Positions 1 through 64,000 of a stretch of DNA of 64,000 bases are shown in pieces. The notes under the pieces were generated by a model that saw nothing but the letters and a program-made list of their open reading frames with translations, ran no database searches and was not told the origin of the DNA. The DNA is taken from contig CP092081.1 in assembly GCA_022226935.1 (NCBI GenBank), positions 2,592,846 through 2,656,845 of the forward strand. The letters are read 5' to 3'. Position 1 is the first letter of the stretch; every line of letters starts with the position of its first letter. The translations under genes were made by a program, and so were the position numbers. The stretch is from Nitrospira sp. GTDB lineage: Bacteria; Nitrospirota; Nitrospiria; Nitrospirales; Nitrospiraceae.

Positions 1-132
1 TCTGGCGCTCGCCAGAATACCCGGCACCGGTTTCAATTCCTCGATGCTGAGCCCGGACATAAGCTTGGCCGAACTGCCGCATCCGGCCAGGCACAGCAGC
101 GTCATCACACTGACCCAAACGGAATGCCGCAT
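1..132 (-). CDS. Lipoprotein, N-terminal part only (runs off window start)
   Basis: Only the first 44 codons are in the window. They read as a short positive N-terminus, a hydrophobic stretch and a lipobox (LCLAGC, Cys at about residue 18), so this is an exported lipoprotein with a lipid-modified cysteine. An in-frame ATG at 147 would add five residues; neither start has a decisive ribosome binding site, though GAGAG lies about 9 bases upstream of 132. Nothing after the signal peptide identifies a family. Confidence 0.6.
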   Translation of the reverse strand, partial: MRHSVWVSVMTLLCLAGCGSSAKLMSGLSIEELKPVPGILASAR

Positions 133-158
133 GTGTAAGGCTCTCATTCTGCTCTTGG

Positions 159-180
159 TTATCACGGTATCCGATGATAA
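159..180. promoter_or_regulatory. Inverted repeat upstream of the lipoprotein start
   Basis: TTATCA and TGATAA form a perfect 6-bp inverted repeat with a 10-bp spacer that contains CGGTATCCG. It lies 27 bases upstream of the lipoprotein ATG at 132, where an operator or promoter would be expected. A single short inverted repeat is weak evidence. Confidence 0.25.
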
Positions 181-338
181 AACAAATCGCCGCTCCGTGG
201 CGAGCAGAGCCGCAACCCCGCATACAGAAGGATGACCAGGTGAGTAGGATGCAACCAGGACGCCTGTCGCGGCCCTAGGCTTCCTGTGATAGGTATGCTA
301 GAAACGCTGCTGATAAGCCGCATTCATCGGCAACCTCG

Positions 339-1538
339 ATGCGTATGACGCTTTCTTCCGTATTGCTGCGCTACCTGATCGGCCTTGGCGCCGCCTTGAA
401 CCTGGCCGGCTGTCTCTCGCCACCGACGCTGACACGCGCCGTCGTCTCCTACGATGAGGCCATAACGGATGCCATTTCCAAGCAGCTGCTGCTGAATATC
501 GCGCGCGCGCATCACCATCAGCCGGTCCACTTTACGGGCGTCTCGAACATCGCCGCCACCTTCGATTTCCGCGTCAATGCCGGAGCGACCCCGGCATTGA
601 CCGGAGAATCCGGCACAACCCTCCTCCCGGTCTTCGGCGGCAGCGTCGCGGAAAATCCTACGATCAGCATTGCGCCGATTGACGGAGAAGAGTTCACGCG
701 GCGCCTGCTGACGCCCTTCCAAGAAACCAAATTCACGCTCCTCCTGCGACAAGGCGGGGATATCGATCTTCTGCTGCGTCTGATGGCAAAAGAGCTTCGA
801 GTGAACGATCACGGGGAGGATGTCGCCTACCGGAACAACCCGACCGATAAACCGGGGTATGAGATGTTCCGGAAGGCGGTGCTGCATATTTCCGCCATTC
901 AGGATGCCAATCGCCTCTATGCGGAATCCATGCTGTTCGAACGCACCTGGACCATTCCGGCCGAGTCCGTGACGGCCGAAGGCTTCAAAGCGCTGGAGCA
1001 GGACTATCTGGTCAACTACGATCCGCAACAGAAAACCTATCGCCTGCGCAAACCGGTATCCGGACGGATTCTCATCACGAACTACGATCCCAACACACTC
1101 CCGCACGAGGAGCGTGTCCGGCTGCACGAGGAAGCAGAACAACGCCCCATGAACGATGTGTCATTCGACATTCGTCCGGGGCACTATGGGGGAGAGTGGC
1201 CGCTGAAAGGCGAGTTCCGGCTTCGCAGCTTCAACACCATGCTGAACTTTCTGGCGCAGTCGGTGGACGAAGAACCGGAATATGCGGTCGAGAAAGACAG
1301 CCGCACACCACCCTTTATGGATAATCCGGTCAGAACCATGGACTTACTCGTCCAAGACTCCAGCCCGCCCGAATCAGATATGACCGTGCGGTCCCATGGC
1401 AAGTATTACTCCGTCAACATCACCGGCCCCCTTGCCCGATGGAACCGCGAGGCCTTCAAGCTCTTGTACCAACTGTTCCAGATGACCGTCACAGAAGTGT
1501 CGCGCAGCGGCGTCCCCAGCATTACGATCGCGAAATAG
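339..1538 (+). CDS. Conserved hypothetical lipoprotein, 399 aa
   Basis: Exported lipoprotein: residues 1-25 form a signal peptide ending in the lipobox LAGC (Cys25). The mature part has no domain I can name. It contains a conserved-looking block around residues 45-70 (LLLNIARAHHHQPVHFTGVS) and is otherwise soluble, with no further membrane segment. I recall similar lipoproteins of unknown function in several Gram-negatives, but that is memory, not a search. It stands alone, 153 bases before a DUF481 barrel on the same strand, so the two could share a transcript. A 272-residue frame on the other strand is a shadow. Confidence 0.75.
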   Translation: MRMTLSSVLLRYLIGLGAALNLAGCLSPPTLTRAVVSYDEAITDAISKQLLLNIARAHHHQPVHFTGVSNIAATFDFRVNAGATPALTGESGTTLLPVFGGSVAENPTISIAPIDGEEFTRRLLTPFQETKFTLLLRQGGDIDLLLRLMAKELRVNDHGEDVAYRNNPTDKPGYEMFRKAVLHISAIQDANRLYAESMLFERTWTIPAESVTAEGFKALEQDYLVNYDPQQKTYRLRKPVSGRILITNYDPNTLPHEERVRLHEEAEQRPMNDVSFDIRPGHYGGEWPLKGEFRLRSFNTMLNFLAQSVDEEPEYAVEKDSRTPPFMDNPVRTMDLLVQDSSPPESDMTVRSHGKYYSVNITGPLARWNREAFKLLYQLFQMTVTEVSRSGVPSITIAK

Positions 1539-1690
1539 CCGGCGGCGGCATCACATCTTCCCGTCATTTTCTTGCCTCATTTTCTTGCAACTTCAGGAGG
1601 CACTCCATTAGGGTGTGGCTGGTCGCACCTGAGGCCACACGAAATCCGGCACGGTGACTTGCCCGCACATTCAGTTACGCTTCAACGCCC

Positions 1691-2713
1691 ATGTACGCTA
1701 AACATGTCTCCCCCTCGCTCTGGCGATGGATCTTTCTCATGACCGGGCTCCTGATCACCGCGCATGCATGGGCGGATGAAGTGGTCATGTCCAACGGAGA
1801 TCGACTTACAGGGACGATCGTCAAAATGGAAGAAAAAGTGCTGACCTTGCAAACGGACTATGGCGGCGAGATCAAACTCGATTGGGGAAAAGTTCAGCAC
1901 CTCTCATCCCACAGCCCCTTGAAAGTTCTCGCTCCGGGAAAGGCGCACGACTTGTTGCGGGATTTTTTCTACGGAACCGACGACGTGGTGGAGGTATCGG
2001 AGTTGAAGACCGATGGCTTGATCCCGTTGGCCCAGGTCACGGCCATCAATCTGAACCCGGTGAGGGTGGCAGGGACCATCACGGTCGGAGGCAACAGCAC
2101 GTCCGGCAACAGTAGCGCGAAGGCCTTCAACGGGGCCGCCCGTTTGACCGTCATCGCGAACCAGCAGCGATTGTTGATCGAGGGAAAATACAACTATGGT
2201 CAGGCAGGCGATCAAATCACGGCCAGGAACTCCATGGCCAGCCTGAAACATGATTTCTTCGTGAGCAAGAAGGTATTCATCGAATCATTCGGCATGCTCG
2301 AGAAAGACACGCTTCAGAACTTACAACTCCGTTCTACGATCGGAAGCGGCTTGGGTTATCAGTTTCTCGATAGCAGCCGCACAACGCTTTCGGTCTCTGC
2401 CGGTCTCGCCTATGTGAACGAACATTTCACGACCGCACCCGGCACCGAGACTCCATCCGGCCGATGGAGTCTGCGGATGGAACACACCATTTGGCCGGAT
2501 CGAGTGAAGGTGTTTCACCGTCACGAACTGTTTTGGGACATCAATGAGGGCAATGCGGTCCGATTCAACGCCGATCAAGGGATCCGAATCACCGTCTATA
2601 AAAACCTTTTCTTCAACGTCGAATATGACTACCGGTTGAATACACAACCGGCACCGGGGCGGAAGAAAAACGATGAAGCCGTGATTTTCGGCGTAGGCTA
2701 TGAATTCAACTGA
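1691..2713 (+). CDS. DUF481 (YdiY-like) outer-membrane protein
   Basis: A signal peptide of about 28 residues ends at AHAWA. The N-terminal mature segment (about 30-110) is a small beta domain starting DEVVMSNGDRLTG, typical of proteins that precede a DUF481 barrel. Residues 120-340 alternate hydrophobic and polar residues as in a beta-barrel and end in an aromatic-rich strand, VIFGVGYEFN, fitting outer-membrane insertion. DUF481 members are outer-membrane proteins of mostly unknown role. It is convergent with the flavoprotein at 2728, with only 14 bases between the stops. Confidence 0.85.
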   Translation: MYAKHVSPSLWRWIFLMTGLLITAHAWADEVVMSNGDRLTGTIVKMEEKVLTLQTDYGGEIKLDWGKVQHLSSHSPLKVLAPGKAHDLLRDFFYGTDDVVEVSELKTDGLIPLAQVTAINLNPVRVAGTITVGGNSTSGNSSAKAFNGAARLTVIANQQRLLIEGKYNYGQAGDQITARNSMASLKHDFFVSKKVFIESFGMLEKDTLQNLQLRSTIGSGLGYQFLDSSRTTLSVSAGLAYVNEHFTTAPGTETPSGRWSLRMEHTIWPDRVKVFHRHELFWDINEGNAVRFNADQGIRITVYKNLFFNVEYDYRLNTQPAPGRKKNDEAVIFGVGYEFN

Positions 2714-2727
2714 CGGCGGAGTGGTGC

Positions 2728-4008
2728 CTACCCTGCCAGACTCGCCGCCGCCGCACGGCCCGCCACCCGTCCGGTCGCCCAGGCCCATTGAAAGTTGAAC
2801 CCGCCGATCCGGCCGTCGCAGTCGAGCACCTCCCCGACCAGATACAGGCCTGGCACCAGCTTGGATTCCATCGTACGGAAATTGATCTCTTCCAATGGAA
2901 TCCCGCCGGCTGTCACTTCGGCGAAATTCCACCCGCGATCACGCACGACAGGAAAACGGAATCGAGTCAGTGTCATGAGGAGACGATCCCGGATGGTACG
3001 CGGCACCTGCGCGCAGGCCTGCTGCGGGTCGGCTCCGGCGTGACGGCAGAGCACTTCGGCACACCGTTCCGGCAACGACTCTGCAAGCAGCTTCAGCAGG
3101 GACCGGCGTGGGGTCCCGGCAGCCTGCGCAAGGAACCATTCCCTCGCTTGTTCCGCATTCCGGCCGGGCAGGAAATTTCCGTAGACTTCCGCCGTTTCAC
3201 CGCGCTCTCTGGCGAGACACCAAAATCGACTGGCATCCATCACGACCGGTCCGCTGATCCCGAAATGTGTCCAGAGCAGACTGCCTGTCCTCCGATCGAC
3301 AGCTCGCCCTTCCACCAACGTCTGCATCTCCACCTCTTGTGACAGACCTGAGAGTTCGGCGTGAACGCAGCGTTCATCCAGCATCAGCGACACCAATGCC
3401 GGCACGGTCGGCGTGACGTGATGGCCCAAACGACGCGCGAGTCCGTAACCCGCTCCGTCACTTCCGGTGCGCGGCAGAGACTGCCCGCCGGTGGCCAGAA
3501 TCACCCGGCGCGCAGATATCTCGCCACGCTGATGACGAATCGCAAACCGAGGCAGGTCTTCCATGCCGGCTTGCTCCGATCCGTTCCTGCGCTCGATACT
3601 CGCCACGCGATGCCCCGGCCGCAAGACCACGCCCAGTTCACGGCTCCGCGCCAGGAGCGCATCGAGCACGGTCCTGGCCTTATCGGTGACCGGAAACAGT
3701 TTACCGGTCTCTTCGCGCTTCAGTGCGACACCCATGGAGGCAAACCACGCGACGGTGTCCTGCACCGGAAATGCCGCCAGCACATTGCGCACGAGATGGC
3801 GCGTGCCCCAAAAATCGTCCGTCGAGACAACATCGTGCGTCACGTTGCAGCGCCCCCCGCCTGAAACAAGAATTTTTGCTCCGATGCTCGTGGCGCCGTC
3901 TACCAATTCAACCCGGAGTGCTGGCTGAAGCTCAGCCGCAAAAATCCCGGACGCCAGTCCCGCTGCTCCCGCTCCAATTACACAAATATCCGCCACCGGC
4001 TCTGCCAT
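2728..4008 (-). CDS. NAD(P)/FAD-dependent oxidoreductase, HI0933/BaiN family
   Basis: A flavoprotein of 426 residues, the usual length for this family. The FAD-binding Rossmann motif VIGAGAAGLASG is at residues 10-21, the family motif SGGGRCNVTH near 48-57, a second dinucleotide segment ILATGGQSLPRTGS near 170, and the C-terminal FAD motif GEVLDCDGRIGGFNFQ near 393. Family members bind FAD; characterised relatives reduce enoyl groups of steroid-like or unknown substrates, so the substrate here is open. The start at 4008 leaves almost no residues before the dinucleotide fold. A distant relative lies at 9362-10600. Confidence 0.9.
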   Translation of the reverse strand: MAEPVADICVIGAGAAGLASGIFAAELQPALRVELVDGATSIGAKILVSGGGRCNVTHDVVSTDDFWGTRHLVRNVLAAFPVQDTVAWFASMGVALKREETGKLFPVTDKARTVLDALLARSRELGVVLRPGHRVASIERRNGSEQAGMEDLPRFAIRHQRGEISARRVILATGGQSLPRTGSDGAGYGLARRLGHHVTPTVPALVSLMLDERCVHAELSGLSQEVEMQTLVEGRAVDRRTGSLLWTHFGISGPVVMDASRFWCLARERGETAEVYGNFLPGRNAEQAREWFLAQAAGTPRRSLLKLLAESLPERCAEVLCRHAGADPQQACAQVPRTIRDRLLMTLTRFRFPVVRDRGWNFAEVTAGGIPLEEINFRTMESKLVPGLYLVGEVLDCDGRIGGFNFQWAWATGRVAGRAAAASLAG

Positions 4009-4135
4009 CTCACCTCACCTTTCAACGGAGGGCTTGTTGCCGCCGCATGATGCCCGTTGCGAACCGGAAGGCGCAATCGCAAAACTCGGCATGGAAACCA
4101 GAGGCACCGCTATGCCAAGATCCGAGACGACTTTC

Positions 4136-4480
4136 ATGGAGACGCCGATACCCGCGAACCCCATGCGCTCATTCCGCCGGTTACTGTTAATAATGTTTTT
4201 GTGGGGCCTCTCTGCCGGATGCCTGCTGCCGGTCTCCTCCACGTTGCCGGATAGTCCGAAAGACGCCGTGATTTCCACGAATGTCGAAGCGAAGTTGGTT
4301 GAGGATCAGCAGGGCGGTCTATCCGGCATCCTCGTGACCACCGAGGAGGGCACCGTGACGCTGACCGGCACGGTGCATAAGGCCGAGCGGAAAGCGAGAG
4401 CGGCTGAACTGGCGCGCCAGGTGAAGGGGGTGCGGCGCGTGAAGAACGATCTGGAGATTCGCGCCGACCCTGCGCCGTGA
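4136..4480 (+). CDS. BON-domain lipoprotein
   Basis: A short exported protein: after a signal segment (LLLIMFLWGLSAGC, a lipobox-like end) it carries one BON domain, seen as DAVISTNVEAKLVED, then VTTEEGTVTLTGTV and a final KGVRRVKNDLEIR. BON domains bind envelope or phospholipid surfaces and occur in OsmY-like stress proteins. The start is uncertain: in-frame ATGs exist at 4034, 4091, 4112, 4136 and 4163. I prefer 4136 or 4163 because they place a short basic N-terminus directly before the hydrophobic core. It is divergent from the flavoprotein at 2728-4008. Confidence 0.75.
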   Translation: METPIPANPMRSFRRLLLIMFLWGLSAGCLLPVSSTLPDSPKDAVISTNVEAKLVEDQQGGLSGILVTTEEGTVTLTGTVHKAERKARAAELARQVKGVRRVKNDLEIRADPAP

Positions 4481-4503
4481 CACGTGGCCGCCTGAATCGG
4501 ACG

Positions 4504-7500
4504 TCAGAAATCTTCCTCCTCCGCGCCGATCACACCTTCTTCCACAATCGAAAAGGCTTTTTGCGGCAACGTAATGGCGTTGACCAAAATATCGAAGGCC
4601 AACTGAGCCGTCCCTTTCACGCCCGTCATCAGCGATTCCGCAGGGAGGTAGCGCAACTGCGGCTTGTTTGCCGATCCTTTCAGCTCAAATACGGCGGTAT
4701 CAAACCCCTGGCGATCCCCTGACAGGAGCTGCCCGAACAGAGGAATGCGTTTCAAGATCGCAGCATACGATCCGAGCGGGCTGGTGGCGAGCACCATGTC
4801 GAATTCATCCGCCAGGATGTCATATCGCCCCGTCCCGCTGATTTTGAGCACAGGACTATCCAGCAAAAATTCTTTCGTATGAACCACGCCGTTGTGGAGA
4901 GACCCCGCCAGTTTGAGCCGATCGAACGGCAGGCCCTCTCTCTCGAGGTTCACCTGGCCCTGCAATACAGCCGGCAGGTTCAACAGGGACAGCAGAGTGG
5001 ACAGCACCGGAACTTGATGCATCCGTCCGTCTTCGACCAGAAGTTGAAGCGGCTGACGACTGGTCAACGCGGCAGGCAAGAGCACACCTCGCTCAAATTC
5101 CGCCTGAACCTTCCCTGACGTAGTCAGCCAGCCTGACAGCATAGGTTTCTCCTGAAACGGCGACAAGACACGCTCGACCGGAATGCCGCTGGCGCGAAAC
5201 GTGCTGCGAGCTTGCTCTATCTGTCCGTTCTTCGTGCGGATCTTTACCTGCCCTCCAAGCTGGCCCTCGTTCGTATCCCCGCTGATCCGCTCGACCGTCA
5301 GCAGTCCCTGATCCCAAGTAATTTTTGTCGAGAGATCGGTGAGCAGGAACTTCTTGTAATACACATGATCAGCAAACAGAAACGCATTCAGCGTGGTCTC
5401 CGTCCAGAGCGGGTCTGAAGATCGCTGGCGAGCGGCCGGCGATGGGCGCGGCCGAGACCGTTCGAATGCGGCAAGATCGATTTGAGACGACTCCACGACG
5501 AGGCGGGCCTTCGGATGATCGGCCCATTGCGCGATGGAGCCGGAGATCCGGAGATCGCTCGCCCCCACGTGAAACGCCATGCGCGGAATATGAATCCGAT
5601 CTTGATCGAAGCGCAGCGTTACGAACGCGTCCCGGATCGGTTCATCAAACCCCTCCACCTTGATCGTGCCGTCATCGAATCGGATTTGACCGGAGGTACG
5701 CCAGGACGCACGGTCTGCCATCCGGCCTTCCATATCGAGGGTGGCATCCAATGTGCCGGCCCGAACGGAGCCCAACACGATGCCTTTCGGCAGTCTGCCG
5801 ACGGCAATCCGTCCGGACGATACATGCGCCGAAAACTCTCGTTCCCCGTCCAAATCGATGCTGCCGGATCCGGAAATCGTGATGGGAGGCAATCCGATGC
5901 CGACATGCCGGACCACCAGACGGTGACCTCGAGAGAGTTGCCCTTCGAAATCAATCGCGGCGGGAGCCTGCTGCGGCTTGGTAAACCAATGCTGCAGACG
6001 TACCCCGGCTTGCCCGAGATCAATCCTGCCCTTGATTCGCGGATTTCCGATCAAACCTGTGAGAGCCGCGCGCAATCGAATGGTGCCGTCCATCTCAGGA
6101 ATGAACTCTTCTCCGGCCTGCTCCACTCGCCAGGCGTGCAGCTCCGACGCCTCCATACTCATCGCCAGCGTCATATTGGAATAGACTTTACCGTCAGCCA
6201 GCGTTATGGAACCGTGAGTCTGGAATGCTGCCGGGCCGAACCACCCATCAAGATGCTCGATCGCCACCACGGTCGGTGTGACGGTGACGTGCGCCTCCAC
6301 CTGCCGCACCGGCATCGGCAAGACAGCACTGTGTCCCCCGCCCCGCTCTAGCCGGAGATCAGCATCGACCAGCGCCAGCGGTTGCCCGCTGAGCGGTCGT
6401 CCCCTCACATGGGCAATCATTTCGACATCCCCGGTTGGTTCCTCCACTTTGGTCACCAGATCTCGCAACAACGGAAAGTCATCCAGACGGCGCACCATGT
6501 CCACCAAGCCAGCCACCGGTGCCGCGCCTGTGATGTTCACATCGAGATGCGGGTCGGTCGCCCACTGCGTGATCAGCAGATCCCGCCCTGCCAGGCGAAT
6601 GGGACCGCATTGCGCGCGCACCTCCGTCATACGCAATTGATCTGCCTCGAACGCCATACTCACGGACAGCGCCTCGACCGGAGGGTATTGCCGACCAAGC
6701 GTGAATCGGCCGTTTCGAATCGCCAGCAGGCCGTTGATGCGCGGCCGTATCTCCGGGGTGATTTCCCCGGCAATCGACAAGGACTGCAGCGTGATCAACC
6801 CCTCCACAGCATGATCCGCGAACTGCGCCCGCAATTCTTTCGACATCCAGGCGGAAGGCAGTTCACTCATGAGGCGCGCGGCAGTCACCGGGGGTGCGGA
6901 CATCGTGAATGAAAATCGTGCCTGGGCCGTTCCGATATCCAGAATCGCCCCGGCCCCCTGCAAGGAGACATCCGCCAACTCGGCCCTCACGTCATCGGCA
7001 AACAGATCATATCCCGCCACTCCAGGCTTCCATCGGAGGTGGGCCGTCAATTGCGCAGGTTGCGAAAAACCATCGGTGATCCTGCCCTCGCCCATCCAAG
7101 AGGACAACGCATGACGCACATTCAGCCGATGGAGCCGCAAATCTCCTTCCGCCTGCATTCTTTCACCATCGTCGTTTTCCGTAATCGAACCTTCCCACAG
7201 GAAAGCCGCGCGCCCGCCTTCCTGCGGAAGCTCTCCCGACAGATGCAGCCTCGCACGGCGACCCAACATTTCACTCGATAGTGCCCCCTGCGTCACAATG
7301 ATGTTCAGCGGCGTGGACGTGGAAGCCGACTCATCGATGAGCGTCACCATCCCGTGAACCGCCAGCATATTCCTCACGACCTGCAATAACGCAAACGGTC
7401 GACTCGAATCAGAAGAAGAGGCGGGTGAATTTTCCTTGCGAAGGGACCAGTTCCCATTCGGCAACCGGTAGATGGTGATGTGAGGCCGGTCGATGACTAA

Positions 7501-7893
7501 ATCCTTGGCGACGATGCGCCCATCCAGGAGCGGCATCCACTGCAGCGCGATCTCCACCCGTTCTGCAAACACCAAGGGCATGGTGGAGGCGGATTCATAC
7601 AGCCGGGGCTGCATCAGTGTCACCCGGGGCGACGGAAAGATCTCCACATGCGAGTGCTCGATGGAGATCCGATGCCCCGTCCGCGCTTCGAACTCCTGAA
7701 GTACGGCCGCCATAGTCGCAGGACGATTCAAGAGCCAGGGCAGAGCGAACAGCGCACAGACCGAAAAGATCGCCAGTCCCAGCAGCAGGGACATCATCAG
7801 CCGGCCGGTTCGTTTTGGTAGCAGCGCGTCCATGGTGTCATGCATGCCGGAGAGCTCTCTCCCTCCACTGTACGCAGCAGACGCGACGGACAC
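4504..7893 (-). CDS. AsmA-family envelope protein, 1129 aa
   Basis: A very large inner-membrane-anchored protein. One transmembrane helix (about residues 33-52, MMSLLLGLAIFSVCALFALP) is followed by an AsmA-type N-terminal domain (YxxPxxT-like EARTGHRISIEHSHVEIFPS) and a long periplasmic region of repetitive beta strands. It ends in the AsmA-like C-terminal block (LKISGTGRYDILADEFDMVLATSPLGSY...). By family knowledge such proteins (AsmA, YhdP, TamB) bridge the periplasm and move phospholipid between membranes. Starts at 7845 or 7833 are also possible. It is convergent with the BON gene, 23 bases apart, and divergent from the nitrilase-like gene. Confidence 0.85.
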   Translation of the reverse strand: MSVASAAYSGGRELSGMHDTMDALLPKRTGRLMMSLLLGLAIFSVCALFALPWLLNRPATMAAVLQEFEARTGHRISIEHSHVEIFPSPRVTLMQPRLYESASTMPLVFAERVEIALQWMPLLDGRIVAKDLVIDRPHITIYRLPNGNWSLRKENSPASSSDSSRPFALLQVVRNMLAVHGMVTLIDESASTSTPLNIIVTQGALSSEMLGRRARLHLSGELPQEGGRAAFLWEGSITENDDGERMQAEGDLRLHRLNVRHALSSWMGEGRITDGFSQPAQLTAHLRWKPGVAGYDLFADDVRAELADVSLQGAGAILDIGTAQARFSFTMSAPPVTAARLMSELPSAWMSKELRAQFADHAVEGLITLQSLSIAGEITPEIRPRINGLLAIRNGRFTLGRQYPPVEALSVSMAFEADQLRMTEVRAQCGPIRLAGRDLLITQWATDPHLDVNITGAAPVAGLVDMVRRLDDFPLLRDLVTKVEEPTGDVEMIAHVRGRPLSGQPLALVDADLRLERGGGHSAVLPMPVRQVEAHVTVTPTVVAIEHLDGWFGPAAFQTHGSITLADGKVYSNMTLAMSMEASELHAWRVEQAGEEFIPEMDGTIRLRAALTGLIGNPRIKGRIDLGQAGVRLQHWFTKPQQAPAAIDFEGQLSRGHRLVVRHVGIGLPPITISGSGSIDLDGEREFSAHVSSGRIAVGRLPKGIVLGSVRAGTLDATLDMEGRMADRASWRTSGQIRFDDGTIKVEGFDEPIRDAFVTLRFDQDRIHIPRMAFHVGASDLRISGSIAQWADHPKARLVVESSQIDLAAFERSRPRPSPAARQRSSDPLWTETTLNAFLFADHVYYKKFLLTDLSTKITWDQGLLTVERISGDTNEGQLGGQVKIRTKNGQIEQARSTFRASGIPVERVLSPFQEKPMLSGWLTTSGKVQAEFERGVLLPAALTSRQPLQLLVEDGRMHQVPVLSTLLSLLNLPAVLQGQVNLEREGLPFDRLKLAGSLHNGVVHTKEFLLDSPVLKISGTGRYDILADEFDMVLATSPLGSYAAILKRIPLFGQLLSGDRQGFDTAVFELKGSANKPQLRYLPAESLMTGVKGTAQLAFDILVNAITLPQKAFSIVEEGVIGAEEEDF

Positions 7894-7988
7894 AAGTCAC
7901 AGCGCCCGGGAGAGGCTGAACCGAGCAGGCTATGGTACACTCCTCAACCGGCAGTAATTCGAGACAGACGCATCATGACGTGGAACCG

Positions 7989-8771
7989 ATGACCGGATCT
8001 CTTCTTCGAATGGCCTTCTTGCACCTGGCCCCGATTCCGGGGGCGCTCGCGCAGAACCGCCACCTCCTCACACAAGCCATCACCAAGGCGGCCTGCGCAG
8101 GAGCCGGTTGCATCATCACTCCGGAACTGGCGGTCAGCGGCTACACCTTCGCCGATACACTCGGGACGGATTGGATCGCGCCGCAACCGGACCACTGGAT
8201 GAACAGGATCTGCCGTCTCACCGCACGGCTCCGCGTCACCCTCTTCCTCTCACAGCCGGAAAAAGATCCACGGTCTCAGCAGCTCTACAACACGGTCTTT
8301 GCCATCGGCTCCGATGGACGAATTGCGGGCCGCCACCGGAAGATCAACGCATTGCGCGTCGGATCCGAGGCCTGGTCTACCCCAGGCACAGAGGCGACCG
8401 CATTTCGTTTGGCGCCGTTCGGCCGCATCGGCCTCCTCATTTGCGCCGATGCCTACACCCCCGGCATTGCCAAGAGCCTGAAGGCGCAGGGAGCCAAGGT
8501 CCTCGTGTCTTCGGCGGCCTGGGCGCCGGGACTCCATGGCCCGAACGGCGAGTGGGAACGCTGCACGAAAGACACGGAACTGCCGCTGTTCGTCTGCAAT
8601 CGAACCGGACAAGACCGCACGCTCGATTTCCGAAGGGCGGAAAGTGTGGTGGCTCAAGGCGGGAAACGGCTGCTGTCGCTCTCATGCGAACAATCCGCCA
8701 TCTTCCTCTTCGACTGGAATCTCACAACGGGAACGCTCAACGGCCCGGACTACCAGCGCCTGCTGCTCTAG
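7989..8771 (+). CDS. Carbon-nitrogen hydrolase (nitrilase superfamily)
   Basis: The Glu-Lys-Cys triad of the nitrilase superfamily is visible: Glu46 in TPELAVSGY, Lys118 in GRHRKINALR and Cys152 in LLICADAY (numbered from the ATG at 7989). These enzymes hydrolyse amides, N-carbamoyl groups or nitriles; the subfamily cannot be told from the sequence alone. Length, about 260 residues, is normal. The frame opens upstream to 7932, but those residues (rich in Ser, His and Gln) do not look like the family, so the internal ATG at 7989 or 8010 is more likely. Its end is 22 bases from the convergent RBBP9-like gene. Confidence 0.85.
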   Translation: MTGSLLRMAFLHLAPIPGALAQNRHLLTQAITKAACAGAGCIITPELAVSGYTFADTLGTDWIAPQPDHWMNRICRLTARLRVTLFLSQPEKDPRSQQLYNTVFAIGSDGRIAGRHRKINALRVGSEAWSTPGTEATAFRLAPFGRIGLLICADAYTPGIAKSLKAQGAKVLVSSAAWAPGLHGPNGEWERCTKDTELPLFVCNRTGQDRTLDFRRAESVVAQGGKRLLSLSCEQSAIFLFDWNLTTGTLNGPDYQRLLL

Positions 8772-8793
8772 CAGGATTACCCGTGAAGGCTCG

Positions 8794-9345
8794 TCAAGTG
8801 GTTGGTACGGAAGAGCACGAGGACGCCAGCAGCCGTTCGAGCAAGATGAGCCCATCGGGCCATTCGCCAAGACCGCTCTCGGCATTGATGTGACCGATCG
8901 CGCCGGCTTCGGCGAACACACTACCCCATTCAGCCGCGCATCGCTTGGCGTAGTCCACAGATCCGAATGGGTCGTTGCTGCTGGCGACCACGAGACTGGG
9001 AAAGGGAAGTCTGCCCGACGGAACTGTCTCAAACCCTCGTGCCGTGGCAGGGAACACAGCCGCCTGCGGATCAGGCGGGGCCACCAACAGGGCTGCACGC
9101 ACTGGAAGCGGGGCTCGTTGCGCCCAGTGCGCGACCAGCAGGCAACCCATGCTATGGGCGATCAACACAACGGGAGCGGGAAACCCGGCAACCGCCGACT
9201 CCAGCGCCGGCACCCACTCCGCCAGCACAGGACGGTCCCAATCGCGCTGCTGCACGCGTTGCCAGTGTGGATGGTGTTGCTCCCACAAAGTCTGCCAATG
9301 CCGTGGCCCGGAGTTGCCGATGCCCGGCACGACCAAGGCCCTCAC
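8794..9345 (-). CDS. RBBP9/YdeN-type serine hydrolase
   Basis: A small alpha/beta hydrolase. The family start RALVVPGIGNSGPRHWQ, the nucleophile elbow IAHSMGC (Ser about 65), the acid in ASSNDPFGS and the histidine in IGHINAESGLGEW form the catalytic triad. Family members are serine hydrolases of mostly unknown substrate. I chose the GTG at 9345, 16 bases after the TAA of the upstream flavoprotein gene. The upstream ATG at 9429 would overlap that gene by 68 bases and add residues unlike the family. The two genes probably form an operon. Confidence 0.8.
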   Translation of the reverse strand: MRALVVPGIGNSGPRHWQTLWEQHHPHWQRVQQRDWDRPVLAEWVPALESAVAGFPAPVVLIAHSMGCLLVAHWAQRAPLPVRAALLVAPPDPQAAVFPATARGFETVPSGRLPFPSLVVASSNDPFGSVDYAKRCAAEWGSVFAEAGAIGHINAESGLGEWPDGLILLERLLASSCSSVPTT

Positions 9346-9361
9346 CCCGTCGATAGTCGTC

Positions 9362-10600
9362 TTATGACTTGGCACGTTCCGCGCGCTCCGCGAGCCAAGC
9401 CAAGGCCCCCGCACCGGCGGTACGGCCACTGGCGAAACAGGCCGTGAGCAGATAGCCGCCCGTCGGCGCTTCCCAATCCACCATTTCTCCTGCGCAGAAC
9501 ACGCCCGGCAGCGCTTTGAGCATCAGCCGCTTGTCGAGCGCTTCGCAGGTCACCCCGCCGGCGGAGCTGATCGCCTCCTGTAACGGGCGCGGCGCCGTCA
9601 AGGTGAGCGGCAATGATTTGATCGCCGAGGCCAGGCGGGTCGGGTCGGCAAAATCTTCCTTCGACACAATCTCCCGCAACAGCCCGGCCTTCACTCCCTC
9701 GATATGCGCGCGCCGCTGCAAATGGGTGGCCATCGTCTTTTTCCCCCGCGGTTGGGAGAGGTCCTTGATGAGACGCGGCAATTCACGGTCCGGCGCGAGG
9801 TCCAATCGCAGCGTGCCGCGGCCGGTGGCCTCCAGTTCATCGCGAAGAAAGGGGGCCACGGCATAGATCACGCCGCCCTCGACACCGGTCTCGGTGATCA
9901 CGAATTCACCCATGCGCCGCATCACCGCACCAGTCGGCGATTTGGCCACCACCCCCACCGTTTTGACCGGATGCCCTGCGAACTTCGTTCGAAAGTGCTC
10001 TGTCCAGCCGACATCGAACCCGCAGTTCGCGGGTCGCAAGGGAGCAATCGTGATCGAGCGCCCGGCAAGCACCGGCACCCAGGCACCATCCGACCCCAGT
10101 TGCGGCCAACTGCCCCCGCCCAGTGCCAGAATCACGGCATCCGCCCACACAACCACCGCCCCTTGCGGTGTCTCGAAACGAAGGGCTCTCTTTTCATCCC
10201 AGCCGCACCAGCGATGCCGGACGTGGATGGCCAGGCCATCCTGACGCAAACGCCGCAACCAGGCGCGGAGCAGTGGTGCAGACTTCATATCCGTGGGAAA
10301 TACACGACCGGATGAGCCGACGTAGGTTTCGATCCCGAGTCCACGTACCCAGGTCCGCAGCGCATCAGGCCCAAACTCGGCCAACCAGGGAGCGACGTGC
10401 GCCCGGCGCTCGCCATACCGGCTGAGAAACAAGTCCAGCGGATCGGAATGAGTTAGATTCAGCCCACCCTTCCCGGCGAGGAGAAACTTTCTGCCCACGG
10501 AGGGCATGGAGTCGTAGAGTGCGACCTGCGCGCCCCCGGCCAGCGCCACTTCTGCAGCCATGAGCCCGGCTGGTCCGCCACCGATAATGGCAATGTTCAT
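9362..10600 (-). CDS. FAD-dependent oxidoreductase, BaiN-like (TIGR03862 type)
   Basis: A flavoprotein of 412 residues with the FAD motif IIGGGPAGLMAAE at residues 4-16, the segment GRKFLLAGKGGLNLTHS near 35, ILALGGGSWPQLGSDG near 160 and the C-terminal GVFCAGEMVDWEAPTGGYLL. The lysine-bearing AGKGGLNLT in place of SGGGRCNVT separates it from the paralogue at 2728-4008 and fits the TIGR03862 subgroup. The ATG at 10600 has AAGAGAAAG 6-8 bases upstream and begins directly at the dinucleotide fold; the longer frame from 10756 is rejected. It probably leads an operon with the hydrolase at 8794. Confidence 0.88.
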   Translation of the reverse strand: MNIAIIGGGPAGLMAAEVALAGGAQVALYDSMPSVGRKFLLAGKGGLNLTHSDPLDLFLSRYGERRAHVAPWLAEFGPDALRTWVRGLGIETYVGSSGRVFPTDMKSAPLLRAWLRRLRQDGLAIHVRHRWCGWDEKRALRFETPQGAVVVWADAVILALGGGSWPQLGSDGAWVPVLAGRSITIAPLRPANCGFDVGWTEHFRTKFAGHPVKTVGVVAKSPTGAVMRRMGEFVITETGVEGGVIYAVAPFLRDELEATGRGTLRLDLAPDRELPRLIKDLSQPRGKKTMATHLQRRAHIEGVKAGLLREIVSKEDFADPTRLASAIKSLPLTLTAPRPLQEAISSAGGVTCEALDKRLMLKALPGVFCAGEMVDWEAPTGGYLLTACFASGRTAGAGALAWLAERAERAKS

Positions 10601-10686
10601 GTGATCTTTCTCTTGAAGCCGTGAATGCCTGAGATTCGATTCAAGATCGCGCTGCTGTCTTACCATGGATGGAGAGGGAACCGCAC

Positions 10687-11142
10687 TCACTTGCGACGGC
10701 GTCTGCCCGGCGGATGACCAGTGCCGTGGGAATGGCGCCTCACGGGAAGAAACCACTTCGGCTGCATGCGCCCAAAATCCACACGCACATGCGTGCTCAA
10801 GGAGGCCTTGGAATCAAGCACGTACTCGCGTTTCCGGTCACGCACAAACACGACCCAATGCCAGCAGGGCCGATGCGCCTCACGATGCCATTTGATGGCC
10901 AGCAGCGCGCAATCAGGCAAGTCTGCCCACGAGCAAAACGGCGTGGGCGTCCGTGCAGCACGCAGGCCAAACCGCGAGAGCAATCGCTGAACCGGCTCCG
11001 TCTCAGACCACAGCGACCTCTCATACACGAAGATCCCTAACGAAGCAGCCACCGCTTTGGCGCGTGTATAGGACACCCCGGCGAGCACCGCGACCGCAGC
11101 AATGCCACAACCGGTTCGATCCGCCTGCACGACCGGTTTCAT
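10687..11142 (-). CDS. C39-like cysteine peptidase domain protein
   Basis: 151 residues with the layout of a papain-like C39 domain: Cys12 in TGCGIAAVAVLAG, His95 in CWHWVVFV and Asp110 in EYVLDS. C39 domains usually cleave double-glycine leaders or act as inactive C39-like modules. There is no transporter fused or adjacent, so it is a free-standing domain whose substrate is unknown. The tail is basic (RRHSHGTGHPPGRRRRK). Its ATG overlaps the stop of the upstream GNAT gene by four bases, so the two are translationally coupled. Confidence 0.7.
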   Translation of the reverse strand: MKPVVQADRTGCGIAAVAVLAGVSYTRAKAVAASLGIFVYERSLWSETEPVQRLLSRFGLRAARTPTPFCSWADLPDCALLAIKWHREAHRPCWHWVVFVRDRKREYVLDSKASLSTHVRVDFGRMQPKWFLPVRRHSHGTGHPPGRRRRK

Positions 11143-11612
11143 CGCATATCCACTTTCATTTTCCGTCCGCCGGACCGGCTGAATCCCTGCCGCTCATAGA
11201 ACAGCAGCGTGCGATCGAACTGCGGCAAGGGCGGCGTAGTGACTTCGAGCCTGGCCCAGTCTTTCGAACAGGCCACACGTTTGGCCTCAGCCACCAATTG
11301 CCCCCCCACACCTTGCGACCGCCGGTCCGGGCAGACATATAACTCCGGGATGATCCCGAACCGTCCCTCCGCATAGAGCGCACGACATTCCGACAAGGCG
11401 ACAAATCCCACGATCCGCTCATCATCCCGCGCCAGCAGCACGGTATAACTCCCCTCTTCAAGCCAGGTCCGCGTCCGTGCTTCGGTCTCAGGGAACGAGA
11501 ATCCGAACGCCTGCGTCTTGGTGGCAGTCATAATTTCCCGCAACAAATCACCGACCAACTTCGCGATCGTCGGCGCATCGAGCGGCTGTGCTATGGTGAT
11601 TGCAATCGACAT
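11139..11612 (-). CDS. GNAT-family N-acetyltransferase
   Basis: 157 residues with the GNAT fold. A central strand VLLARDDERIVGFVAL is followed by the acetyl-CoA pyrophosphate-binding loop region VCPDRRSQGVGGQLVAEA (the Q/R-x-x-G-x-G/A pattern) and a C-terminal LLFYERQGFSRSG. GNATs transfer acetyl from acetyl-CoA to an amine; the acceptor cannot be predicted. It overlaps the C39-like gene by four bases (ATGA). Confidence 0.85.
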   Translation of the reverse strand: MSIAITIAQPLDAPTIAKLVGDLLREIMTATKTQAFGFSFPETEARTRTWLEEGSYTVLLARDDERIVGFVALSECRALYAEGRFGIIPELYVCPDRRSQGVGGQLVAEAKRVACSKDWARLEVTTPPLPQFDRTLLFYERQGFSRSGGRKMKVDMR

Positions 11613-11749
11613 GGCGCGACCCTACCGAGAGTAGAATCGCGCGTCAAGCAATGAGACGAGTTTCTATTGGAGAAGAGAGGCGGTACGTTCTGTTCTGGCA
11701 GACCGTTCGGTGAATGTATCGGGATACATGCGGCGTCTTCCGATGGAGG

Positions 11750-12394
11750 TCAAAAGAGGTACCGAATACCGATCAAACCAAGCACCGCCGTCGCATCATA
11801 CCGGCCGCTATATCCCAGCTGCGTCCATTCGCCCTTATTGAGACGCCACGCCACTTCCGTATTGAAACTCCAATGCGCCGTCAACGGCACATCGACTCCG
11901 CCGGCGATGCGTGCGGCGAAGGTATTGTTGTAATCGAGCGTAGGAACTCCGGACTCAGCAGAGAACATATTAAAATTCATGCCGAGCCCGACGGAAAGGT
12001 ACGGAATCGCACTGGTGGTGAGAAAGGGCCGCATTTCAATCGTCGGCATCACAGCCACCGTGAACAAATCGCCGAACTTGCCCTTCCCACCTTTGACATC
12101 GAGTGCCTGCTGTTGACCATCGACTGTCATTCCAAAACGAAAATGCGGGTTGAACTGGTAGAGAAGCTGAAGGCTCCCCGCGCCCCCCAGTGAAGGGGAT
12201 CCATTGGACACATGATCTTGCGTTCCCTGGACAACACCACCTCGAATTGAAAACACCCATCGCGAGTCCGTCGAAACCTCTGTAACCGGGGTGCCGACGT
12301 CACCCTCCTCCGCAAAGGCAGGGCGTGCCATGCCGCACATTCCTCCGATGATCGACAACCCAACGAACATCCCCACTAACCGTATGCCCCACAT
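11750..12394 (-). CDS. Outer-membrane beta-barrel protein, 214 aa
   Basis: A signal peptide of about 28 residues (ending ARPAFA) precedes a region of alternating strands, with motifs FNPHFRFGMTVDG and IPYLSVGLGMNFN and a C-terminal LGLIGIRYLF that ends in Phe, as outer-membrane barrels do. AAGGAG lies 8 bases before the ATG at 12394, fixing that start; the frame opening at 12592 is not used. It resembles the protein at 35226-35810 in the FRFGM and IPYxxxGxG blocks, so the two are paralogues. Function unknown. Confidence 0.8.
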   Translation of the reverse strand: MWGIRLVGMFVGLSIIGGMCGMARPAFAEEGDVGTPVTEVSTDSRWVFSIRGGVVQGTQDHVSNGSPSLGGAGSLQLLYQFNPHFRFGMTVDGQQQALDVKGGKGKFGDLFTVAVMPTIEMRPFLTTSAIPYLSVGLGMNFNMFSAESGVPTLDYNNTFAARIAGGVDVPLTAHWSFNTEVAWRLNKGEWTQLGYSGRYDATAVLGLIGIRYLF

Positions 12395-12639
12395 AATGGA
12401 CTCCTTTACCCCTTTCCCGACGCTTGCCAGGAACAACGACGTCTCTGCGACCACCCGCAAATGCCCTGTCGAGTGCGCACTATCTATGATTCGTCGTCCG
12501 GGGAAACAGTCCTCTGAGGGGTTACTACGAAAGGGGATGCCCGCAAGAAGAATCAGGGCGGGGGTGTACGGGCCGAATATCAACACCAACATGGAGTCGA
12601 TGCGATCCGCAATGGAACAGCTAGGAGTCGTCGCGCGAT

Positions 12640-14256
12640 TTAGGGATGAGCCCTTCCCGCGCGGCGCTCGCCGACCCCCTGATGCAGCGCGGCGACATCC
12701 AGTTCCTGCTCCAACTGATGCAGCACTTCGTCGCTGATCGTGCCGTCATCCCGAAGGCCGATCAGGGCGATCCGCTCGGCAGTGAGCACTTCATGGTGCA
12801 AACGCTGAACGGTTTCGATACTGCCGTCGGGACGGGCCTCCTCATCCAGCCCGATCCGAGTGAGATGTTCCAGCCGGCGAAGATATTGCAGCCGCACCCG
12901 CTCGATGTGCTCCATCGGCACCCAGTCCTCGGTCATGACCTGATCGAGTCGGGTCAAGGCTGCCGTCACCGCATGCTCTCGCGCCAATCGTTCTTCTCCT
13001 TCCAGCTCATCTTCCTCCTCCAGGCGCAGCCATCGGATGATCGGCGGAAGCGAAAGTCCCTGCAGCACCAACGTGACGAGGATGACCGTAAAACTGATCA
13101 GGATGATCTCCGGCCGGAAGGGAAAGGGCGCGCCGGTGCCGGTCGTCATCGGAAGCGCCAATGCCGCCGCCAACGTGACGATACCCCGCATGCCGGTCCA
13201 GGAAATGAGAAACAGCCCCTTCCACGAGGGCATCGGATCACGCGCGCGCAGGCTCGCACTCAGGCATCGCGGGATAAGGGCCGCCAGCGGTACCCAGAGA
13301 AAGCGCACGAGAATCGCCGTGGCGCTGACCATGAGCCCGGCGAACAGGATCGGGCCATACTGTCCGGCAGGGACGGCGTCGCGGAGAGCTCCCAACTCCA
13401 GACCGATCAAAATAAAAATCACGCCGTTCAGAATAAAGATCAACAGCTCCCACACAGCGCGGGCCTGCAATCTGGTCGCCGGGGCCACCGCACCGCTGAA
13501 ATATTGCCGGAGCGTGATCCCGCCCGCCACACAAGCCAACACTGCGGAGGCATGCACCGACTCCGCGATGACCCAGGCGATATACGGGACGAGCAATGTC
13601 ACCCCGATTTGCGTATATCCATCTTCCGTCACACAAAGCGCCCAACGGGTGAGCCAGGCCGCGCCGATGCCGATGGCCAGCGCCGCCAGCGCGGCAAACA
13701 CAAAATTGAGGATCGTGCCGCCGAACAAGAATGAGCCGCTCACCACCGCACCCACGGCTGCCCGGTACAACACCAGGGCAGTGGCGTCGTTGACCAGGCT
13801 CTCACCTTCCAGAATAGTGACGACGCGACGAGGAATTCGCAGGCGTTTCCCGATGGCAGTGGCCGACACGGCATCCGGCGGCGAGACGATGGCCCCAAGC
13901 GCGATGGCTTCCGCCCAGCCCATGCCGGGCAATAGCACATGAGCCACCGCCGCAACGCCGGCAGTCGTCGCAAGTACTAATCCGACGGCCAGGAGGGAAA
14001 TCGGCCTGAGGTTCTGCCGAAATTCGCGCAACGAGGTGAAATAGGCTGCCGCCCAGAGAATCGGCGGGAGAAACACCAGAAACACGAGGTCGGGGTGCAG
14101 CGTCACCGTCGGCAGGCCCGGCACCAGCCCCAACACCAGACCGCCCAGCACCAAAAAGATCGGGTATGGAATGCTGATCGTCTGCGCGATCGTGGTGAGT
14201 GCCAGCACCACCGCGAGCAGCAGGATAATGATTTCCAGTTGATGCAGGCTGTCCAT
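12640..14256 (-). CDS. Na+/H+ antiporter, CPA1 family
   Basis: 538 residues with about 12 transmembrane helices over residues 1-410, then a cytoplasmic tail of about 130. CPA1 signatures are present: LVFLPPILWAAAYFTSLREF, the ion-site segment LGAIVSPPDAVSATAIGKRL and LEGESLVNDATALVLYR (the acidic ND pair of the transport site), then LISWTGMRGIVTLAAALALP. Such carriers exchange cytoplasmic Na+ (or K+) for protons. The stop is followed upstream by the barrel gene's promoter region; the start is 33 bases downstream of no other gene on its strand except the aldo/keto reductase, whose stop is at 14289. Confidence 0.92.
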   Translation of the reverse strand: MDSLHQLEIIILLLAVVLALTTIAQTISIPYPIFLVLGGLVLGLVPGLPTVTLHPDLVFLVFLPPILWAAAYFTSLREFRQNLRPISLLAVGLVLATTAGVAAVAHVLLPGMGWAEAIALGAIVSPPDAVSATAIGKRLRIPRRVVTILEGESLVNDATALVLYRAAVGAVVSGSFLFGGTILNFVFAALAALAIGIGAAWLTRWALCVTEDGYTQIGVTLLVPYIAWVIAESVHASAVLACVAGGITLRQYFSGAVAPATRLQARAVWELLIFILNGVIFILIGLELGALRDAVPAGQYGPILFAGLMVSATAILVRFLWVPLAALIPRCLSASLRARDPMPSWKGLFLISWTGMRGIVTLAAALALPMTTGTGAPFPFRPEIILISFTVILVTLVLQGLSLPPIIRWLRLEEEDELEGEERLAREHAVTAALTRLDQVMTEDWVPMEHIERVRLQYLRRLEHLTRIGLDEEARPDGSIETVQRLHHEVLTAERIALIGLRDDGTISDEVLHQLEQELDVAALHQGVGERRAGRAHP

Positions 14257-14288
14257 GGATTCAGAACAGGAGGTATGCCGGCATTTGA

Positions 14289-15125
14289 CTACATCCCAAT
14301 CGTTTCAAGCCGCTGGAGGTCCTCTGGCGAAATGGTGAACTGATCGGAATGCAGATCGTTGGTCATATGCTGCTGGTTGGTCGTGCCGGTCAAGGGCAGC
14401 ATGCCGACCTGCATCGCAAACCGGAAGACCAATTGCGCCAAGCCCATGCCGTACTTGGCGGCCATGGCTCGGACCTCGGGATCGGCAAAGATCTCCCGGT
14501 TGGCCGTGAGCAACGAGAACCCCTGATAGATGACCCCATGCGCACGGCAAATCTCCCGCACGTCTCGATCCCAGCCGAGGGCGGCGTAGCAACGATTCTG
14601 CACGACCATCGGCTTATGTTTCGCTCTGGCACAGAGAAGTGACAGTTGCTCGGCAGACACATTGCTGATGCCGATTATCTTGGTGTTGCCCGCATCGTAC
14701 AGCCCTTCGATGGCCGCCCAGACCTCCCAATCCGCGTCGCTCAATCCACGACGTGCAGAGGGCCCGTGCAACACGTAGGAGTCAAGATAGCCGGTATGCA
14801 GATGCGCCAGGGAACTGTCGAAGGATTGTTTCACCTGGGTGGTGAGGTCGGCCTGCGCATCGTAGGGCGTCCGATGATCCTGGCCATTGACCGGCGTAAA
14901 TTTCGTTTGGATGAAGAGCCGCTCACGCGGCGTGCCCTGCTTGGCCAATGCCAGCAAGGCCTCGCCGACCAAGGCTTCCTGATAGTGGATCAGCTGATTG
15001 GCCGTATCGATCGCCGTGAACCCCGCGGCCACGGCCTGCTGCACCAATTGGGTCGTCGCACCCTCTTTCCATGCCGTCCCGTACATGAACGAGGGAATCG
15101 GCACCTGATTATAGGCCATCAACAT
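14289..15125 (-). CDS. Aldo/keto reductase
   Basis: 278 residues with the (beta/alpha)8 layout of NADPH-dependent aldo/keto reductases: FTAIDTANQLIHYQE near residue 36 (the catalytic Asp and the Tyr position), TKFTP near 72 (catalytic Lys), a YVLHGPS segment with the His, and IIGISNVS and LTGTTNQQH in the cofactor half. The substrate is unknown. The ATG at 15125 has GGAGGTCTGCTC upstream. The Tyr of the usual Asp-Tyr-Lys-His set is replaced or shifted (DTANQLIHY), which is worth checking. Upstream of and co-directional with the antiporter gene (33-base gap). Confidence 0.88.
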   Translation of the reverse strand: MLMAYNQVPIPSFMYGTAWKEGATTQLVQQAVAAGFTAIDTANQLIHYQEALVGEALLALAKQGTPRERLFIQTKFTPVNGQDHRTPYDAQADLTTQVKQSFDSSLAHLHTGYLDSYVLHGPSARRGLSDADWEVWAAIEGLYDAGNTKIIGISNVSAEQLSLLCARAKHKPMVVQNRCYAALGWDRDVREICRAHGVIYQGFSLLTANREIFADPEVRAMAAKYGMGLAQLVFRFAMQVGMLPLTGTTNQQHMTNDLHSDQFTISPEDLQRLETIGM

Positions 15126-15273
15126 GAGCAGACCTCCTCCATGCCGTACCTTACACAGATTGTTGCGGCGGTCTCAACGTGTCCCATTGCCCTGGCTGGT
15201 GAAGAGCGCGGTGCTGGCGACCGTTCCCAACAACCTGGTAGAGTGCGCAGTCACCACGAGGAGCGACGCAGAC

Positions 15274-15588
15274 ATGGATGCAGCACGGGCCCATCAAGTC
15301 GTGGAACTGCGACTGACCTACCGATACATCAAGGATCACCCCTGGACCGTTCAGGCCATCAACGGATTTCTCTCCGCCTATTTCATGGAGAAACCGGACT
15401 TTTCCGTGCAGCGGCATTATGACGATCTCGAATCGGGCATGCACGTCTGGATTTGCGACATTCCTTCCGACATGAAGATCACCGCGTTGTTACGGCGGCT
15501 CCAAGCCGACATTCCCCCCTGCCGCCATTTTCAGCCCGCCGTCGAGCCTCCGGCCAGGCCACAATATGTGATCGACAGTCCGGAATGA
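15274..15588 (+). CDS. Small conserved hypothetical protein, 104 aa
   Basis: A soluble protein of 104 residues with no recognised domain. AGGAG stands 9 bases before the ATG at 15274, which I use instead of the frame opening at 15124. The first half is amphipathic (VVELRLTYRYIKDHPWTVQ, then INGFLSAYFMEKPDF) and the C-terminus is proline-rich. It lies 69 bases before an SDR gene on the same strand and may share its transcript. Confidence 0.6.
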   Translation: MDAARAHQVVELRLTYRYIKDHPWTVQAINGFLSAYFMEKPDFSVQRHYDDLESGMHVWICDIPSDMKITALLRRLQADIPPCRHFQPAVEPPARPQYVIDSPE

Positions 15589-15657
15589 GCGAGAACGCTT
15601 GCGCCGTTCCAACCCTCATGGCTACACTGCGCGAAACATGAATTATGGAGGATTGCC

Positions 15658-16266
15658 ATGCGAGTGATCGTCATCGGAGGAACGGGCACCATCGGATCGG
15701 CCGTCGTGAAGCGGCTGTCCACGCGGCACGAGGTGGTGGTGGTCGGGCACAAGAACGGCGCCTTTCACGTGGACTTGGCTTCGCCGGATTCCATCACGAG
15801 CCTGTTCAAGGCCGTCGGCACCTGTGATGCCGTCGTCAGCACCGCCGGGATCGCCAAGTTCGCGAGCCTGGACGACCTGACCTATGACGACTACTTCATC
15901 GGCTTGAAAAATAAATTGATGGGCCAGGCGAATCTGGTGCGGATCGGCCGCCCGTTCGTCACCGACCATGGCTCCTTCACGCTCACCAGCGGAGTCCTGA
16001 GCCAGAACCCCATGAAGGGGAGCGCCTCCATCAGTATGGTCAATGCAGGATTGGAAGGATTTGTCCGAGCCGCCGCCATCGATCTGCCGCGCGGCTTGCG
16101 CGTGAACGTCGTCAGCCCGCCCTGGGTGACGGAAACGTTGATCGCCAGAGGTATGGACCCCTCTATCGGCATCCCTGCCGATCAAGTTGCGCAGGCGTAT
16201 GTGGCGAGTGTGGAAGGCACCCTGACGGGGCAGACGCTGGATCCGCGAAAGATCGCTGCCGTCTAA
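15658..16266 (+). CDS. Short-chain dehydrogenase, atypical active site
   Basis: 202 residues, short for an SDR. The N-terminal NAD(P) motif GGTGTIG is at residues 7-13. The region that usually carries the catalytic YxxxK reads ASISMVNAGLEGF, so the usual Tyr and Lys are not present. The Lin1944-like SDR group is known to have a similarly altered site. Reduction of an unknown substrate is possible but not secured. GGAGG sits 8 bases before the ATG. Convergent with the DNA alkylation repair gene, 21 bases apart. Confidence 0.82.
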   Translation: MRVIVIGGTGTIGSAVVKRLSTRHEVVVVGHKNGAFHVDLASPDSITSLFKAVGTCDAVVSTAGIAKFASLDDLTYDDYFIGLKNKLMGQANLVRIGRPFVTDHGSFTLTSGVLSQNPMKGSASISMVNAGLEGFVRAAAIDLPRGLRVNVVSPPWVTETLIARGMDPSIGIPADQVAQAYVASVEGTLTGQTLDPRKIAAV

Positions 16267-16287
16267 GCGAAAGCGCGCCGGCGCCGC

Positions 16288-17403
16288 TCACCCTGCCGTA
16301 ATGTGAAACTTGCCTAGTGGATAGGCCTGGCCGTTCACGAGCAGCTCGATACGATGCGTGCCGGGGTAGTGGGTGCGCGTGGTGAGTTGCGCGAGGGCCA
16401 GCGATTTGCTGAACCGCATGGTCCCCTTGGGCGGGAGCTCCACGGTCTTCAACTTGAACACCTTCGGGCTGTGCGTGCCGTTCGCCTTGACGTAATGCAC
16501 TCGCAAATCCACCAGCACTCGTTGGACCACGGGTGCCCGGCTAGCCATCTCGCACACGATAACTACCGACGAGCCGATCCGGGGACGTAACGGCGTGATG
16601 CGCACCTTCTCCACTGCGACCAGCGCCCTGTCGCCGAAGCCCAAGACATGGAGTGCCCCTGACTCCCCCCGCTTGATCGCCGACCGCAAGGCATGGCGAA
16701 TGATCCAGCGGCGTTCCTCCGTCGCGTTCTTCAGCCACCTCGTAGCCGTTGCCACCAGCGCATCGGGATGGTCTTTCCCGATGTCATTCAGATTGTTGGC
16801 CACGCTGCGACGCACGTAGAGCGACGTATCGTCTTTCAATTTCTCCAGCAACGTCAGCACCGGCCGCGGATCAGCCTGGAAGGCGCGGAGTCTCGGCGCC
16901 CAGGGCAATCGTGGCCTGGTGCCCTCCGAGACCAGACGCCGAACGTCTTCACTGGGATCAGTCGTCCATTCAGCCAGGCGGGCCAAGGTAGCAACTTGGT
17001 GTCGCTCGAGATACCGGCGAATGCTGAACTCCGCCGTGAATCGTTGCGTCAGTACATACTGCGCCCGCATGGACGCGTCGAAGTGGTCCAGTCCGTATTC
17101 GGCCACAAAGAACACATGCGGCAGAAACACAAAGGCGCCCATGCCCTGGGCAGCCGTTCGCCCGGATGGCTGCTCGATCGAGGCCAGTAAGATCTTGATG
17201 GCCTTCTCATACTCATCCGGCAGAAATCGTCGCAACGCATGCGCGATCTTCCAGGCGCGCGGCATCAATTCCAGCTCGTCATATCCGTCCAGCGCCGACC
17301 GGACGAACGCCTTCTCGTCGAATCGCGGGAACACGCCGGCAATCATGCGCGCGATGGCGAGGGGCACATCGGCACCGAAACTCTTCTTGAGCGGTTCCGC
17401 CAT
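16288..17403 (-). CDS. DNA alkylation repair protein (AlkD-like HEAT repeats)
   Basis: 371 residues, mostly helical HEAT-like repeats over residues 60-255 (for example YVRRSVANNLNDIGKDHPD), as in AlkD-type DNA glycosylases that wrap alkylated DNA. The last 110 residues are beta-rich (VRITPLRPRIGSSVVIVCEM), an addition seen in a subgroup of this family. The expected job is excision of N3/N7-alkylpurines, inferred from family. The ATG at 17403 is 7 bases after the stop of the SUI1 gene; the GGGGGG and AAAGAG at that junction may serve as ribosome binding site. Confidence 0.82.
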   Translation of the reverse strand: MAEPLKKSFGADVPLAIARMIAGVFPRFDEKAFVRSALDGYDELELMPRAWKIAHALRRFLPDEYEKAIKILLASIEQPSGRTAAQGMGAFVFLPHVFFVAEYGLDHFDASMRAQYVLTQRFTAEFSIRRYLERHQVATLARLAEWTTDPSEDVRRLVSEGTRPRLPWAPRLRAFQADPRPVLTLLEKLKDDTSLYVRRSVANNLNDIGKDHPDALVATATRWLKNATEERRWIIRHALRSAIKRGESGALHVLGFGDRALVAVEKVRITPLRPRIGSSVVIVCEMASRAPVVQRVLVDLRVHYVKANGTHSPKVFKLKTVELPPKGTMRFSKSLALAQLTTRTHYPGTHRIELLVNGQAYPLGKFHITAG

Positions 17404-17409
17404 AGCTCT

Positions 17410-17793
17410 TTACCCCCCGGCAAAGACGGGCCGGAACCCCGCCTTCGTCAAGATACGGGCGACATCGTCACGCCGGTCTCCCTGAATCTCGATGCGCCCG
17501 TCCTTCACCGTCCCCCCGACGCCGCACGCCTTCTGCATCTCCTTCGCCAGTTGTTCTTTCTCCGCCTGACCGATGCCGACGAATCCCGTGATCACCGTGA
17601 CCGTCTTGCCGCCCCGATGCGCCGTCTGCCGGATAATATCCACCCGGCCGCGATTCTTCGCCGGCGCGAGCTGTGGCGTACCAGGCTGCTCTCGCGGCTG
17701 AGCCGGAGGCAGGACCACATCCTTCAACCCCGCAAACGGACTTTTCCATGCGATAGGCTCTCCATCGGTGGGAATGCGCGTCTTCGCTTTCAT
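17410..17793 (-). CDS. SUI1/YciH-family translation factor
   Basis: 127 residues; the C-terminal 80 are an eIF1/SUI1 domain with RGGKTVTVITGFVG near residue 60, CGVGGTVKDGRIEIQGD near 90 and a terminal FRPVFAGG. Bacterial YciH affects start-codon fidelity on the 30S subunit; that role is by homology. It sits between yaeQ-like and alkD-like genes with gaps of 25 and 6 bases, so all three are likely one operon. Confidence 0.88.
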   Translation of the reverse strand: MKAKTRIPTDGEPIAWKSPFAGLKDVVLPPAQPREQPGTPQLAPAKNRGRVDIIRQTAHRGGKTVTVITGFVGIGQAEKEQLAKEMQKACGVGGTVKDGRIEIQGDRRDDVARILTKAGFRPVFAGG

Positions 17794-17818
17794 GCCACGT
17801 CTTTGCTCCGTGTCCTAT

Positions 17819-18367
17819 TCACGCGCCGGCTCCCTTCCACGTCGACAATTCCATCTGTGCAGCGTTCGCCCCATCTCCGATCAACACCTGCCCGTCTTGA
17901 ATGGTGCAATGCAGATCCATATTCCGCTGCGCCAGACCCGCAAGAGCACGGCTTCCCTCCAGCGAGAGATTCACGACGGCGAGATTGTTCAACCGGGCAA
18001 GCGCCGCCTCATTCTGCTTCCACCATTGATCCGCCGCGCGACCGCCATAGGTATAGACACAGACCTCTCTGGCTCGGCCGCAGGCCTGACGAATCACCTT
18101 CTCATCCGGCAGCCCCACCTCGATCCATAATTCGATCAGACCGGTAGCATCCTTCTGCCACAACGCCGGCTCATCTTCCGTGCTCAAGCCCCGGCCAAAC
18201 GACAAGGCTTCATGCGCATGTCGCGCGAACGCAAGCAGCCGAACCATCATGCGCTCGTCGGTTTCCGACGGATGCCGGGCCAGAGTGACGCTGTGGTCTT
18301 CATAGTAGTGGCGATCCACGTCGGCGATATGGAGCGCCGCTTTACAAATTGTCGCGTTCGGGGCCAT
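17819..18367 (-). CDS. yaeQ: YaeQ family protein
   Basis: 182 residues from the ATG at 18367. The N-terminal block ATICKAALHIADVDRHYYE followed by HSVTLARHPSETDERMM is the family signature and fixes this start; the extra 11 codons upstream to 18400 do not belong. YaeQ has a PD-(D/E)XK-like fold; the E. coli protein was reported to suppress an rfaH haemolysin defect, but its biochemical role is unclear. It lies between the mscS-like gene (43-base gap) and the SUI1 gene. Confidence 0.9.
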   Translation of the reverse strand: MAPNATICKAALHIADVDRHYYEDHSVTLARHPSETDERMMVRLLAFARHAHEALSFGRGLSTEDEPALWQKDATGLIELWIEVGLPDEKVIRQACGRAREVCVYTYGGRAADQWWKQNEAALARLNNLAVVNLSLEGSRALAGLAQRNMDLHCTIQDGQVLIGDGANAAQMELSTWKGAGA

Positions 18368-18409
18368 GCGATTCCTTGGGGGAAGAGCCCGGTGAGTCAT
18401 TCAGAGGTG

Positions 18410-20767
18410 TTATTTTCTCGCGATTTTCTCTTCAGCAAACGTCCGTTCGATCATGAAGCGCAGATCGCTGGCGACCGTGGCCGCGTCGATACCGGGGCTG
18501 ATCTCGATCCAGTAATGGAGGACGAATACTAACGCCTGCTCGCTGAAATCTTCAAACAGCACATAGGGCTCCGGCTCCTTGAGAATTTGCCCATGTTCAC
18601 CGGCCAGGTCACGCAGCTTCTCTTTCACGCGCCGCGCATCCGACCCGGTCGCCACGGCAATTCGCAGCGAATACCGTTTACGAAAGCTGGAATAGGTCCA
18701 GTTCGTCAAATTTTTCTCGAGCAGATTGCTGTTGGGAATCAAGGTCTCCACGCCGTTGATATCCCGGATCGTCGACGAGCGCAGGCCGATGGTCGTCACC
18801 ATTCCCCTGATTCCGTCCACCTCGATCACATCGCCGACGCGCAGAGGCCGTTCCAGGAGCAACAGCAGTCCGCTGATGACGTTCTTCAGCAAATTTTGGG
18901 TACCGAATCCTACCCCGATGGCTAGAGCACCTCCGAGAAACGCAAAGGCGGTGATCGGAATTTTCACCGACATCAAAGTCACGATCACGAGCAGGAGGAA
19001 AAAACAGGCCAGGGCCCATTGACGGATGATGTTGGCGACATTCGGATCGAGTTGCAACCGGGCGATGGCCTGTCGCTCGGCAAACCGAGCCATGATCCCC
19101 GCCACCCAATACCCGACGATCAAAATCGCCAGCGCGGTGACGACCTTCCCCACCGTGACGCTCCGTCGGCCGGTGATGGTCTTGCCATCCACTTCAATGG
19201 TGTCTTCGGCGGCAAACAACTCCACATGCCAGGCATTCCCCAGCATCGCCAACGACGCTCGCCCCCATTCCTTCATACGCGCGAACACCGACCTGGCCTG
19301 CTCGCGCTGGGCGAATTCCGCCTGCTTGTTGTCGATCAGGCCAAGCAAAGAATCCGTCCGTTGGAGCGCGCGCCGGTACAGATCTTCCCGGTGGCGAGAG
19401 AGGCGCAGTCTGTCCGTGAGAGATTGCGCCCTGGCCGGCGACGGAGCCTCCGCGAGCCGGTCCTCCACATCGCTGATCTGATTGCCCGCCATGCTCAGCT
19501 GCTGGAGCCCATACTCCTTCCATCCTCGAATCTGTTTGGCGGCCGCAGCGATTTTTGCATTCGCCTCTCGTTCCTCGACGACGGAGAGGGTTTCCTGGGC
19601 GGTGGCAAAACGGACATCCCAAATATAGCGCTCCTGTTCAAGACCCGTCAGCATCTCCCGCAGCAACTCTACGTGCAAATTGGCATTATCGAATTGCAGG
19701 CGCTTCAGTTCGATCGACTCGGTGAGCTGCGTCAGGCGTTCCGCTTTCGGTCGGGCGACGGCGCTCTTGGACAGAGAGTCTTTTGCATCCGCCGCCGCGA
19801 GTGCCGCCTCTCCGGCCGCGACCGCCTGGCGTTGCGTCGATTGCTCGACGACCGCCCGTTCCATTTCCTCCGTCAGCGACTGCTGCTCGGCTTTCATCCG
19901 TTTTTTGATTTTGTCGTAGTCCTGTTGCGAGAAGGCAGGATCCTGTTCGGCAACGTTGAGCTGACGGGTGATCAACGCCATGCGGTGACGCGCTTCCGCC
20001 ACCTCCTCCTGGATCTGCTGCTTCTCCGCTTCCAACATGCCGGCTCGCGCGCCTTCCACTCGCTCACGCACACGGGCGAGATCGCGGTCTGCTGTGAGGG
20101 TTTCCCGTTTCGCAGGATCCTGAACCTCTTCGAGCCGCTCCGACAATTGCCTGGCTTTCTCCTGCGAGGCTTTGAGACTGCGCTGCGTGCTCTCAGTCAA
20201 GCCTTCGGTCATGTTGAGTCTGGTTTGGGCGCCTTGTGACGTGAGCGTCATGGATCGAGCGGCATCGCGCAGCTCATCAATTTTCAGCACCGAGTAGGGC
20301 GCCGCCGTGGGAAACCCATCCCATTCCTTTTCCTGGCGTTCCGCTTCCCGCACCCGTTGCCGCATCTGCTCAAGATTGCGCAACGCATCGAGATGTTGCT
20401 CGTAGATTTGCACCAACTGCTGCATCAGGGAACGCCGCTCTGCCATACGCCCGTCAACCTTGCCCCCCGCCGCCCCTTTGCGCGCGGCCGGTGGCTGGGT
20501 GATCTCGTTCAGCTCCTTTTCTGCCGCCGCACGTTTTTGCTGGAGATCCGCGGCCGCTGCGTCTGGTGCCGGCGCACCGGCCGCCGGCTGGTCGAGCTTC
20601 ACCCCGACTGTTTCCAACGTGGAGCGAACCGCTTTATCAGTCGATGAAGATGGAGCCTGAGCCGACGCGGCAGACAGCTGCGCCAAGCAGAATAGCAACC
20701 AGAAGGTAAGCGTGAGGGGCATCTGCACGAACGTGAACCTCCGCGATCGTGAGCGAGTCTCCTTCAT
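18410..20767 (-). CDS. MscS-family mechanosensitive channel with long periplasmic coiled coil
   Basis: 785 residues. A signal peptide (about 1-37, ending AASAQA) is followed by a long Glu/Arg/Gln-rich, coiled-coil-prone periplasmic region (about 60-480), several transmembrane helices (about 520-640) and the MscS pore helix and beta domain. The pore segment reads GGALAIGVGFGTQNLLKN, followed by LERPLRVGDVIEVDGIRG. This is the MscK/MscM-like architecture: a channel that opens under membrane tension to release solutes on osmotic downshock. First gene of a probable operon with yaeQ, SUI1 and alkD-like genes. Confidence 0.9.
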   Translation of the reverse strand: MKETRSRSRRFTFVQMPLTLTFWLLFCLAQLSAASAQAPSSSTDKAVRSTLETVGVKLDQPAAGAPAPDAAAADLQQKRAAAEKELNEITQPPAARKGAAGGKVDGRMAERRSLMQQLVQIYEQHLDALRNLEQMRQRVREAERQEKEWDGFPTAAPYSVLKIDELRDAARSMTLTSQGAQTRLNMTEGLTESTQRSLKASQEKARQLSERLEEVQDPAKRETLTADRDLARVRERVEGARAGMLEAEKQQIQEEVAEARHRMALITRQLNVAEQDPAFSQQDYDKIKKRMKAEQQSLTEEMERAVVEQSTQRQAVAAGEAALAAADAKDSLSKSAVARPKAERLTQLTESIELKRLQFDNANLHVELLREMLTGLEQERYIWDVRFATAQETLSVVEEREANAKIAAAAKQIRGWKEYGLQQLSMAGNQISDVEDRLAEAPSPARAQSLTDRLRLSRHREDLYRRALQRTDSLLGLIDNKQAEFAQREQARSVFARMKEWGRASLAMLGNAWHVELFAAEDTIEVDGKTITGRRSVTVGKVVTALAILIVGYWVAGIMARFAERQAIARLQLDPNVANIIRQWALACFFLLLVIVTLMSVKIPITAFAFLGGALAIGVGFGTQNLLKNVISGLLLLLERPLRVGDVIEVDGIRGMVTTIGLRSSTIRDINGVETLIPNSNLLEKNLTNWTYSSFRKRYSLRIAVATGSDARRVKEKLRDLAGEHGQILKEPEPYVLFEDFSEQALVFVLHYWIEISPGIDAATVASDLRFMIERTFAEEKIARK

Positions 20768-20916
20768 ATCTACAGAGGTGGGCGGGATTGATCAAGTCGC
20801 GGGAAATTGACAAGGACGAAGCGCGTCGAGCGTAGCAGAGCCCTGTGGGACAAATCGTGTGTCGTTCGGATTGTGTGGCATCGACGAAGAACGAGTTTCG
20901 TACGAAAGCTGCGCCA

Positions 20917-21147
20917 TCACTCCAGTTCCGCAATATACATTCCCTCAACCCGCTCGCGGGCCCACTGGGTCTTGCGGAGAAACGTGAGGCTCGATTTGAC
21001 GCTCGGGTTATTCAAGAAGCAGCGCACCGGCAGGCGACGGTGAAGTTCAGCCCACCCGTGCCGCTCGACGAGCGTGGTGACAATTTTCTCCAGCGTAATG
21101 CCGTGCAACGGATCGCGGGGATGGGATATGGGCGGTAGGTGAGTCAT
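20917..21147 (-). CDS. VF530 family DNA-binding protein
   Basis: 76 residues covering the whole VF530 (DUF2132) domain: [21 protein letters not shown] (split: [11 protein letters not shown] then VERHGW), [19 protein letters not shown] and [13 protein letters not shown]530 members are small helical proteins reported to bind DNA; their role is unknown. It stands alone between the mscS promoter region and the toxin-antitoxin pair. Confidence 0.85.
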
Positions 21148-21208
21148 GTAGCTAGCAGGTCGCCGGAGAAACTACTCTCGACGGAAACGCCATCAATGTC
21201 AGTTCGCC

Positions 21209-21525
21209 TCAACCGCTAATGTCCCACGGCTCACATCGGACAAGGGCAAGCAGATCTCGGGAACTGTGCACGACTCGAAGAATAACGACCGTGTCATCGG
21301 TCAGCAAGTAGACAACGCGATACCCTCTAAAGATTAATTCTCGTAGATCGGGACGATTAAACTCTGGAACCATTCGACCAAGGGATGGAGTCTTGATCAA
21401 CGTGTCGGCAGATTCAACAATGCGATCCACAAGGTGATCGCATGGAGGACGGAATCGCGGGCAATGAACTCTTCGATACCCTGAAGATCGTTTCCGGCAG
21501 TCAGCGACCAACGGACTTGCGTCAT
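21209..21525 (-). pseudogene. ParE/RelE-type toxin gene with one-base frameshift
   Basis: Read from the ATG at 21525 the product starts MTQVRWSLTAGNDLQGIEEF and continues to HAITL, the usual start of a ParE-like toxin. It then loses frame near 21428-21434. In the next frame the toxin resumes as VDRIVESADTL, LGRMVPEF, LRELIFRGYRVVYLL and VVHSSRDL to the stop at 21209. One added G (TTG to TTGG before TGGATC) would restore a continuous toxin of about 105 residues. So it is either a recent mutation or a consensus error. Its ATG overlaps the antitoxin stop (ATGA). Confidence 0.8.
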
Positions 21526-21698
21526 TGGGCCATTCTTTCTTTCAGTTCTTGATGAGACAGGACTCGACCCTCCGCAACGTCCTGGAGGCCTTTCTCAACC
21601 TGCTGTTTAAAGAAAAGCTCTTCCATGATTCCACTGGTGGCGACATCATTCGGCAGTTGCTTGATCATTTCTATCGCTTCAGCTTTTGCTTTCGCCAT
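21522..21698 (-). CDS. Antitoxin partner of the ParE/RelE-type toxin
   Basis: 58 residues, intact, with a strong GGAGG 7 bases before the ATG at 21698. It begins MAKAKAEAIEMIKQLPNDV and ends LSHQELKERMAQ. It is a short helical antitoxin of the sort that pairs with ParE/RelE toxins: gene order antitoxin then toxin and a four-base stop/start overlap are typical. No DNA-binding motif is obvious at this length. Confidence 0.75.
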   Translation of the reverse strand: MAKAKAEAIEMIKQLPNDVATSGIMEELFFKQQVEKGLQDVAEGRVLSHQELKERMAQ

Positions 21699-21792
21699 AA
21701 GAATTCCTCCCCGATAATCCCGCCGCTCAGGCTATGCCCGGATACGACAAAAATCAAGCCTGGCCTCGCCACAATGTCCATCCGGAGGTTCA

Positions 21793-22017
21793 TCAAGTGT
21801 CCAGACATTCTTCTGTCTCGGCCTCAAAATGACATTGGGCCATTTTCAGACTACTATTAAATTCCAGGCCCAATTCAGGCTCTCTGGCTTCCAGATGCAT
21901 CAGATCCGTCAACACATCGATCAACGTACCGCCTGGATCATTAGGGTCACCAAATTGCACAGCATACATTTTGAGAACTTCCCTGGCGCGCTCTGCTCTT
22001 TCCTCGTTGGTTGGCAT
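21793..22017 (-). CDS. Small conserved accessory protein, 74 aa
   Basis: A soluble acidic protein of 74 residues starting MPTNEERAERAREVLKMYA, with GDPNDPGGTLIDVLTDLMHLE in the middle and a C-terminal helix. GGAGGATAT precedes the ATG at 22017. I recall similar short proteins in mobile or plasmid-like contexts, without known function. It lies just downstream of the HNH endonuclease and its ATG is upstream of that gene's stop (38 bases nearer the end), so the two are close but not overlapping in this start choice. Confidence 0.6.
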   Translation of the reverse strand: MPTNEERAERAREVLKMYAVQFGDPNDPGGTLIDVLTDLMHLEAREPELGLEFNSSLKMAQCHFEAETEECLDT

Positions 22018-22054
22018 ATATCCTCCATTGTGATTCGCATGAATGAATCTAAGA

Positions 22055-22855
22055 TTATTCACGAAATAGGTTCGAGCGATGGAAGGCCAAGAATTCCCTC
22101 TCTGGCCAGAACTTGTCCGGCATACGAATTTGGGCTCTTGAGAACTCGACAAAACTTACCTCAAGAACCTTGTTGGGAAGGTATGCCATCAACGCAGAAG
22201 ACAACTGTATCTGATAGGTATCTTCGATGGCCCAAAGTCCGCTATCAAACGCGTCATGATGGAGAGAACACAGACACAAACCATTTCTTGGATTGGCGCG
22301 AAGATCCTCTCTATCGGCCCAAGGAACAATGTGTGCGGCCGTGAGCAACTGAGGAACCGGATTGGAACAGACACAACAACTGCTTCCATAGGAGGCCAGG
22401 ACAGCTTCTCTAAAAAATCTCTGGTGCAGCCTAACTTTGACCTCGCGGACTGTTTCGCTTGGCCCGCTGTGGATGTCCTCAAACTTCACAGAATAACCGT
22501 CGGTATGCGGACCAGCCACATCTCGTTCCGGTGGCATTGTCAACGAACTGCCTCGAAAGCGACTTCCAGCTAGCTCACTTTCAATCGAGAGCTTTGCCCA
22601 GTCCTGATTGAATTCATCCCAAAGAGCACGGTCCGCTCTACTTGCACCAGAAAGCCCTTTCACCCCTTTGGCGTGCAACGCAGGGTCGAATGAACCGAAA
22701 TTACCCAGCTTCATCGCCACCGAAGCTGCTGATCTTCCTATTTGGTTAGCAATTTCGATTACTAATGGGTTGTTCGCTTTGGTCTTTGAAAAAGGAATTT
22801 TGCAATATAGATTAAAAACAACAAGTAGCTGATCGCGTGTCCAAGCTTCATTCAT
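22055..22855 (-). CDS. HNH restriction-type endonuclease
   Basis: 266 residues. The N-terminal 90 residues form a helical domain (WTRDQLLVVFNLYCKIPF, then GRSAASVAMKLGNF) that often precedes HNH nucleases. The C-terminal HNH has a zinc knuckle CCVCSNPVPQ, the catalytic AAHIVPW and NPRNGLCLCSLHHDAFD. Such proteins are orphan or Type II restriction endonucleases; no methyltransferase is next to it here. The gene is visibly more AT-rich than its neighbours, which suggests recent transfer. The start at 22855 matches the family N-terminus; the frame opens further upstream to 22930. Confidence 0.85.
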   Translation of the reverse strand: MNEAWTRDQLLVVFNLYCKIPFSKTKANNPLVIEIANQIGRSAASVAMKLGNFGSFDPALHAKGVKGLSGASRADRALWDEFNQDWAKLSIESELAGSRFRGSSLTMPPERDVAGPHTDGYSVKFEDIHSGPSETVREVKVRLHQRFFREAVLASYGSSCCVCSNPVPQLLTAAHIVPWADREDLRANPRNGLCLCSLHHDAFDSGLWAIEDTYQIQLSSALMAYLPNKVLEVSFVEFSRAQIRMPDKFWPEREFLAFHRSNLFRE

Positions 22856-23325
22856 GTGCTGAGTCTGTAAAGCAATCCCGGGTTCGGCCAAATAATAAAC
22901 ATGTAGGTACCTGATGTACACAACTCCCACTCAATATAGAGCTTCGCATCTAGTCTGAAGCGATAGGTTTCACGTCAATTCAACTCGTCATCTCCTTCCA
23001 GTAATGCACACGAGGTGGTAGGGTGGCCTCCACTGCGCGCGTTCAACAAGGGCCTTCCAGATTGCGCGAGCATAGAGACCACACGACTGCCTCGCTGCTC
23101 CTTTTCCGAGCCAGCATTGCGCACCGTGGAGAAAACGGCCTAAGCAAGAGTTACGTACCGTCATAGTCCAAGATGCCTGCACCAAAGGGAGCCAAGATCA
23201 GATAGTGGAACAAAGCCGCATCTGAGGCTGGTATAGTGGCCATAACATCGACCTAATCAGATCGACCATGTGCGCACGTTCCTCATCCATGCAGCAAATT
23301 GTGCCACTCACCAAGGAGGCTCTTC
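22856..23325. other. Intergenic region, 470 bases
   Basis: No convincing gene. It contains the upstream region of the HNH gene, a diverged copy of the dispersed repeat (about 23034-23135) and the promoter region of the small secreted protein at 23326. Confidence 0.5.
23034..23135. repeat. Dispersed repeat family 1, diverged copy
   Basis: Begins TGCGCGCGTTCAACAAGGGC and continues to GCATTGCGCACCGTGGAGA. The start and the end match the copies at 25970-26076 and 50766-50873; the middle is diverged. It sits between genes on both sides. Confidence 0.5.
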
Positions 23326-23631
23326 ATGCAAAAGTCATTGATCGTCGCCATTGCAGTCGCCGTCGGTCTCGGAGCAAGCTCCTTTGCGGCGCTGCTGCCA
23401 TCAGCCCATGCCGATGGCCTTGTCACCGAAGGCAAAGAAGCGATGAAGAGCACGGGCAAGTCATTGACGGAAGCCACCGGCAAACTCAAAACCGATGCGA
23501 CTCAAACGAAAGAAGACGCAAAAAAGCTGGATATCGATAAGACCAAGCAAGGCGTCGGTCAGGTAAAGGGAGACGTCAAGGACATCAAGGAGGGCGCCAA
23601 GGGCACGCTGGCCAATCCGCTTGGAAAGTAG
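23326..23631 (+). CDS. Small exported lysine-rich protein
   Basis: 101 residues from the ATG at 23326, which has AAGGAGG 7 bases upstream. A cleavable signal peptide of about 29 residues (ending PSAHA) precedes a highly charged, Lys/Asp/Thr-rich, repeat-like region (TEATGKLKTDATQTKEDAKK) with no cysteine. This low-complexity, probably disordered helical protein resembles LEA- or CsbD-like stress proteins in composition only. A similar protein is at 55658-55936. Confidence 0.7.
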   Translation: MQKSLIVAIAVAVGLGASSFAALLPSAHADGLVTEGKEAMKSTGKSLTEATGKLKTDATQTKEDAKKLDIDKTKQGVGQVKGDVKDIKEGAKGTLANPLGK

Positions 23632-23654
23632 GTCGACACGCTGGTCGATACAGC

Positions 23655-23683
23655 GGGTCCCGCGAAAAAATTCCGCGGGACCC
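23655..23683. terminator. GC-rich hairpin between convergent genes
   Basis: GGGTCCCGCG and CGCGGGACCC form a perfect 10-bp stem around a 9-base A/T-rich loop. It lies 24 bases after the stop of the small secreted protein and 15 bases from the stop of the patatin-like gene on the other strand, so it could stop transcription from both sides. There is no clear T tract. Confidence 0.5.
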
Positions 23684-23697
23684 CTGTGATTCCGTCC

Positions 23698-25569
23698 CTA
23701 TAACGGCGGGCGGACCCGCAGTTCCGGCTTAGGAATGGGTTTGAATGGAATTGTCTGCGCAGGGGTCGCCAAATAGACGGCTAGATCCCGCAGCGCCTTG
23801 ACAAAATTTTGTAGTTCTTGGCACTGCTCCTTGGTCATCGGTTCCTCATACCCCGGCGGCCTCTTGCCGTTCATCATACTATTCAGGAGTGTGGAGAAAT
23901 CGGTCGCATGCCCACAGGTTGAACTGAGTGCACTCACGAGCCCGGGTGATCGAGCTTCAAGCATCGCCAACAAGACATGCAGCCGCACGAACCTATGCTC
24001 ATCCCAACCTTCCGCCTGCTGACCATCCGGTGAAGGCGCAAATCGCCTCAGAAGCTCTCCGGTGGCTTGGACGCCTCGTTCAGCAATGTTCAGAATCAAC
24101 CCGGCTTCCATGTTGAGGTTCATACCACCTTCCTTCTCATTCAGCCTGACACGCGCGACCCTGTCCCGCACCCCCGGCATACGGGCGAGCGAATTGTCGT
24201 TCCAATTCTGCATCGTACCGACAATGGCACTGATGAACCCGCCCAATTTGCTGACACTCTTTGTCTCTTCCGCGAAACGGTTCCAACGTTCCCCATACCC
24301 TTGATCATACTTCGAAGGCAAAAAGATCGGGTTTCGTCGTTCAACTTCCGGCTCAAGGCTGATGCCCAAGGTCGGCCACATCGGCACTAGGCCGTCGAAG
24401 AGATGCATTGGAAAATTGGAACTAATACCTCCGTCGGAGAACCAGCAGCGCCGAAATTGTCTTTTGTCTGGCGGATCATGATCGATGGCGTGGAGGGGAA
24501 CGGCCGTGAAAAGAAAGGGAAACGATAGGCTCATGCGCGCCGCCAAGAGAACAGGAAAGTTTCTAGGCTCCGGCAACTCTCGCATCCCCTCAGCTGCCTC
24601 AGTGGAAGGATCCTTTCCTTCCCTTCCACCTTCGACGCTGTAGGGCTGAGAATTCTTCATCATCCAAGACACCACATCGGAAGGCAGGTATCGCGTCATT
24701 TCACTTTCCGTGAAGTAGAGGCGTTCACGGTCATGAAACCTGGTCGGCTGAGAATTCTTGGCCGGCAGTGGAAAAATGTAGGGTCTCCCATGGGACAGGT
24801 TCGTAGAGAACATCTGGAGATCGATCGAGCGAGGCTTGGGATCGGCCGGCACTTTTAACCAGGGAGGAGGGAACCCAGGTGCGTCCCACAAGTCACCGAA
24901 GGTGAGCGGCGGGTCGCTGACGTTGCGGCCAGCCGCCTTTTGGATCAGTTCGTGCAACCAAGGCGTGAGCGCTTCGTTCCCTCCGTCTTCCGTCAGACCG
25001 GTGCACAGACCAAGATCATGAGCGACCATCCGTCGTGTGACGTCATCATAGACCCAGAAGCCGACCAACAGCGGCAAGGCAATGATGAACGTCAGGCATG
25101 CCGCGAACCAACCCAACCCTGCCACGCCGACAACAAGAGCGATCACCAGAGCTGCCAGCGTTGCGGGCCAATAGGCCCGTAGGAAACCAATGAGGATCTG
25201 AACGATTCGCGATGAGGTTTTCTCGCTGTTCAATGCTCCGATAAGCACCGAGAAAAGCCGGCGCATGGCGGGCTGGGGCTGGAAAAGGCTGAGCAACTTG
25301 CTTGTGCCCGGCGCCACCGGGCGCTGAAGCTGCATCGGAATCGTTCCAAGCAGATCGAAGCCAGCCCGAGAGCCTTTCCGCCGCTGATATTCCGCTGCGG
25401 CTGTAACCACCGCCGCAATGGCGCCGGCCGAGGTCCCTCCGATACTCTTGAAGCGATACTGGTGAGACAACAGCTCAATAGCCTTTGGATACACCACACC
25501 GCTGGTAATGCCGCCCTTCATTACTAGATCGCAAAAGCGATCCACCGGCGGTTCGTGACTGTCGGTCAT
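23698..25569 (-). CDS. Patatin-like phospholipase domain protein
   Basis: 623 residues. The catalytic dyad of patatins is visible: the nucleophile in SIGGTSAGAIAA (Ser about 47) and the aspartate in FSDGGISSNFP; the oxyanion loop near the start reads VMKGGITSGVVYP. Between them lies a hydrophobic segment (about 130-175) with two probable transmembrane helices, so the protein is likely membrane-attached. Patatins hydrolyse acyl groups from lipids. The ATG at 25569 has GGAGG 8 bases upstream. The C-terminal 200 residues have no recognised motif. Confidence 0.85.
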   Translation of the reverse strand: MTDSHEPPVDRFCDLVMKGGITSGVVYPKAIELLSHQYRFKSIGGTSAGAIAAVVTAAAEYQRRKGSRAGFDLLGTIPMQLQRPVAPGTSKLLSLFQPQPAMRRLFSVLIGALNSEKTSSRIVQILIGFLRAYWPATLAALVIALVVGVAGLGWFAACLTFIIALPLLVGFWVYDDVTRRMVAHDLGLCTGLTEDGGNEALTPWLHELIQKAAGRNVSDPPLTFGDLWDAPGFPPPWLKVPADPKPRSIDLQMFSTNLSHGRPYIFPLPAKNSQPTRFHDRERLYFTESEMTRYLPSDVVSWMMKNSQPYSVEGGREGKDPSTEAAEGMRELPEPRNFPVLLAARMSLSFPFLFTAVPLHAIDHDPPDKRQFRRCWFSDGGISSNFPMHLFDGLVPMWPTLGISLEPEVERRNPIFLPSKYDQGYGERWNRFAEETKSVSKLGGFISAIVGTMQNWNDNSLARMPGVRDRVARVRLNEKEGGMNLNMEAGLILNIAERGVQATGELLRRFAPSPDGQQAEGWDEHRFVRLHVLLAMLEARSPGLVSALSSTCGHATDFSTLLNSMMNGKRPPGYEEPMTKEQCQELQNFVKALRDLAVYLATPAQTIPFKPIPKPELRVRPPL

Positions 25570-25737
25570 CGGGAGGTCCTCCATGTTGTTTGGGATCGAC
25601 ATCATCATTGTCTGAGCAAGGCATGTGCCGAAACGTCCAAGACGATGCGCCACTTATCTATTGTGGTGATACAAATACCAGTATTTATTTGATCTCCTTC
25701 CTCATGAGACCGACTTGTATCCAATCCATCACGAGCG

Positions 25738-25753
25738 GTATCAAAAGTGATAC
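25738..25753. promoter_or_regulatory. GTATC-N6-GATAC inverted repeat, operator candidate
   Basis: GTATC and GATAC are separated by six bases (AAAAGT). A further GTATC lies at 25717-25721, 21 bases (two helical turns) upstream. The same GTATC-N6-GATAC unit occurs twice in the palindrome at 48691-48730. The site is about 170 bases upstream of the patatin-like start. A role as operator is inferred from symmetry and spacing. Confidence 0.35.
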
Positions 25754-25969
25754 AGGGGTGTATTCACCAGAGGCCCGTATAGAAGGGATAGTTTGGAAGG
25801 GACCTGCTTGATCTCCTACTGCATGTGCCCTACTCATTCGTCCTACTCTTATAAGGAAGGGGACAGGAGGAATTTCAGTGCGCGCATCGGACGAGCACAT
25901 TCTGATCGTGCGCGTTCTTCGCCCCCATCTTATTCCTCTACCAGGGGCCAGCAGGCGAATGATCCTGAA

Positions 25970-26076
25970 TGCGCGCGTTCAACGAGGGCCTTTAGGCCGC
26001 GCATTACGCGAGGTGCGCGACGCGAGGAATACCGAGCATCATGATTGCGCACGCCGGCGAGACGGTGAGCTGGCAG
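25970..26076. repeat. Dispersed repeat family 1, full copy
   Basis: Starts TGCGCGCGTTCAACGAGGGC and ends near CGCCGGCGAGACGGTGAGCT. It matches the copy at 50766-50873 nearly along its whole length, with the shared blocks CAACGAGGGC, GCCGCGC, CACGACGCGA-like and ACGCCGGCGAGACGGTG. It lies in the gap between the patatin-like gene and prfC. Confidence 0.7.
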
Positions 26077-26227
26077 TGTCTTCCGGGAGTACCAGGCTGT
26101 ACGCCCCCTCCCCCCTTCTTGCCGCCGCCCCACTCCGACTGATAAAAGAAAGCGTTGCAATTCAGCGACGCCAGGCGGCTACACGTCCCCTGCCCCGTCG
26201 ATATCCCCTAACCACGAAGAGCATGTG

Positions 26228-27856
<1,629 letters not shown>

Positions 27857-28185
27857 ACAGAGCCATGCTCACCGAGACAGGCGACCCGCACAGGGTGGGT
27901 TGCGCAGACACATGCGAAAATGTGGTATAAGAAAGAAACCGTCCATGAAAGTCGGTCGGGGCTTCCTGGTTGGGTGAACGCGAGCACGATCACACCTTTT
28001 GTTGCCCTTAGCGCCTCAGGCTAACTCGGCCTGGGTGACTTGCCCGCCTCCCGTCATCAATTGAGACTCTGCCGTTCCCATGCCGATCCAGGAATGGGTA
28101 CGCTGGGACGCGATGCCGACTGCGACCGGCGCAGTCCGGCGATGACACGACCTGTGAACCGACACATGATGCGAGGAGAAGGACC
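27857..28185. other. Leader region of the zinc-ribbon micro-protein
   Basis: No gene seen. An extended -10 like sequence, TGGTATAAG, lies at 27923-27931. If used, it would give a transcript with a leader of about 250 bases before the small gene at 28186. I found no riboswitch family in the leader; several short hairpins can be drawn but none is compelling. Confidence 0.35.
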
Positions 28186-28356
28186 ATGCCCAAGGCAAGA
28201 AGCGCAAAAAACTGTTACTACTGCGAAGCGGAAGACCGGATTAAAATGACCTTTATGCTCTGCGGGCTCTGCCACCGGCACTTCTGCAGCGCCCATGGCG
28301 TGCCCGACCTCGAGCAATGCACCAAGTGCCTGGAAGCCAGCGAAGAAACGGAGTAA
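28186..28356 (+). CDS. Zinc-binding micro-protein, 56 aa
   Basis: A 56-codon gene with GAGGAGAAGG just before its ATG. Eight cysteine/histidine ligand candidates fall in pairs: CYYC at 10-13, CGLCHRHFC at 26-34, His37 and CTKC at 45-48. The arrangement C-x2-C ... C-x2-C-x2-H ... H ... C-x2-C resembles an AN1/B-box or treble-clef finger that binds two zinc ions. Such fingers bind protein, nucleic acid or ubiquitin-like partners in other organisms; here the role is unknown. No partner gene is adjacent. Confidence 0.75.
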   Translation: MPKARSAKNCYYCEAEDRIKMTFMLCGLCHRHFCSAHGVPDLEQCTKCLEASEETE

Positions 28357-28361
28357 TCCTC

Positions 28362-28487
28362 ACAGGATGCTGAAAAAGTCCGTCAGCCGCGTTCTCGCAT
28401 CGCTCGGACCCTCAACGTCCCCCTGAGGGTACGCCTCGGGCCCTCGTTCGCTGCGGCCTTGCTGAACAGCCTTTTTGAGCATCCTGT
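28362..28487. repeat. Inverted-repeat-bounded element, 126 bp (MITE/REP-like)
   Basis: The left end ACAGGATGCTGAAAAAG and the right end CTTTTTGAGCATCCTGT are inverse complements with one mismatch over 17 bases. The interior contains inverted ACCCTCA/CGAGGGC-like pieces and GGGTACGCCTCGGGCCC. It sits six bases after the micro-protein stop, so its RNA could also act as a transcription terminator. I recall closely similar sequences repeated between genes in Nitrospira genomes, which only a genome search can confirm. Confidence 0.65.
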
Positions 28488-28530
28488 GTTCATGTCATTG
28501 CTACGCGACGACCCACGGGCGGACGATTCC

Positions 28531-29091
28531 TTAAGCAGTCGGCTTCTTCCGCCGTTTCTTCTCGATGCCCACCATGACCGAGACCCGTGCCTGCTTGGAT
28601 AAGGCTTGATCGATCCGGCTTTTGCCGTTGGTCGTGAGAATCACCAGGCCGTTGTGGTCTTCGATGCGCTGCAGCAGGTGTGCCGCTCCCGCATTGGCAT
28701 AGTGGCTCGCGTCGGCCGTGGCGGGCCGGTGCTTGCCGAACAATGCATCGGCCCCATCAAAAAACAAAATCGACCCGCTGCGTTCAGCGTCGTCGAAGAC
28801 CCGATTGATATTTTTCTCCGTCTCGCCGACCCGCTGGCTCACCACGGACGAGAGGTTCACTTTCGATAAGTCGAGCTGCAGCTCTTCCGCGACCAGTTCG
28901 GCGGCTTTGTTCCTGCGCAAGGGCGTGGAGCCGGATAAGACGACGACCGCCACCGATGCCTTTCCAGTCCGAGTGGCCTTGGCGCGGCGTGCCGGAGCCG
29001 TCTTCTTCTTGGTCTCGGCTTTCTTCACCACCTTCTTCTTCGTTGTCTTCGCTGCCGCCCTCGCGGGCCGCTTCCTTTTATTTCTCACCAT
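28531..29091 (-). CDS. P-loop-less AAA-like protein with basic N-terminal tail
   Basis: 186 residues. The first 45 are Lys/Arg/Ala-rich and histone H1-like. The remainder aligns by eye with the core of small AAA+ ATPases: where the P-loop GPPGTGKT would be, residues 54-61 read GSTPLRRN, so the glycines and lysine are lost. Walker B is altered to SILFFDGADALFG (107-119; Gly instead of the catalytic Glu). The sensor-1 segment ILTTNGKS is kept, and the domain stops before the arginine finger and lid. ATP hydrolysis is therefore unlikely. The ATG at 29091 has GAGGACT upstream. Paralogue at 41804-42370. Follows the helicase at 29173 by 81 bases, same strand. Confidence 0.75.
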   Translation of the reverse strand: MVRNKRKRPARAAAKTTKKKVVKKAETKKKTAPARRAKATRTGKASVAVVVLSGSTPLRRNKAAELVAEELQLDLSKVNLSSVVSQRVGETEKNINRVFDDAERSGSILFFDGADALFGKHRPATADASHYANAGAAHLLQRIEDHNGLVILTTNGKSRIDQALSKQARVSVMVGIEKKRRKKPTA

Positions 29092-29172
29092 AGTCCTCGT
29101 CCTCTCCAATGAGTCCTGCGCAATGTCTGTGGCGCTGAATCGCGCAGGCTATGCTTACCATACTTCGACCGC

Positions 29173-30729
29173 TCAACGCTTTTTATCGAAGCCGGAATCA
29201 CGCCACTTTTCCAACAACGCAATCCGGCGTTCCAACTGAGGAATGGTGGCCTGATCGACGCGGCCGCCGGTCCGCTTGATCAGTTCCGCATTCAGCTGCC
29301 GATGATCCATTCCACACTTTCTCGCCACGGCTCCCACGAGAAGCCGGTGTTTGTCCCTCAACAGATTTTTTTGGTCATGCAGCGCCACGGCCGGTTCTGG
29401 TTGGCCCTTCCCTGCCAAGGAAGGCTCGCCCTCATCGGCGCCGATCAAGGCATCGAGCCGCGCCACGCCATTGAGTGGAATGTATTCTTTCAGCGACGTT
29501 GCTGCCGTCCCGAACAGCGTCCGCTGCACAGCCGGCATGATCTCCTCGAGTACGTGATCGCGCTCAACCTTGATCCGCTTGGCATAATGCACCAGCGTGG
29601 CATCCTTCGGCAGGTAGAGCCAGGCCCGTTGCGGCTTCGGCACTTTATCCTGCATCCGCACAAAGCGACCCACGACCTGGCGAAAATACATTTCCGTCAA
29701 CACGTTGGTCGCATACACTCCGACCCGGAGGCGCGGAATATCGACGCCTTCGCTCACCATGTTCACGGCCACCAACCATTGCTGAGTTTTGTGATGGGCA
29801 AAGGTTTCGATCGTTTTCGAAGCGGAGGGATCGTCTGAGACGGCGACCAGCGCGCGCTGGCCCGTGAGTCGATGGACCAATTCGGCAACCTGCCGCGCAT
29901 GATCCTGATTCATGGTCACGATCAGGCCGCCCGCGTCCGGCTGCTCCTGTTTCCGCAGCCGCTGCAACTCGGCATGAGCATCGCTCAATACCGGTCCCAG
30001 CCAGGTTTCCTGGAGCAACGCGGTCTTCAGCCGTTCGCGCTGGCGTTCGAAGGTCAAGCCGTCTTCGAATGTCGCCCGGTGCTCGCGCCCGTCGGATAGC
30101 CAGGTCAGCTCTCCCTCATAACTCGGAAAGAGAATCGGACGGCACACTCCGTCCCGTATAGAATGCGAATAGCCATACGTAAAATCCGCCTGGCTTTCGC
30201 CTTGTTCATAGCGCACATACGGAATGGGGTTATTATCGGACCGGAACGGCGTCCCCGACAGGGCCAGGCGAAACACGGCCTCGCCGAACGATTCACGCAA
30301 CGCCTTGCCCCAATCCTTACCGTCTCCGGCATGGTGCAACTCATCGAGAATCACTAAAGTCTTCCGGTTGCGGCAGGCGCGCCGGAAGACGTCCGGCGCC
30401 AGGCAGACCTGCTGGTAGGTCACAACTGCACCGTGATAATCACGCGCCTCGCAGGCCTGTTCATTGGACAAGGCGGGATCCAACTGAATACCGGCCTGCC
30501 CCGCCGCCGAGGCCCACTGTGTGCGCAGATGATTCGTCGGGCACACCACCAGCACACGGCTGGCGGCGCGTTCCGCCAGGTAATGATGGGCGATCCGCAA
30601 CGCAAAGCGCGTTTTCCCCGCAGCCGGCGTCGCCGTCACGAGATAATCTTCGCGCTGCTGCGCCAAGACATCGGCCACCGCGCGCGCTTGCCAGTCGCGC
30701 AACGCGGCTGTCCACGGACGAACGTTCAC
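29173..30729 (-). CDS. Superfamily 2 DEAD/DEAH helicase
   Basis: 518 residues with the helicase motifs: Walker A VTATPAAGKTRFAL (about 31-44), motif II LVILDELHHAG, motif III ALSGTPFRSD, motif V VNMVSEGVDIPRL and motif VI YFRQVVGRFVRMQ. The shape is that of the stand-alone Type III restriction-subunit-like helicases, which translocate on DNA; no nuclease domain is visible. The C-terminal 100 residues are helical (KWRDSGFDKKR end). The start is a GTG at 30729 with GAGGCGCGA upstream. It may share a transcript with the P-loop-less AAA-like gene downstream. Confidence 0.88.
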   Translation of the reverse strand: MNVRPWTAALRDWQARAVADVLAQQREDYLVTATPAAGKTRFALRIAHHYLAERAASRVLVVCPTNHLRTQWASAAGQAGIQLDPALSNEQACEARDYHGAVVTYQQVCLAPDVFRRACRNRKTLVILDELHHAGDGKDWGKALRESFGEAVFRLALSGTPFRSDNNPIPYVRYEQGESQADFTYGYSHSIRDGVCRPILFPSYEGELTWLSDGREHRATFEDGLTFERQRERLKTALLQETWLGPVLSDAHAELQRLRKQEQPDAGGLIVTMNQDHARQVAELVHRLTGQRALVAVSDDPSASKTIETFAHHKTQQWLVAVNMVSEGVDIPRLRVGVYATNVLTEMYFRQVVGRFVRMQDKVPKPQRAWLYLPKDATLVHYAKRIKVERDHVLEEIMPAVQRTLFGTAATSLKEYIPLNGVARLDALIGADEGEPSLAGKGQPEPAVALHDQKNLLRDKHRLLVGAVARKCGMDHRQLNAELIKRTGGRVDQATIPQLERRIALLEKWRDSGFDKKR

Positions 30730-30778
30730 TCGCGCCTCATTTCACACTGATCGTCTCGTCTACACATGGGAATGGCTG

Positions 30779-32257
30779 TCAGGCGTGTGGCGCACGACCC
30801 GGAACAGATTGGGCGGAAAGCGGCATCGCAATATGTTCGAGTGATCGCCCTTCGGCCTTCACCCCTAACCACAACTCCACGATGGCACCGATCAGCATCA
30901 TTCCGGCTCCCAACAGATATCCATACATGACACTCTCGGCCGATGTTTCGATCAGCTTGCCGTATAACCAAGGAGCAGCAATCCCCGCTCCCTGGGCCAC
31001 GACGAAGAAGAAGGCAATGGCCATGGCGCGGATCTCCATCGGAAAGATCTCGCTGACGGTCAGATAGGCGGCACTTGCCCCGGCCGACGCAAAAAAGAAA
31101 ATGGCCGACCACGCCACGGTTTGCGTGACGGAGGTAAAGGCCCCGTGAAAAAACAGATAGCCGGTGGATGCCAGCAAGCAACCAGCGACTGCATAGGTGA
31201 AGCTGATCATTTGCTTGCGGCCGATGGTATCGAAAAAGCGGCCCAGCAACAAGGGGCCCAGAAAGTTGCCGATCGCAAATGGGACAATATACAAGCCGAT
31301 ACTGTGGCTCGGCACAGCGTAAAATGTTGTGAGTACAAACGGATAGGTGAACGAAATCGCATTGTACATGAACGATTGCGTGACCATGAGGACAATTCCC
31401 AACGATGTACGGCGGGGATAGGACGTGAACAGCTCCCGGGCCACGGTGGCGAGGGTCGCATGCGTCCGACCGTGGATGGTGATCGATCCTTCTGCTGCCG
31501 GAAGCGAGGCCAGGTGTTCGTCGCGCATGACCTCCGCTTCAATGCTCGAGACGATCTGCTCGGCTTCCTGCACGCTGCCATGCGTCATGAGCCACCGCGG
31601 GCTTTCCGGAACAACGCGTCTCACGAGGAGAATACTCACGCCGAGCACGGCCCCTAACCCGAAGCAGAGACGCCAGCCCAGATATTCCGGAATCAACAGG
31701 GGATTTAACAGCACAACCGTCAACAATGCGCCTGCCGCGCTGCCCAGCCACCAGCTTCCATTGATCGCGAGATCTGTATGCCCACGACGGCGCGCCGGAA
31801 TCAGCTCATCGATGGCAGAGTTGATCGCTGCATATTCACCGCCGATCCCGGCACCGGTCAAAAAACGAAAGAACATAAAGCTCCAGAGATCCCAGGAAAA
31901 CGCCGTCATCACGGTCGCGGCCAGGTAGAGCATCAACGTGAACATGAACCATTTCTTCCGTCCTTTGCGGTCTGTCAGATAGGAAAAGACCATGGCGCCT
32001 GCCACGGATCCCGTCAAATAAGCCGAAGCAGTGAGGCCGACTTCAGAAGCGGTCAACTGCAGAGTGGTGGCATGCGTCAGAACCGGGCCGAGCGCAGCCA
32101 CAATGGACACTTCCAGGCCATCCAGAATCCAGGTGACGCCGAGAGCCGTCACGACCAGCCAATGCCAGCGCGACCATGGCAGACGATCCATGCGTTGCGG
32201 AATACTTGTCGTCACGGGGCTTTCCAAGGCAGGCATGCGTGATCGTACCATTAACAC
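30779..32257 (-). CDS. MFS transporter (sugar-porter-like)
   Basis: 492 residues with 12 predicted transmembrane helices. Loop motifs of the sugar/organic-acid porter branch are present: FSYLTDRKGRKKWF after helix 2 (the D/GR-K/R-GRR motif), RFLTGAGIGGEYAA, the PESPRWLMTHG segment after helix 6 and GRFFDTIGRKQ after helix 8. The substrate cannot be deduced. The start at 32257 (MLMVRSRMPAL) might instead be the ATG at 32251. Confidence 0.88.
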   Translation of the reverse strand: MLMVRSRMPALESPVTTSIPQRMDRLPWSRWHWLVVTALGVTWILDGLEVSIVAALGPVLTHATTLQLTASEVGLTASAYLTGSVAGAMVFSYLTDRKGRKKWFMFTLMLYLAATVMTAFSWDLWSFMFFRFLTGAGIGGEYAAINSAIDELIPARRRGHTDLAINGSWWLGSAAGALLTVVLLNPLLIPEYLGWRLCFGLGAVLGVSILLVRRVVPESPRWLMTHGSVQEAEQIVSSIEAEVMRDEHLASLPAAEGSITIHGRTHATLATVARELFTSYPRRTSLGIVLMVTQSFMYNAISFTYPFVLTTFYAVPSHSIGLYIVPFAIGNFLGPLLLGRFFDTIGRKQMISFTYAVAGCLLASTGYLFFHGAFTSVTQTVAWSAIFFFASAGASAAYLTVSEIFPMEIRAMAIAFFFVVAQGAGIAAPWLYGKLIETSAESVMYGYLLGAGMMLIGAIVELWLGVKAEGRSLEHIAMPLSAQSVPGRAPHA

Positions 32258-32421
32258 GTAACACGGGAGCCTATTGAATTCCCTGGCGACTCAGGGAGCG
32301 AGAGGGGAAGAAGTGTTAGGTGTTTCGTAGCAACGCGAGGGGCAAGCTCAGGGGTGACTGATGCCGCAGGGAAGTGAGGGCCGATGATGCCTCACAGCAT
32401 GATGAGGCGAAGACCCGGCCA

Positions 32422-32454
32422 GGGCATTCATCTGGTGCGTGCCCGGCCAGGTTT
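32422..32454. terminator. GC-rich hairpin downstream of the DEAD-box gene
   Basis: CCGGCCAGGGCA and TGCCCGGCCAGG are near-complementary around a loop of about 13 bases, 18 bases beyond the DEAD-box gene stop in its direction of transcription. No T tract follows, so termination is only possible. Confidence 0.35.
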
Positions 32455-32471
32455 GTAAAAGGCGAGTTCTG

Positions 32472-34199
32472 TCAGTCCCGAAACAATCTGACCGCGACCT
32501 TTTGCCCCTTGATGCGCGTCCGGCCCAAGGCCTCGATGATCTGCCGCGCCGCCTCTTCCTGAACATCCACCAGGGAGAATCGCTCTTCCACTTCGATCGC
32601 GCCGATCAGTCGGGACGGCACACCGGCTTCATTGGCAATCGCCCCGACCAGATCGCCTGGTCTGATGCCTGCCGCCCGCCCCGCGCCGATATACACGCGC
32701 ACGGTTCCGGCCGCCCGACCACCGCGGCCCGAGCCGCCCCGCGGCGCACGCGCACGATCTCCTTGCGGAGCCGAACCATAAGAAGGCCGTGACGACCGGT
32801 AGGGCTCCGGCGCTCGCATCTGCACGGCAGGAATCTCTTCTTCTTCCCGGTCGCCGCCGTGCGATTGATAGACCAACTTGATGGCTGCCGCCGCTACATC
32901 CGCCGGATCGGCCGATGCGGACAACGCATCCACGACACGGCGAAAATCTTCGAGTCCGCTTGCGTCCAGGGTTTCTTGAATCGAGGACTTCGTACGCTCG
33001 AGCCGTTTGGCCAACAAATCCCCGAGCGACGGCACGGCCGCGATCGTAATGCGGGCCTTGGTATGCTGCTCCACCGCGCGCAGTAGCCGCTGTTCGCGAG
33101 GCTCAATGATGGTGATCGCCGTACCTTCACGACCGGCTCGGCCCGTTCGGCCGATACGATGCACGTAGACTTCCAACGACGAAGGCAGATCGTAATTGAT
33201 CACGTGGGACACGGACGGAATATCCAGTCCACGCGCAGCCACGTCGGTCGCCACCAGCAGTTCGGTCTGTCCGGAGCGAAAGGCCTGCATGACGCGATCA
33301 CGCTGCACCTGGCTCATGCCGCCATGAATGGCCTCGGCGCGATACCCGCGACCATTCAACGCCGCCGTCACCTCATCGACCTCCAGCCGCGTCCGGCAAA
33401 AGACCAGGGTGGATTTGGGCGTGCCGATATCCAGCACACGCGCCAGCGCCGCCACCTTATACGGGCGGTTCACCACATAAGCAGTTTGCTGGACGCGAGG
33501 TGCCGCACCGGCCTTCACCGGCTCCCGCGCGATCGTAACTTCGATCGGATTTTTCAAATGCCGGCGGGCGATGGACGCAATGCGTGGCGGCATGGTCGCG
33601 GAAAACAACGCCGTTTGCTTGGCCGCCGGCGTCTCCTCAAGAATGGCATCGAGATCGTCGGCGAAGCCCATATCGAGCATTTCATCCGCCTCATCCAACA
33701 CCACCACCTGCAGATCGGCCAGTTTCAAAGTCTTGCGGCGGAGGTGATCCAATGCCCGACCGGGCGTCGCCACGATCACTTCCACCCCCCGCCTGAGCGC
33801 CTGAAGTTGCGGACCCATCGCCTGGCCCCCGTACAAGGCCAGCACACCGATTCGCAGCTCCTTGCCGTATCGTTGCACCGCTTCGCTGACCTGCACGGCC
33901 AATTCACGGGTCGGCACCAGCACCAGCGCCGTAGGCCGCTGCCGTGGGCCATGCGCGATCCGCTGCAGGAGCGGCAAAGCAAACGCCGCCGTTTTTCCGG
34001 TTCCGGTGGCTGCCTGGCCAAGGAGATCTCGTCCCTCCAGCAACGGAGGAATCGCTTCACGTTGAATCGGGGTGGGCTCTTCGTAGCCCAGCGCTTCAAG
34101 GGTGGTCAACAGCGAGGCTTCTAATCCGAGCGCGGCAAAACCGGGCGAAAATCCCTTGGCGGCCGGCTCCGTCGGCGATGGCGTCGTGGTGTGTTTCAT
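32472..34199 (-). CDS. DEAD-box RNA helicase with DbpA-type RNA-binding domain
   Basis: 575 residues with all DEAD-box motifs: Q motif (YEEPTPIQREAIPPLL), motif I AATGTGKTAAF, motif II VVLDEADEMLDMGF, SAT in ALFSATMPPR, and motif VI HRIGRTGRAG. The last 75 residues form a DbpA/CsdA-type RNA-binding domain (VRVYIGAGRAAGIRPGDLV), preceded by a Gly/Arg-rich linker (GGSGRGGRAAG). It unwinds RNA duplexes in ribosome assembly or RNA decay, inferred from family. GAAAGG lies 13 bases before the ATG. Confidence 0.93.
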   Translation of the reverse strand: MKHTTTPSPTEPAAKGFSPGFAALGLEASLLTTLEALGYEEPTPIQREAIPPLLEGRDLLGQAATGTGKTAAFALPLLQRIAHGPRQRPTALVLVPTRELAVQVSEAVQRYGKELRIGVLALYGGQAMGPQLQALRRGVEVIVATPGRALDHLRRKTLKLADLQVVVLDEADEMLDMGFADDLDAILEETPAAKQTALFSATMPPRIASIARRHLKNPIEVTIAREPVKAGAAPRVQQTAYVVNRPYKVAALARVLDIGTPKSTLVFCRTRLEVDEVTAALNGRGYRAEAIHGGMSQVQRDRVMQAFRSGQTELLVATDVAARGLDIPSVSHVINYDLPSSLEVYVHRIGRTGRAGREGTAITIIEPREQRLLRAVEQHTKARITIAAVPSLGDLLAKRLERTKSSIQETLDASGLEDFRRVVDALSASADPADVAAAAIKLVYQSHGGDREEEEIPAVQMRAPEPYRSSRPSYGSAPQGDRARAPRGGSGRGGRAAGTVRVYIGAGRAAGIRPGDLVGAIANEAGVPSRLIGAIEVEERFSLVDVQEEAARQIIEALGRTRIKGQKVAVRLFRD

Positions 34200-34228
34200 G
34201 AGGAGGGGCTAAACCTTTCTTCGTAAGA

Positions 34229-34915
34229 CTAGCTATTCATGCTGGCGGGCCACATAAATTCCAACTCGGGAAACTTGGCTTTGTAATCGTCATGGCTGGC
34301 ATGGATGACTTTGATGGCTTCGTCGCGGCCATACATGCTCGTAATCTCCACCTTGTTGTGCAAAGTGGAACCCGGCGCTTGTTTGTAGGTCAGAAAATAA
34401 TGCTGCAACCGGTCGAGCAGGGTCATGGGACATTCTTTGAGATCGGTCAACGTCCCATAAACGGCGTCGTCCCGCATCACGGCGATGATCTTGTCATCCG
34501 CCTCGCCGCCGTCGGCCATGCTGAACCCGCCGATCGGCCGGGCGGTCAGCAAAATATCGCTGTGGGGAATCGCCTTCTCGGTCAACACGCAGATATCCAG
34601 CGGATCGCCGTCGCCGATCATGTCCGGACGACCGGCGCGGGCGCCGAACAGCTTCGCCACCTGCTCACCGCAAAAGGTTTGGGGGATGAGCCCGTAATAC
34701 ACGGGGCAAAAGTTGGAGAACCGCTGAGGGCGGTCGACTTTGAGAAAGCCCGTCGCCTTATCCACCTCATACTTCACCGTATCGCTGGGCACGATTTCGA
34801 TATAGGCCGTCACCAGATCCGGCGCTTGGTCTCCCATGGACACCCCGTGCCAGGGATGCGCTTTGAACATCAGGCTCATCAGTCGCCGCGCCGCATCGAT
34901 TTCCTTCTTGCTCAT
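34229..34915 (-). CDS. ppa: Inorganic pyrophosphatase
   Basis: 228 residues, longer than the common 175-residue family I enzyme but with its active-site signature GDGDPLDICVLTE (metal-binding aspartates). Nearby EIVPSDTVKYEVDK, FCPVYYGLIPQTFCG and the lysine-rich tail segments fit family I. It hydrolyses pyrophosphate to phosphate, pulling biosynthetic reactions. CAAGGGGGACTGAAGCAGG precedes the ATG. Gap of 29 bases to the DEAD-box gene downstream of it... the two genes are co-directional and may be co-transcribed. Confidence 0.92.
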   Translation of the reverse strand: MSKKEIDAARRLMSLMFKAHPWHGVSMGDQAPDLVTAYIEIVPSDTVKYEVDKATGFLKVDRPQRFSNFCPVYYGLIPQTFCGEQVAKLFGARAGRPDMIGDGDPLDICVLTEKAIPHSDILLTARPIGGFSMADGGEADDKIIAVMRDDAVYGTLTDLKECPMTLLDRLQHYFLTYKQAPGSTLHNKVEITSMYGRDEAIKVIHASHDDYKAKFPELEFMWPASMNS

Positions 34916-35225
34916 CCTGCTTCAGTCCCCCTTGTGAACGCCTTCGGAAGTGACGGTCTCACGATCGTACGATCCGGCAAGGTCTGGATTAATTCGACGA
35001 CACACCCGCAATAGGGCAGGAGTATCCCGTTAGAGAAACAGACAGCTTATAACACATTGGGGGCGAATGAAACAGGAGGACGCAAAAAGTCGTGCGCGCG
35101 GCAGTAGCGCAGAGCCGATTGGCGACTCCCGGTGATGTACTCAAACAAGCGAAGGGGACGGGCAGTCAGGATCGAAAGGACCGGCCCTGACCGCCCGGCA
35201 CATGGTTCAGAAGAACACACGATGC
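34916..35225. other. Intergenic region, 310 bases, with a hairpin
   Basis: No gene seen. It carries the pyrophosphatase promoter region and, at 35160-35196, a hairpin (GGGCAGTCAGG with CCTGACCGCCC, one mismatch in 11) placed as a terminator of the barrel gene at 35226; it has no T tract. Confidence 0.4.
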
Positions 35226-35810
35226 TTAAAAGGTGTGGCGCACACCGAAGAGCAGGCCCATGCTGGAACCGTCGCCGTCGGCGGAATTGCGCTTCCAGGC
35301 GGTCTCCATATTCAGCATCAGGCCCTTGGGCGCGCCCTGGAACAGACTCGTCATGGGATAATCCAACCCCGCGCCGAATCTCCAGGCAAACGAATCGGCC
35401 TGATCCTTGGTGTTGATGTTCACGCCGATTCCGCTGGTGACATAGGGAATCAGGGAGCCGATATGTCCGGGCCGATACTCGAGATTGACCGGCAACAGGG
35501 TAATCGTATTGAGCGATCCGTTCCGGGGCGAATCAATGCTATGGTTTTCCCATTCGAGCATCATTCCGAAACGGAACCATTTATTGATGCCATACATGCC
35601 CTGAAAATTGAGCGCCGGGCCCGTCGTAGACAGGCCGGAGCTTTGCGTCATGAAACTGGGCCCCACCCGGAACCCGAATGTCATCTTGCCTTCGTCGGCC
35701 ATCCCTTCATGTACCCATTCAGCGGCCTCAGCGTGCCCGGGAACCACACTCAAGGCGATCGCCAACATCGACACCCTCACCCACGTGCCCCATTCGCGAA
35801 TGCTGCGCAT
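35226..35810 (-). CDS. Outer-membrane beta-barrel protein, 194 aa
   Basis: A signal peptide of about 29 residues (ending GHAEAA) precedes an eight-stranded-barrel-like protein with INKWFRFGMMLEW, LIPYVTSGIGVNIN and a terminal LLFGVRHTF ending in Phe. AGGAGG is 5 bases before the ATG at 35810, so the frame extending to 35882 is not used. It is a paralogue of the protein at 11750-12394. Its function is unknown. Confidence 0.8.
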   Translation of the reverse strand: MRSIREWGTWVRVSMLAIALSVVPGHAEAAEWVHEGMADEGKMTFGFRVGPSFMTQSSGLSTTGPALNFQGMYGINKWFRFGMMLEWENHSIDSPRNGSLNTITLLPVNLEYRPGHIGSLIPYVTSGIGVNINTKDQADSFAWRFGAGLDYPMTSLFQGAPKGLMLNMETAWKRNSADGDGSSMGLLFGVRHTF

Positions 35811-35996
35811 ACGTCCTCCTCTGGTAATGTTCTTGTTGCGGAGTGCGCACTGTAGGCAAGGGTCGGTTCGGTTTTCAAGCAAAAGTGATCACCTGCTGCC
35901 ATTCACCGCGACCTCAATCTGTCGTAAGTTGAAACACGTGACGGTGCGCGAGGGGCGTGGAGGAGGCGGCCTCCTAGCCGCCCCCTCACCTTCACC

Positions 35997-36647
35997 CTAA
36001 AACTGCGAGGGGAACTGGGCCGCCAAGGCCTGCGTCAGCGCATCAGCCACGACATAGATATGCTGCTTCATGCCTTTCCAGGTTTCCGCTTCACGCGCAT
36101 ACTCCCCGTCCTTCAGCTGCTGAAACTGCGTGAGATGATGGGCCGCATGGGCCATGAGCAGCCCCATCACCGTATCCTTCGGAAGATTCGGATTAGCACC
36201 GCTGAGGAAGGTGGCAATCTCAGCCGCATTGGCGGTCAGCGCCTTCACGGCCGCTTCTTGTTGGCTGGCAGATCCCGCAACGGTCGCATCCAAATGTTCG
36301 CGAATCCCCTGATAATGCCCGGCCAATAACGTAAAGAGTTGATCCGCCGCCGGCTTGCCATAAAACGGTTCGATCGAGCGGGCAATCTGCTGGGCATTCG
36401 CCACCACATCGGCTTCAGCCGCGTTCCGCGCAGCGGCGTTTTTATCCATTGTCGCCACGGCCACGTTCCGGATCGACAGGATATGGCCCAACCACAGATC
36501 GCGAAGCACCGCCTTCGTCTCCGCCACCTTGGCCTGGTGACTCGCTGCTTGAGAGGCCGCATGCGCCGGGGCATCCGTCGTATGGGCACAGGCCACCGTG
36601 GCCACACTGAGCATGAGCATTGAACAGACATGAATGAACTGACGCAT
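35997..36647 (-). CDS. Exported helical protein, possible lipoprotein, 216 aa
   Basis: The N-terminus MRQFIHVCSMLMLSVATVAC is a signal peptide with a weak lipobox (VAC). The rest is alpha-helical and Ala/His-rich. Histidines sit in repeated positions (LLAGHYQGIREHLDA, LMAHAAHHLTQF), which could bind heme or metal, but no known motif such as CxxCH is present. AAGGAGA lies 8 bases before the ATG at 36647. No domain recognised. Confidence 0.6.
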   Translation of the reverse strand: MRQFIHVCSMLMLSVATVACAHTTDAPAHAASQAASHQAKVAETKAVLRDLWLGHILSIRNVAVATMDKNAAARNAAEADVVANAQQIARSIEPFYGKPAADQLFTLLAGHYQGIREHLDATVAGSASQQEAAVKALTANAAEIATFLSGANPNLPKDTVMGLLMAHAAHHLTQFQQLKDGEYAREAETWKGMKQHIYVVADALTQALAAQFPSQF

Positions 36648-36779
36648 GGCTTTTCTCCTTGTAAAAATAGTGAGGGCGCGCAGGACAGCCGGTATTGGCT
36701 GTCGCACTGATCGGCAAGGATAGAGAACGGAAGCGGCCTTGTAAGTTAGCGGGATAACAGTGGCGAAAAATCTGCTGCG

Positions 36780-37511
36780 TTAGAAGCCGGAATCAGTGAG
36801 ACCGGCGGAGGATTGTGCAGTGGACCCCAGGAACCGGTCGAGTTCGGCTCGGCGAAGGAGCAACCCATCTTTCCGCGCATAGGTGATCAGCCCCTGCTCG
36901 CGCAGCTGGTTCAAAAGGGTCGACACCACCTCTCGGCGCGCGCCGATCATTTGGGCCAAATCGTCCTGCCGGAAATAGTGCGTGAGACGAATCCACTCGC
37001 CGTCCGGTTCGCCGAATTCGTCGGCCAACCGTCCCAGCGTGCGCACCAAGCGCTCCATCGTGCTATTGAAGGACAGGGTCTGAATCTGATCATATGCGGC
37101 CGACAGCTGTTGGGCCACGTTGGAGAGAAAGAGGATAAACGCCGGCCGATTGCTTTGCAGATGCGCGATGAATTCATCGAAACTCAGTTCGACGATCTCA
37201 CTGTCTTCCATCGCAATGGCCTGCTCGCGGCGTTCGCCGGTGCAATGACAGAGTTCGCCGAACACTTCGCCGGTCTGGTGTAGGCGCAAAATCAATTCAC
37301 GCCCGTCTTCGGTGAGCGACGTCAACTTCACAAATCCCCGACGAAGATAGAACACGCTCTGCGCCGGATCGCCCGGCCCGTAGATGCGGGTCCCTTTCGC
37401 CACGCGCTGCCCCGGCCGGTTCATCAATTGCTCGCAAAGCTTGCCCCGAAAGCAACCGGACAAGGCCAGGCAATGGCGGTGGTCCGCCATGTTCATCGCC
37501 GTATGGATCAT
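36780..37511 (-). CDS. Crp/FNR-family transcription regulator, cysteine-rich N-terminus
   Basis: A cyclic-nucleotide-binding-like domain (IYGPGDPAQSVFYLRRGFVK then GEVFGELCHCTGERR) is followed by a dimer helix and a winged helix-turn-helix (RQDDLAQMIGARREVVSTLL). Before the sensor domain three cysteines stand at equal spacing (CLALSGCFRGKLC; C-x5-C-x5-C), and two more lie in the ELCHC segment; this recalls the Fe-S ligands of FNR but with different spacing. Candidate starts are 37511, 37496 and 37490; none has a strong ribosome binding site, and the frame opens to 37592. It is divergent from the diheme cytochrome c and likely regulates it, an inference from position. Confidence 0.85.
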   Translation of the reverse strand: MIHTAMNMADHRHCLALSGCFRGKLCEQLMNRPGQRVAKGTRIYGPGDPAQSVFYLRRGFVKLTSLTEDGRELILRLHQTGEVFGELCHCTGERREQAIAMEDSEIVELSFDEFIAHLQSNRPAFILFLSNVAQQLSAAYDQIQTLSFNSTMERLVRTLGRLADEFGEPDGEWIRLTHYFRQDDLAQMIGARREVVSTLLNQLREQGLITYARKDGLLLRRAELDRFLGSTAQSSAGLTDSGF

Positions 37512-37671
37512 GTGTCTCATCGGGAGCCATTGTACCGGGATCATCACCGGCCTGACCAGCCCCGCGGAAGCTTCCTGCCACGTCCCGGCCATCCGTTATG
37601 GCACTGCACCCTGCTCTTCAATTATGATGGAGACTGCAGGTTCCGAAGGCTACATCACCCGGACAGCGACC

Positions 37672-38484
37672 ATGCCGGCGTTCATGACACCAGCCGTTCG
37701 ATCAGGCCGCTCCAAAATGCTCCTTATCGGGAGCCTCTGTCTGGCGATCTCATTGAGTGCTGATTCACTGCTGTGGGCCGGCGCCTCGTCCCCAACCACG
37801 CCGCGCCACGGGCGGCAAGAGGCGGAGGAAGGCCGCGCGATCTTCAATGGCAAGGGCCTCTGCTCCACTTGCCATGGGGTCGATGGATACAAGGGGCAGC
37901 TCCCGGCGAACCTGAGTCAAAATATCCGCGACAATATTGCCCGCCTCGATCCAGCCCCGGCGGACCTGAGACAGGCGGCGACGCTCAGCCTCACCACCGA
38001 TAAGCAGCGATTCGAGATAATCCGGCACGGGCATCTCCGCACCGCCATGTATCCAGTCTCGAAAGACTCCCTGTCTGACGAAGAGATTCTCGCCTTGCTG
38101 CCGTATCTCGCCGCCATCCGCGGCACAGTAGCGCCACTCGCTTCCCAGCCCCCCTCTGCCTTCTCTCTCAGAGGCAACGCGAACAGCGGGCGGCAGCTGT
38201 ATCATGAACTCGGCGGCTGCGCCATCTGCCACGGCATCGAGGGACATCTGCAGTCACGGCCGCCGATGTCCGCCGATTTGGTCGCACGACTGAATGCGCT
38301 TCCTCACCCTCCGGCCGACCTGCGCAATCCTGCCGCTCTGACCTCGCAGAATGACGAAGACCGCTATCGCTCCATCAAACTCGGCCATCCAGGCACGGCG
38401 ATGTATCCGAAGACGTTGCTGCGCGACGAGGATATTCGTGATCTGATCGCCTATCTCGCCATCCTTCGTGAAGGAGGCCGGTAG
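37672..38484 (+). CDS. Diheme cytochrome c, periplasmic
   Basis: Two heme c sites: CSTCHGVDG and CAICHGIEG, each in its own class I-like domain (about 100 residues each), with the likely axial methionines in repeated TAMYP segments. A signal peptide (LLIGSLCLAISLS...) targets it to the periplasm. It should carry electrons there. The frame opens 288 bases upstream (37384) but those codons overlap the divergent crp-like gene and are a shadow. Starts at 37672, 37684 or 37717 are possible. It is alone on this strand. Confidence 0.85.
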   Translation: MPAFMTPAVRSGRSKMLLIGSLCLAISLSADSLLWAGASSPTTPRHGRQEAEEGRAIFNGKGLCSTCHGVDGYKGQLPANLSQNIRDNIARLDPAPADLRQAATLSLTTDKQRFEIIRHGHLRTAMYPVSKDSLSDEEILALLPYLAAIRGTVAPLASQPPSAFSLRGNANSGRQLYHELGGCAICHGIEGHLQSRPPMSADLVARLNALPHPPADLRNPAALTSQNDEDRYRSIKLGHPGTAMYPKTLLRDEDIRDLIAYLAILREGGR

Positions 38485-38633
38485 GCCAAGAAATGAATGG
38501 GACAGGAGTGGGGCTCCAGGAGGCGATCGGCGGACAACCATTCGCTCAAAACGGCTCGCGGAGGCAGCGACCACCTTACGCACACGAACCGGCGGCCACC
38601 ACCCCCATGCCCGGAATATCCCGCGTACGGCCG

Positions 38634-39026
38634 CTAACTGGGGCCGGGAGGATCTTCGTGGTCTTCTCCCGTCAGTGCTTCAGCCTCTTGCGCTTCAAGG
38701 CCCTGCAGGTCGGTCAGTATGCTGTGCAGCACCTGGCGGCGCTGTTGCAGGCCTTTTTTCGGCATATCTCGTGTCAAAGGCTCCTGCGCTGATTCGGGTA
38801 AATTGACGATCGCTTCGGCCTCGCCCAGAGTCGCGTACTTGTAGGATTCGACGTAGGGGTGAGAGCTGCCGAATATCCTGGCGAGAATCGCTTCCGTCTC
38901 TTCATCGAAGGCATCGAAGATGGGATGCACGGCAGTTACATGGGCCATTCCCTCCAGCTTCTCGATTTGTGCCTTGATGTCGTCGTTTCTCATCCGGGGC
39001 TGATACATGGAATTGACTTCGACCAT
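38634..39026 (-). CDS. Conserved hypothetical protein, 130 aa
   Basis: A soluble acidic protein starting MVEVNSMYQPRMRNDDIKAQ, with FDAFDEETEAILARIFG in the middle and a Glu/Asp/Pro-rich tail. GAGGAGATCACGCC precedes the ATG at 39026, so I do not use the open frame to 39506. No domain recognised. Convergent with the diheme cytochrome c gene (150 bases between the stops). Confidence 0.55.
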   Translation of the reverse strand: MVEVNSMYQPRMRNDDIKAQIEKLEGMAHVTAVHPIFDAFDEETEAILARIFGSSHPYVESYKYATLGEAEAIVNLPESAQEPLTRDMPKKGLQQRRQVLHSILTDLQGLEAQEAEALTGEDHEDPPGPS

Positions 39027-39142
39027 GGCGTGATCTCCTCTCGTCTGATGGTTTTGGTATACCTCCTCCTGAACGAGGCGCCACCTAGGAATTCCCCCAG
39101 GAATCGAAATGGAACAGCACGGCCCATTTCGTGTCATGGCGA

Positions 39143-39613
39143 TCAGCGTAATGTCTCTTCCGCCAACCTGCGCACAAGATATCCCACGATGGCGATGTTC
39201 ACCGCCAGCACGGCCAGCCCCGACATCGACCACTCGCGAACGACGGCGTGAAATTCCCCGGGCAGCAGGATGCAAGTGGAAACCACCGTCAGATAAGCGG
39301 CCCACGAGGTTTCGCTCCACAGACCGAACCCCTCGACGAACAATAAGGCCGCATAGCCGAGGCTGACGAGGCTCATCAACAACAGACTGTGGCGCGGCAA
39401 CGAATCCACCGTAACGGCGAGCGCATGTAGCAGCCGCGTGTGGATGTTCAAGTGCAGCGCGTCGAGAAGGGGTGAGAGACCGGAATCGATTTCGGGGTCG
39501 ATCCACCGGAGAAAGCCTGATCCCGCCAGCAATACGAGCAACCCTTTCAACAGCTTGAACAGGGCGATGGGAGCCAGACTCGTCTGCTGCGACATCGGCG
39601 CGCTCACAAGCAT
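39143..39613 (-). CDS. DUF2127 membrane protein
   Basis: 156 residues with about four hydrophobic helices; the block IALFKLLKGLLVLLAGSG at the start and GLWSETSWAAYLTVVSTCILLPGE near the middle (quoted in part: LWSETSWAAYLTVV) match the DUF2127 family of predicted inner-membrane proteins. Their function is unknown. A start at the next ATG (39595) is possible. Divergent from the SnoaL-like gene at 39717. Confidence 0.8.
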   Translation of the reverse strand: MLVSAPMSQQTSLAPIALFKLLKGLLVLLAGSGFLRWIDPEIDSGLSPLLDALHLNIHTRLLHALAVTVDSLPRHSLLLMSLVSLGYAALLFVEGFGLWSETSWAAYLTVVSTCILLPGEFHAVVREWSMSGLAVLAVNIAIVGYLVRRLAEETLR

Positions 39614-39716
39614 AGCGCCACTTTCGGCTGCTTCACGAGGATCGGCCCTTGCTCCTCAGGCAGCCGTTCCCCTAGGCTAGTCCCGACCATAGACTCTCAC
39701 TGAAAGGTGCACGGTG

Positions 39717-40076
39717 ATGAACGAACAGTTTGCACGAAGCCTGGCCGAGGCTTGGATCAGCGCTTGGAACCGGCACGACCTCGAGGCCATTCTCCACCAT
39801 TATGCGACGGACATAGAGTTTACCAGTCCGTTTGTGCCTGCGCTATCCGGGGATCCGTCGGGCTCGCTCCGCGGCCGCGAACAGGTAACCGCCTATTTCC
39901 GGAAGGGCCTTCACGCCTATCCCGACCTGCATTTCGACTTGATTCGAATTCTGACAGGAATCGACAGCCTAGTACTCTATTACCGCAGCGTGAACGGACT
40001 GCTGGCAGCTGAAATGATGACGGTCAACAGCGAGGGCTTGATCCAAACCGTGCGGGTGCATTACGTCAAAGAATAG
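39717..40076 (+). CDS. NTF2/SnoaL-like protein
   Basis: 119 residues forming a single cone-shaped NTF2-like domain: WISAWNRHDLEAILHHYATD, IEFTSPFVPALSG, LRGREQVTAYFRKG and a terminal TVRVHYVKE. Members are small-molecule-binding enzymes or lipid/pigment carriers; the ligand is unknown. AAGG lies before the start; a GTG at 39714 immediately before the ATG is also in frame. Ends 37 bases before the stop of the convergent gluconokinase gene. Confidence 0.82.
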   Translation: MNEQFARSLAEAWISAWNRHDLEAILHHYATDIEFTSPFVPALSGDPSGSLRGREQVTAYFRKGLHAYPDLHFDLIRILTGIDSLVLYYRSVNGLLAAEMMTVNSEGLIQTVRVHYVKE

Positions 40077-40112
40077 AGGTCTGCGGCGCAGCATCCAGCA
40101 GCGCTCGCCTCG

Positions 40113-41015
40113 CTAGATCGCCAGGCTGCGTCTGATCTGGAGGACGATGGCATCCGGTGGAAGGGCGGCATCGATTAGCAGCGCATCGGCCGGCTCCTCC
40201 AGGATCGCCAGCTGGCTGTCCAGGAGTTCCGGTCGCATGAAATGGCCCCGGCGACCGGCGAGACGTTCGCGAAACAAGTCGGCCGTCCCTTTCAGATAGA
40301 CCAATCGCAAGCAGTCGCCACACCCCTCCTCTACGATGGTCCGATACGTCGCCTTCAACACGGAGCAGGCAATGACGGCCGGCTGATTCATGCGGACCTG
40401 ATCGACGATGGCCACATGCAGCCGTTCGAGCCAGGGACGGCGATCGGCATCGGTCAACGGATGGCCGGTTCGCATCTTGTCGATGTTCGCGGGCGGATGG
40501 AACTCGTCCCCCTCCACGAACCGCCAGCCGAAGACGTCTGCCAGACAGCGACCGATCGTGGTCTTTCCTGCCCCCGAGACACCCATGATCAGGATGATCA
40601 GAATGCGACGCCGTTCGACACGTGCTTCAGGCCCGCTCTCCGGAGTGGCCACTCCCGGAGTCACGGCGGAAGAAGGCCCCTTGCTCGATGTATCGGCGGC
40701 AAGATAGGAGATGATCAAGGAGGCGTCGCTGATTGGATCGGTGGTAAACGGCGCGTCGTGACGCCTGGTCACCGCGGTCGTGAGGCGTTCCGCCGCCTGC
40801 CTGACAGGAAGGGGAAAGATTCCCTGCTGCTGAATGCGACGCAACTGCGCCATCGTATCCGCCTGGCGTGTCGGTTCACCGCGACCGGCCGCCCAGGATT
40901 CGGCGGCAACAGTCACTGCCCGCCGCGCACAGACTCGCGCCTTTCCTTCGTTGCCGCTATCCCAGGCTTGCTTCGCGGCGGAGAGCTCCCGAGCAATGCG
41001 TGATGGAGGCGACAT
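40113..41015 (-). CDS. Gluconokinase with N-terminal helical extension
   Basis: 300 residues; gluconokinases are usually about 170. Residues 138-300 are the kinase: P-loop MGVSGAGKTTIG (144-155), WRFVEGDEFHPPANIDKMRTG, the lid region around DDADRRPWL-like TDADRRPWLERLH, CSVLKATYR and a C-terminal VLQIRR. It phosphorylates gluconate to 6-phosphogluconate for the pentose phosphate or Entner-Doudoroff routes. Residues 1-110 are a separate helical domain (SAAKQAWDSGNEGKARVCA), HEPN-like in feel but unproven, joined by a Ser/Pro/Gly linker. No other sugar gene is adjacent. Confidence 0.85.
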   Translation of the reverse strand: MSPPSRIARELSAAKQAWDSGNEGKARVCARRAVTVAAESWAAGRGEPTRQADTMAQLRRIQQQGIFPLPVRQAAERLTTAVTRRHDAPFTTDPISDASLIISYLAADTSSKGPSSAVTPGVATPESGPEARVERRRILIILIMGVSGAGKTTIGRCLADVFGWRFVEGDEFHPPANIDKMRTGHPLTDADRRPWLERLHVAIVDQVRMNQPAVIACSVLKATYRTIVEEGCGDCLRLVYLKGTADLFRERLAGRRGHFMRPELLDSQLAILEEPADALLIDAALPPDAIVLQIRRSLAI

Positions 41016-41548
41016 GGAACGCTACGCTACGTGGCTGACGTTGGGCCTGTCAATGAGGGCAGACGGGGCGATGCCGTAGACATTCCAACGCTCGGCCACG
41101 CGAAGACCAAGCATGGTATGCCGTGTGAGCAGAGATCTGAAGATCGCGCCTCACAGTGATAATTCCCTCCTCTATCAGGGAAACCCCTATTTCTCTATGG
41201 AGACGAGGCAGGCATACTGGGCGCGCGCTGCTCAGGATGCAATAGCGGCATGTACCCGCCAAGGGCATCTCCTGTCAGGCCTGAACATATCATGGCGACT
41301 CATCGTTTACGCAAATCCAGCATGTACCGGTTTCACGATTCGGCGCGCACCGATCGAAAGTACCTGATCGTGGCACTGGCCGCCGCGCTCATTCTCGCCG
41401 CCGTACTGTCAGGCCTCTGACCGACGACCTTCCCACTTTCCTCCAAGAGTCGCCTCTTGCAGACATTTCGGCTATGATCGCGTGAGACCGGCACCGATCC
41501 TGTTCGCCGAAATCGAACCTACGCGCAACGCACCCGGCATCGCCACTC
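41016..41548. other. Intergenic region, 533 bases
   Basis: Mostly no gene. It contains the leaders of the divergent gluconokinase gene and of the GIY-YIG gene, and one short plausible reading frame at 41292-41420. Confidence 0.4.
41292..41420 (+). CDS. Possible single-helix membrane peptide, 42 aa
   Basis: ATG-started frame encoding a basic N-terminus (MATHRLRKSSMYRFHDSAR) then one hydrophobic helix (YLIVALAAALILAAVLSGL) to the stop. The composition is that of a small inner-membrane protein. There is no strong ribosome binding site, so it may be a chance frame. Confidence 0.35.
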   Translation: MATHRLRKSSMYRFHDSARTDRKYLIVALAAALILAAVLSGL

Positions 41549-41794
41549 ATGACGTGGATCGTCTATATTTTGGAATGTGCCGACGGCAGCCTCTACACCG
41601 GCATCACGAACGATTTGGAGCGCCGGATACGGGCGCATGCGAGCGGAAACGGGGCGAAATACACGAGACGCCGAGGACCGTTTACGGTGCGGTATACCGA
41701 ATCACTGGAGAGCAAAGGCGCCGCGCTCCAACGCGAGGCGGCTATCAAGGTGCTGGACCGAGCGGCCAAAGTGGCGCTGCTGACCACTCCGTAA
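41549..41794 (+). CDS. GIY-YIG nuclease-like protein (YhbQ type)
   Basis: 81 residues covering the GIY-YIG domain: VYILECADGSLYTGITND (the YIL ... YTG pair), RRIRAHASGNGAKYTRRRGP (catalytic Arg) and LQREAAIKVLDRAAKV (catalytic Glu). Free-standing members of this size, such as YhbQ/UPF0213, are probably DNA-cutting or -binding repair-related proteins; this is by family. It is convergent with the second P-loop-less AAA-like gene, with 9 bases between the stops. Confidence 0.88.
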   Translation: MTWIVYILECADGSLYTGITNDLERRIRAHASGNGAKYTRRRGPFTVRYTESLESKGAALQREAAIKVLDRAAKVALLTTP

Positions 41795-41803
41795 TCTCGC
41801 CCC

Positions 41804-42370
41804 TCACTTCTTTTTCGCGATCTTCTGTTGTGGCTTCACCGCCGGCGTGATTTTCTTCTTCGACGCCTTTTTCTTCGCGGTCCCGCCCAACACCATGACC
41901 GGCTTTTCCGCAGAAAAGGCTTCTTCGATACGGCTCTTTCCATTGGTGGCCAGGATGACAAGACCTTGATGCTGCTCGATGCACTGCAGGAGATAGGAGG
42001 CCTCACTGTTCGCATACCGATCGTAGGCCTCATTGCCTTGCGTCCGTTTGCCGAACAAGGCATCGGCCTCGTCAAAGAAGAGAATCGATCCGTGGCGATT
42101 GGCCATATCGAACACACGCGTCACGTTTTTTTCGGTCTCGCGCGCATGGGCACCGACGACCGCCGATAAATCCACCGCGGCAAGAGGCAATTGCAGCTCC
42201 TGCGCCAGGACCTCGGCCGCTTTTTGCCGACGGAGTGGGGTGGCTCCGGCTAAGACGATGACGGCGCCGGATGGTGTGCCGGCACGTGCGTTTTTGGTCT
42301 GCTTCACAGGCCTGGTCTTTTTTTGCTGCGGCGTTTGCTTCTTACGCCGCGTTCCTGTTGCACCTGCCAT
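41804..42370 (-). CDS. P-loop-less AAA-like protein with basic tails at both ends
   Basis: 188 residues. A basic N-terminal tail (1-30, TRRKKQTPQQKK) precedes an AAA-like core. The P-loop position reads LAGATPLRRQKAAEV (40-54), without the glycine-rich loop and with RR in place of the GK. Walker B is intact (SILFFDEADALFG, 95-107), followed by YDRYANSEASYLLQ and the sensor-1 ILATNGKS. The Lys-rich C-terminal tail is KKKASKKK and more. Unlike the paralogue at 28531-29091, the Walker B glutamate is retained. The ATG at 42370 has AGGGATGAAGACC upstream; 42379 is an alternative. Confidence 0.75.
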   Translation of the reverse strand: MAGATGTRRKKQTPQQKKTRPVKQTKNARAGTPSGAVIVLAGATPLRRQKAAEVLAQELQLPLAAVDLSAVVGAHARETEKNVTRVFDMANRHGSILFFDEADALFGKRTQGNEAYDRYANSEASYLLQCIEQHQGLVILATNGKSRIEEAFSAEKPVMVLGGTAKKKASKKKITPAVKPQQKIAKKK

Positions 42371-42617
42371 GGTCTTCATCCCTTTCCGCCTCTAGATTGG
42401 CCCTTGTCACACTTCCGTCAGAGAAACAGGCGCTGAGTATAACCGGTTCTTGTTTTTGTCGCTGAATTTCTTCGTATTCGAACGGAAATCGGTCGATCGA
42501 CATAGACTGATGGAACGCGGAACGACCGCAGCTCTCTTGACCTTGCCGGGACGCAGATGCAAGGTTACGTCAGCATCCGGCATAGGCCACCCTTCCACGA
42601 TGTGTTGGAGACGCAGC

Positions 42618-43568
42618 ATGATCGGTTTCTGGTTCCTCGTGCTCTGGTGCCTGCCCGCTCACGCCTGGGCCGTTTCGCCGGGAGAGGTCACGCCTACCGC
42701 CTCGACGAACCAGCTCTCAGGCCATGAATTGCTTCGCATCGGCGAGGTCCACGACAAACAAGAACATTGGCCCGAAACATTGACATATTACCAACTCGCG
42801 TTGTCGAAGTTCCGGGAGAAGAAACAACCGCAGGGCATCGCCACCACCCTCATGAAGATTGCGCGTGTACTTGAGCGGCAAGGCAAACTGCAAGACGCCC
42901 ATACGTCCTTGCAGGAGGCCGAGCGATTATTTGCCCAGACGTCCGATCGATCCGCCCATGCTGAATCCCTGCTGGCGATGGGCCGCGTGGCCGCACAACT
43001 TGGACAACGCGATGAGTCGCGCGATGCGCTGACGAGAGCCGCCGCCCTCTTTACCCGCGTGAGGAATGCGAGAGGTTGGAACGAGACGATGGTCCAATTG
43101 GGACTGCTGCAAGTCGTTGAAGGCTCGGCAGAGACCGGACTCTCATCCCTGCAGCAGGCGGCGGAAGAGGCGCGCACTCGACGCCATGTCGATCAGCAGT
43201 TTACCGCGACCGTCGCGCTCGGAGATGCCCATTGGCTGCTGGGGCGACTCGAAGACGCCCGCATGAAATATCTCGACGCCCTGGCGCTGGCCCAAGCGGA
43301 ACATCACCTGCCGTTCGAAGGCATGCTCCATTTGCGGCTCGCCCGGCTCGACCGAGGGAAAGAGACGCTGAATGATCGCGTGGCGCTGGGAAAACGCGCC
43401 ATTCAAATTGCCCAGGCAATACATGATACCGCCGCCGAAGCGGAAGCGTGGGCGCTCCTCGCCGACCTGCACCGGCAATTAGGGCAGCAACCGGAAGCGG
43501 AAGCGGCGGAGACGCGAGCATTGGCTCTCTATCGCAGCCGTGAACTCTTCGTGCACGGCGTTCAGTAG
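42618..43568 (+). CDS. Exported TPR protein
   Basis: 316 residues. A signal peptide (about 1-22, IGFWFLVLWCLPAHAWA) is followed by several TPR-like helical repeats, for example HDKQEHWPETLTYYQLALS near 50, GKLQDAHTSLQEAERLF near 90 and RVAAQLGQRDESRDALTRAA near 125. TPRs mount protein-protein contacts; in the periplasm the partner is unknown. GGAG lies 9 bases before the ATG at 42618; the frame opens further upstream. Convergent with the MFS gene. Confidence 0.78.
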   Translation: MIGFWFLVLWCLPAHAWAVSPGEVTPTASTNQLSGHELLRIGEVHDKQEHWPETLTYYQLALSKFREKKQPQGIATTLMKIARVLERQGKLQDAHTSLQEAERLFAQTSDRSAHAESLLAMGRVAAQLGQRDESRDALTRAAALFTRVRNARGWNETMVQLGLLQVVEGSAETGLSSLQQAAEEARTRRHVDQQFTATVALGDAHWLLGRLEDARMKYLDALALAQAEHHLPFEGMLHLRLARLDRGKETLNDRVALGKRAIQIAQAIHDTAAEAEAWALLADLHRQLGQQPEAEAAETRALALYRSRELFVHGVQ

Positions 43569-43634
43569 GCAGACACCGAGGCCGCTCGAACGCCTCCCGC
43601 AAAGCCTGATCGCTGACACAGCCACATCGAGCGA

Positions 43635-44873
43635 TCACGTGGCTCTTGTCGCGCGCCAAGCCGTACCTGCGCTGACCAACAGTAGCATCGTCGACAGAAG
43701 ATAGGGCGCGCCGGGCAAATGCCAGTCGGCTTGCGGGCCGATGAAGAGGGCAAAGGTCTGGGTGAACAGGGTTGGGCCGATCAACCCGGCAATGCCCGTG
43801 AGGCTGGCGATCGCCCCTTGCAGTTGTCCCTGCTCGGAGGCGCTCACCCGGCGCGTCATGAAGACCTGCGCGGAGGGACCGGCGAGCCCCCAAAACGCCA
43901 TCACCGGAATGCCCAGGCAATACACAAACGGCGTGGGCGCAAGCCCGTAGATGGCAAAACCGGTTGCGCCGCAGAGCAGACCCGTGAGCAACGTCCGGCG
44001 TTCGCCCAGCTTCGCCGTGATGCGCCGTACCAATGTGCCTTGGACGATCATGGCGCATATCCCGACCGCCGCCAACGTGAAGCCCACAGCCGACGGCCCC
44101 CAGCCGTACCGATACCCCAAGTACAACACGGCGATGCTGGGCAGCACCGCGTGAGCCAAATTCATGAGAAAGTTCGCGGTCGCCAAACCGAACAGTTCGT
44201 GATGGGAGCGCAAGAGGATCAACGCGCCGGCCGGATTGGCCCGCTGCCATCGGAACGGGGCCCGCTTCTCCATAGGAAGTGATTCCGGCAACACAAAGAA
44301 GCCATAACAGGCATTGAGCAAGCTTGTTGCGGCGGCCCCCCAGAAGGGCCAGCGTGGATCAAGGGCGCCCAGCAAGCCGCCGACCGCCGGGCCCAGCACG
44401 AAGCCCAACCCGAAGGACGCGCCCATGAGGCCGAATGCGGCAGCCCGCTTCTCCGGCGCGGTCACATCCGCGATGTACGCGCCGGCGGTGCTGAAACTCG
44501 ATGACGCGATGCCGGAGATGACTCGACCGGTGAAGAGCCATGACAGGCTGGGTGCCATGGCCATGAGGATGAAATCGAGGCCGAGACCGAGATTGGACAG
44601 GAGGACGACCGGACGGCGCCCGAACCGATCCGATAAAGCGCCCTGAATCGGAGAGCAGACAAACTGCATGAGCGCCCAGGCCGTGCCCATGAGACCATAA
44701 ATCTCCGCCGCCTGGGCCGTATCGCCGCCCAGAAATTCCTCGACCAGCTTCGGCAGCACGGGAATGATGATCCCGAACGACAACATGTCGAGCACGACGG
44801 TGACGAGGATAAACAAGACCGCTGCTTGCCGCGGGGGCACTGGTGGCTGCGCCTGATTCATGAAGTGCGCCAT
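43635..44873 (-). CDS. MFS efflux transporter, TetA-like
   Basis: About 412 residues with 12 membrane helices. The first-half motif GALSDRFGRRPVVLLS after helix 2 and GRVISGIASSSFSTAGAYIADVT (quoted in two parts: GRVISGIASSS and TAGAYIADVT) are typical of the DHA1 drug:H+ antiporter family that includes TetA. Substrate is unknown; homology alone does not show tetracycline resistance. Starts at 44873 and 44861 lack a clear ribosome binding site. It is divergent from the AEC transporter, about 98 bases apart. Confidence 0.85.
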   Translation of the reverse strand: MAHFMNQAQPPVPPRQAAVLFILVTVVLDMLSFGIIIPVLPKLVEEFLGGDTAQAAEIYGLMGTAWALMQFVCSPIQGALSDRFGRRPVVLLSNLGLGLDFILMAMAPSLSWLFTGRVISGIASSSFSTAGAYIADVTAPEKRAAAFGLMGASFGLGFVLGPAVGGLLGALDPRWPFWGAAATSLLNACYGFFVLPESLPMEKRAPFRWQRANPAGALILLRSHHELFGLATANFLMNLAHAVLPSIAVLYLGYRYGWGPSAVGFTLAAVGICAMIVQGTLVRRITAKLGERRTLLTGLLCGATGFAIYGLAPTPFVYCLGIPVMAFWGLAGPSAQVFMTRRVSASEQGQLQGAIASLTGIAGLIGPTLFTQTFALFIGPQADWHLPGAPYLLSTMLLLVSAGTAWRATRAT

Positions 44874-44970
44874 CGTACCAGGCTCGCGCCTCCGCCGCAT
44901 ACAAAAAGGCGGGATGCTTCATGACGGGCCATGCTCCTCTTGCCGGCGCGTTTCTGGTACGCTGCCCCCG

Positions 44971-45882
44971 ATGCCCGCCACGCTCCAAGCCTTCATCGCC
45001 ATTTTTGTTCTCGGCGCGTTGCTCCGTTCATCCGGCCTGCTTGGGAAACTGCATGCGGAACGGCTCGCCTCCTTCGTTTTTTCGATCAGCTTGCCGGCAA
45101 CGATTCTTGTCTCTCTGGATCATGTCACGTTTACCTCCACGACCTGGCGATTACCCCTGGCCGCGTGCCTGGTCACCATCTCGATGCTGTTCTGTGCCTG
45201 GCAACTTGCCCGCCGGTTGCATTTGCCGCGCCCGACGCAGGGTGCGTTGTTACTCGGCACCGGCTGCATCAATTCCGTGTACTTCGCCTACCCCGTCGTC
45301 CTCGCTACATTCGGCGAGCAAGGATTGGCACGGGCCATCTTGTTTGACCTGGGACAAACCACCCTGACCCTCACCCTGATTTACGGCCTCGCCGTCGCCC
45401 ACGGGGCCAAGAGCACCACGGGTCGCTCCGCGATGGTCCGGTTCCTGTCATCCCCACCGTTCTGGGCGCTCTGCGGCAGCCTCCTGCTCTCACTGTTTGG
45501 GCTCCACCTGCACGCCGGGCTTCGCCATATCCTCACGCCTCTTCACCTCACCACAATCCCTTTGGCCAGTCTCGTGCTGGGGCTTTCCATCAGTTTCGCT
45601 GTCACACGCCGCACTATTGCGCTGGCGGTTGTCGGCGTAGTAATGCGCATGGCGGGCGGACTGCTCCTCGGATTCGGTGCGGCTTTTGCGCTGAACCTCA
45701 CCGGAATTGAACAGGTCATCGTCGTGCTGATCGCCGCGATGCCTTCCGCCGTCACCGCCGTGATCTTTGCCGCAGATACAGGACTGGACGAAGACCTCGT
45801 CACCTCTATCGTGGCGCTCTCGATTTGCGTGGGCATTGCGATGCTTCCATGGCTTCCGCAACTGATCCGGTTGTTGGAATAG
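44971..45882 (+). CDS. AEC-family transporter
   Basis: 303 residues with about ten membrane helices in two halves, as in auxin efflux carrier-like bacterial permeases: LGALLRSSGLLGKLHAERL at the start, FSISLPATILVSL in helix 2, CINSVYFAYPVVLATFG with the family's conserved Gly/Asn/Pro and a second-half AAMPSAVTAVIFA. Substrates in this family are small organic anions or thiols; unknown here. The ATG at 44971 opens directly on helix 1; the longer frame from 44860 is not used. Confidence 0.85.
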   Translation: MPATLQAFIAIFVLGALLRSSGLLGKLHAERLASFVFSISLPATILVSLDHVTFTSTTWRLPLAACLVTISMLFCAWQLARRLHLPRPTQGALLLGTGCINSVYFAYPVVLATFGEQGLARAILFDLGQTTLTLTLIYGLAVAHGAKSTTGRSAMVRFLSSPPFWALCGSLLLSLFGLHLHAGLRHILTPLHLTTIPLASLVLGLSISFAVTRRTIALAVVGVVMRMAGGLLLGFGAAFALNLTGIEQVIVVLIAAMPSAVTAVIFAADTGLDEDLVTSIVALSICVGIAMLPWLPQLIRLLE

Positions 45883-46107
45883 GACTCTCAGCCATTCCAT
45901 CAACTGTGGGAACGGCATCACGCCTTGTGAGGTTTTTGCGACGGCAAAAATTGCCGGGCGCATGGTGCCATGAGGAGACATGCCGTCGCAGCCGCAGATA
46001 GCGGCAAATTACTGAAGGTTTTCGACCAAACGGGATGCGATCTCGGTACACCTGACTACGGTATGGTGCTTGCTCTCTTCATGGGAACACAGACTGGAGG
46101 AAACATC

Positions 46108-46236
46108 ATGCATGACCCCGCGCTCTGGGCCAGTTGGTATGTATGGCTGCTGGCGGTTCCCGTTCTGGTCATCGGGACGCTCATTCGAGACTGGTTCCAG
46201 CGGCGTCATCCCGTGCGACTGCGCAAGCGTCGCTAA
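46108..46236 (+). CDS. Single-helix membrane micro-protein, 42 aa
   Basis: GGAGGAAACATC leads to the ATG at 46108. The product has one hydrophobic helix (WYVWLLAVPVLVIGTLI) and a strongly basic end (RRHPVRLRKRR) that should face the cytoplasm. No family recognised. I do not use the upstream frame from 45970, which does not look coding. Confidence 0.55.
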   Translation: MHDPALWASWYVWLLAVPVLVIGTLIRDWFQRRHPVRLRKRR

Positions 46237-46737
46237 ACGCCAACCTTGTGCGGTGGCAGGCACGGATTGTTCCGGTCCAGGCTCCGCTCCGACAGAAGTC
46301 TCCGCCATAGCCCCCTTGCCTCTCCATATATATGCTGAAGGGATTCGCATGCGTACCATGCCGCGCATGGCGTGGGAACAGTCCGCGAGGTCCAGAATGC
46401 CACAGAGTATCAGAGAGTCTCCCGCAGAGAGTCTCCCGGCCGAGTCTCCCGGCTCAAGCTGAATGCTGGCGGATGCCTCATCGCCGGGAGCAATATTATT
46501 CACTCCCCCATTACGCCGCAGCCAATTCGGCAAGCTTGGCGAACGGAAGCCAATGCCCATTCGACATCGGTGAGGGTCATTCCCGATGGCAGGACCAGGC
46601 ACTGCCTCTGATGGACATCCCAGCCGTGATTGAGGAGCCGCCCCATTTGCCAACCGGATTCGAGCTGCTCTGAGACGGTGACGGCCAAGTTTTGCGCGAC
46701 GAACGTCCGGACCGTGTTCGAGGTTCAGAAGGGAGGG
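46237..46737. other. Intergenic region, 501 bases, with a possible gene remnant
   Basis: A reading frame on the minus strand (46500-46688, possible TTG start) encodes SEQLESGWQMGRLLNHGWDV and LPSGMTLTDVEWALASVRQA with coding-like codon use, but has no ATG and a stop just upstream; it may be a remnant or a short gene of unknown family. A short 13-14-base tandem repeat lies at 46412-46451. Confidence 0.35.
46412..46451. repeat. Short tandem repeat, unit GAGTCTCCCG
   Basis: Three copies of GAGTCTCCCG are spaced 14 and 13 bases apart; the first two are preceded by AGA. It is in the gap before the gene at 46738 and could vary in copy number. Confidence 0.55.
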
Positions 46738-47730
46738 TTAGTGAGGCGGTGTGTTGATGTCGGAATCAAAGCCTAGCGCCGGTTCCAATCGGATCGCTTG
46801 CTGGAAGAGGAGATGAAATTCAGGACGACCTGAACGTAACCGTTCGGCCCGCTCCATCGACGCTCGAGCCTCGGCCGGCCGTGACAACTTGATCAGACAT
46901 CGGGCTTCGTCCAAGCGTTGTTGGATCTGCAAGAAGACCGGCAACCGGTCGGATCGGACTCTCTGAAAATAGCTCAATGCCGACTCGCAGTCCGCTTCAC
47001 GGACCTTCCCGACGGCATAATTGCGAAAGCTCCGGCTCAGATTTCTCCCGAACGCCAGCAACGCATAATCGGCCAGCCGCGACTCGGGATGTTGCGTCAG
47101 CAGCGCGGTCAACAGCGCCTGTCCCGCCTGCAACTGGTCGCCCCGCTGCCAGAGCAGAAACTTTGCCGCCTCCTCACCCGCGGATGAGCCTGTCAGGAAG
47201 GAGGCGCCGACGCCGCTCTCGTCGGCCACCGTCACGTCTGCGGCGCGCGACCGTATCCGGTCTGTCTGAGGCCCACCCGAGGGGCGGTATTCCGCCGTCA
47301 CGCGATAGGCTCCCGGCCGATCGAACGTCCATCCCAACGCGCCGTAAAAGACGGGAAACACCGCCACGACGGCCTCGCCCGGAGTCAGGGTAGTTTGGGT
47401 ATGCACGGCATCCGTATAGAACAACGGCAGAAACACGAACCGCGGCCTGGTCGAGCTCGACACGTCAATCTGGATCGCACCGGTTTGCGGATCGAGCAGT
47501 TTGACGACTTCCACCGGCTTCGGTCCTACATTGACGAGGTGGACAGTGGCATAGACCGGCTCTCCGAGACTCAGGTCGGCCTTGCCAAGGTCGAGGGTGA
47601 GTTCCAGCGCGGCGGAGCCGGGAGGTTCCTGCGCCAGCCCATCGTGCGCCCGCGCCGCCAAGAACAGAAGCGCGACCATGCAGACGAGGAATACCTTCCT
47701 GGACCGGCGCGCGACAGGATCGTACTGCAT
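46738..47730 (-). CDS. Exported hypothetical protein, 330 aa
   Basis: The signal region VFLVCMVALLFLAARAHDGLA is followed by a beta-rich segment (about 40-180) that resembles an immunoglobulin-like domain (TLDLGKADLSLGEPVYATVHL split) and a helical C-terminal part with TPR-like pairs (LADYALLAFGRNLSRSF, SALSYFQRVRSDRLPVF). Function unknown. The ATG at 47730 begins 17 bases after the metalloprotease stop, with GAAGGGCGG upstream, so it is probably in that operon. Confidence 0.6.
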   Translation of the reverse strand: MQYDPVARRSRKVFLVCMVALLFLAARAHDGLAQEPPGSAALELTLDLGKADLSLGEPVYATVHLVNVGPKPVEVVKLLDPQTGAIQIDVSSSTRPRFVFLPLFYTDAVHTQTTLTPGEAVVAVFPVFYGALGWTFDRPGAYRVTAEYRPSGGPQTDRIRSRAADVTVADESGVGASFLTGSSAGEEAAKFLLWQRGDQLQAGQALLTALLTQHPESRLADYALLAFGRNLSRSFRNYAVGKVREADCESALSYFQRVRSDRLPVFLQIQQRLDEARCLIKLSRPAEARASMERAERLRSGRPEFHLLFQQAIRLEPALGFDSDINTPPH

Positions 47731-47746
47731 AAGCCGCCCTTCAGCC

Positions 47747-48502
47747 TCACTGACAATCGGTGATTGTGAGTTCTTCCAGCGGATGGGCCCAGGCCGCATG
47801 AGCATTGACGACCCACGTGAAGGGCGCAGCTCCGATGGCGCCGGGAAATTTGCACTGTCCCGGATGATTGGCCAAATGGTCCCGGCTTTGCTCAGAAAAA
47901 CGGTACACCGGATCGCCCGCCAGATCGTCGGATTGCGTCATGATCGAGGTGCCGTCTCCGTCACTGTGGTGGAGATTGAACGCGTGGCCGATCTCATGGG
48001 CCGTCGTGCGCAGGTATTCCGGACCGCCGGCCTGGATGGTGTTCATGCGATAAAAAATAGCGAAGGCCGACCTGGTGTGCCCCTGCCACATTTTGCCCAG
48101 GACGAACTCAGGAATACAGGCGTCGAGCACCTCGCCGTAGTGATCCACCACCACACCGTAGAGGTGATAGGTATTGCAGAAGTCAAAGGGACAGGCGGCC
48201 GAAGGAAACAGCGACAGGTGGCGATGACCGTTTTCCAACGTCGAGAGTTCAGCATCGCTGATGCATTCGTCTTCGGCGATGTTGAGGGGCTGAATCCCCG
48301 TATCATCTTGCTCCACCGCCAACGTGATGCCGGCATCGTCAAAGATCGATTCCAACGTCACGGGCTGGCCGTTCACCGTATGTTGCGGAGGAAACGTCGT
48401 TCCCGTCATGCGGTCGAATTCCATGGACACGCAGGAGACGAGCGAGCCGGCGAAAATGGGAATCGCCATCGACACCAGAATACGAAGGCGCGGGATGAAC
48501 AT
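47747..48502 (-). CDS. Metzincin-like zinc metalloprotease lipoprotein
   Basis: 251 residues. A signal peptide ends in a lipobox (SLVSC, Cys24). The zinc site reads HEIGHAFNLHH (His169, Glu170, His173, His179): metzincins have HExxHxxGxxH, and here the central Gly is Asn. A methionine-turn candidate follows at TSIMTQ. Many cysteines (about 10) suggest disulfides. Predicted peptidase of the periplasm or outer membrane. AGGAGGCCTTC precedes the ATG at 48502. Operon leader with the gene at 46738. Confidence 0.75.
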   Translation of the reverse strand: MFIPRLRILVSMAIPIFAGSLVSCVSMEFDRMTGTTFPPQHTVNGQPVTLESIFDDAGITLAVEQDDTGIQPLNIAEDECISDAELSTLENGHRHLSLFPSAACPFDFCNTYHLYGVVVDHYGEVLDACIPEFVLGKMWQGHTRSAFAIFYRMNTIQAGGPEYLRTTAHEIGHAFNLHHSDGDGTSIMTQSDDLAGDPVYRFSEQSRDHLANHPGQCKFPGAIGAAPFTWVVNAHAAWAHPLEELTITDCQ

Positions 48503-48917
48503 GAAGGCCTCCTGACAAGCAGCCACTGCCGTGAGCCGGAGGGCACAGTGCATGGTCTTTTAGGCTACGTATTCCTGGTCAGTCTGTCAATCCATGCCGC
48601 CCGCTCCGGACCGAATGCCCCTACCGCCCCTTCAATTGCCGGAATCTTTCCTGTCTCTCGTTCACCCCGTCCCGAACAGCGCTACGTAATGGTATCGGAT
48701 GGGATACGGCGCCGTATCCGATGCGATACCGCGTCAGCCTCCTACGAATATCAGTCTGTTGAGCCGCCGCATCCAAGCGATTGTTATTACGCATAGCGGC
48801 TCCTTCCAAGCTCCATGGCGCAAAGTTTGCGTCCTGCATCGCTGTCGGTGAACGCTTCTCCCAAGGAACCTGTTGGCCACCCTTCCAGGATGGACGGTGA
48901 AGGCCAAGGAGGACACG
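48503..48917. other. Divergent intergenic region, 415 bases
   Basis: Between the metalloprotease and the small lipoprotein, read away from each other. The only marked structure is the palindrome at 48691-48730. Confidence 0.6.
48691..48730. promoter_or_regulatory. 40-bp palindrome of evenly spaced GTATC/GATAC boxes
   Basis: The arms GGTATCGGATGGGATACGGC and GCCGTATCCGATGCGATACC are inverse complements at 18 of 20 positions with no loop. Each arm itself is GTATC-N6-GATAC, and the arms are joined by GGCGCC, so four boxes recur every 11 bases, close to one helical turn. That is the form of a multi-dimer operator. It could control either or both divergent genes; the regulator is unknown. Confidence 0.6.
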
Positions 48918-49277
48918 ATGCGCCGAATCGCCCTATTGATGCTGTTTCTCTACGGATGTGTTCCCCCGCCTCCCCACCAATTCGTGCCGGGAGGGCCGCT
49001 CGGCGAGGCCGGGCAAACGGCGCAGGGGCCCAGACAAGCCAGCGACGACGAAGTCCGCGCCATGCTGGCGGAATCGTCGTTGCATCAGCAGGATCCAGCC
49101 AAGCCTGTCGATTTGAATGGCCTGCTCACCCAGATTTCCCAAGCCACAACCTTCCGGCAGAAGCAGCGTTTGGTGAATCACTATCACCATGCGGCTCTTC
49201 TTCTGCCGGAAGCCGAGCGCAATCAGGCCTTTCAGCGATTACGAGATCTGGGGAATCCTGGCACGATGACACGATGA
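48918..49277 (+). CDS. Small hypothetical lipoprotein
   Basis: 119 residues. The N-terminus MRRIALLMLFLYGC is a very short lipoprotein signal; a Pro-rich linker (PPPPHQF) and a helical region (LLTQISQATTFRQKQRLVNH then ALLLPEAERNQAFQRLR) follow. AAGGAGGACACG precedes the ATG at 48918. Function unknown. The gene at 49342 follows on the same strand after 64 bases. Confidence 0.65.
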   Translation: MRRIALLMLFLYGCVPPPPHQFVPGGPLGEAGQTAQGPRQASDDEVRAMLAESSLHQQDPAKPVDLNGLLTQISQATTFRQKQRLVNHYHHAALLLPEAERNQAFQRLRDLGNPGTMTR

Positions 49278-49341
49278 GTCGCTCATGGAGCCACGACCAG
49301 CCGATTCCTTGAGCCGAATCGCATGGAGAAAGGATCTCACC

Positions 49342-50061
49342 ATGAAACCACTGCGCCTCCTCGCCCTGCTCGCGCTAAGTCTGGCACTCACGACCGGCAG
49401 CCTCCTCCTGACGACCGAACCGGCCGAAGCCCACAACTGGCTCGGCGATTGCGTCGTCGATTTCGATAACACGTTCGCGCTGACCTATATCTACGGGCAG
49501 GCCAGAGGGAACTTCGGGTATCCGACCGGCATCGATAATTCAGGCGAGTTGCAACCGTGTAATGCCACCCATCAAGCTTGCTGGACCTATCGCCATCGCT
49601 GCTTCGGCAATTACATCAACGTCGAAGATATGACCTATGGCCACATCCACCTGACATTCGATAGCCCGAGTCTCCTTACGCCTTGTTTCGTCGATCCGGG
49701 AGACGGACCCGGCGCGGGCTTTGGACGGAACGTCGGCGACGACTGCGTGGCGGCTGATTGGATTCATGAACCGCGAACGCTCGGCACGCATGGGAAAGAT
49801 CACTGGATCAAAATCTGGATGGAAGATCGGGTGAGCCACCAGCCGCGCGTCTTCGACATGCCGATCATCAGAGTGACGGGAACCGAGCCGATTCAATTTT
49901 GGTTCAAGAAGAGCAACGGCACCTGGTGGTATTGGTCGAGCTTGGCACCCAATCCCTGGCTGGTCGGCGGGTGGGTGCAGGATGTGGTTGAAGTGCGGAT
50001 TCGAGGAGCACAGGCTGCAAAAGGCCCGTACTTTATCGGCGCCTTCTCGATCCTCGATTGA
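49342..50061 (+). CDS. Secreted cysteine-containing hypothetical protein
   Basis: 239 residues. A signal peptide (about 30, ending EPAEA) is followed by a protein with six cysteines and a WGRD-free, Trp/Tyr/His-rich sequence (NWLGDCVVDFDNTFALTYIY split: NWLGDCVVDF) and a beta-rich C-terminus (EVRIRGAQ). No domain recognised. AAAGGATCTCACC precedes the start. Possibly cell-surface or outer-membrane associated. Confidence 0.65.
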   Translation: MKPLRLLALLALSLALTTGSLLLTTEPAEAHNWLGDCVVDFDNTFALTYIYGQARGNFGYPTGIDNSGELQPCNATHQACWTYRHRCFGNYINVEDMTYGHIHLTFDSPSLLTPCFVDPGDGPGAGFGRNVGDDCVAADWIHEPRTLGTHGKDHWIKIWMEDRVSHQPRVFDMPIIRVTGTEPIQFWFKKSNGTWWYWSSLAPNPWLVGGWVQDVVEVRIRGAQAAKGPYFIGAFSILD

Positions 50062-50139
50062 CGGCTGTCGATCAAGCCCGCTGGCAACGCTCTCGCTTCA
50101 GCCCCGCTGGGCGGGCTTGGTACAGAGGAAGCTCGTTCG

Positions 50140-50430
50140 TTATTCGGGGATTTGGACCTTAATGCTGAGCGCCTTACGGTCATCGGTGATCTGCGCCACG
50201 ATCTTGTCGCCGGTTTTTAATCGTCCGCCGACGACGCCTTCAATTTTCGTCTCAGGCGTCACCTTCAGACGCTCTTCATGACCGGAAAATTCTTTGACGA
50301 TCAGTTCACCCTCTTCCCAATACAAGACATCGGCCTTGATCACCATGGTTGCGGTGGTCTGAGTATTGTCAACGGCTGCTGCGGGAATGACTGCAGAAAA
50401 AATGAGGTAGACTGCGAGAAGAAGTGCCAT
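50140..50430 (-). CDS. DUF5666-like exported protein
   Basis: 96 residues. A signal peptide of about 19 residues (LLLAVYLIFSAVIPAAA) precedes one small beta-barrel-like unit (ADVLYWEEGELIVKEF, then TPETKIEGVVGGRLKTGDKI), the style of DUF5666 domains, whose function is unknown. GGAGGATTCGTG leads to the ATG at 50430, with a GTG just before in frame. Confidence 0.65.
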   Translation of the reverse strand: MALLLAVYLIFSAVIPAAAVDNTQTTATMVIKADVLYWEEGELIVKEFSGHEERLKVTPETKIEGVVGGRLKTGDKIVAQITDDRKALSIKVQIPE

Positions 50431-50594
50431 CACGAATCCTCCCGTTTTTTCTTAGCCTACCGATGATGGCGGGACACTGTCAATCGATTCAGGTCACATG
50501 ACTTGGGGCGCCACATTCAGTCAATCGCATTAAATTGGCACTGACGCGTCAATGCAGTGAGCGAATTCGAGCCATCTATCATCTCCAGCAATGG

Positions 50595-50620
50595 TGCCCA
50601 ACGAGGGCCTTTTGCAATGT
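50595..50620. repeat. Dispersed repeat family 1, core fragment
   Basis: GCCCAACGAGGGCCTTTTGC carries the CAACGAGGGCCTTT core of the family, without the rest. Confidence 0.5.
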
Positions 50621-50630
50621 TCCCTCCGCT

Positions 50631-50660
50631 TCACGCCACCCCTCTCGAAGGGTGGCGTGA
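50631..50660. other. Hairpin inside the repeat cluster
   Basis: TCACGCCACCC and GGGTGGCGTGA form a perfect 11-bp stem with an 8-base loop. It separates two core fragments of repeat family 1 and could be part of a longer mobile or REP-like unit. Confidence 0.6.
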
Positions 50661-50673
50661 CTCCGTTCCCAAC

Positions 50674-50716
50674 TGCGCACGTCGAACGAGGCCCTTCTGA
50701 GGGGCGCGCGTCGCAA
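50674..50716. repeat. Dispersed repeat family 1, second fragment
   Basis: TGCGCACGTCGAACGAGGCC then TTCTGAGGGGCGCGCGTCGC: the first 40 or so bases of the family with a few changes, lacking the 3-prime half. Confidence 0.5.
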
Positions 50717-50765
50717 TGATCCTCCCACTTTCTTGATCTACTTCCCCGGAATGACGGGTCTCCAG

Positions 50766-50873
50766 GTGCGCGTCGTCCAACGAGGGCTTTCTCAAGCCGC
50801 GCGGTGCGTGAGGTCCACGACGCGACGAAGAAGGAGCGTCACGCTTGTGGACGCCGGCGAGACGGTGGCCGGC
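50766..50873. repeat. Dispersed repeat family 1, full copy
   Basis: GTGCGCGTCGTCCAACGAGG to ACGCCGGCGAGACGGTGGCC. It matches the copy at 25970-26076 over its whole length, about 25 kb away, and contains the CACGACGCGA and GGAGCGTCACGCTTGTG blocks. Confidence 0.7.
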
Positions 50874-50905
50874 AGGGGTTCTTGACCCGCCAGGCCGCTC
50901 CAGTC

Positions 50906-51799
50906 TCAACATTTCGATCCATCCATCCGGCACGCCTCGGCGCGATCGTTGAACCCTGAATTGCGCAGACTCTCGTACACGTTCTGCTGCCGTTCCATCT
51001 CCCGGTTGTAGGGAGTCTTCACTCCGCCTTCAGCGACATAACTTCCGCCGGAATTCCGCTTTGGCTGCCGCGCCACAAGCACCTTGCGCACCTCGGTCTC
51101 ATAATAGCCACGAGTTTGGGGATCAGGATCTTTCTGGTAGCAGACGGTCAAGAGCTTGCGCCCCTCGGCGTCGTGCCCCAAGGCGTAATGGGCAAATCCG
51201 ACGTTGCAGTAGGCATTAGGCGTGGCCGGATCGAGCTTCAGGACAATTTCCGAATCCTGTAAAGCCAACTGAAAATTTTCGTGGCGGCTGTAAATTTCGG
51301 CACGGGCTTTATAGGCTCCGACATGTTTGGGATCGAACCGGATCGCAGCGGTGAAGTCGTCGAGGGCCTCGCGGTCCTTACCCTGATGCTCACGCACGTA
51401 GATCAACCCGCGTCCATAGTGAGCTTCAGCACCGGGACGGAGACGAATCGACATCGAATAATCGTCCAACGCCTGCGGAATCTGGCCGAGCATCTTGCTC
51501 GCCTTGGCGCGGATGAGATAGGCATCGGCCTTGTTGGGTACGCGGCGAATGACTTCCGACGCATCCTGCAGCGCCTGCGCGTAAGACCCAAGAAAATAAA
51601 AGCAGCGGGCACGGGCGAGATAAATACCGGTCTGGTTGCGCTTTTGCTCGAGGACGTGGGTCAAGAGTTTGAGGGTTTCCTGATTGCCCTTGCCGTTGGC
51701 TTCGCAGTAGGCGTCAATAGAGGCATCGCCGCAGGCAACCGCCAGGAGAAGGCCGCACAGCGCGACGACACTGCCCGCACAACGACCGGCTCGTCCCAT
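50906..51799 (-). CDS. TPR lipoprotein
   Basis: 297 residues. Lipobox LLAVAC (Cys23) after a short signal. Several TPR repeats follow, for example LARARCFYFLGSYAQALQDA, LIRAKASKMLGQIPQALDDY and KARAEIYSRHENFQLALQDS. TPR lipoproteins act as assembly or docking factors in the periplasm; the partner is unknown. GGAGGCGGAC sits before the ATG at 51799, which I prefer to 51823. Confidence 0.78.
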   Translation of the reverse strand: MGRAGRCAGSVVALCGLLLAVACGDASIDAYCEANGKGNQETLKLLTHVLEQKRNQTGIYLARARCFYFLGSYAQALQDASEVIRRVPNKADAYLIRAKASKMLGQIPQALDDYSMSIRLRPGAEAHYGRGLIYVREHQGKDREALDDFTAAIRFDPKHVGAYKARAEIYSRHENFQLALQDSEIVLKLDPATPNAYCNVGFAHYALGHDAEGRKLLTVCYQKDPDPQTRGYYETEVRKVLVARQPKRNSGGSYVAEGGVKTPYNREMERQQNVYESLRNSGFNDRAEACRMDGSKC

Positions 51800-51885
51800 G
51801 TCCGCCTCCGGAGACGGACGCATTATCCGCTTGTAGAATAAACCACGTCAATATTTTACTAGGGCCGATTGCACAGGGCCGTTCG

Positions 51886-52671
51886 TTAGAAGCCCACTGA
51901 AACGCCTAGGGTCCCCAGTAACGCCGCCCGGCCGGAAGGCCCCAGGAATTCGGTACCGAGTCCGCCATCCAGCACCACCCGCGAGGTCAGCTGGTGGCGC
52001 AGGCCGATTTCCACGCCGGTGTGGTTCCGCTGTCCCTGCAGGTCTGATTGCCTGGTATAGAGGCTGGCGATCAACGTGTCGCGAAAACTGGAGGGGTACC
52101 CCAAGGGATAACTCACCGCCGCGACGGCTCGATAGGTGCCGGGCCGCTCTTGTCCTTGTGGAGAGCCGAGCAGAGTGTACCCTCCATTAAGATGCAGCCG
52201 CAGCCGCCCGAACGATCGGGTCAGAATACCGGTGAGTTGCGTATCCACTCCTTTCGAGTTCACGCCGGTCGGCAGATCCACTTCCACCCGCACGGCCATA
52301 GCCGGAAGGATCAGGGTCTCGGTATTGAAGTTGTAGAGGACCCCGAGGTGAAGATCTCCGGACTTGTTGGCGCCCACAATCGAGTGAGGGTCGGTGAACA
52401 GATCGCCCTGAATTTCGATCTGTGTGTTGGCAAAGGCACCATAAATGATTTGGGGCTGAAAGGTGACATTGGTGCGACCCTGACGCCGGTCGTTGAATCG
52501 CACGCCGCCTTCCAGGCCGATTTCTCCTTTGGGAATGGCATAGGCATCCTCCATCCCGATCGGACGATTCGGGTCGAGGTTGTCATGGTCCAACGCCAGC
52601 GCCGGCAGGGCCAGGCCGACCAGCCATGCGCGGAGCAGCCATCGGACGGCTCGTAGGCCCGCGGTGCTCAA
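51886..52671 (-). CDS. Outer-membrane beta-barrel, transporter-like
   Basis: 261 residues with a signal peptide (about 1-26, ending ALPALA). The rest alternates strands: VRFNDRRQGRTNVTFQPQII, VEVDLPTGVNSKGVDTQLTG and a terminal LLGTLGVSVGF ending in Phe. It resembles the phenol-degradation meta-pathway OmpP1-like or putative transporter barrels. Its ATG overlaps the stop of the upstream lipoprotein by four bases, so it is the last gene of that operon. Confidence 0.78.
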   Translation of the reverse strand: MSTAGLRAVRWLLRAWLVGLALPALALDHDNLDPNRPIGMEDAYAIPKGEIGLEGGVRFNDRRQGRTNVTFQPQIIYGAFANTQIEIQGDLFTDPHSIVGANKSGDLHLGVLYNFNTETLILPAMAVRVEVDLPTGVNSKGVDTQLTGILTRSFGRLRLHLNGGYTLLGSPQGQERPGTYRAVAAVSYPLGYPSSFRDTLIASLYTRQSDLQGQRNHTGVEIGLRHQLTSRVVLDGGLGTEFLGPSGRAALLGTLGVSVGF

Positions 52672-53621
52672 TGGTGATGCCCCTGTTCCGACGTGATGAT
52701 CATCGGATTCGTCGCATCCGCAGTAGCCAGGTAATAGGTATTGACCACGCGATAGATTTCAGCCCGCTTCGCCTCCCACGTCGGAAGCCGCTCGCTCGTC
52801 AGGATATCGCTGATATTGTCATGCAGCATGTGCAGGTTGTCGAAGATATGCGCGAGTTCCGGATAGCGCGCGGCAAACTGCGGGCTCAGCTCCGCTGTCA
52901 GCGGCATGAACGTCCATTGCACGGGCGGCTGGTCGAGATACCGGCGATAGGTCGCGAGAATCGGGCGCACGGCCTGTGTTTTTGCCGCCAGATCAGGCGC
53001 GGCCTGCAACGGATCGTACACCGCAACCTGCAGGTAGTGGTACGACCAGATAGTGGCGTTAAAAAGCGGGAACCGCTGCCGAAACGCTGTGGAGTAGGAA
53101 AACCGGTCCAGGCGGCGGTGATCCAGTGGCTTGGACGTGATGGCGTAGGCACTGTCCTTGTAATAGGCCAGCACATTGTGGATCGCGCGATCCTTGTCCG
53201 GCTCGTCCGATACGGCAATGTCATAGGTGGCGCGGTGCAGCGCATGCGCTTCGTCGAACGTGTTCTGCGCGCGCCAAGCCAGTTTCATATAGGTGGGGGC
53301 GATCGCTTCTTCATTGGGATTCAGCCGCGGTTTGGTCGCGATGAATGCGAGCGTCTCTTTCCGGGCGCGATCTTCGATGGCCGGCACGTCCTGACCGCCG
53401 GTGAGCAACAGATTCTCGTACAAATTGGAATGGCCGAAGTCGACTCCATTGAACTCACTGTCGAGTTCGGCCAAATCTTCCCGCAACGAAAAATTCCACA
53501 AGGCGCGGTAATAGAACCGCTTGTCGCGTGGTTCGAACTGGCCGCACCCGGCCAGCGCGAAGTAGACCGTAACTGTAGCCACGATCGCCATGCCGCGGAT
53601 GAGGGTACCGGAACGTGTCAT
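52668..53621 (-). CDS. Lipoprotein of unknown function, His-ending
   Basis: 317 residues, lipobox ALAGC (Cys26). The mature part is helical with Tyr/Trp-rich stretches (WSYHYLQVAVYDPLQ) and the C-terminus is SEQGHHH, a potential metal ligand. The start is the ATG at 53621, with AGGTGAAC just before it, directly after the upstream gene stop. It belongs to an operon of membrane protein, lipoprotein and barrel. Family not recognised. Confidence 0.7.
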   Translation of the reverse strand: MTRSGTLIRGMAIVATVTVYFALAGCGQFEPRDKRFYYRALWNFSLREDLAELDSEFNGVDFGHSNLYENLLLTGGQDVPAIEDRARKETLAFIATKPRLNPNEEAIAPTYMKLAWRAQNTFDEAHALHRATYDIAVSDEPDKDRAIHNVLAYYKDSAYAITSKPLDHRRLDRFSYSTAFRQRFPLFNATIWSYHYLQVAVYDPLQAAPDLAAKTQAVRPILATYRRYLDQPPVQWTFMPLTAELSPQFAARYPELAHIFDNLHMLHDNISDILTSERLPTWEAKRAEIYRVVNTYYLATADATNPMIITSEQGHHH

Positions 53622-53623
53622 GT

Positions 53624-53908
53624 TCACCTGCAAGCTCCGTGAGTCTCAGTGGCAATGATGCCCATGCACCAGCGCATGGCATTGTCCATCAGTTCCCTGA
53701 TCGTCATCGACAGGGTGTCGGATGTAAGGGCCAACCCCAGCGCCGTTCCCCATGCCATACCCCTTGTCGCAACGGGGAGACGGTCATGGCATAGCCGAAG
53801 AAAAAGGCCAATGCAACAGCCAGTCCGACCGTAAGCCGTTGCCCAGCCCAACGCCGTACCGATCGCCGTCCCGAGCACGGTTGCCGTCGCCGAGTGATGC
53901 CGGCTCAT
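53624..53908 (-). pseudogene. Small DUF4396-like membrane protein, reading frame disrupted
   Basis: The gene starts well (AGGGAGGCCATC, then MSRHHSATATVLGTAIGTALGW). After Trp22 the annotated frame turns polar, while an adjacent frame gives the expected helix LTVGLAVALAFFFGYAMTV and PLRQG. The first frame then resumes as WGTALGLALTSDTLSMTIRELMDN, and the end shifts again to a frame giving ALVHGHHCH. Three shifts, compatible with four lost bases in runs of G or C, would restore one coherent two- to three-helix protein. DUF4396 similarity is by eye. First gene of the operon with 53621 and 52671. Confidence 0.6.
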
Positions 53909-54194
53909 GATGGCCTCCCTGTGAGTGGTGATGTAGGCCGTTCACCACTCCAGACGGAACGAGGCGGAAATCATGGCAGTGGCAGGGCGGAGAAACCAAT
54001 GGGCACGGGTCGCCGAATGATGCTCCAATCTCGTTGCCTGCGGTTGACCATTCGAATACGTGTATTTCTGGTTCATTCAGCCCTTGCCTTCTGTTCGGTT
54101 TTGCGACAGCGTCGGAAAAAGTCTTGATCTCACCCGTGGAGACATGCTTGACTAATCGCTGTCTTGCATCTTCCCTGTTTAATGGAGGGCTTGC

Positions 54195-54698
54195 ATGCCG
54201 CATGGAATCCGTCGCACTCTGTATACCTTCTTTCTCGTCCTTGTCCCCCTCGTCACCCAAGCCGCCGAAATCCCTGATACCAGCCTGACGCCCTTAAAAT
54301 TTCTTGTGGGAGAATGGAAGGGGGCGGACGCGGATGGAAAGGCCCACAAGATCGCCTTTACCCTCAGTTCGGGCGGCACGACACTCACGGAAATTCTTAC
54401 GCCTCCCGATAGCCCCCCGATGACGACCATGTACTATAGCGACGGCGATCAACTGATGTTGACGCATTATTGCTCGCTCGATAACCAGCCGCGCATGCGC
54501 GCCGCCCCGATCAAGGACGGCGAGAAAACCATCACGTTTTCCTTTGTGGATGCGACGAATCTGAAGAATCCGACCGATGTGCACATGCATCAGCTTTCGA
54601 TCGAAATCAAAGACCACGATCACTTCACCCAAACCTGGACGTTGAGCAAGGCCGGAAAGGACGTGCCGAAGGTGTTTGCCTTTGAGCGCGTGAAATAA
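54195..54698 (+). CDS. Exported lipocalin-like hypothetical protein
   Basis: 167 residues with a signal peptide of about 23 (ending VTQAA). The mature part reads as a single beta-barrel-like domain: LKFLVGEWKGADADGKAHKI, then FTLSSGGTTLTEIL, MTTMYYSDGDQLML and a C-terminal VFAFERVK. It resembles DUF1579 or lipocalin-like small-molecule binders. GGAGGGCTTGC precedes the ATG. It is followed by the methyltransferase gene after 32 bases on the same strand. Confidence 0.7.
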   Translation: MPHGIRRTLYTFFLVLVPLVTQAAEIPDTSLTPLKFLVGEWKGADADGKAHKIAFTLSSGGTTLTEILTPPDSPPMTTMYYSDGDQLMLTHYCSLDNQPRMRAAPIKDGEKTITFSFVDATNLKNPTDVHMHQLSIEIKDHDHFTQTWTLSKAGKDVPKVFAFERVK

Positions 54699-54730
54699 CC
54701 TCCCCTCATCGACACATAAGGAGCCTGCCG

Positions 54731-55588
54731 ATGCCGCCACCTACACCAGCAGCTGTGATCGAAGCCCAGCGCAACGATTGGAATCGCGTCGCCGCCGGCT
54801 GGGACAAATGGGATCAGTTTTTCGATCGCACCATGGCATTTATCAACCACCGCCTCGTGGCTGATGCGCGCATCCGCCCGGGACTTCGGGTGTTGGACTT
54901 GGGATCCGGGACCGGATATCCGGCGCTGTTAGCCGGCGAAGTGGTGGGGACTGATGGAACGGTGGTAGGGATTGATCTCGCGGAATCCATGCTGGCCGTG
55001 GCGACGCGCAAGGCAAAGACGCGCGGCCTGCAACAGGTCAGCTTCCGAACCGGGGACGTGACGTCACTGCCGTTCGACTCCGGCTCGATCGACTCGATCA
55101 TCAGTCGATTTTGTTTGATGTTCCTACCGGAGATTCCCAAGGCCGCTGCGGAAATCGCTCGGGTGCTCAAGCCGGGAGGCTATGTCGCGGCCGCCGTCTG
55201 GTCCGCACCGCTTAACAATCCGTTCATTCGCATCCCAATCGACGTGATCAACACCATCACGCCGCTTCCGCCGCCCGATCCCGAGGCTCCGGGGATCTTC
55301 CGTCTTGCGCGACCAGGCGACTTGGCCGGCATGTTCAAACGCGCCGGACTCACGCCGCTGAGCGATGAAGAGTTCACAGCTGAAATGACCTACGAGTCGG
55401 CAGAGGATTTTTTTCGCGGTCTGATGGATATCGCCGCACCGATCCAAAACCTGTTTGCGAAACTGACTCCGGCACAACAACGCGAGGCGGAACGCGGAAT
55501 CATCACGGCCGTCAATGACTATCGCCGGCCGGAAGGCGTATCGTTGCCGATTGCGGTACGGATCGTCAGCGCACGGAAGCCCCAATAG
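54731..55588 (+). CDS. Class I SAM-dependent methyltransferase
   Basis: 285 residues. The Rossmann methyltransferase motifs are plain: motif I VLDLGSGTGYPAL, motif II GIDLAESMLAVA, the acidic loop DVTSLPFDSGSIDSI and post III RVLKPGGYVAAAVWS. It transfers a methyl group from S-adenosylmethionine, acceptor unknown (UbiE/Coq5-like). AAGGAG lies before the ATG. It probably shares a transcript with the gene upstream at 54195. Confidence 0.88.
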   Translation: MPPPTPAAVIEAQRNDWNRVAAGWDKWDQFFDRTMAFINHRLVADARIRPGLRVLDLGSGTGYPALLAGEVVGTDGTVVGIDLAESMLAVATRKAKTRGLQQVSFRTGDVTSLPFDSGSIDSIISRFCLMFLPEIPKAAAEIARVLKPGGYVAAAVWSAPLNNPFIRIPIDVINTITPLPPPDPEAPGIFRLARPGDLAGMFKRAGLTPLSDEEFTAEMTYESAEDFFRGLMDIAAPIQNLFAKLTPAQQREAERGIITAVNDYRRPEGVSLPIAVRIVSARKPQ

Positions 55589-55657
55589 GACACGACCGCA
55601 GCGGAGACCCAAGCCCGGCGACGGTTGGTGTGCCGGACCCGGGTCATCTCGCTGACA

Positions 55658-55936
55658 TTAGTCTGTGGCTTTTTCCTTTAACTCCTTCATCTTCCCTTTC
55701 GCCCGCTCCCCGGCTCCCTTGATTTTGCCTTTCGCCCGTTCCATTTCGGCCTTCGTGTCATTCCCCTTCAGTTCCTCTTTCATCGCCTTCGTCTCGCCCT
55801 TCATCTCCTCGACATTCCCCTTCATTTCCCCCTTGGCCTTCTCCATCTGTGCTTTCGTCTCACTCGCGTCCGCAGAGAGAATCATTCCCGCCGACATACA
55901 CACAGCAATTGCCGCGACCGCCATGAATGTACGCAT
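55658..55936 (-). CDS. Small exported Lys/Glu/Met-rich protein
   Basis: 92 residues. A signal peptide (about 24, ending LSADA) is followed by a heptad-like Lys-Gly-Glu-Met repetition (QMEKAKGEMKGNVEEMKG split: EKAKGEMKGNVEEM) typical of CsbD- or LEA-like proteins, which are highly helical and stress-linked by family. GGAGGACGGAT precedes the ATG. Divergent from the lipoprotein at 56139. Compare the protein at 23326. Confidence 0.68.
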   Translation of the reverse strand: MRTFMAVAAIAVCMSAGMILSADASETKAQMEKAKGEMKGNVEEMKGETKAMKEELKGNDTKAEMERAKGKIKGAGERAKGKMKELKEKATD

Positions 55937-56138
55937 ATCCGTCCTCCGAGTGTAGGTGAACCGCTGTGACTAATCTGCGCGTTCCTGCTCCATCTCCACA
56001 CTAGAGAATCCCCTAGTTCCAGAAACGGCGTCGCTCAGCAGGCTCACCTAGGGTTACCGCCAGTTGAACCACTCCTCATGCAGCGACACACTCGTGTCGA
56101 CGACCTGGAGCCTCATGTCTTATGAAAGGAGAGTGCTC

Positions 56139-56573
56139 ATGCGACAGCTCATTCTCAGCGGCGTCTTGGGCTTCGTGCTACTCACGACCGGCGGATGCAG
56201 CTACCTGTTCTATCCTCACGCCAAGGAGTTCACCGAGAAAGCGAAGGGTGGCAATACGGTTGAGACCTTGATCAATCTGACGAATATGATGGAAGCGTCC
56301 GCCAAGGCCGGCCAACAGGGTAAAGGAAAAGACCAAGCGTTCGATGATCTGCATAATCAGCTTCATGCCTTTGACCACACCATTTGCTGCGTCGAGAAGA
56401 ATACGCGCGATCTACCGGCCTATGACTTGGTTGTCACGCATAACAAGGAATTGTGGGCGATCTTTAAGCGGGTCTGGAAATTCAAGGATGATCAACCCCA
56501 ACGCAGCCAGCATTTGGAACTGTTTGCCACGGAAGTCCGTGAAACTCGGGACTCGCTCCACGCATTGAAATGA
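56139..56573 (+). CDS. Small helical lipoprotein
   Basis: 144 residues. Lipobox TTGGC (Cys20) after LILSGVLGFVLL. The mature protein is mostly helix with LHAFDHTICC and a charged C-terminus (ETRDSLHALK). Function unknown. AAAGGAG is 8 bases before the ATG at 56139. Confidence 0.65.
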   Translation: MRQLILSGVLGFVLLTTGGCSYLFYPHAKEFTEKAKGGNTVETLINLTNMMEASAKAGQQGKGKDQAFDDLHNQLHAFDHTICCVEKNTRDLPAYDLVVTHNKELWAIFKRVWKFKDDQPQRSQHLELFATEVRETRDSLHALK

Positions 56574-56721
56574 ACGGCGGAATGTTGCACAGTGCGCCAG
56601 GGCGGAGGAGTCTGGCAAGGATTCCTCTCCGATGCAACGGTGTACGACGCTCTCGCTGGGCTGCCGACCAGCTCCCATCTATCGACAGGTGGGCGAAGAG
56701 AGTCGAAAGAGGTTCTGGCGC

Positions 56722-57093
56722 GTGCGTGCCGACAGTTTCAAAGACTTTGTCCTGGACCAACTTGGCCCAGCTCCCCAGATCGCCTGTAAAGCCCTGTTCG
56801 GCGGGCATGGGCTCTACCGACGCGACACCTTTTTTGGCATCATCTACAAAGGCCGGCTCTACTTGAAGACCAACGCAATGACACAACCGGCGTACACGGT
56901 GCGGGGGATGCAGCCGTTTCGCCCAAACGGGAAACGGATCCTCAGACACTATTACGAGGTGCCGGTCGATATATTGGAAGATACCGAGCAGTTGAGGGTC
57001 TGGGCACGGCAGGCCATTGCCCCACCCAGCGCGCAACTCGCTCTCCCGTTTCACGACCATTCCCTCAGCCTGGACGTTCTCGCGCAGGTGTGA
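56722..57093 (+). CDS. TfoX N-terminal domain protein
   Basis: 123 residues beginning at a GTG (56722) as RADSFKDFVLDQLG, continuing ALFGGHGLYRRDTFFGIIYK, the family motif GGxGLY, and ending in HDHSLSLDVL. TfoX/Sxy N-domain proteins are linked to competence regulation but many copies have unknown function. GAAAGAGG is upstream of the GTG. Its stop overlaps the next start (TGATG). Confidence 0.78.
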   Translation: MRADSFKDFVLDQLGPAPQIACKALFGGHGLYRRDTFFGIIYKGRLYLKTNAMTQPAYTVRGMQPFRPNGKRILRHYYEVPVDILEDTEQLRVWARQAIAPPSAQLALPFHDHSLSLDVLAQV

Positions 57094-57665
57094 TGAGCCA
57101 GCCACCTGCCATTGACTCCCCGCGACTCTGGACCATCGGTCACTCAACCCGTTCAAGCGACGAGTTTCTCGCCCTCCTTCACAGCCAGGACATCCAACAG
57201 CTGATTGATATCCGCCGCTACCCTGGCTCGCGCCGATATCCTCATTTTCATTCGGCTGCGTTGGCGAAGGATCTCTCGCTGGCAGGGCTGCGGTACGAAG
57301 AACAGCCCGCGTTGGGTGGCCGGCGGACGGCACGATCCGACTCGCCCAACAGCGGCTGGAAGAACGCGAGTTTTCGAGGGTATGCCGATTACATGCAGAC
57401 GGAAGCATTTGACGAGGCGCTCGGCGAACTGATGGCCCATGCCGAGAATGAACGCACAGCCATCATGTGCGCAGAAGCCGTCCCCTGGCGTTGCCATCGC
57501 GCCTTGGTCGCCGATGCTCTTGTCATACGCGGGTGGGAGGTCACGCATATCCTGGGCCCTGGCCAGATGAAGCCGCACCAACTCACGACGTTCGCGAAAG
57601 TTCAGTCGGGTCGCCTTGTCTATCCTGCGTCACCTGATCCGAGCCCCACGCTCCGGATGTTTTAA
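57093..57665 (+). CDS. DUF488 family protein
   Basis: 190 residues with the DUF488 pattern: LWTIGHSTRSSDEFLALL at the start, IQQLIDIRRYPGSRRYPHF, then YEEQPALGGRR and IMCAEAVPWRCHRALVADAL with a conserved C-x5-C-H-R motif. The function is unknown; a cysteine-based or nuclease-like activity has been proposed for the family. ATG overlaps the upstream TGA by one base, so translational coupling is likely. Confidence 0.85.
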   Translation: MSQPPAIDSPRLWTIGHSTRSSDEFLALLHSQDIQQLIDIRRYPGSRRYPHFHSAALAKDLSLAGLRYEEQPALGGRRTARSDSPNSGWKNASFRGYADYMQTEAFDEALGELMAHAENERTAIMCAEAVPWRCHRALVADALVIRGWEVTHILGPGQMKPHQLTTFAKVQSGRLVYPASPDPSPTLRMF

Positions 57666-57716
57666 GACCTCCCCCGCTCGTTGTGTTTGTCGCCAGCTTG
57701 CCGCACACTCTCGACA

Positions 57717-58088
57717 ATGTGGTATGGAATCGGTGCCGACGTCGTTCTACTGCTGCATCTAGGCTTTGTCCTCTTCGTGATCGGCGGCGGGCTCCTGTTG
57801 GTGAAGTGGCGAAGGCTGGTGTGGGGCCACCTGCCGGCGGTGGTCTGGGGCGCGCTGGTCGAATTCGCCGGGTGGATCTGCCCGCTGACGCCGCTGGAGA
57901 ATCGCTTGCGAGGACTGGCGGGGGAGTCGGCGGCGGAGGCCGACTTTATCGGCCGCTATCTGCCGCCCCTGCTCTATCCACCCGCACTGACGCGCGAGAT
58001 TCAAATCCTGCTGGGCATGGTCGTGCTGTTGGTGAATCTGGCCCTATACTGGTGGGTATTCTTCAGGCTTTCAGGTGAGAAGTCGTAG
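57717..58088 (+). CDS. DUF2784 membrane protein
   Basis: 123 residues and about four hydrophobic helices. HLGFVLFVIGGGLLLVKW near the start, GWICPLTPLENRLR in the middle (conserved CPLT..EN motif) and a final IQILLGMVVLLVNLALYWW. These match the DUF2784 family of inner-membrane proteins with unknown role. Convergent with the anti-sigma gene, 11 bases between stops. Confidence 0.85.
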   Translation: MWYGIGADVVLLLHLGFVLFVIGGGLLLVKWRRLVWGHLPAVVWGALVEFAGWICPLTPLENRLRGLAGESAAEADFIGRYLPPLLYPPALTREIQILLGMVVLLVNLALYWWVFFRLSGEKS

Positions 58089-58099
58089 CGATCGATTCG

Positions 58100-58684
58100 T
58101 TATCTGATCGGCTCATTCTTCGACGAGGTCATGACCAGCGCCAGGCACCCCTCTTCGCTTGACGTGACGGGATGGACGGTGCCCGCCTCCGCGCGATGGT
58201 AATCCCCGACCTGCAGGAACTCCCCGGCGCAAAGACAACTTCCTTCCAACACATATAATTCTTCGACCTGCGGGTGACGGTGCCCGATCAGCGTGCCACC
58301 GGGAGCCAACCTGAGTAACATGGTCGTGCGCGATCCTACAGGGTCGTGAAACAGCACTTTCATCGACAAGCCCGCTCCCAGTTCATGCCACGCCAAGCCC
58401 TTGCTCCGGACGAAGGTGAAGCCTGTGCCTTCAGCCTGCTCCTGCGGTTCCTGCGCGATTCGCGCCATGAGCCGCTCCTTGAGGGAGGCCGGCGGCGCGA
58501 TGGCCGGGCCACTATAGGCAAGTTCCTGCACCACGTCCTGAAACGCCGCCACTTCTTCCCGTGTGGAGGCCGACGCCGTCTCCAACGAACGCGCGAACTG
58601 CCGCTGCGCATCATCTCCAAGCGCCTCCAGCGCGTAGAGGGCCGCGAGTTCCGCCCAGTCTTGTTCATGACGAGAATCGGTCAT
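58100..58684 (-). CDS. Cupin anti-sigma factor, ChrR-like
   Basis: 194 residues. The N-terminal 60 residues form an anti-sigma-like helical part (LAALYALEALGDDAQRQF) but the zinc-ligand Cys pair of classical ZAS proteins is missing. Residues 95-190 are a cupin: LAPGGTLIGHRHPQVEELYVL (in part: GGTLIGHRHPQVEE) and GDYHRAEAGTVHPVTSSE, with histidines that could hold a metal, as in ChrR, which senses singlet oxygen. It is the expected partner of the sigma factor, overlapping it by four bases. Confidence 0.8.
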   Translation of the reverse strand: MTDSRHEQDWAELAALYALEALGDDAQRQFARSLETASASTREEVAAFQDVVQELAYSGPAIAPPASLKERLMARIAQEPQEQAEGTGFTFVRSKGLAWHELGAGLSMKVLFHDPVGSRTTMLLRLAPGGTLIGHRHPQVEELYVLEGSCLCAGEFLQVGDYHRAEAGTVHPVTSSEEGCLALVMTSSKNEPIR

Positions 58685-59286
58685 GACAACAACCCTTCCC
58701 CATGGGGCGCCAGCACTTCGCGCAACTTGATCATGCCCAATCTGATCCGCGTCTTCACCGTCCCGAGCGGGAGTTGCAATTGATCGGCGATTTCACTCTG
58801 GCTCATGCCCCAATAGTAGGCCAACGCGATCGCCTGGCGCTGCTCGGCAGAGAGCGTCGCGAGGGCATCCTGCACCAGCCGTTGCCGTTCGAGCCCCGCG
58901 CTGTATTGCTCCGGCGTGTCCTCGTGCCCCGGTAACTCGGCCGCTTGCTCCAGCGGCACGTGCCGGCCCCGCTCCAGATAGCTGCTGCGAAATCGGTCGA
59001 TGGCGCGGTGCTTCGCGAGCGTCATGAGCCAACTGCCCGGGGTGCCCCGCTCCGCGTCATAGGTCGAAATCCGCCGCCAGACCTGCGTATAGACATCCAG
59101 AGTCGTCTCTTCAGCGGCCGTAGGGTCTCCGAGTATCTTCATTGCCAGACCGAAGACCTTCGCGCTGCTGGCGTCATAGAGCTCCGCCAGCGCGGATTGA
59201 TCTCCAACAGCAATACGCGCGAGAAGTCCCGCCCATTCCTGCTCGTGAATCGATGGTGCGTTGGCCACGGTCTGGGTGTCACACAT
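58681..59286 (-). CDS. ECF RNA polymerase sigma factor
   Basis: 201 residues with sigma regions 2 and 4: LAELYDASSAKVFGLAMKIL and YTQVWRRISTYDAERGTPG then TLAKHRAIDRFR (region 2), and TLSAEQRQAIALAYYWGMSQ, EIADQLQLPLGTVKTRIRLG (region 4, the promoter -35 binding helix-turn-helix). It directs RNA polymerase to a stress regulon; the signal is presumably sensed by the cupin partner. It is divergent from the exported truncated hemoglobin at 59509, a possible target. Confidence 0.9.
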   Translation of the reverse strand: MCDTQTVANAPSIHEQEWAGLLARIAVGDQSALAELYDASSAKVFGLAMKILGDPTAAEETTLDVYTQVWRRISTYDAERGTPGSWLMTLAKHRAIDRFRSSYLERGRHVPLEQAAELPGHEDTPEQYSAGLERQRLVQDALATLSAEQRQAIALAYYWGMSQSEIADQLQLPLGTVKTRIRLGMIKLREVLAPHGEGLLS

Positions 59287-59508
59287 GGGTGTCCTCGTGA
59301 CGTTCTACGAGCGCACCCGTTCCTTTGGATGTCCGGTCTCTATCCCAATCAGGCGGAACTGTAGCACCGGGACCAGCCTGGCGCAACGGCACGTTTCCGC
59401 CGCGTCGTAGATCCAATTGCTCTCCGCCTTCGTAATCACAGACAGAGCAGCCGGTTGAGGACACATCAATCCGGCTCGCCACACAGATCTTAACCAGGAG
59501 GGCACATC

Positions 59509-59985
59509 ATGTCTCATCGTCTTGCATCGCTTGCCATGATTTTCGGTCTTGCGCTGACGGTTTCAGCGTGCAACAGCATGGGCTCTCCGTCGGCTGGGAC
59601 TAATGCGACGGAGAAATCCCTCTATGATCGCTTGGGCGGCAAAACCGCCATCACGGCCGTCGTCGATGATTTTGTCGGCCGCGTGGCCGCCGATACCCGC
59701 ATCAACGGGAAGTTTGCGAACGCCAATATTCCGCGCTTGAAATCGATGCTGGTCGATCAGATTTGCCAAGCCTCCGGCGGCCCCTGCACCTACACCGGCC
59801 GCGACATGAAGAGCACCCACGCGGGCATGGGCGTCAGCAGCAGCGATTTCGATGCGCTCGTCGGCGACCTGGTGGCTACCCTGAACAAGTTTAAGGTCCC
59901 GGAACGGGAAAAGAACGAGTTGCTGGGCGCGCTCGGCCCGATGAAGGGAGATATCGTCGAAAAGCCGATGGCCTCGATGCAGTAG
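59509..59985 (+). CDS. Exported truncated hemoglobin, lipoprotein-type
   Basis: 158 residues. A signal with lipobox (LTVSAC, Cys21) is unusual for a globin. The globin part starts SLYDRLGGKTAITAVVDDFV, has the CD-loop and the F-helix motif DMKSTHAGMGVSSSDFDALV (proximal His in THAGMG), and fits group 1 truncated hemoglobins. Such proteins bind O2 or NO; an envelope location suggests NO detoxification outside the cytoplasm, an inference. GGAGGGC is before the ATG. Confidence 0.82.
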   Translation: MSHRLASLAMIFGLALTVSACNSMGSPSAGTNATEKSLYDRLGGKTAITAVVDDFVGRVAADTRINGKFANANIPRLKSMLVDQICQASGGPCTYTGRDMKSTHAGMGVSSSDFDALVGDLVATLNKFKVPEREKNELLGALGPMKGDIVEKPMASMQ

Positions 59986-60010
59986 CGGCTGCGCATACAC
60001 AGGACTATCG

Positions 60011-60035
60011 CGGGGCGATGCCAACGGTCGCCCCG
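60011..60035. terminator. GC-rich hairpin downstream of the globin gene
   Basis: CGGGGCGA and TCGCCCCG form a perfect 8-bp stem with a 9-base loop, 26 bases after the globin stop. It may terminate that transcript; no T tract follows. Confidence 0.45.
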
Positions 60036-60081
60036 CCCGTACCTACAAGCGGATAGATTGAACAGGTACGCGACACCACCA

Positions 60082-60282
60082 TCAAGCGACTGGTGCCGCG
60101 TCTGCGTTTACGGCTACCTCCGTGTCGTAAGCGGCACCGGCCCGCTGGAGATTGAGCGCAATAATGTCCTGCAAATCCGCGGCCTGTGCGAGATCCTGAG
60201 AAGAAGGAGGCGTCTTGCCGGCAATTCGTTCGACACAGCGTCGAAGCGATTCAAGTTTGGCCGCTACGAGGTCTTGGTCCAT
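60082..60282 (-). pseudogene. HepT (HEPN) toxin, truncated
   Basis: Residues 1-48 match the start of HepT/DUF86 toxins (MDQDLVAAKLESLRRCVERI and LQDIIALNLQRA), but the frame then runs 18 unrelated residues to a stop. The RNase motif RX4HX(Y/D), in the missing second half, is absent, so the toxin cannot be active as read. It overlaps the MntA reading frame by 32 bases in the normal order antitoxin then toxin. Confidence 0.65.
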
Positions 60283-60694
60283 GCGTGCCTTCGTGCGACC
60301 AAGATTCGCCGTAATATGGCATCACGTCGGCCTCCTCATAGGCTTGCCGCCGCAGGAGTTCGGCATACTCCGCGCCGTTCCGGCAGAGCATCAAGCGACC
60401 GGTGGTGAGCACTTGCTGCAGGAGTGGGCCATGCGCTTGGTTGAGGTCGATAGGACGTCCCACAGCTGCGGCGAGTTCGTCGATCAGCTCAATGCGGGCA
60501 TGAACCGTGAGTGGCATGGTGGCGCTCACGGCAAAGTCCAAGTCGCTGTCCGGACGCTCTCGTCCGGCGAGAAGAGAACCGAACAGGATGGCCATGCTCA
60601 CGGAAGGATGTCGTTCCAAGACCGAGACAATGGCGGCCCGAACCTTGGCATCCGGTTCATCCTGGCGTTGCGTTTCAGCGCCGACGGCACTCAT
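60251..60694 (-). pseudogene. MntA nucleotidyltransferase antitoxin, C-terminal frameshift
   Basis: The nucleotidyltransferase core is intact: MAILFGSLLAGRERPDSDLD with the GS...DxD motif at about residues 37-54. After DVMPYY the read frame becomes GESWSHEGTHGPRP, but the next frame gives RRILVARRHAWTKTS to a stop that overlaps the HepT start, the usual family ending. One lost C in TACCGG (near 60310) explains it. The MntA enzyme modifies HepT by adenylation. With HepT truncated the module is not functional as read. Confidence 0.65.
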
Positions 60695-60828
60695 GGTTGT
60701 CAGGTATCACGAACCCCTCAGCATACAAGTAAAGGTCCGCCGAACGACCACTCCCGGTTGGCCGAACTGATGCAAAATGTGTTACATAGAAATTGTTCCA
60801 TATCATCCTGGGAAAACATGAGGAGGAT

Positions 60829-62016
60829 ATGCCCCCCGACGATATTACCCAAAAAGTCAGCGAACGCTATGCACGCGCCGCCTCGACGGGCGAGCAGATG
60901 TGTTGTCCGACGGGATACAACTTTGACGATCTGCGTTCGTTCATTCCGGATGCAGTCCTGAACATTTCCTACGGCTGCGGCACACCGGCAGGGTTGGACA
61001 CGGTGCAGCCCGGTGAAACCGTGTTGGATATCGGGTCTGGTGGCGGAATTGATTGCTTCGAAGCGGCGCGCCGCGTCGGCCCTACCGGCCGGGTCATCGG
61101 CATCGACATGACCGATACTATGCTGGAGATCGCCCGCCACCATGCCCCCATCGTCGCGGCAAATCTCGGGTATTCCCAACCGAACACCGAGTTTCGCAAG
61201 GGCATGGCCGATGCAATGCCGGTGGAGGATGCCAGCATTGATCTCATCATCTCGAACTGTGTCATCAACCTGGCCCCGGATAAGCGTAAGGTCTTCCGCG
61301 AAATGTACCGGGTCGTAAAACCCGGCGGACGTTTCACGATCTCCGATATCGTCTCAGACCAAGTCGTGCCGCAATACATGGTCCACGATGCCGCCAAGTG
61401 GGGCGATTGCCTTTCCGGATCCTTGCAGGTCCAGGACTACATCGGCGGGATGGTCGATGCCGGATTTCGCGCCGTGCACCACATCAAGTCCAGTCCCTGG
61501 CAATCGATCGACGGCGTGCATTTTCTCTCGGTCACCCTGACTGGATACAAACTCCCGGAGGCCGTCAAAAACGAGGCTCCGCTCTACGCGACTCTCTGCG
61601 GCCCGTTTTCCACCGTCACCGACGAATTGGGCCAACAGTACCGACGAGGCGTGCCACAGCCGATCGATGCACAGTCTGCACAACTCCTGCGGAGTGCGCC
61701 GTTGCGCTCGCTCTTCCTCATCGGTCCGGCCCCGATGACTCTCGATGCGGCCGATCCGCGCTGGTGCGCCATTCTTCCGGAGCAGGCACCCTGCGTCTGG
61801 CAGGGCGCGTATGCCATTCTCACCGGACCGATCATCGGCGCCGAGGACGACGATCATCATCAATACTATCGAGGGGTGCCGCTGGAAATCTGCTCCAAAA
61901 CCCTTCACGTCCTGACGCAGGACGCCTACCGACCCTACTTCACGATCTACCACCGAAACTCGAACGTCGTGGAGGGGGACGCCGTCAGTTGTTCGCCTGA
62001 GGGGAATTGCTGCTGA
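60829..62016 (+). CDS. arsM: Arsenite methyltransferase
   Basis: 395 residues from the ATG at 60829 (GAGGAGGAT upstream). The methyltransferase motifs are VLDIGSGGGID (65-75), GIDMTDTMLEIA and VVKPGGRFTISDIVSD. Arsenic-binding cysteines fit ArsM spacing: Cys144 (ISNCVINL) and Cys194 (WGDCLSGS) are 50 apart, as in characterised ArsM; Cys25-Cys26 and Cys50 are further candidates. It methylates As(III) to methylated arsenicals using S-adenosylmethionine. The C-terminal 130 residues end in CSPEGNCC. First gene of the arsenic cluster. Confidence 0.85.
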   Translation: MPPDDITQKVSERYARAASTGEQMCCPTGYNFDDLRSFIPDAVLNISYGCGTPAGLDTVQPGETVLDIGSGGGIDCFEAARRVGPTGRVIGIDMTDTMLEIARHHAPIVAANLGYSQPNTEFRKGMADAMPVEDASIDLIISNCVINLAPDKRKVFREMYRVVKPGGRFTISDIVSDQVVPQYMVHDAAKWGDCLSGSLQVQDYIGGMVDAGFRAVHHIKSSPWQSIDGVHFLSVTLTGYKLPEAVKNEAPLYATLCGPFSTVTDELGQQYRRGVPQPIDAQSAQLLRSAPLRSLFLIGPAPMTLDAADPRWCAILPEQAPCVWQGAYAILTGPIIGAEDDDHHQYYRGVPLEICSKTLHVLTQDAYRPYFTIYHRNSNVVEGDAVSCSPEGNCC

Positions 62017-62372
62017 TGCCACGCCACGGCGCCGCCAACCTCACCACCCCGCGCCAGTGTGCCGCCGTCTTGAAGGCCATGGGCGATGAAACGCGTCTGC
62101 GCATTCTGGAATCCCTCCTGCTCGGCGAAAAATGTGTAACCGACCTGACGCAAATCCTCCGCTGTTCCCAGCCACATGTCTCCCATCACCTGCGAATTCT
62201 GCGGGATGCCGGATTGGTCGAGGGACATCGACACGGCAAACAAGTCTGTTACCGGGTAGAACCGACTGTCCAACGCGCGTTGAAGAGTCGCGGCGAGCAG
62301 GTGCTCGATTTCGGATGCTGCGAATTGCGATTTCCCACCTCGACCTTATTGACCGTGCAGCAGAAACAGTAA
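62016..62372 (+). CDS. arsR: ArsR-family metalloregulator
   Basis: 118 residues. The winged helix-turn-helix is clear: VLKAMGDETRLRILESLLLG, then CVTDLTQILRCSQPHVSHHL (recognition helix) and AGLVEGHRHGKQVCYRV. Cysteines at CVTDL, RCSQP, QVCYR and a terminal FGCCEL could bind As(III), but the classical ELCVCDL motif is not exact. It likely represses the cluster and is released by arsenite. Its ATG overlaps the arsM stop (TGATG). Confidence 0.88.
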   Translation: MPRHGAANLTTPRQCAAVLKAMGDETRLRILESLLLGEKCVTDLTQILRCSQPHVSHHLRILRDAGLVEGHRHGKQVCYRVEPTVQRALKSRGEQVLDFGCCELRFPTSTLLTVQQKQ

Positions 62373-62411
62373 GGCTATGGACGCGCACCGCGGTACTTGG
62401 AATCATCTTCA

Positions 62412-63449
62412 ATGGCGCTGACACTCGTGGGCCAACACAAACCGCTCGCCTCCTCCGCCGAGCAGCTGAAGGTGCTGGCAGAGATCGAGCCCTGCTTGCC
62501 GTTTGAAGAACAGCTTCGGCGAAGCGGTCTGTCGCCACTCCACGCCACCGGCATCACGGTGCTCCAAATCAACGTGGGAAAGCTCTGCAATCAAACCTGC
62601 CGCCACTGCCATGTGGACGCAGGGCCCGACCGCACCGAGCGCATGTCCCGGGAGACGGCGGAGCACTGCATCGCGGCCTTGGCAACGACCGACATTCCCA
62701 CCGTCGACATCACAGGCGGGGCGCCGGAGTTGAATCCGAATTTCCGCTGGCTGGTCGAGCAGGCCCGTGCCTTGAATCGCCAGGTGATGGACCGCTGCAA
62801 TCTGTCGGTGTTACTGTTGCCCTCCCAAGCGGACCTGGCGACCTTTCTCGCCGCGCACCGGGTGGAAATCGTTGCTTCACTTCCCTATTACCGTGCCGCG
62901 CAAACCGACGCGCAACGCGGGGATGGCATCTTCGACAAATCGATTGAAGCGCTACGGCTTCTCAATGGCCTCGGATACGGACGCGACGGCAGCGGCCTGC
63001 GCCTGAATCTCGTCCACAATCCCGTCGGCGCCTTCCTGCCGCCTAAACAGGACGCGATCGAGGCGCAATTCCGGAAGGAGCTCCGCACCAAGCATGGCGT
63101 GGAATTCAACCGCCTCTATACCATCACCAACATGCCCATAAGCCGCTTCCTCGAATTCTTGGTGGAGAGCGGCAACTACGTGGAATACATGGAACGGCTG
63201 GCGAATGCCTACAATCCCGCGGCAGCCGCCGGCGTCATGTGCCGCTCGACCCTCTCGATCGGCTGGGACGGTACGCTCTACGATTGTGATTTCAATCAGA
63301 TGCTGGAACTCCCGGTGCATTCCGATGCCCCATCCCACATTCGGGACTTTGATCCGGTACGACTCCATCACCGGGAAATCACCACGCGAAATCATTGTTA
63401 CGGGTGCACGGCGGGAGCGGGATCATCGTGCGGCGGAGCGGTGACCTAA
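62412..63449 (+). CDS. arsS: Arsenosugar biosynthesis radical SAM protein
   Basis: 345 residues. The [4Fe-4S] radical SAM motif CNQTCRHCHVDAG has Cys59, 63 and 66 (CxxxCxxC). Further landmarks are DITGGAPELNP, IVASLPYYRAAQ and the C-terminal Cys-rich segments DCDFNQML and NHCYGCTAGAGSSC. ArsS adds the 5-prime-deoxyadenosyl group of S-adenosylmethionine to dimethylarsenite, the first committed step of arsenosugar synthesis. The neighbouring arsM would provide methylated arsenic, which supports the call. Confidence 0.92.
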   Translation: MALTLVGQHKPLASSAEQLKVLAEIEPCLPFEEQLRRSGLSPLHATGITVLQINVGKLCNQTCRHCHVDAGPDRTERMSRETAEHCIAALATTDIPTVDITGGAPELNPNFRWLVEQARALNRQVMDRCNLSVLLLPSQADLATFLAAHRVEIVASLPYYRAAQTDAQRGDGIFDKSIEALRLLNGLGYGRDGSGLRLNLVHNPVGAFLPPKQDAIEAQFRKELRTKHGVEFNRLYTITNMPISRFLEFLVESGNYVEYMERLANAYNPAAAAGVMCRSTLSIGWDGTLYDCDFNQMLELPVHSDAPSHIRDFDPVRLHHREITTRNHCYGCTAGAGSSCGGAVT

Positions 63450-63588
63450 TCAGCATGCTGAAACCGCCGCCCCGCTTCGTTCTCATTCGTTCGCCCGCCT
63501 CACCGTATTTGTCCAGTACGCCTCGGCGGACTCACATCCCTGCAGGCTTGCTGGATCGACGGTTTGAGCATGCTGCATGGGAGACCGC

Positions 63589-64000
63589 ATGGATATTTCT
63601 TTTCTGACCTTTGCGCTGGTGTTGGCGTTGGCCTATGCCAACGGCACCAATGACGTCTCGAAAGCTATCGCCACATTGGTCGGCAGTGGAGTCACCCACT
63701 ACCGCGCGGCGATTCTGTGGGGAACGGCTTGGACCGTCGCCGGAGCCGCATTCGCCACCCTGGTCGCCGGGGCGATGGTGAAGACCTTCAGCAATGGTCT
63801 GTTGCAAACCGGCACCATCCTGTCACCCACTGTCGCGCTCGCCATTCTGTTCGGTGCGATGGTCTGGGTCCTCGTGGCATCACGGACCGGGCTCCCCGTA
63901 TCGACGACCCATGCGCTCACCGGCGCTATCGTAGGAACCGGGCTGATGGCATTTGCAGGCGAGGGGTTATTGTGGCCGGCCATCGGCAAGAAAATTGCGC
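63589..64000 (+). CDS. PiT-family phosphate transporter, N-terminal part (runs off window)
   Basis: 137 codons in the window, with the PiT signature LAYANGTNDVSKAIATLVGS and the second half-motif ASRTGLPVSTTHALTGAIVG. It imports inorganic phosphate with Na+ or H+. GGGAGACCGC precedes the ATG. Arsenate is a phosphate analogue, so its place at the end of the arsenic cluster suggests a role in arsenate traffic or in keeping phosphate up, an inference. The gene continues beyond 64000. Confidence 0.9.
   Translation, partial: MDISFLTFALVLALAYANGTNDVSKAIATLVGSGVTHYRAAILWGTAWTVAGAAFATLVAGAMVKTFSNGLLQTGTILSPTVALAILFGAMVWVLVASRTGLPVSTTHALTGAIVGTGLMAFAGEGLLWPAIGKKIA

Follow-up and report, generated by a model that had tools for sequence, protein, structure and literature searches.

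Two genes on the minus strand of the Nitrospira DNA analysed here (the window, 64,000 nucleotides) encode small paralogous proteins of about 187 residues each, copies A and B, in which an AAA core without its ATP-binding P-loop and without its C-terminal lid is combined with basic tails. The sequences of the two copies speak strongly for a loss of ATPase function. We put at about even the chances that these are lid-less AAA pseudo-ATPases whose core has probably been turned into a scaffold carrying cationic, nucleic acid-binding tails. AAA proteins without activity have been described before, for the most part as components of larger assemblies. In A and B, the bare AAA core is a small free-standing protein, present in duplicate, that bears cationic tails and has a fixed arginine motif where ATP would bind. 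The features of the two genes are as follows.

41804–42370, minus strand: copy A, an AAA core lacking P-loop and lid, with two basic tails, 188 aa; start codon taken from the family alignment
42266–42370, minus strand: copy A, N-terminal basic tail, approximately residues 1–35; mean K+R 30% and D+E 2% over 25 orthologues; pLDDT below 50 for residues 1–32
42221–42247, minus strand: copy A, Walker A site replaced by GATPLRRQK, residues 42–50; approximate dN/dS 0.028 over 12 codons
42050–42082, minus strand: copy A, Walker B motif LFFDEADALFG, residues 97–107; D100 and E101 in 25/25 A copies
41939–41956, minus strand: copy A, sensor-1 strand ILATNG, residues 139–144; Asn in 23/25 A, 21/22 B and 15/17 C copies
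41804–41884, minus strand: copy A, C-terminal basic tail where the lid would be; mean K+R 39%, D+E 1%; arginine-finger RR absent
28531–29088, minus strand: copy B, a paralogue with the design of copy A, Walker B Glu changed to Gly
28903–28929, minus strand: copy B, Walker A site replaced by GSTPLRRNK; approximate dN/dS 0.018 over 12 codons

Predicted fold and motifs of the two copies

The open reading frame of copy A spans 41804–42379 on the minus strand, and its start was placed at the ATG at 42370 (MAGAT...) on the basis of the family alignment and an SD-like AAAGGGATG. From there the protein runs from a basic tail through the AAA core into a second basic tail. The P-loop site is GATPLRRQKAAE in copy A, with sensor-1 reading LATNG, and GSTPLRRNKAAE in copy B, in which the Walker B motif is LFFDGADALFG. 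The PF00004 (AAA) bit scores of the two copies are 54.2 and 59.6, against a curated cut-off of 21.2; on copy A the match covers profile positions 15–119 of 131 (2.6e-14), and in both copies it starts only at position 14–15 because the P-loop is missing. A structure predicted from 24 sequences (mean pLDDT 62.7, which is moderate, with the core mostly at 60–83 and the tails below 50) contains the five strands and the helices of the AAA large subdomain without the lid. Foldseek and VIA-align placed this model with p97, Rix7, Msp1 and FtsH (p97 D1: Z 13.8, rmsd 3.1 over 132 residues), and a profile search of PDB sequences returned Rix7 at 3e-21. Profile scores and predicted model place both copies in the AAA (PF00004) fold family. 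CDC48/p97, Rix7 and Afg2 have the same large alpha/beta subdomain fold but, unlike A and B, are hexameric ATPases with a lid, a P-loop and arginine fingers. The possibility that a lid is encoded further 3′ of copy A was rejected, since the stop codon of the neighbouring GIY-YIG gene is about 10 bp away and leaves no room for it.

Motifs were compared across 25 A, 22 B and 17 C copies, C being a single-copy relative present in 23 genomes of a sister genus, together with 19 full-length relatives. The Walker A signature GxxxxGK[ST] is found in none of the 64 family copies but in 19/19 full-length relatives (as GxxGTGKT). At this site the family has the loop G[AS]T[PAV]LRRxK, whose R47, R48 and K50 (numbered from MAG in A) vary little or not at all. 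The sequence-only reading had described the P-loop as lost in copy A and in its paralogue and had seen a conserved design in this loss together with the basic tails; both Walker A sites are indeed replaced, the design recurs throughout the alignment of A, B and C, and no homologue with a normal Walker A, which would have spoken for a sequence-level accident, lies within this clade. That reading also took sensor-1 and Walker B to be kept. The sensor-1 Asn is present in 59 of the 64 copies. The Walker B Asp-Glu is retained in every A (25/25) and C (17/17) copy, but not as a trait of the whole family, being found in just 5/22 B copies; 16 of these 22 orthologues have Gly at the Glu position, 5 have Glu and 1 has Asp, so that the catalytic residue is replaced in 17. 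Even closely related copies differ in which of Glu, Gly or Asp they carry, as expected for a non-catalytic residue.

Other elements of an AAA motor that the sequence-only reading had passed over are gone as well: the arginine fingers and the lid and, in A and B, the pore-loop aromatic. The arginine-finger RR that follows the sensor-1 strand in 19/19 full-length relatives is PE in A and R/K-Q in B, and is variable in C. The C-terminal helical lid with sensor-2 is absent, and the chain stops 13–30 residues past the last core strand, in the basic tail. The pore-loop aromatic is kept in 16 of 17 C copies and mostly lost in A (His in 21) and in B (Arg or Gln for the most part); this speaks against substrate threading by A and B. 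AAA proteins need the P-loop, the arginine fingers and the sensor-2 lid for hydrolysis and, since all three are missing here, the family should be unable to hydrolyse ATP in the way of AAA motors. Judged by Walker A, arginine fingers and lid, A and B would not qualify as active AAA ATPases, and the automatic label 'AAA ATPase' on these genes would mislead.

Distribution, selection and gene neighbours

At least one of the two copies occurs in 28 of the 29 genomes of the genus (A in 25, B in 24), with only G004 lacking both. Where A and B are on one contig they are usually 12–14 kb apart and gene order is conserved. Beyond the genus and its C-bearing sister genus, a few more divergent short relatives were found in single genomes of other genera. 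The large genus g15 has one divergent member only, so the family appears to be confined to part of the Nitrospiraceae. The B site is empty, with no trace of B, in G004 and G013, and because several genomes are without one or both genes the function would be dispensable in some members. A search of IMG/VR for a phage origin returned one AAA relative only, and among plasmid records there were 303 matches, none of which covered as much as 80% of the protein.

Selection was gauged by approximate pairwise Nei-Gojobori dN/dS averaged over all pairs, values which are rough at such high synonymous divergence, although the contrast is large: 0.068 (A), 0.078 (B) and 0.155 (C) for the core, 0.028, 0.018 and 0.078, respectively, for the 12 codons of the P-loop site, and 0.3–0.5 for the tails. 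The fixation of G[AS]T[P/A]LRRxK under strong purifying selection suggests that this loop is a new functional or structural element. The tails of A, B and C hold their composition (K+R 30–46%, D+E 1–4%) while their sequence drifts, as expected for a composition-driven disordered cationic tail; in this composition, and in pLDDT values below 50, they match the cationic disordered tails of nucleoid-associated and RNA-chaperone-like proteins.

With 28/29 genomes carrying A or B and the core under strong purifying selection, the feature lies far beyond chance. The alternative that these are pseudogenes, or decay products of an AAA gene, could appeal to the missing lid, P-loop and fingers and to one broken A copy in the very fragmented genome G019 (L032). 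It is scarcely credible, given a core dN/dS of 0.07–0.16, reading frames intact in all other copies and a replaced loop that is fixed across two genera, and selection and distribution together rule it out. The proposal of a selected family in place of decay is thereby borne out by the 28/29 genomes, by C in the sister genus and by the low core dN/dS. Strong selection has maintained the family in two Nitrospira genera, and its hosts are nitrite oxidisers of environmental importance.

The gene neighbourhoods raise another explanation, in which A and B would be partners of adjoining nucleic-acid enzymes. A GIY-YIG gene (41549–41794, plus strand) is convergent with A and is kept alongside it in the genus. 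Copy B lies about 85 bp downstream of the stop codon of a ResIII-type helicase gene on the same strand, and this helicase was the neighbour of B at all B-bearing loci inspected. We regard such a partnership as improbable. The helicase is present in 131 of 175 genomes of the taxonomic family, mostly without B, and it stays in place where B is cleanly absent: in G004 and G013 it is followed directly by a small gene (the homologue of 28039–28353) on the RF3 side. As for the GIY-YIG gene, it runs convergently towards A, and the surroundings of the single-copy C genes yielded no homologue of it. The partnership was rejected in favour of general synteny. The GIY-YIG neighbour, once taken as a hint of a nucleic-acid role, is no functional clue, and neither is the helicase, whose co-occurrence had been suggested as a test and which is found with or without B.

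Descent of the core and its possible function

In a tree of the core (97 rows, 140 columns), A, B and C are separate clades (support 100/99, 100/99 and 98/90), and these three together with two divergent short relatives group apart from full-length ATPases and from the remaining short AAA proteins (97/82). Since A, B and C form one clade, the P-loop appears to have been lost once, in a shared event that preceded duplication, and not independently in the two copies as had been supposed. A is placed nearer to C than to B, with support of 91/54, from which we draw no branching order. A and C also have a neighbouring gene family in common, represented by the N-terminal part of the 40113–41015 product. 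This gene (minus strand) encodes an unnamed N-terminal domain joined to a kinase domain (SKI/AAA_33 match), and in the sister genus homologues of the N-terminal domain lie next to C in divergent orientation.

Within the same genome, the nearest relative with an intact domain is a protein of 797 aa (L078) with a PF22977 winged-helix domain and an AAA domain, the latter 49% identical, and it is flanked by two proteins with Pfam eCIS_core domains (L078:3897–9863). This relative had escaped the sequence-only reading. Best similarity and the 140-column tree, though no resolved branching point, make it probable that the parent was an ATPase of the WHD-AAA type from an extracellular contractile injection system (eCIS). 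ATPases of this type (PF22977 + PF00004) resemble A and B in the AAA core (~50% identity), the GETEKN helix, the FFDEADALFG motif and the sensor-1 strand; they have, however, an intact P-loop, two finger arginines, a pore-loop aromatic, a lid and an N-terminal winged helix, none of which is found in A and B, where basic tails are present instead. Neither PADLOC nor NCBIfam returned more than weak local matches, to IetA and to classical AAA proteins. The best model in both was the IetA/IteA anti-phage ATPase (NF042959, PADLOC IetA), with local similarity in the AAA core, but the match is partial, does not include the P-loop and scores 43.7 bits against an equivalog cut-off of 510.

We propose that a CDC48-like ATPase, in all likelihood one of the eCIS WHD-AAA type, gave rise to a protein consisting of its AAA core alone. 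As the sequences show, lid, arginine fingers and P-loop have disappeared from this core; two disordered cationic tails were added, and the new loop was fixed and kept by selection. The core would act as a folded hub. Arg-Arg-x-Lys opens helix 1, on the former phosphate site, where it may pair with the Walker B acids and so mimic an occupied site and fix the shape of the core; alternatively, it could be part of an anion-binding patch. Both tails would grip DNA or RNA electrostatically, in the manner of a small nucleoid-associated or RNA-chaperone protein. From Arg-Arg-x-Lys and the two cationic tails we infer that nucleic acid is the most likely ligand, and that A and B bind DNA or RNA. A further version, which we consider somewhat unlikely, is a bacterial chromatin or RNP protein of a new kind, in which the dead AAA core still self-associates through its old subunit interface and histone-like tails coat the nucleic acid, with its origin in a reused ATPase domain of a contractile injection system.

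The conservation of Walker B Asp-Glu in all A and C copies, together with that of the sensor-1 Asn, goes beyond the obvious need of a scaffold and could reflect residual ligand binding. These residues, along with R47, R48 and K50, which are fixed where phosphate would have been bound, would be compatible with a non-canonical nucleotide or polyanion sensor, in which polyphosphate, ppGpp or a nucleotide is read by Arg-Arg-x-Lys, Walker B and sensor-1, and the tails relay the state. The Walker B Glu of copy B is Gly or Asp in some of its close relatives and retained in others, and so is not needed in that copy at least; we judge a sensor of this kind to be unlikely.

Known inactive AAA-like domains include FtsHi and the clamp-loader delta subunits. 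These and the Torsin cofactors LAP1/LULL1 resemble A and B in that an AAA fold without hydrolysis has been reused as a protein module; Torsin cofactors, FtsHi and clamp-loader delta act inside larger assemblies, whereas A and B have cationic tails and no lid, fingers or P-loop. By comparison with the Torsin partners, the dead core might be a regulatory or poison subunit that inserts into or caps full-length eCIS-type WHD-AAA rings and thereby tunes them. The ~50% identity to the full-length AAA domain would suit this role, as would the helix-2 GETEKN and many core residues that A and B have in common with the full-length WHD-AAA relative. Nevertheless, it is very doubtful, because near-complete genomes such as G015, G016 and G028 have A or B with no full-length relative found, most C-bearing genomes are likewise without one, and the arginine that Torsin cofactors donate (PMC7175109) has no counterpart in A and B. 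An obligate partnership with the full-length eCIS-type ATPase was rejected because the two do not co-occur in these genomes. A folded scaffold for nucleic acid-binding tails is the reading that we prefer.

Other short AAA proteins

A literature search on P-loop-less or degenerate bacterial AAA proteins and on Nitrospira basic proteins, in which subscription journals were thinly covered, returned nothing relevant. A parallel was found in another Nitrospirota family (f34), where 11 of 37 genomes encode short lid-less AAA proteins of 167–222 codons (L209–L219). The P-loop sites of ten of these proteins include DPSGTGKT, DPSGKRKT, DPSGTGEA and GSSDDLKT, none being a full GxxxxGKT, and the proteins form their own branch of the tree (100/98). 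They resemble A and B in having a stand-alone lid-less core with a degraded P-loop, but differ in keeping one or two arginines at the finger site and in lacking long basic tails. On these sequences, lid loss accompanied by P-loop decay has probably taken place more than once, and the stages of P-loop loss seen in f34 make a route from motor to non-motor protein testable.

Several further short AAA proteins were observed. L184–L191 were noted with L209–L219 among separate short lid-less proteins with degrading P-loops. A short AAA protein without a P-loop is encoded in a Verrucomicrobia MAG (L173:5734–6417), and another in G284, from a different family of the same order (L188:5173–5778), has a signal-peptide-like hydrophobic N-terminus. 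Three f2 genomes encode lid-less AAA proteins of ~200 aa (L193, L194 and L195) in which the P-loop is intact or nearly so, reading GPSGTGKK, GPSGTGKM and GPKGTGKT.
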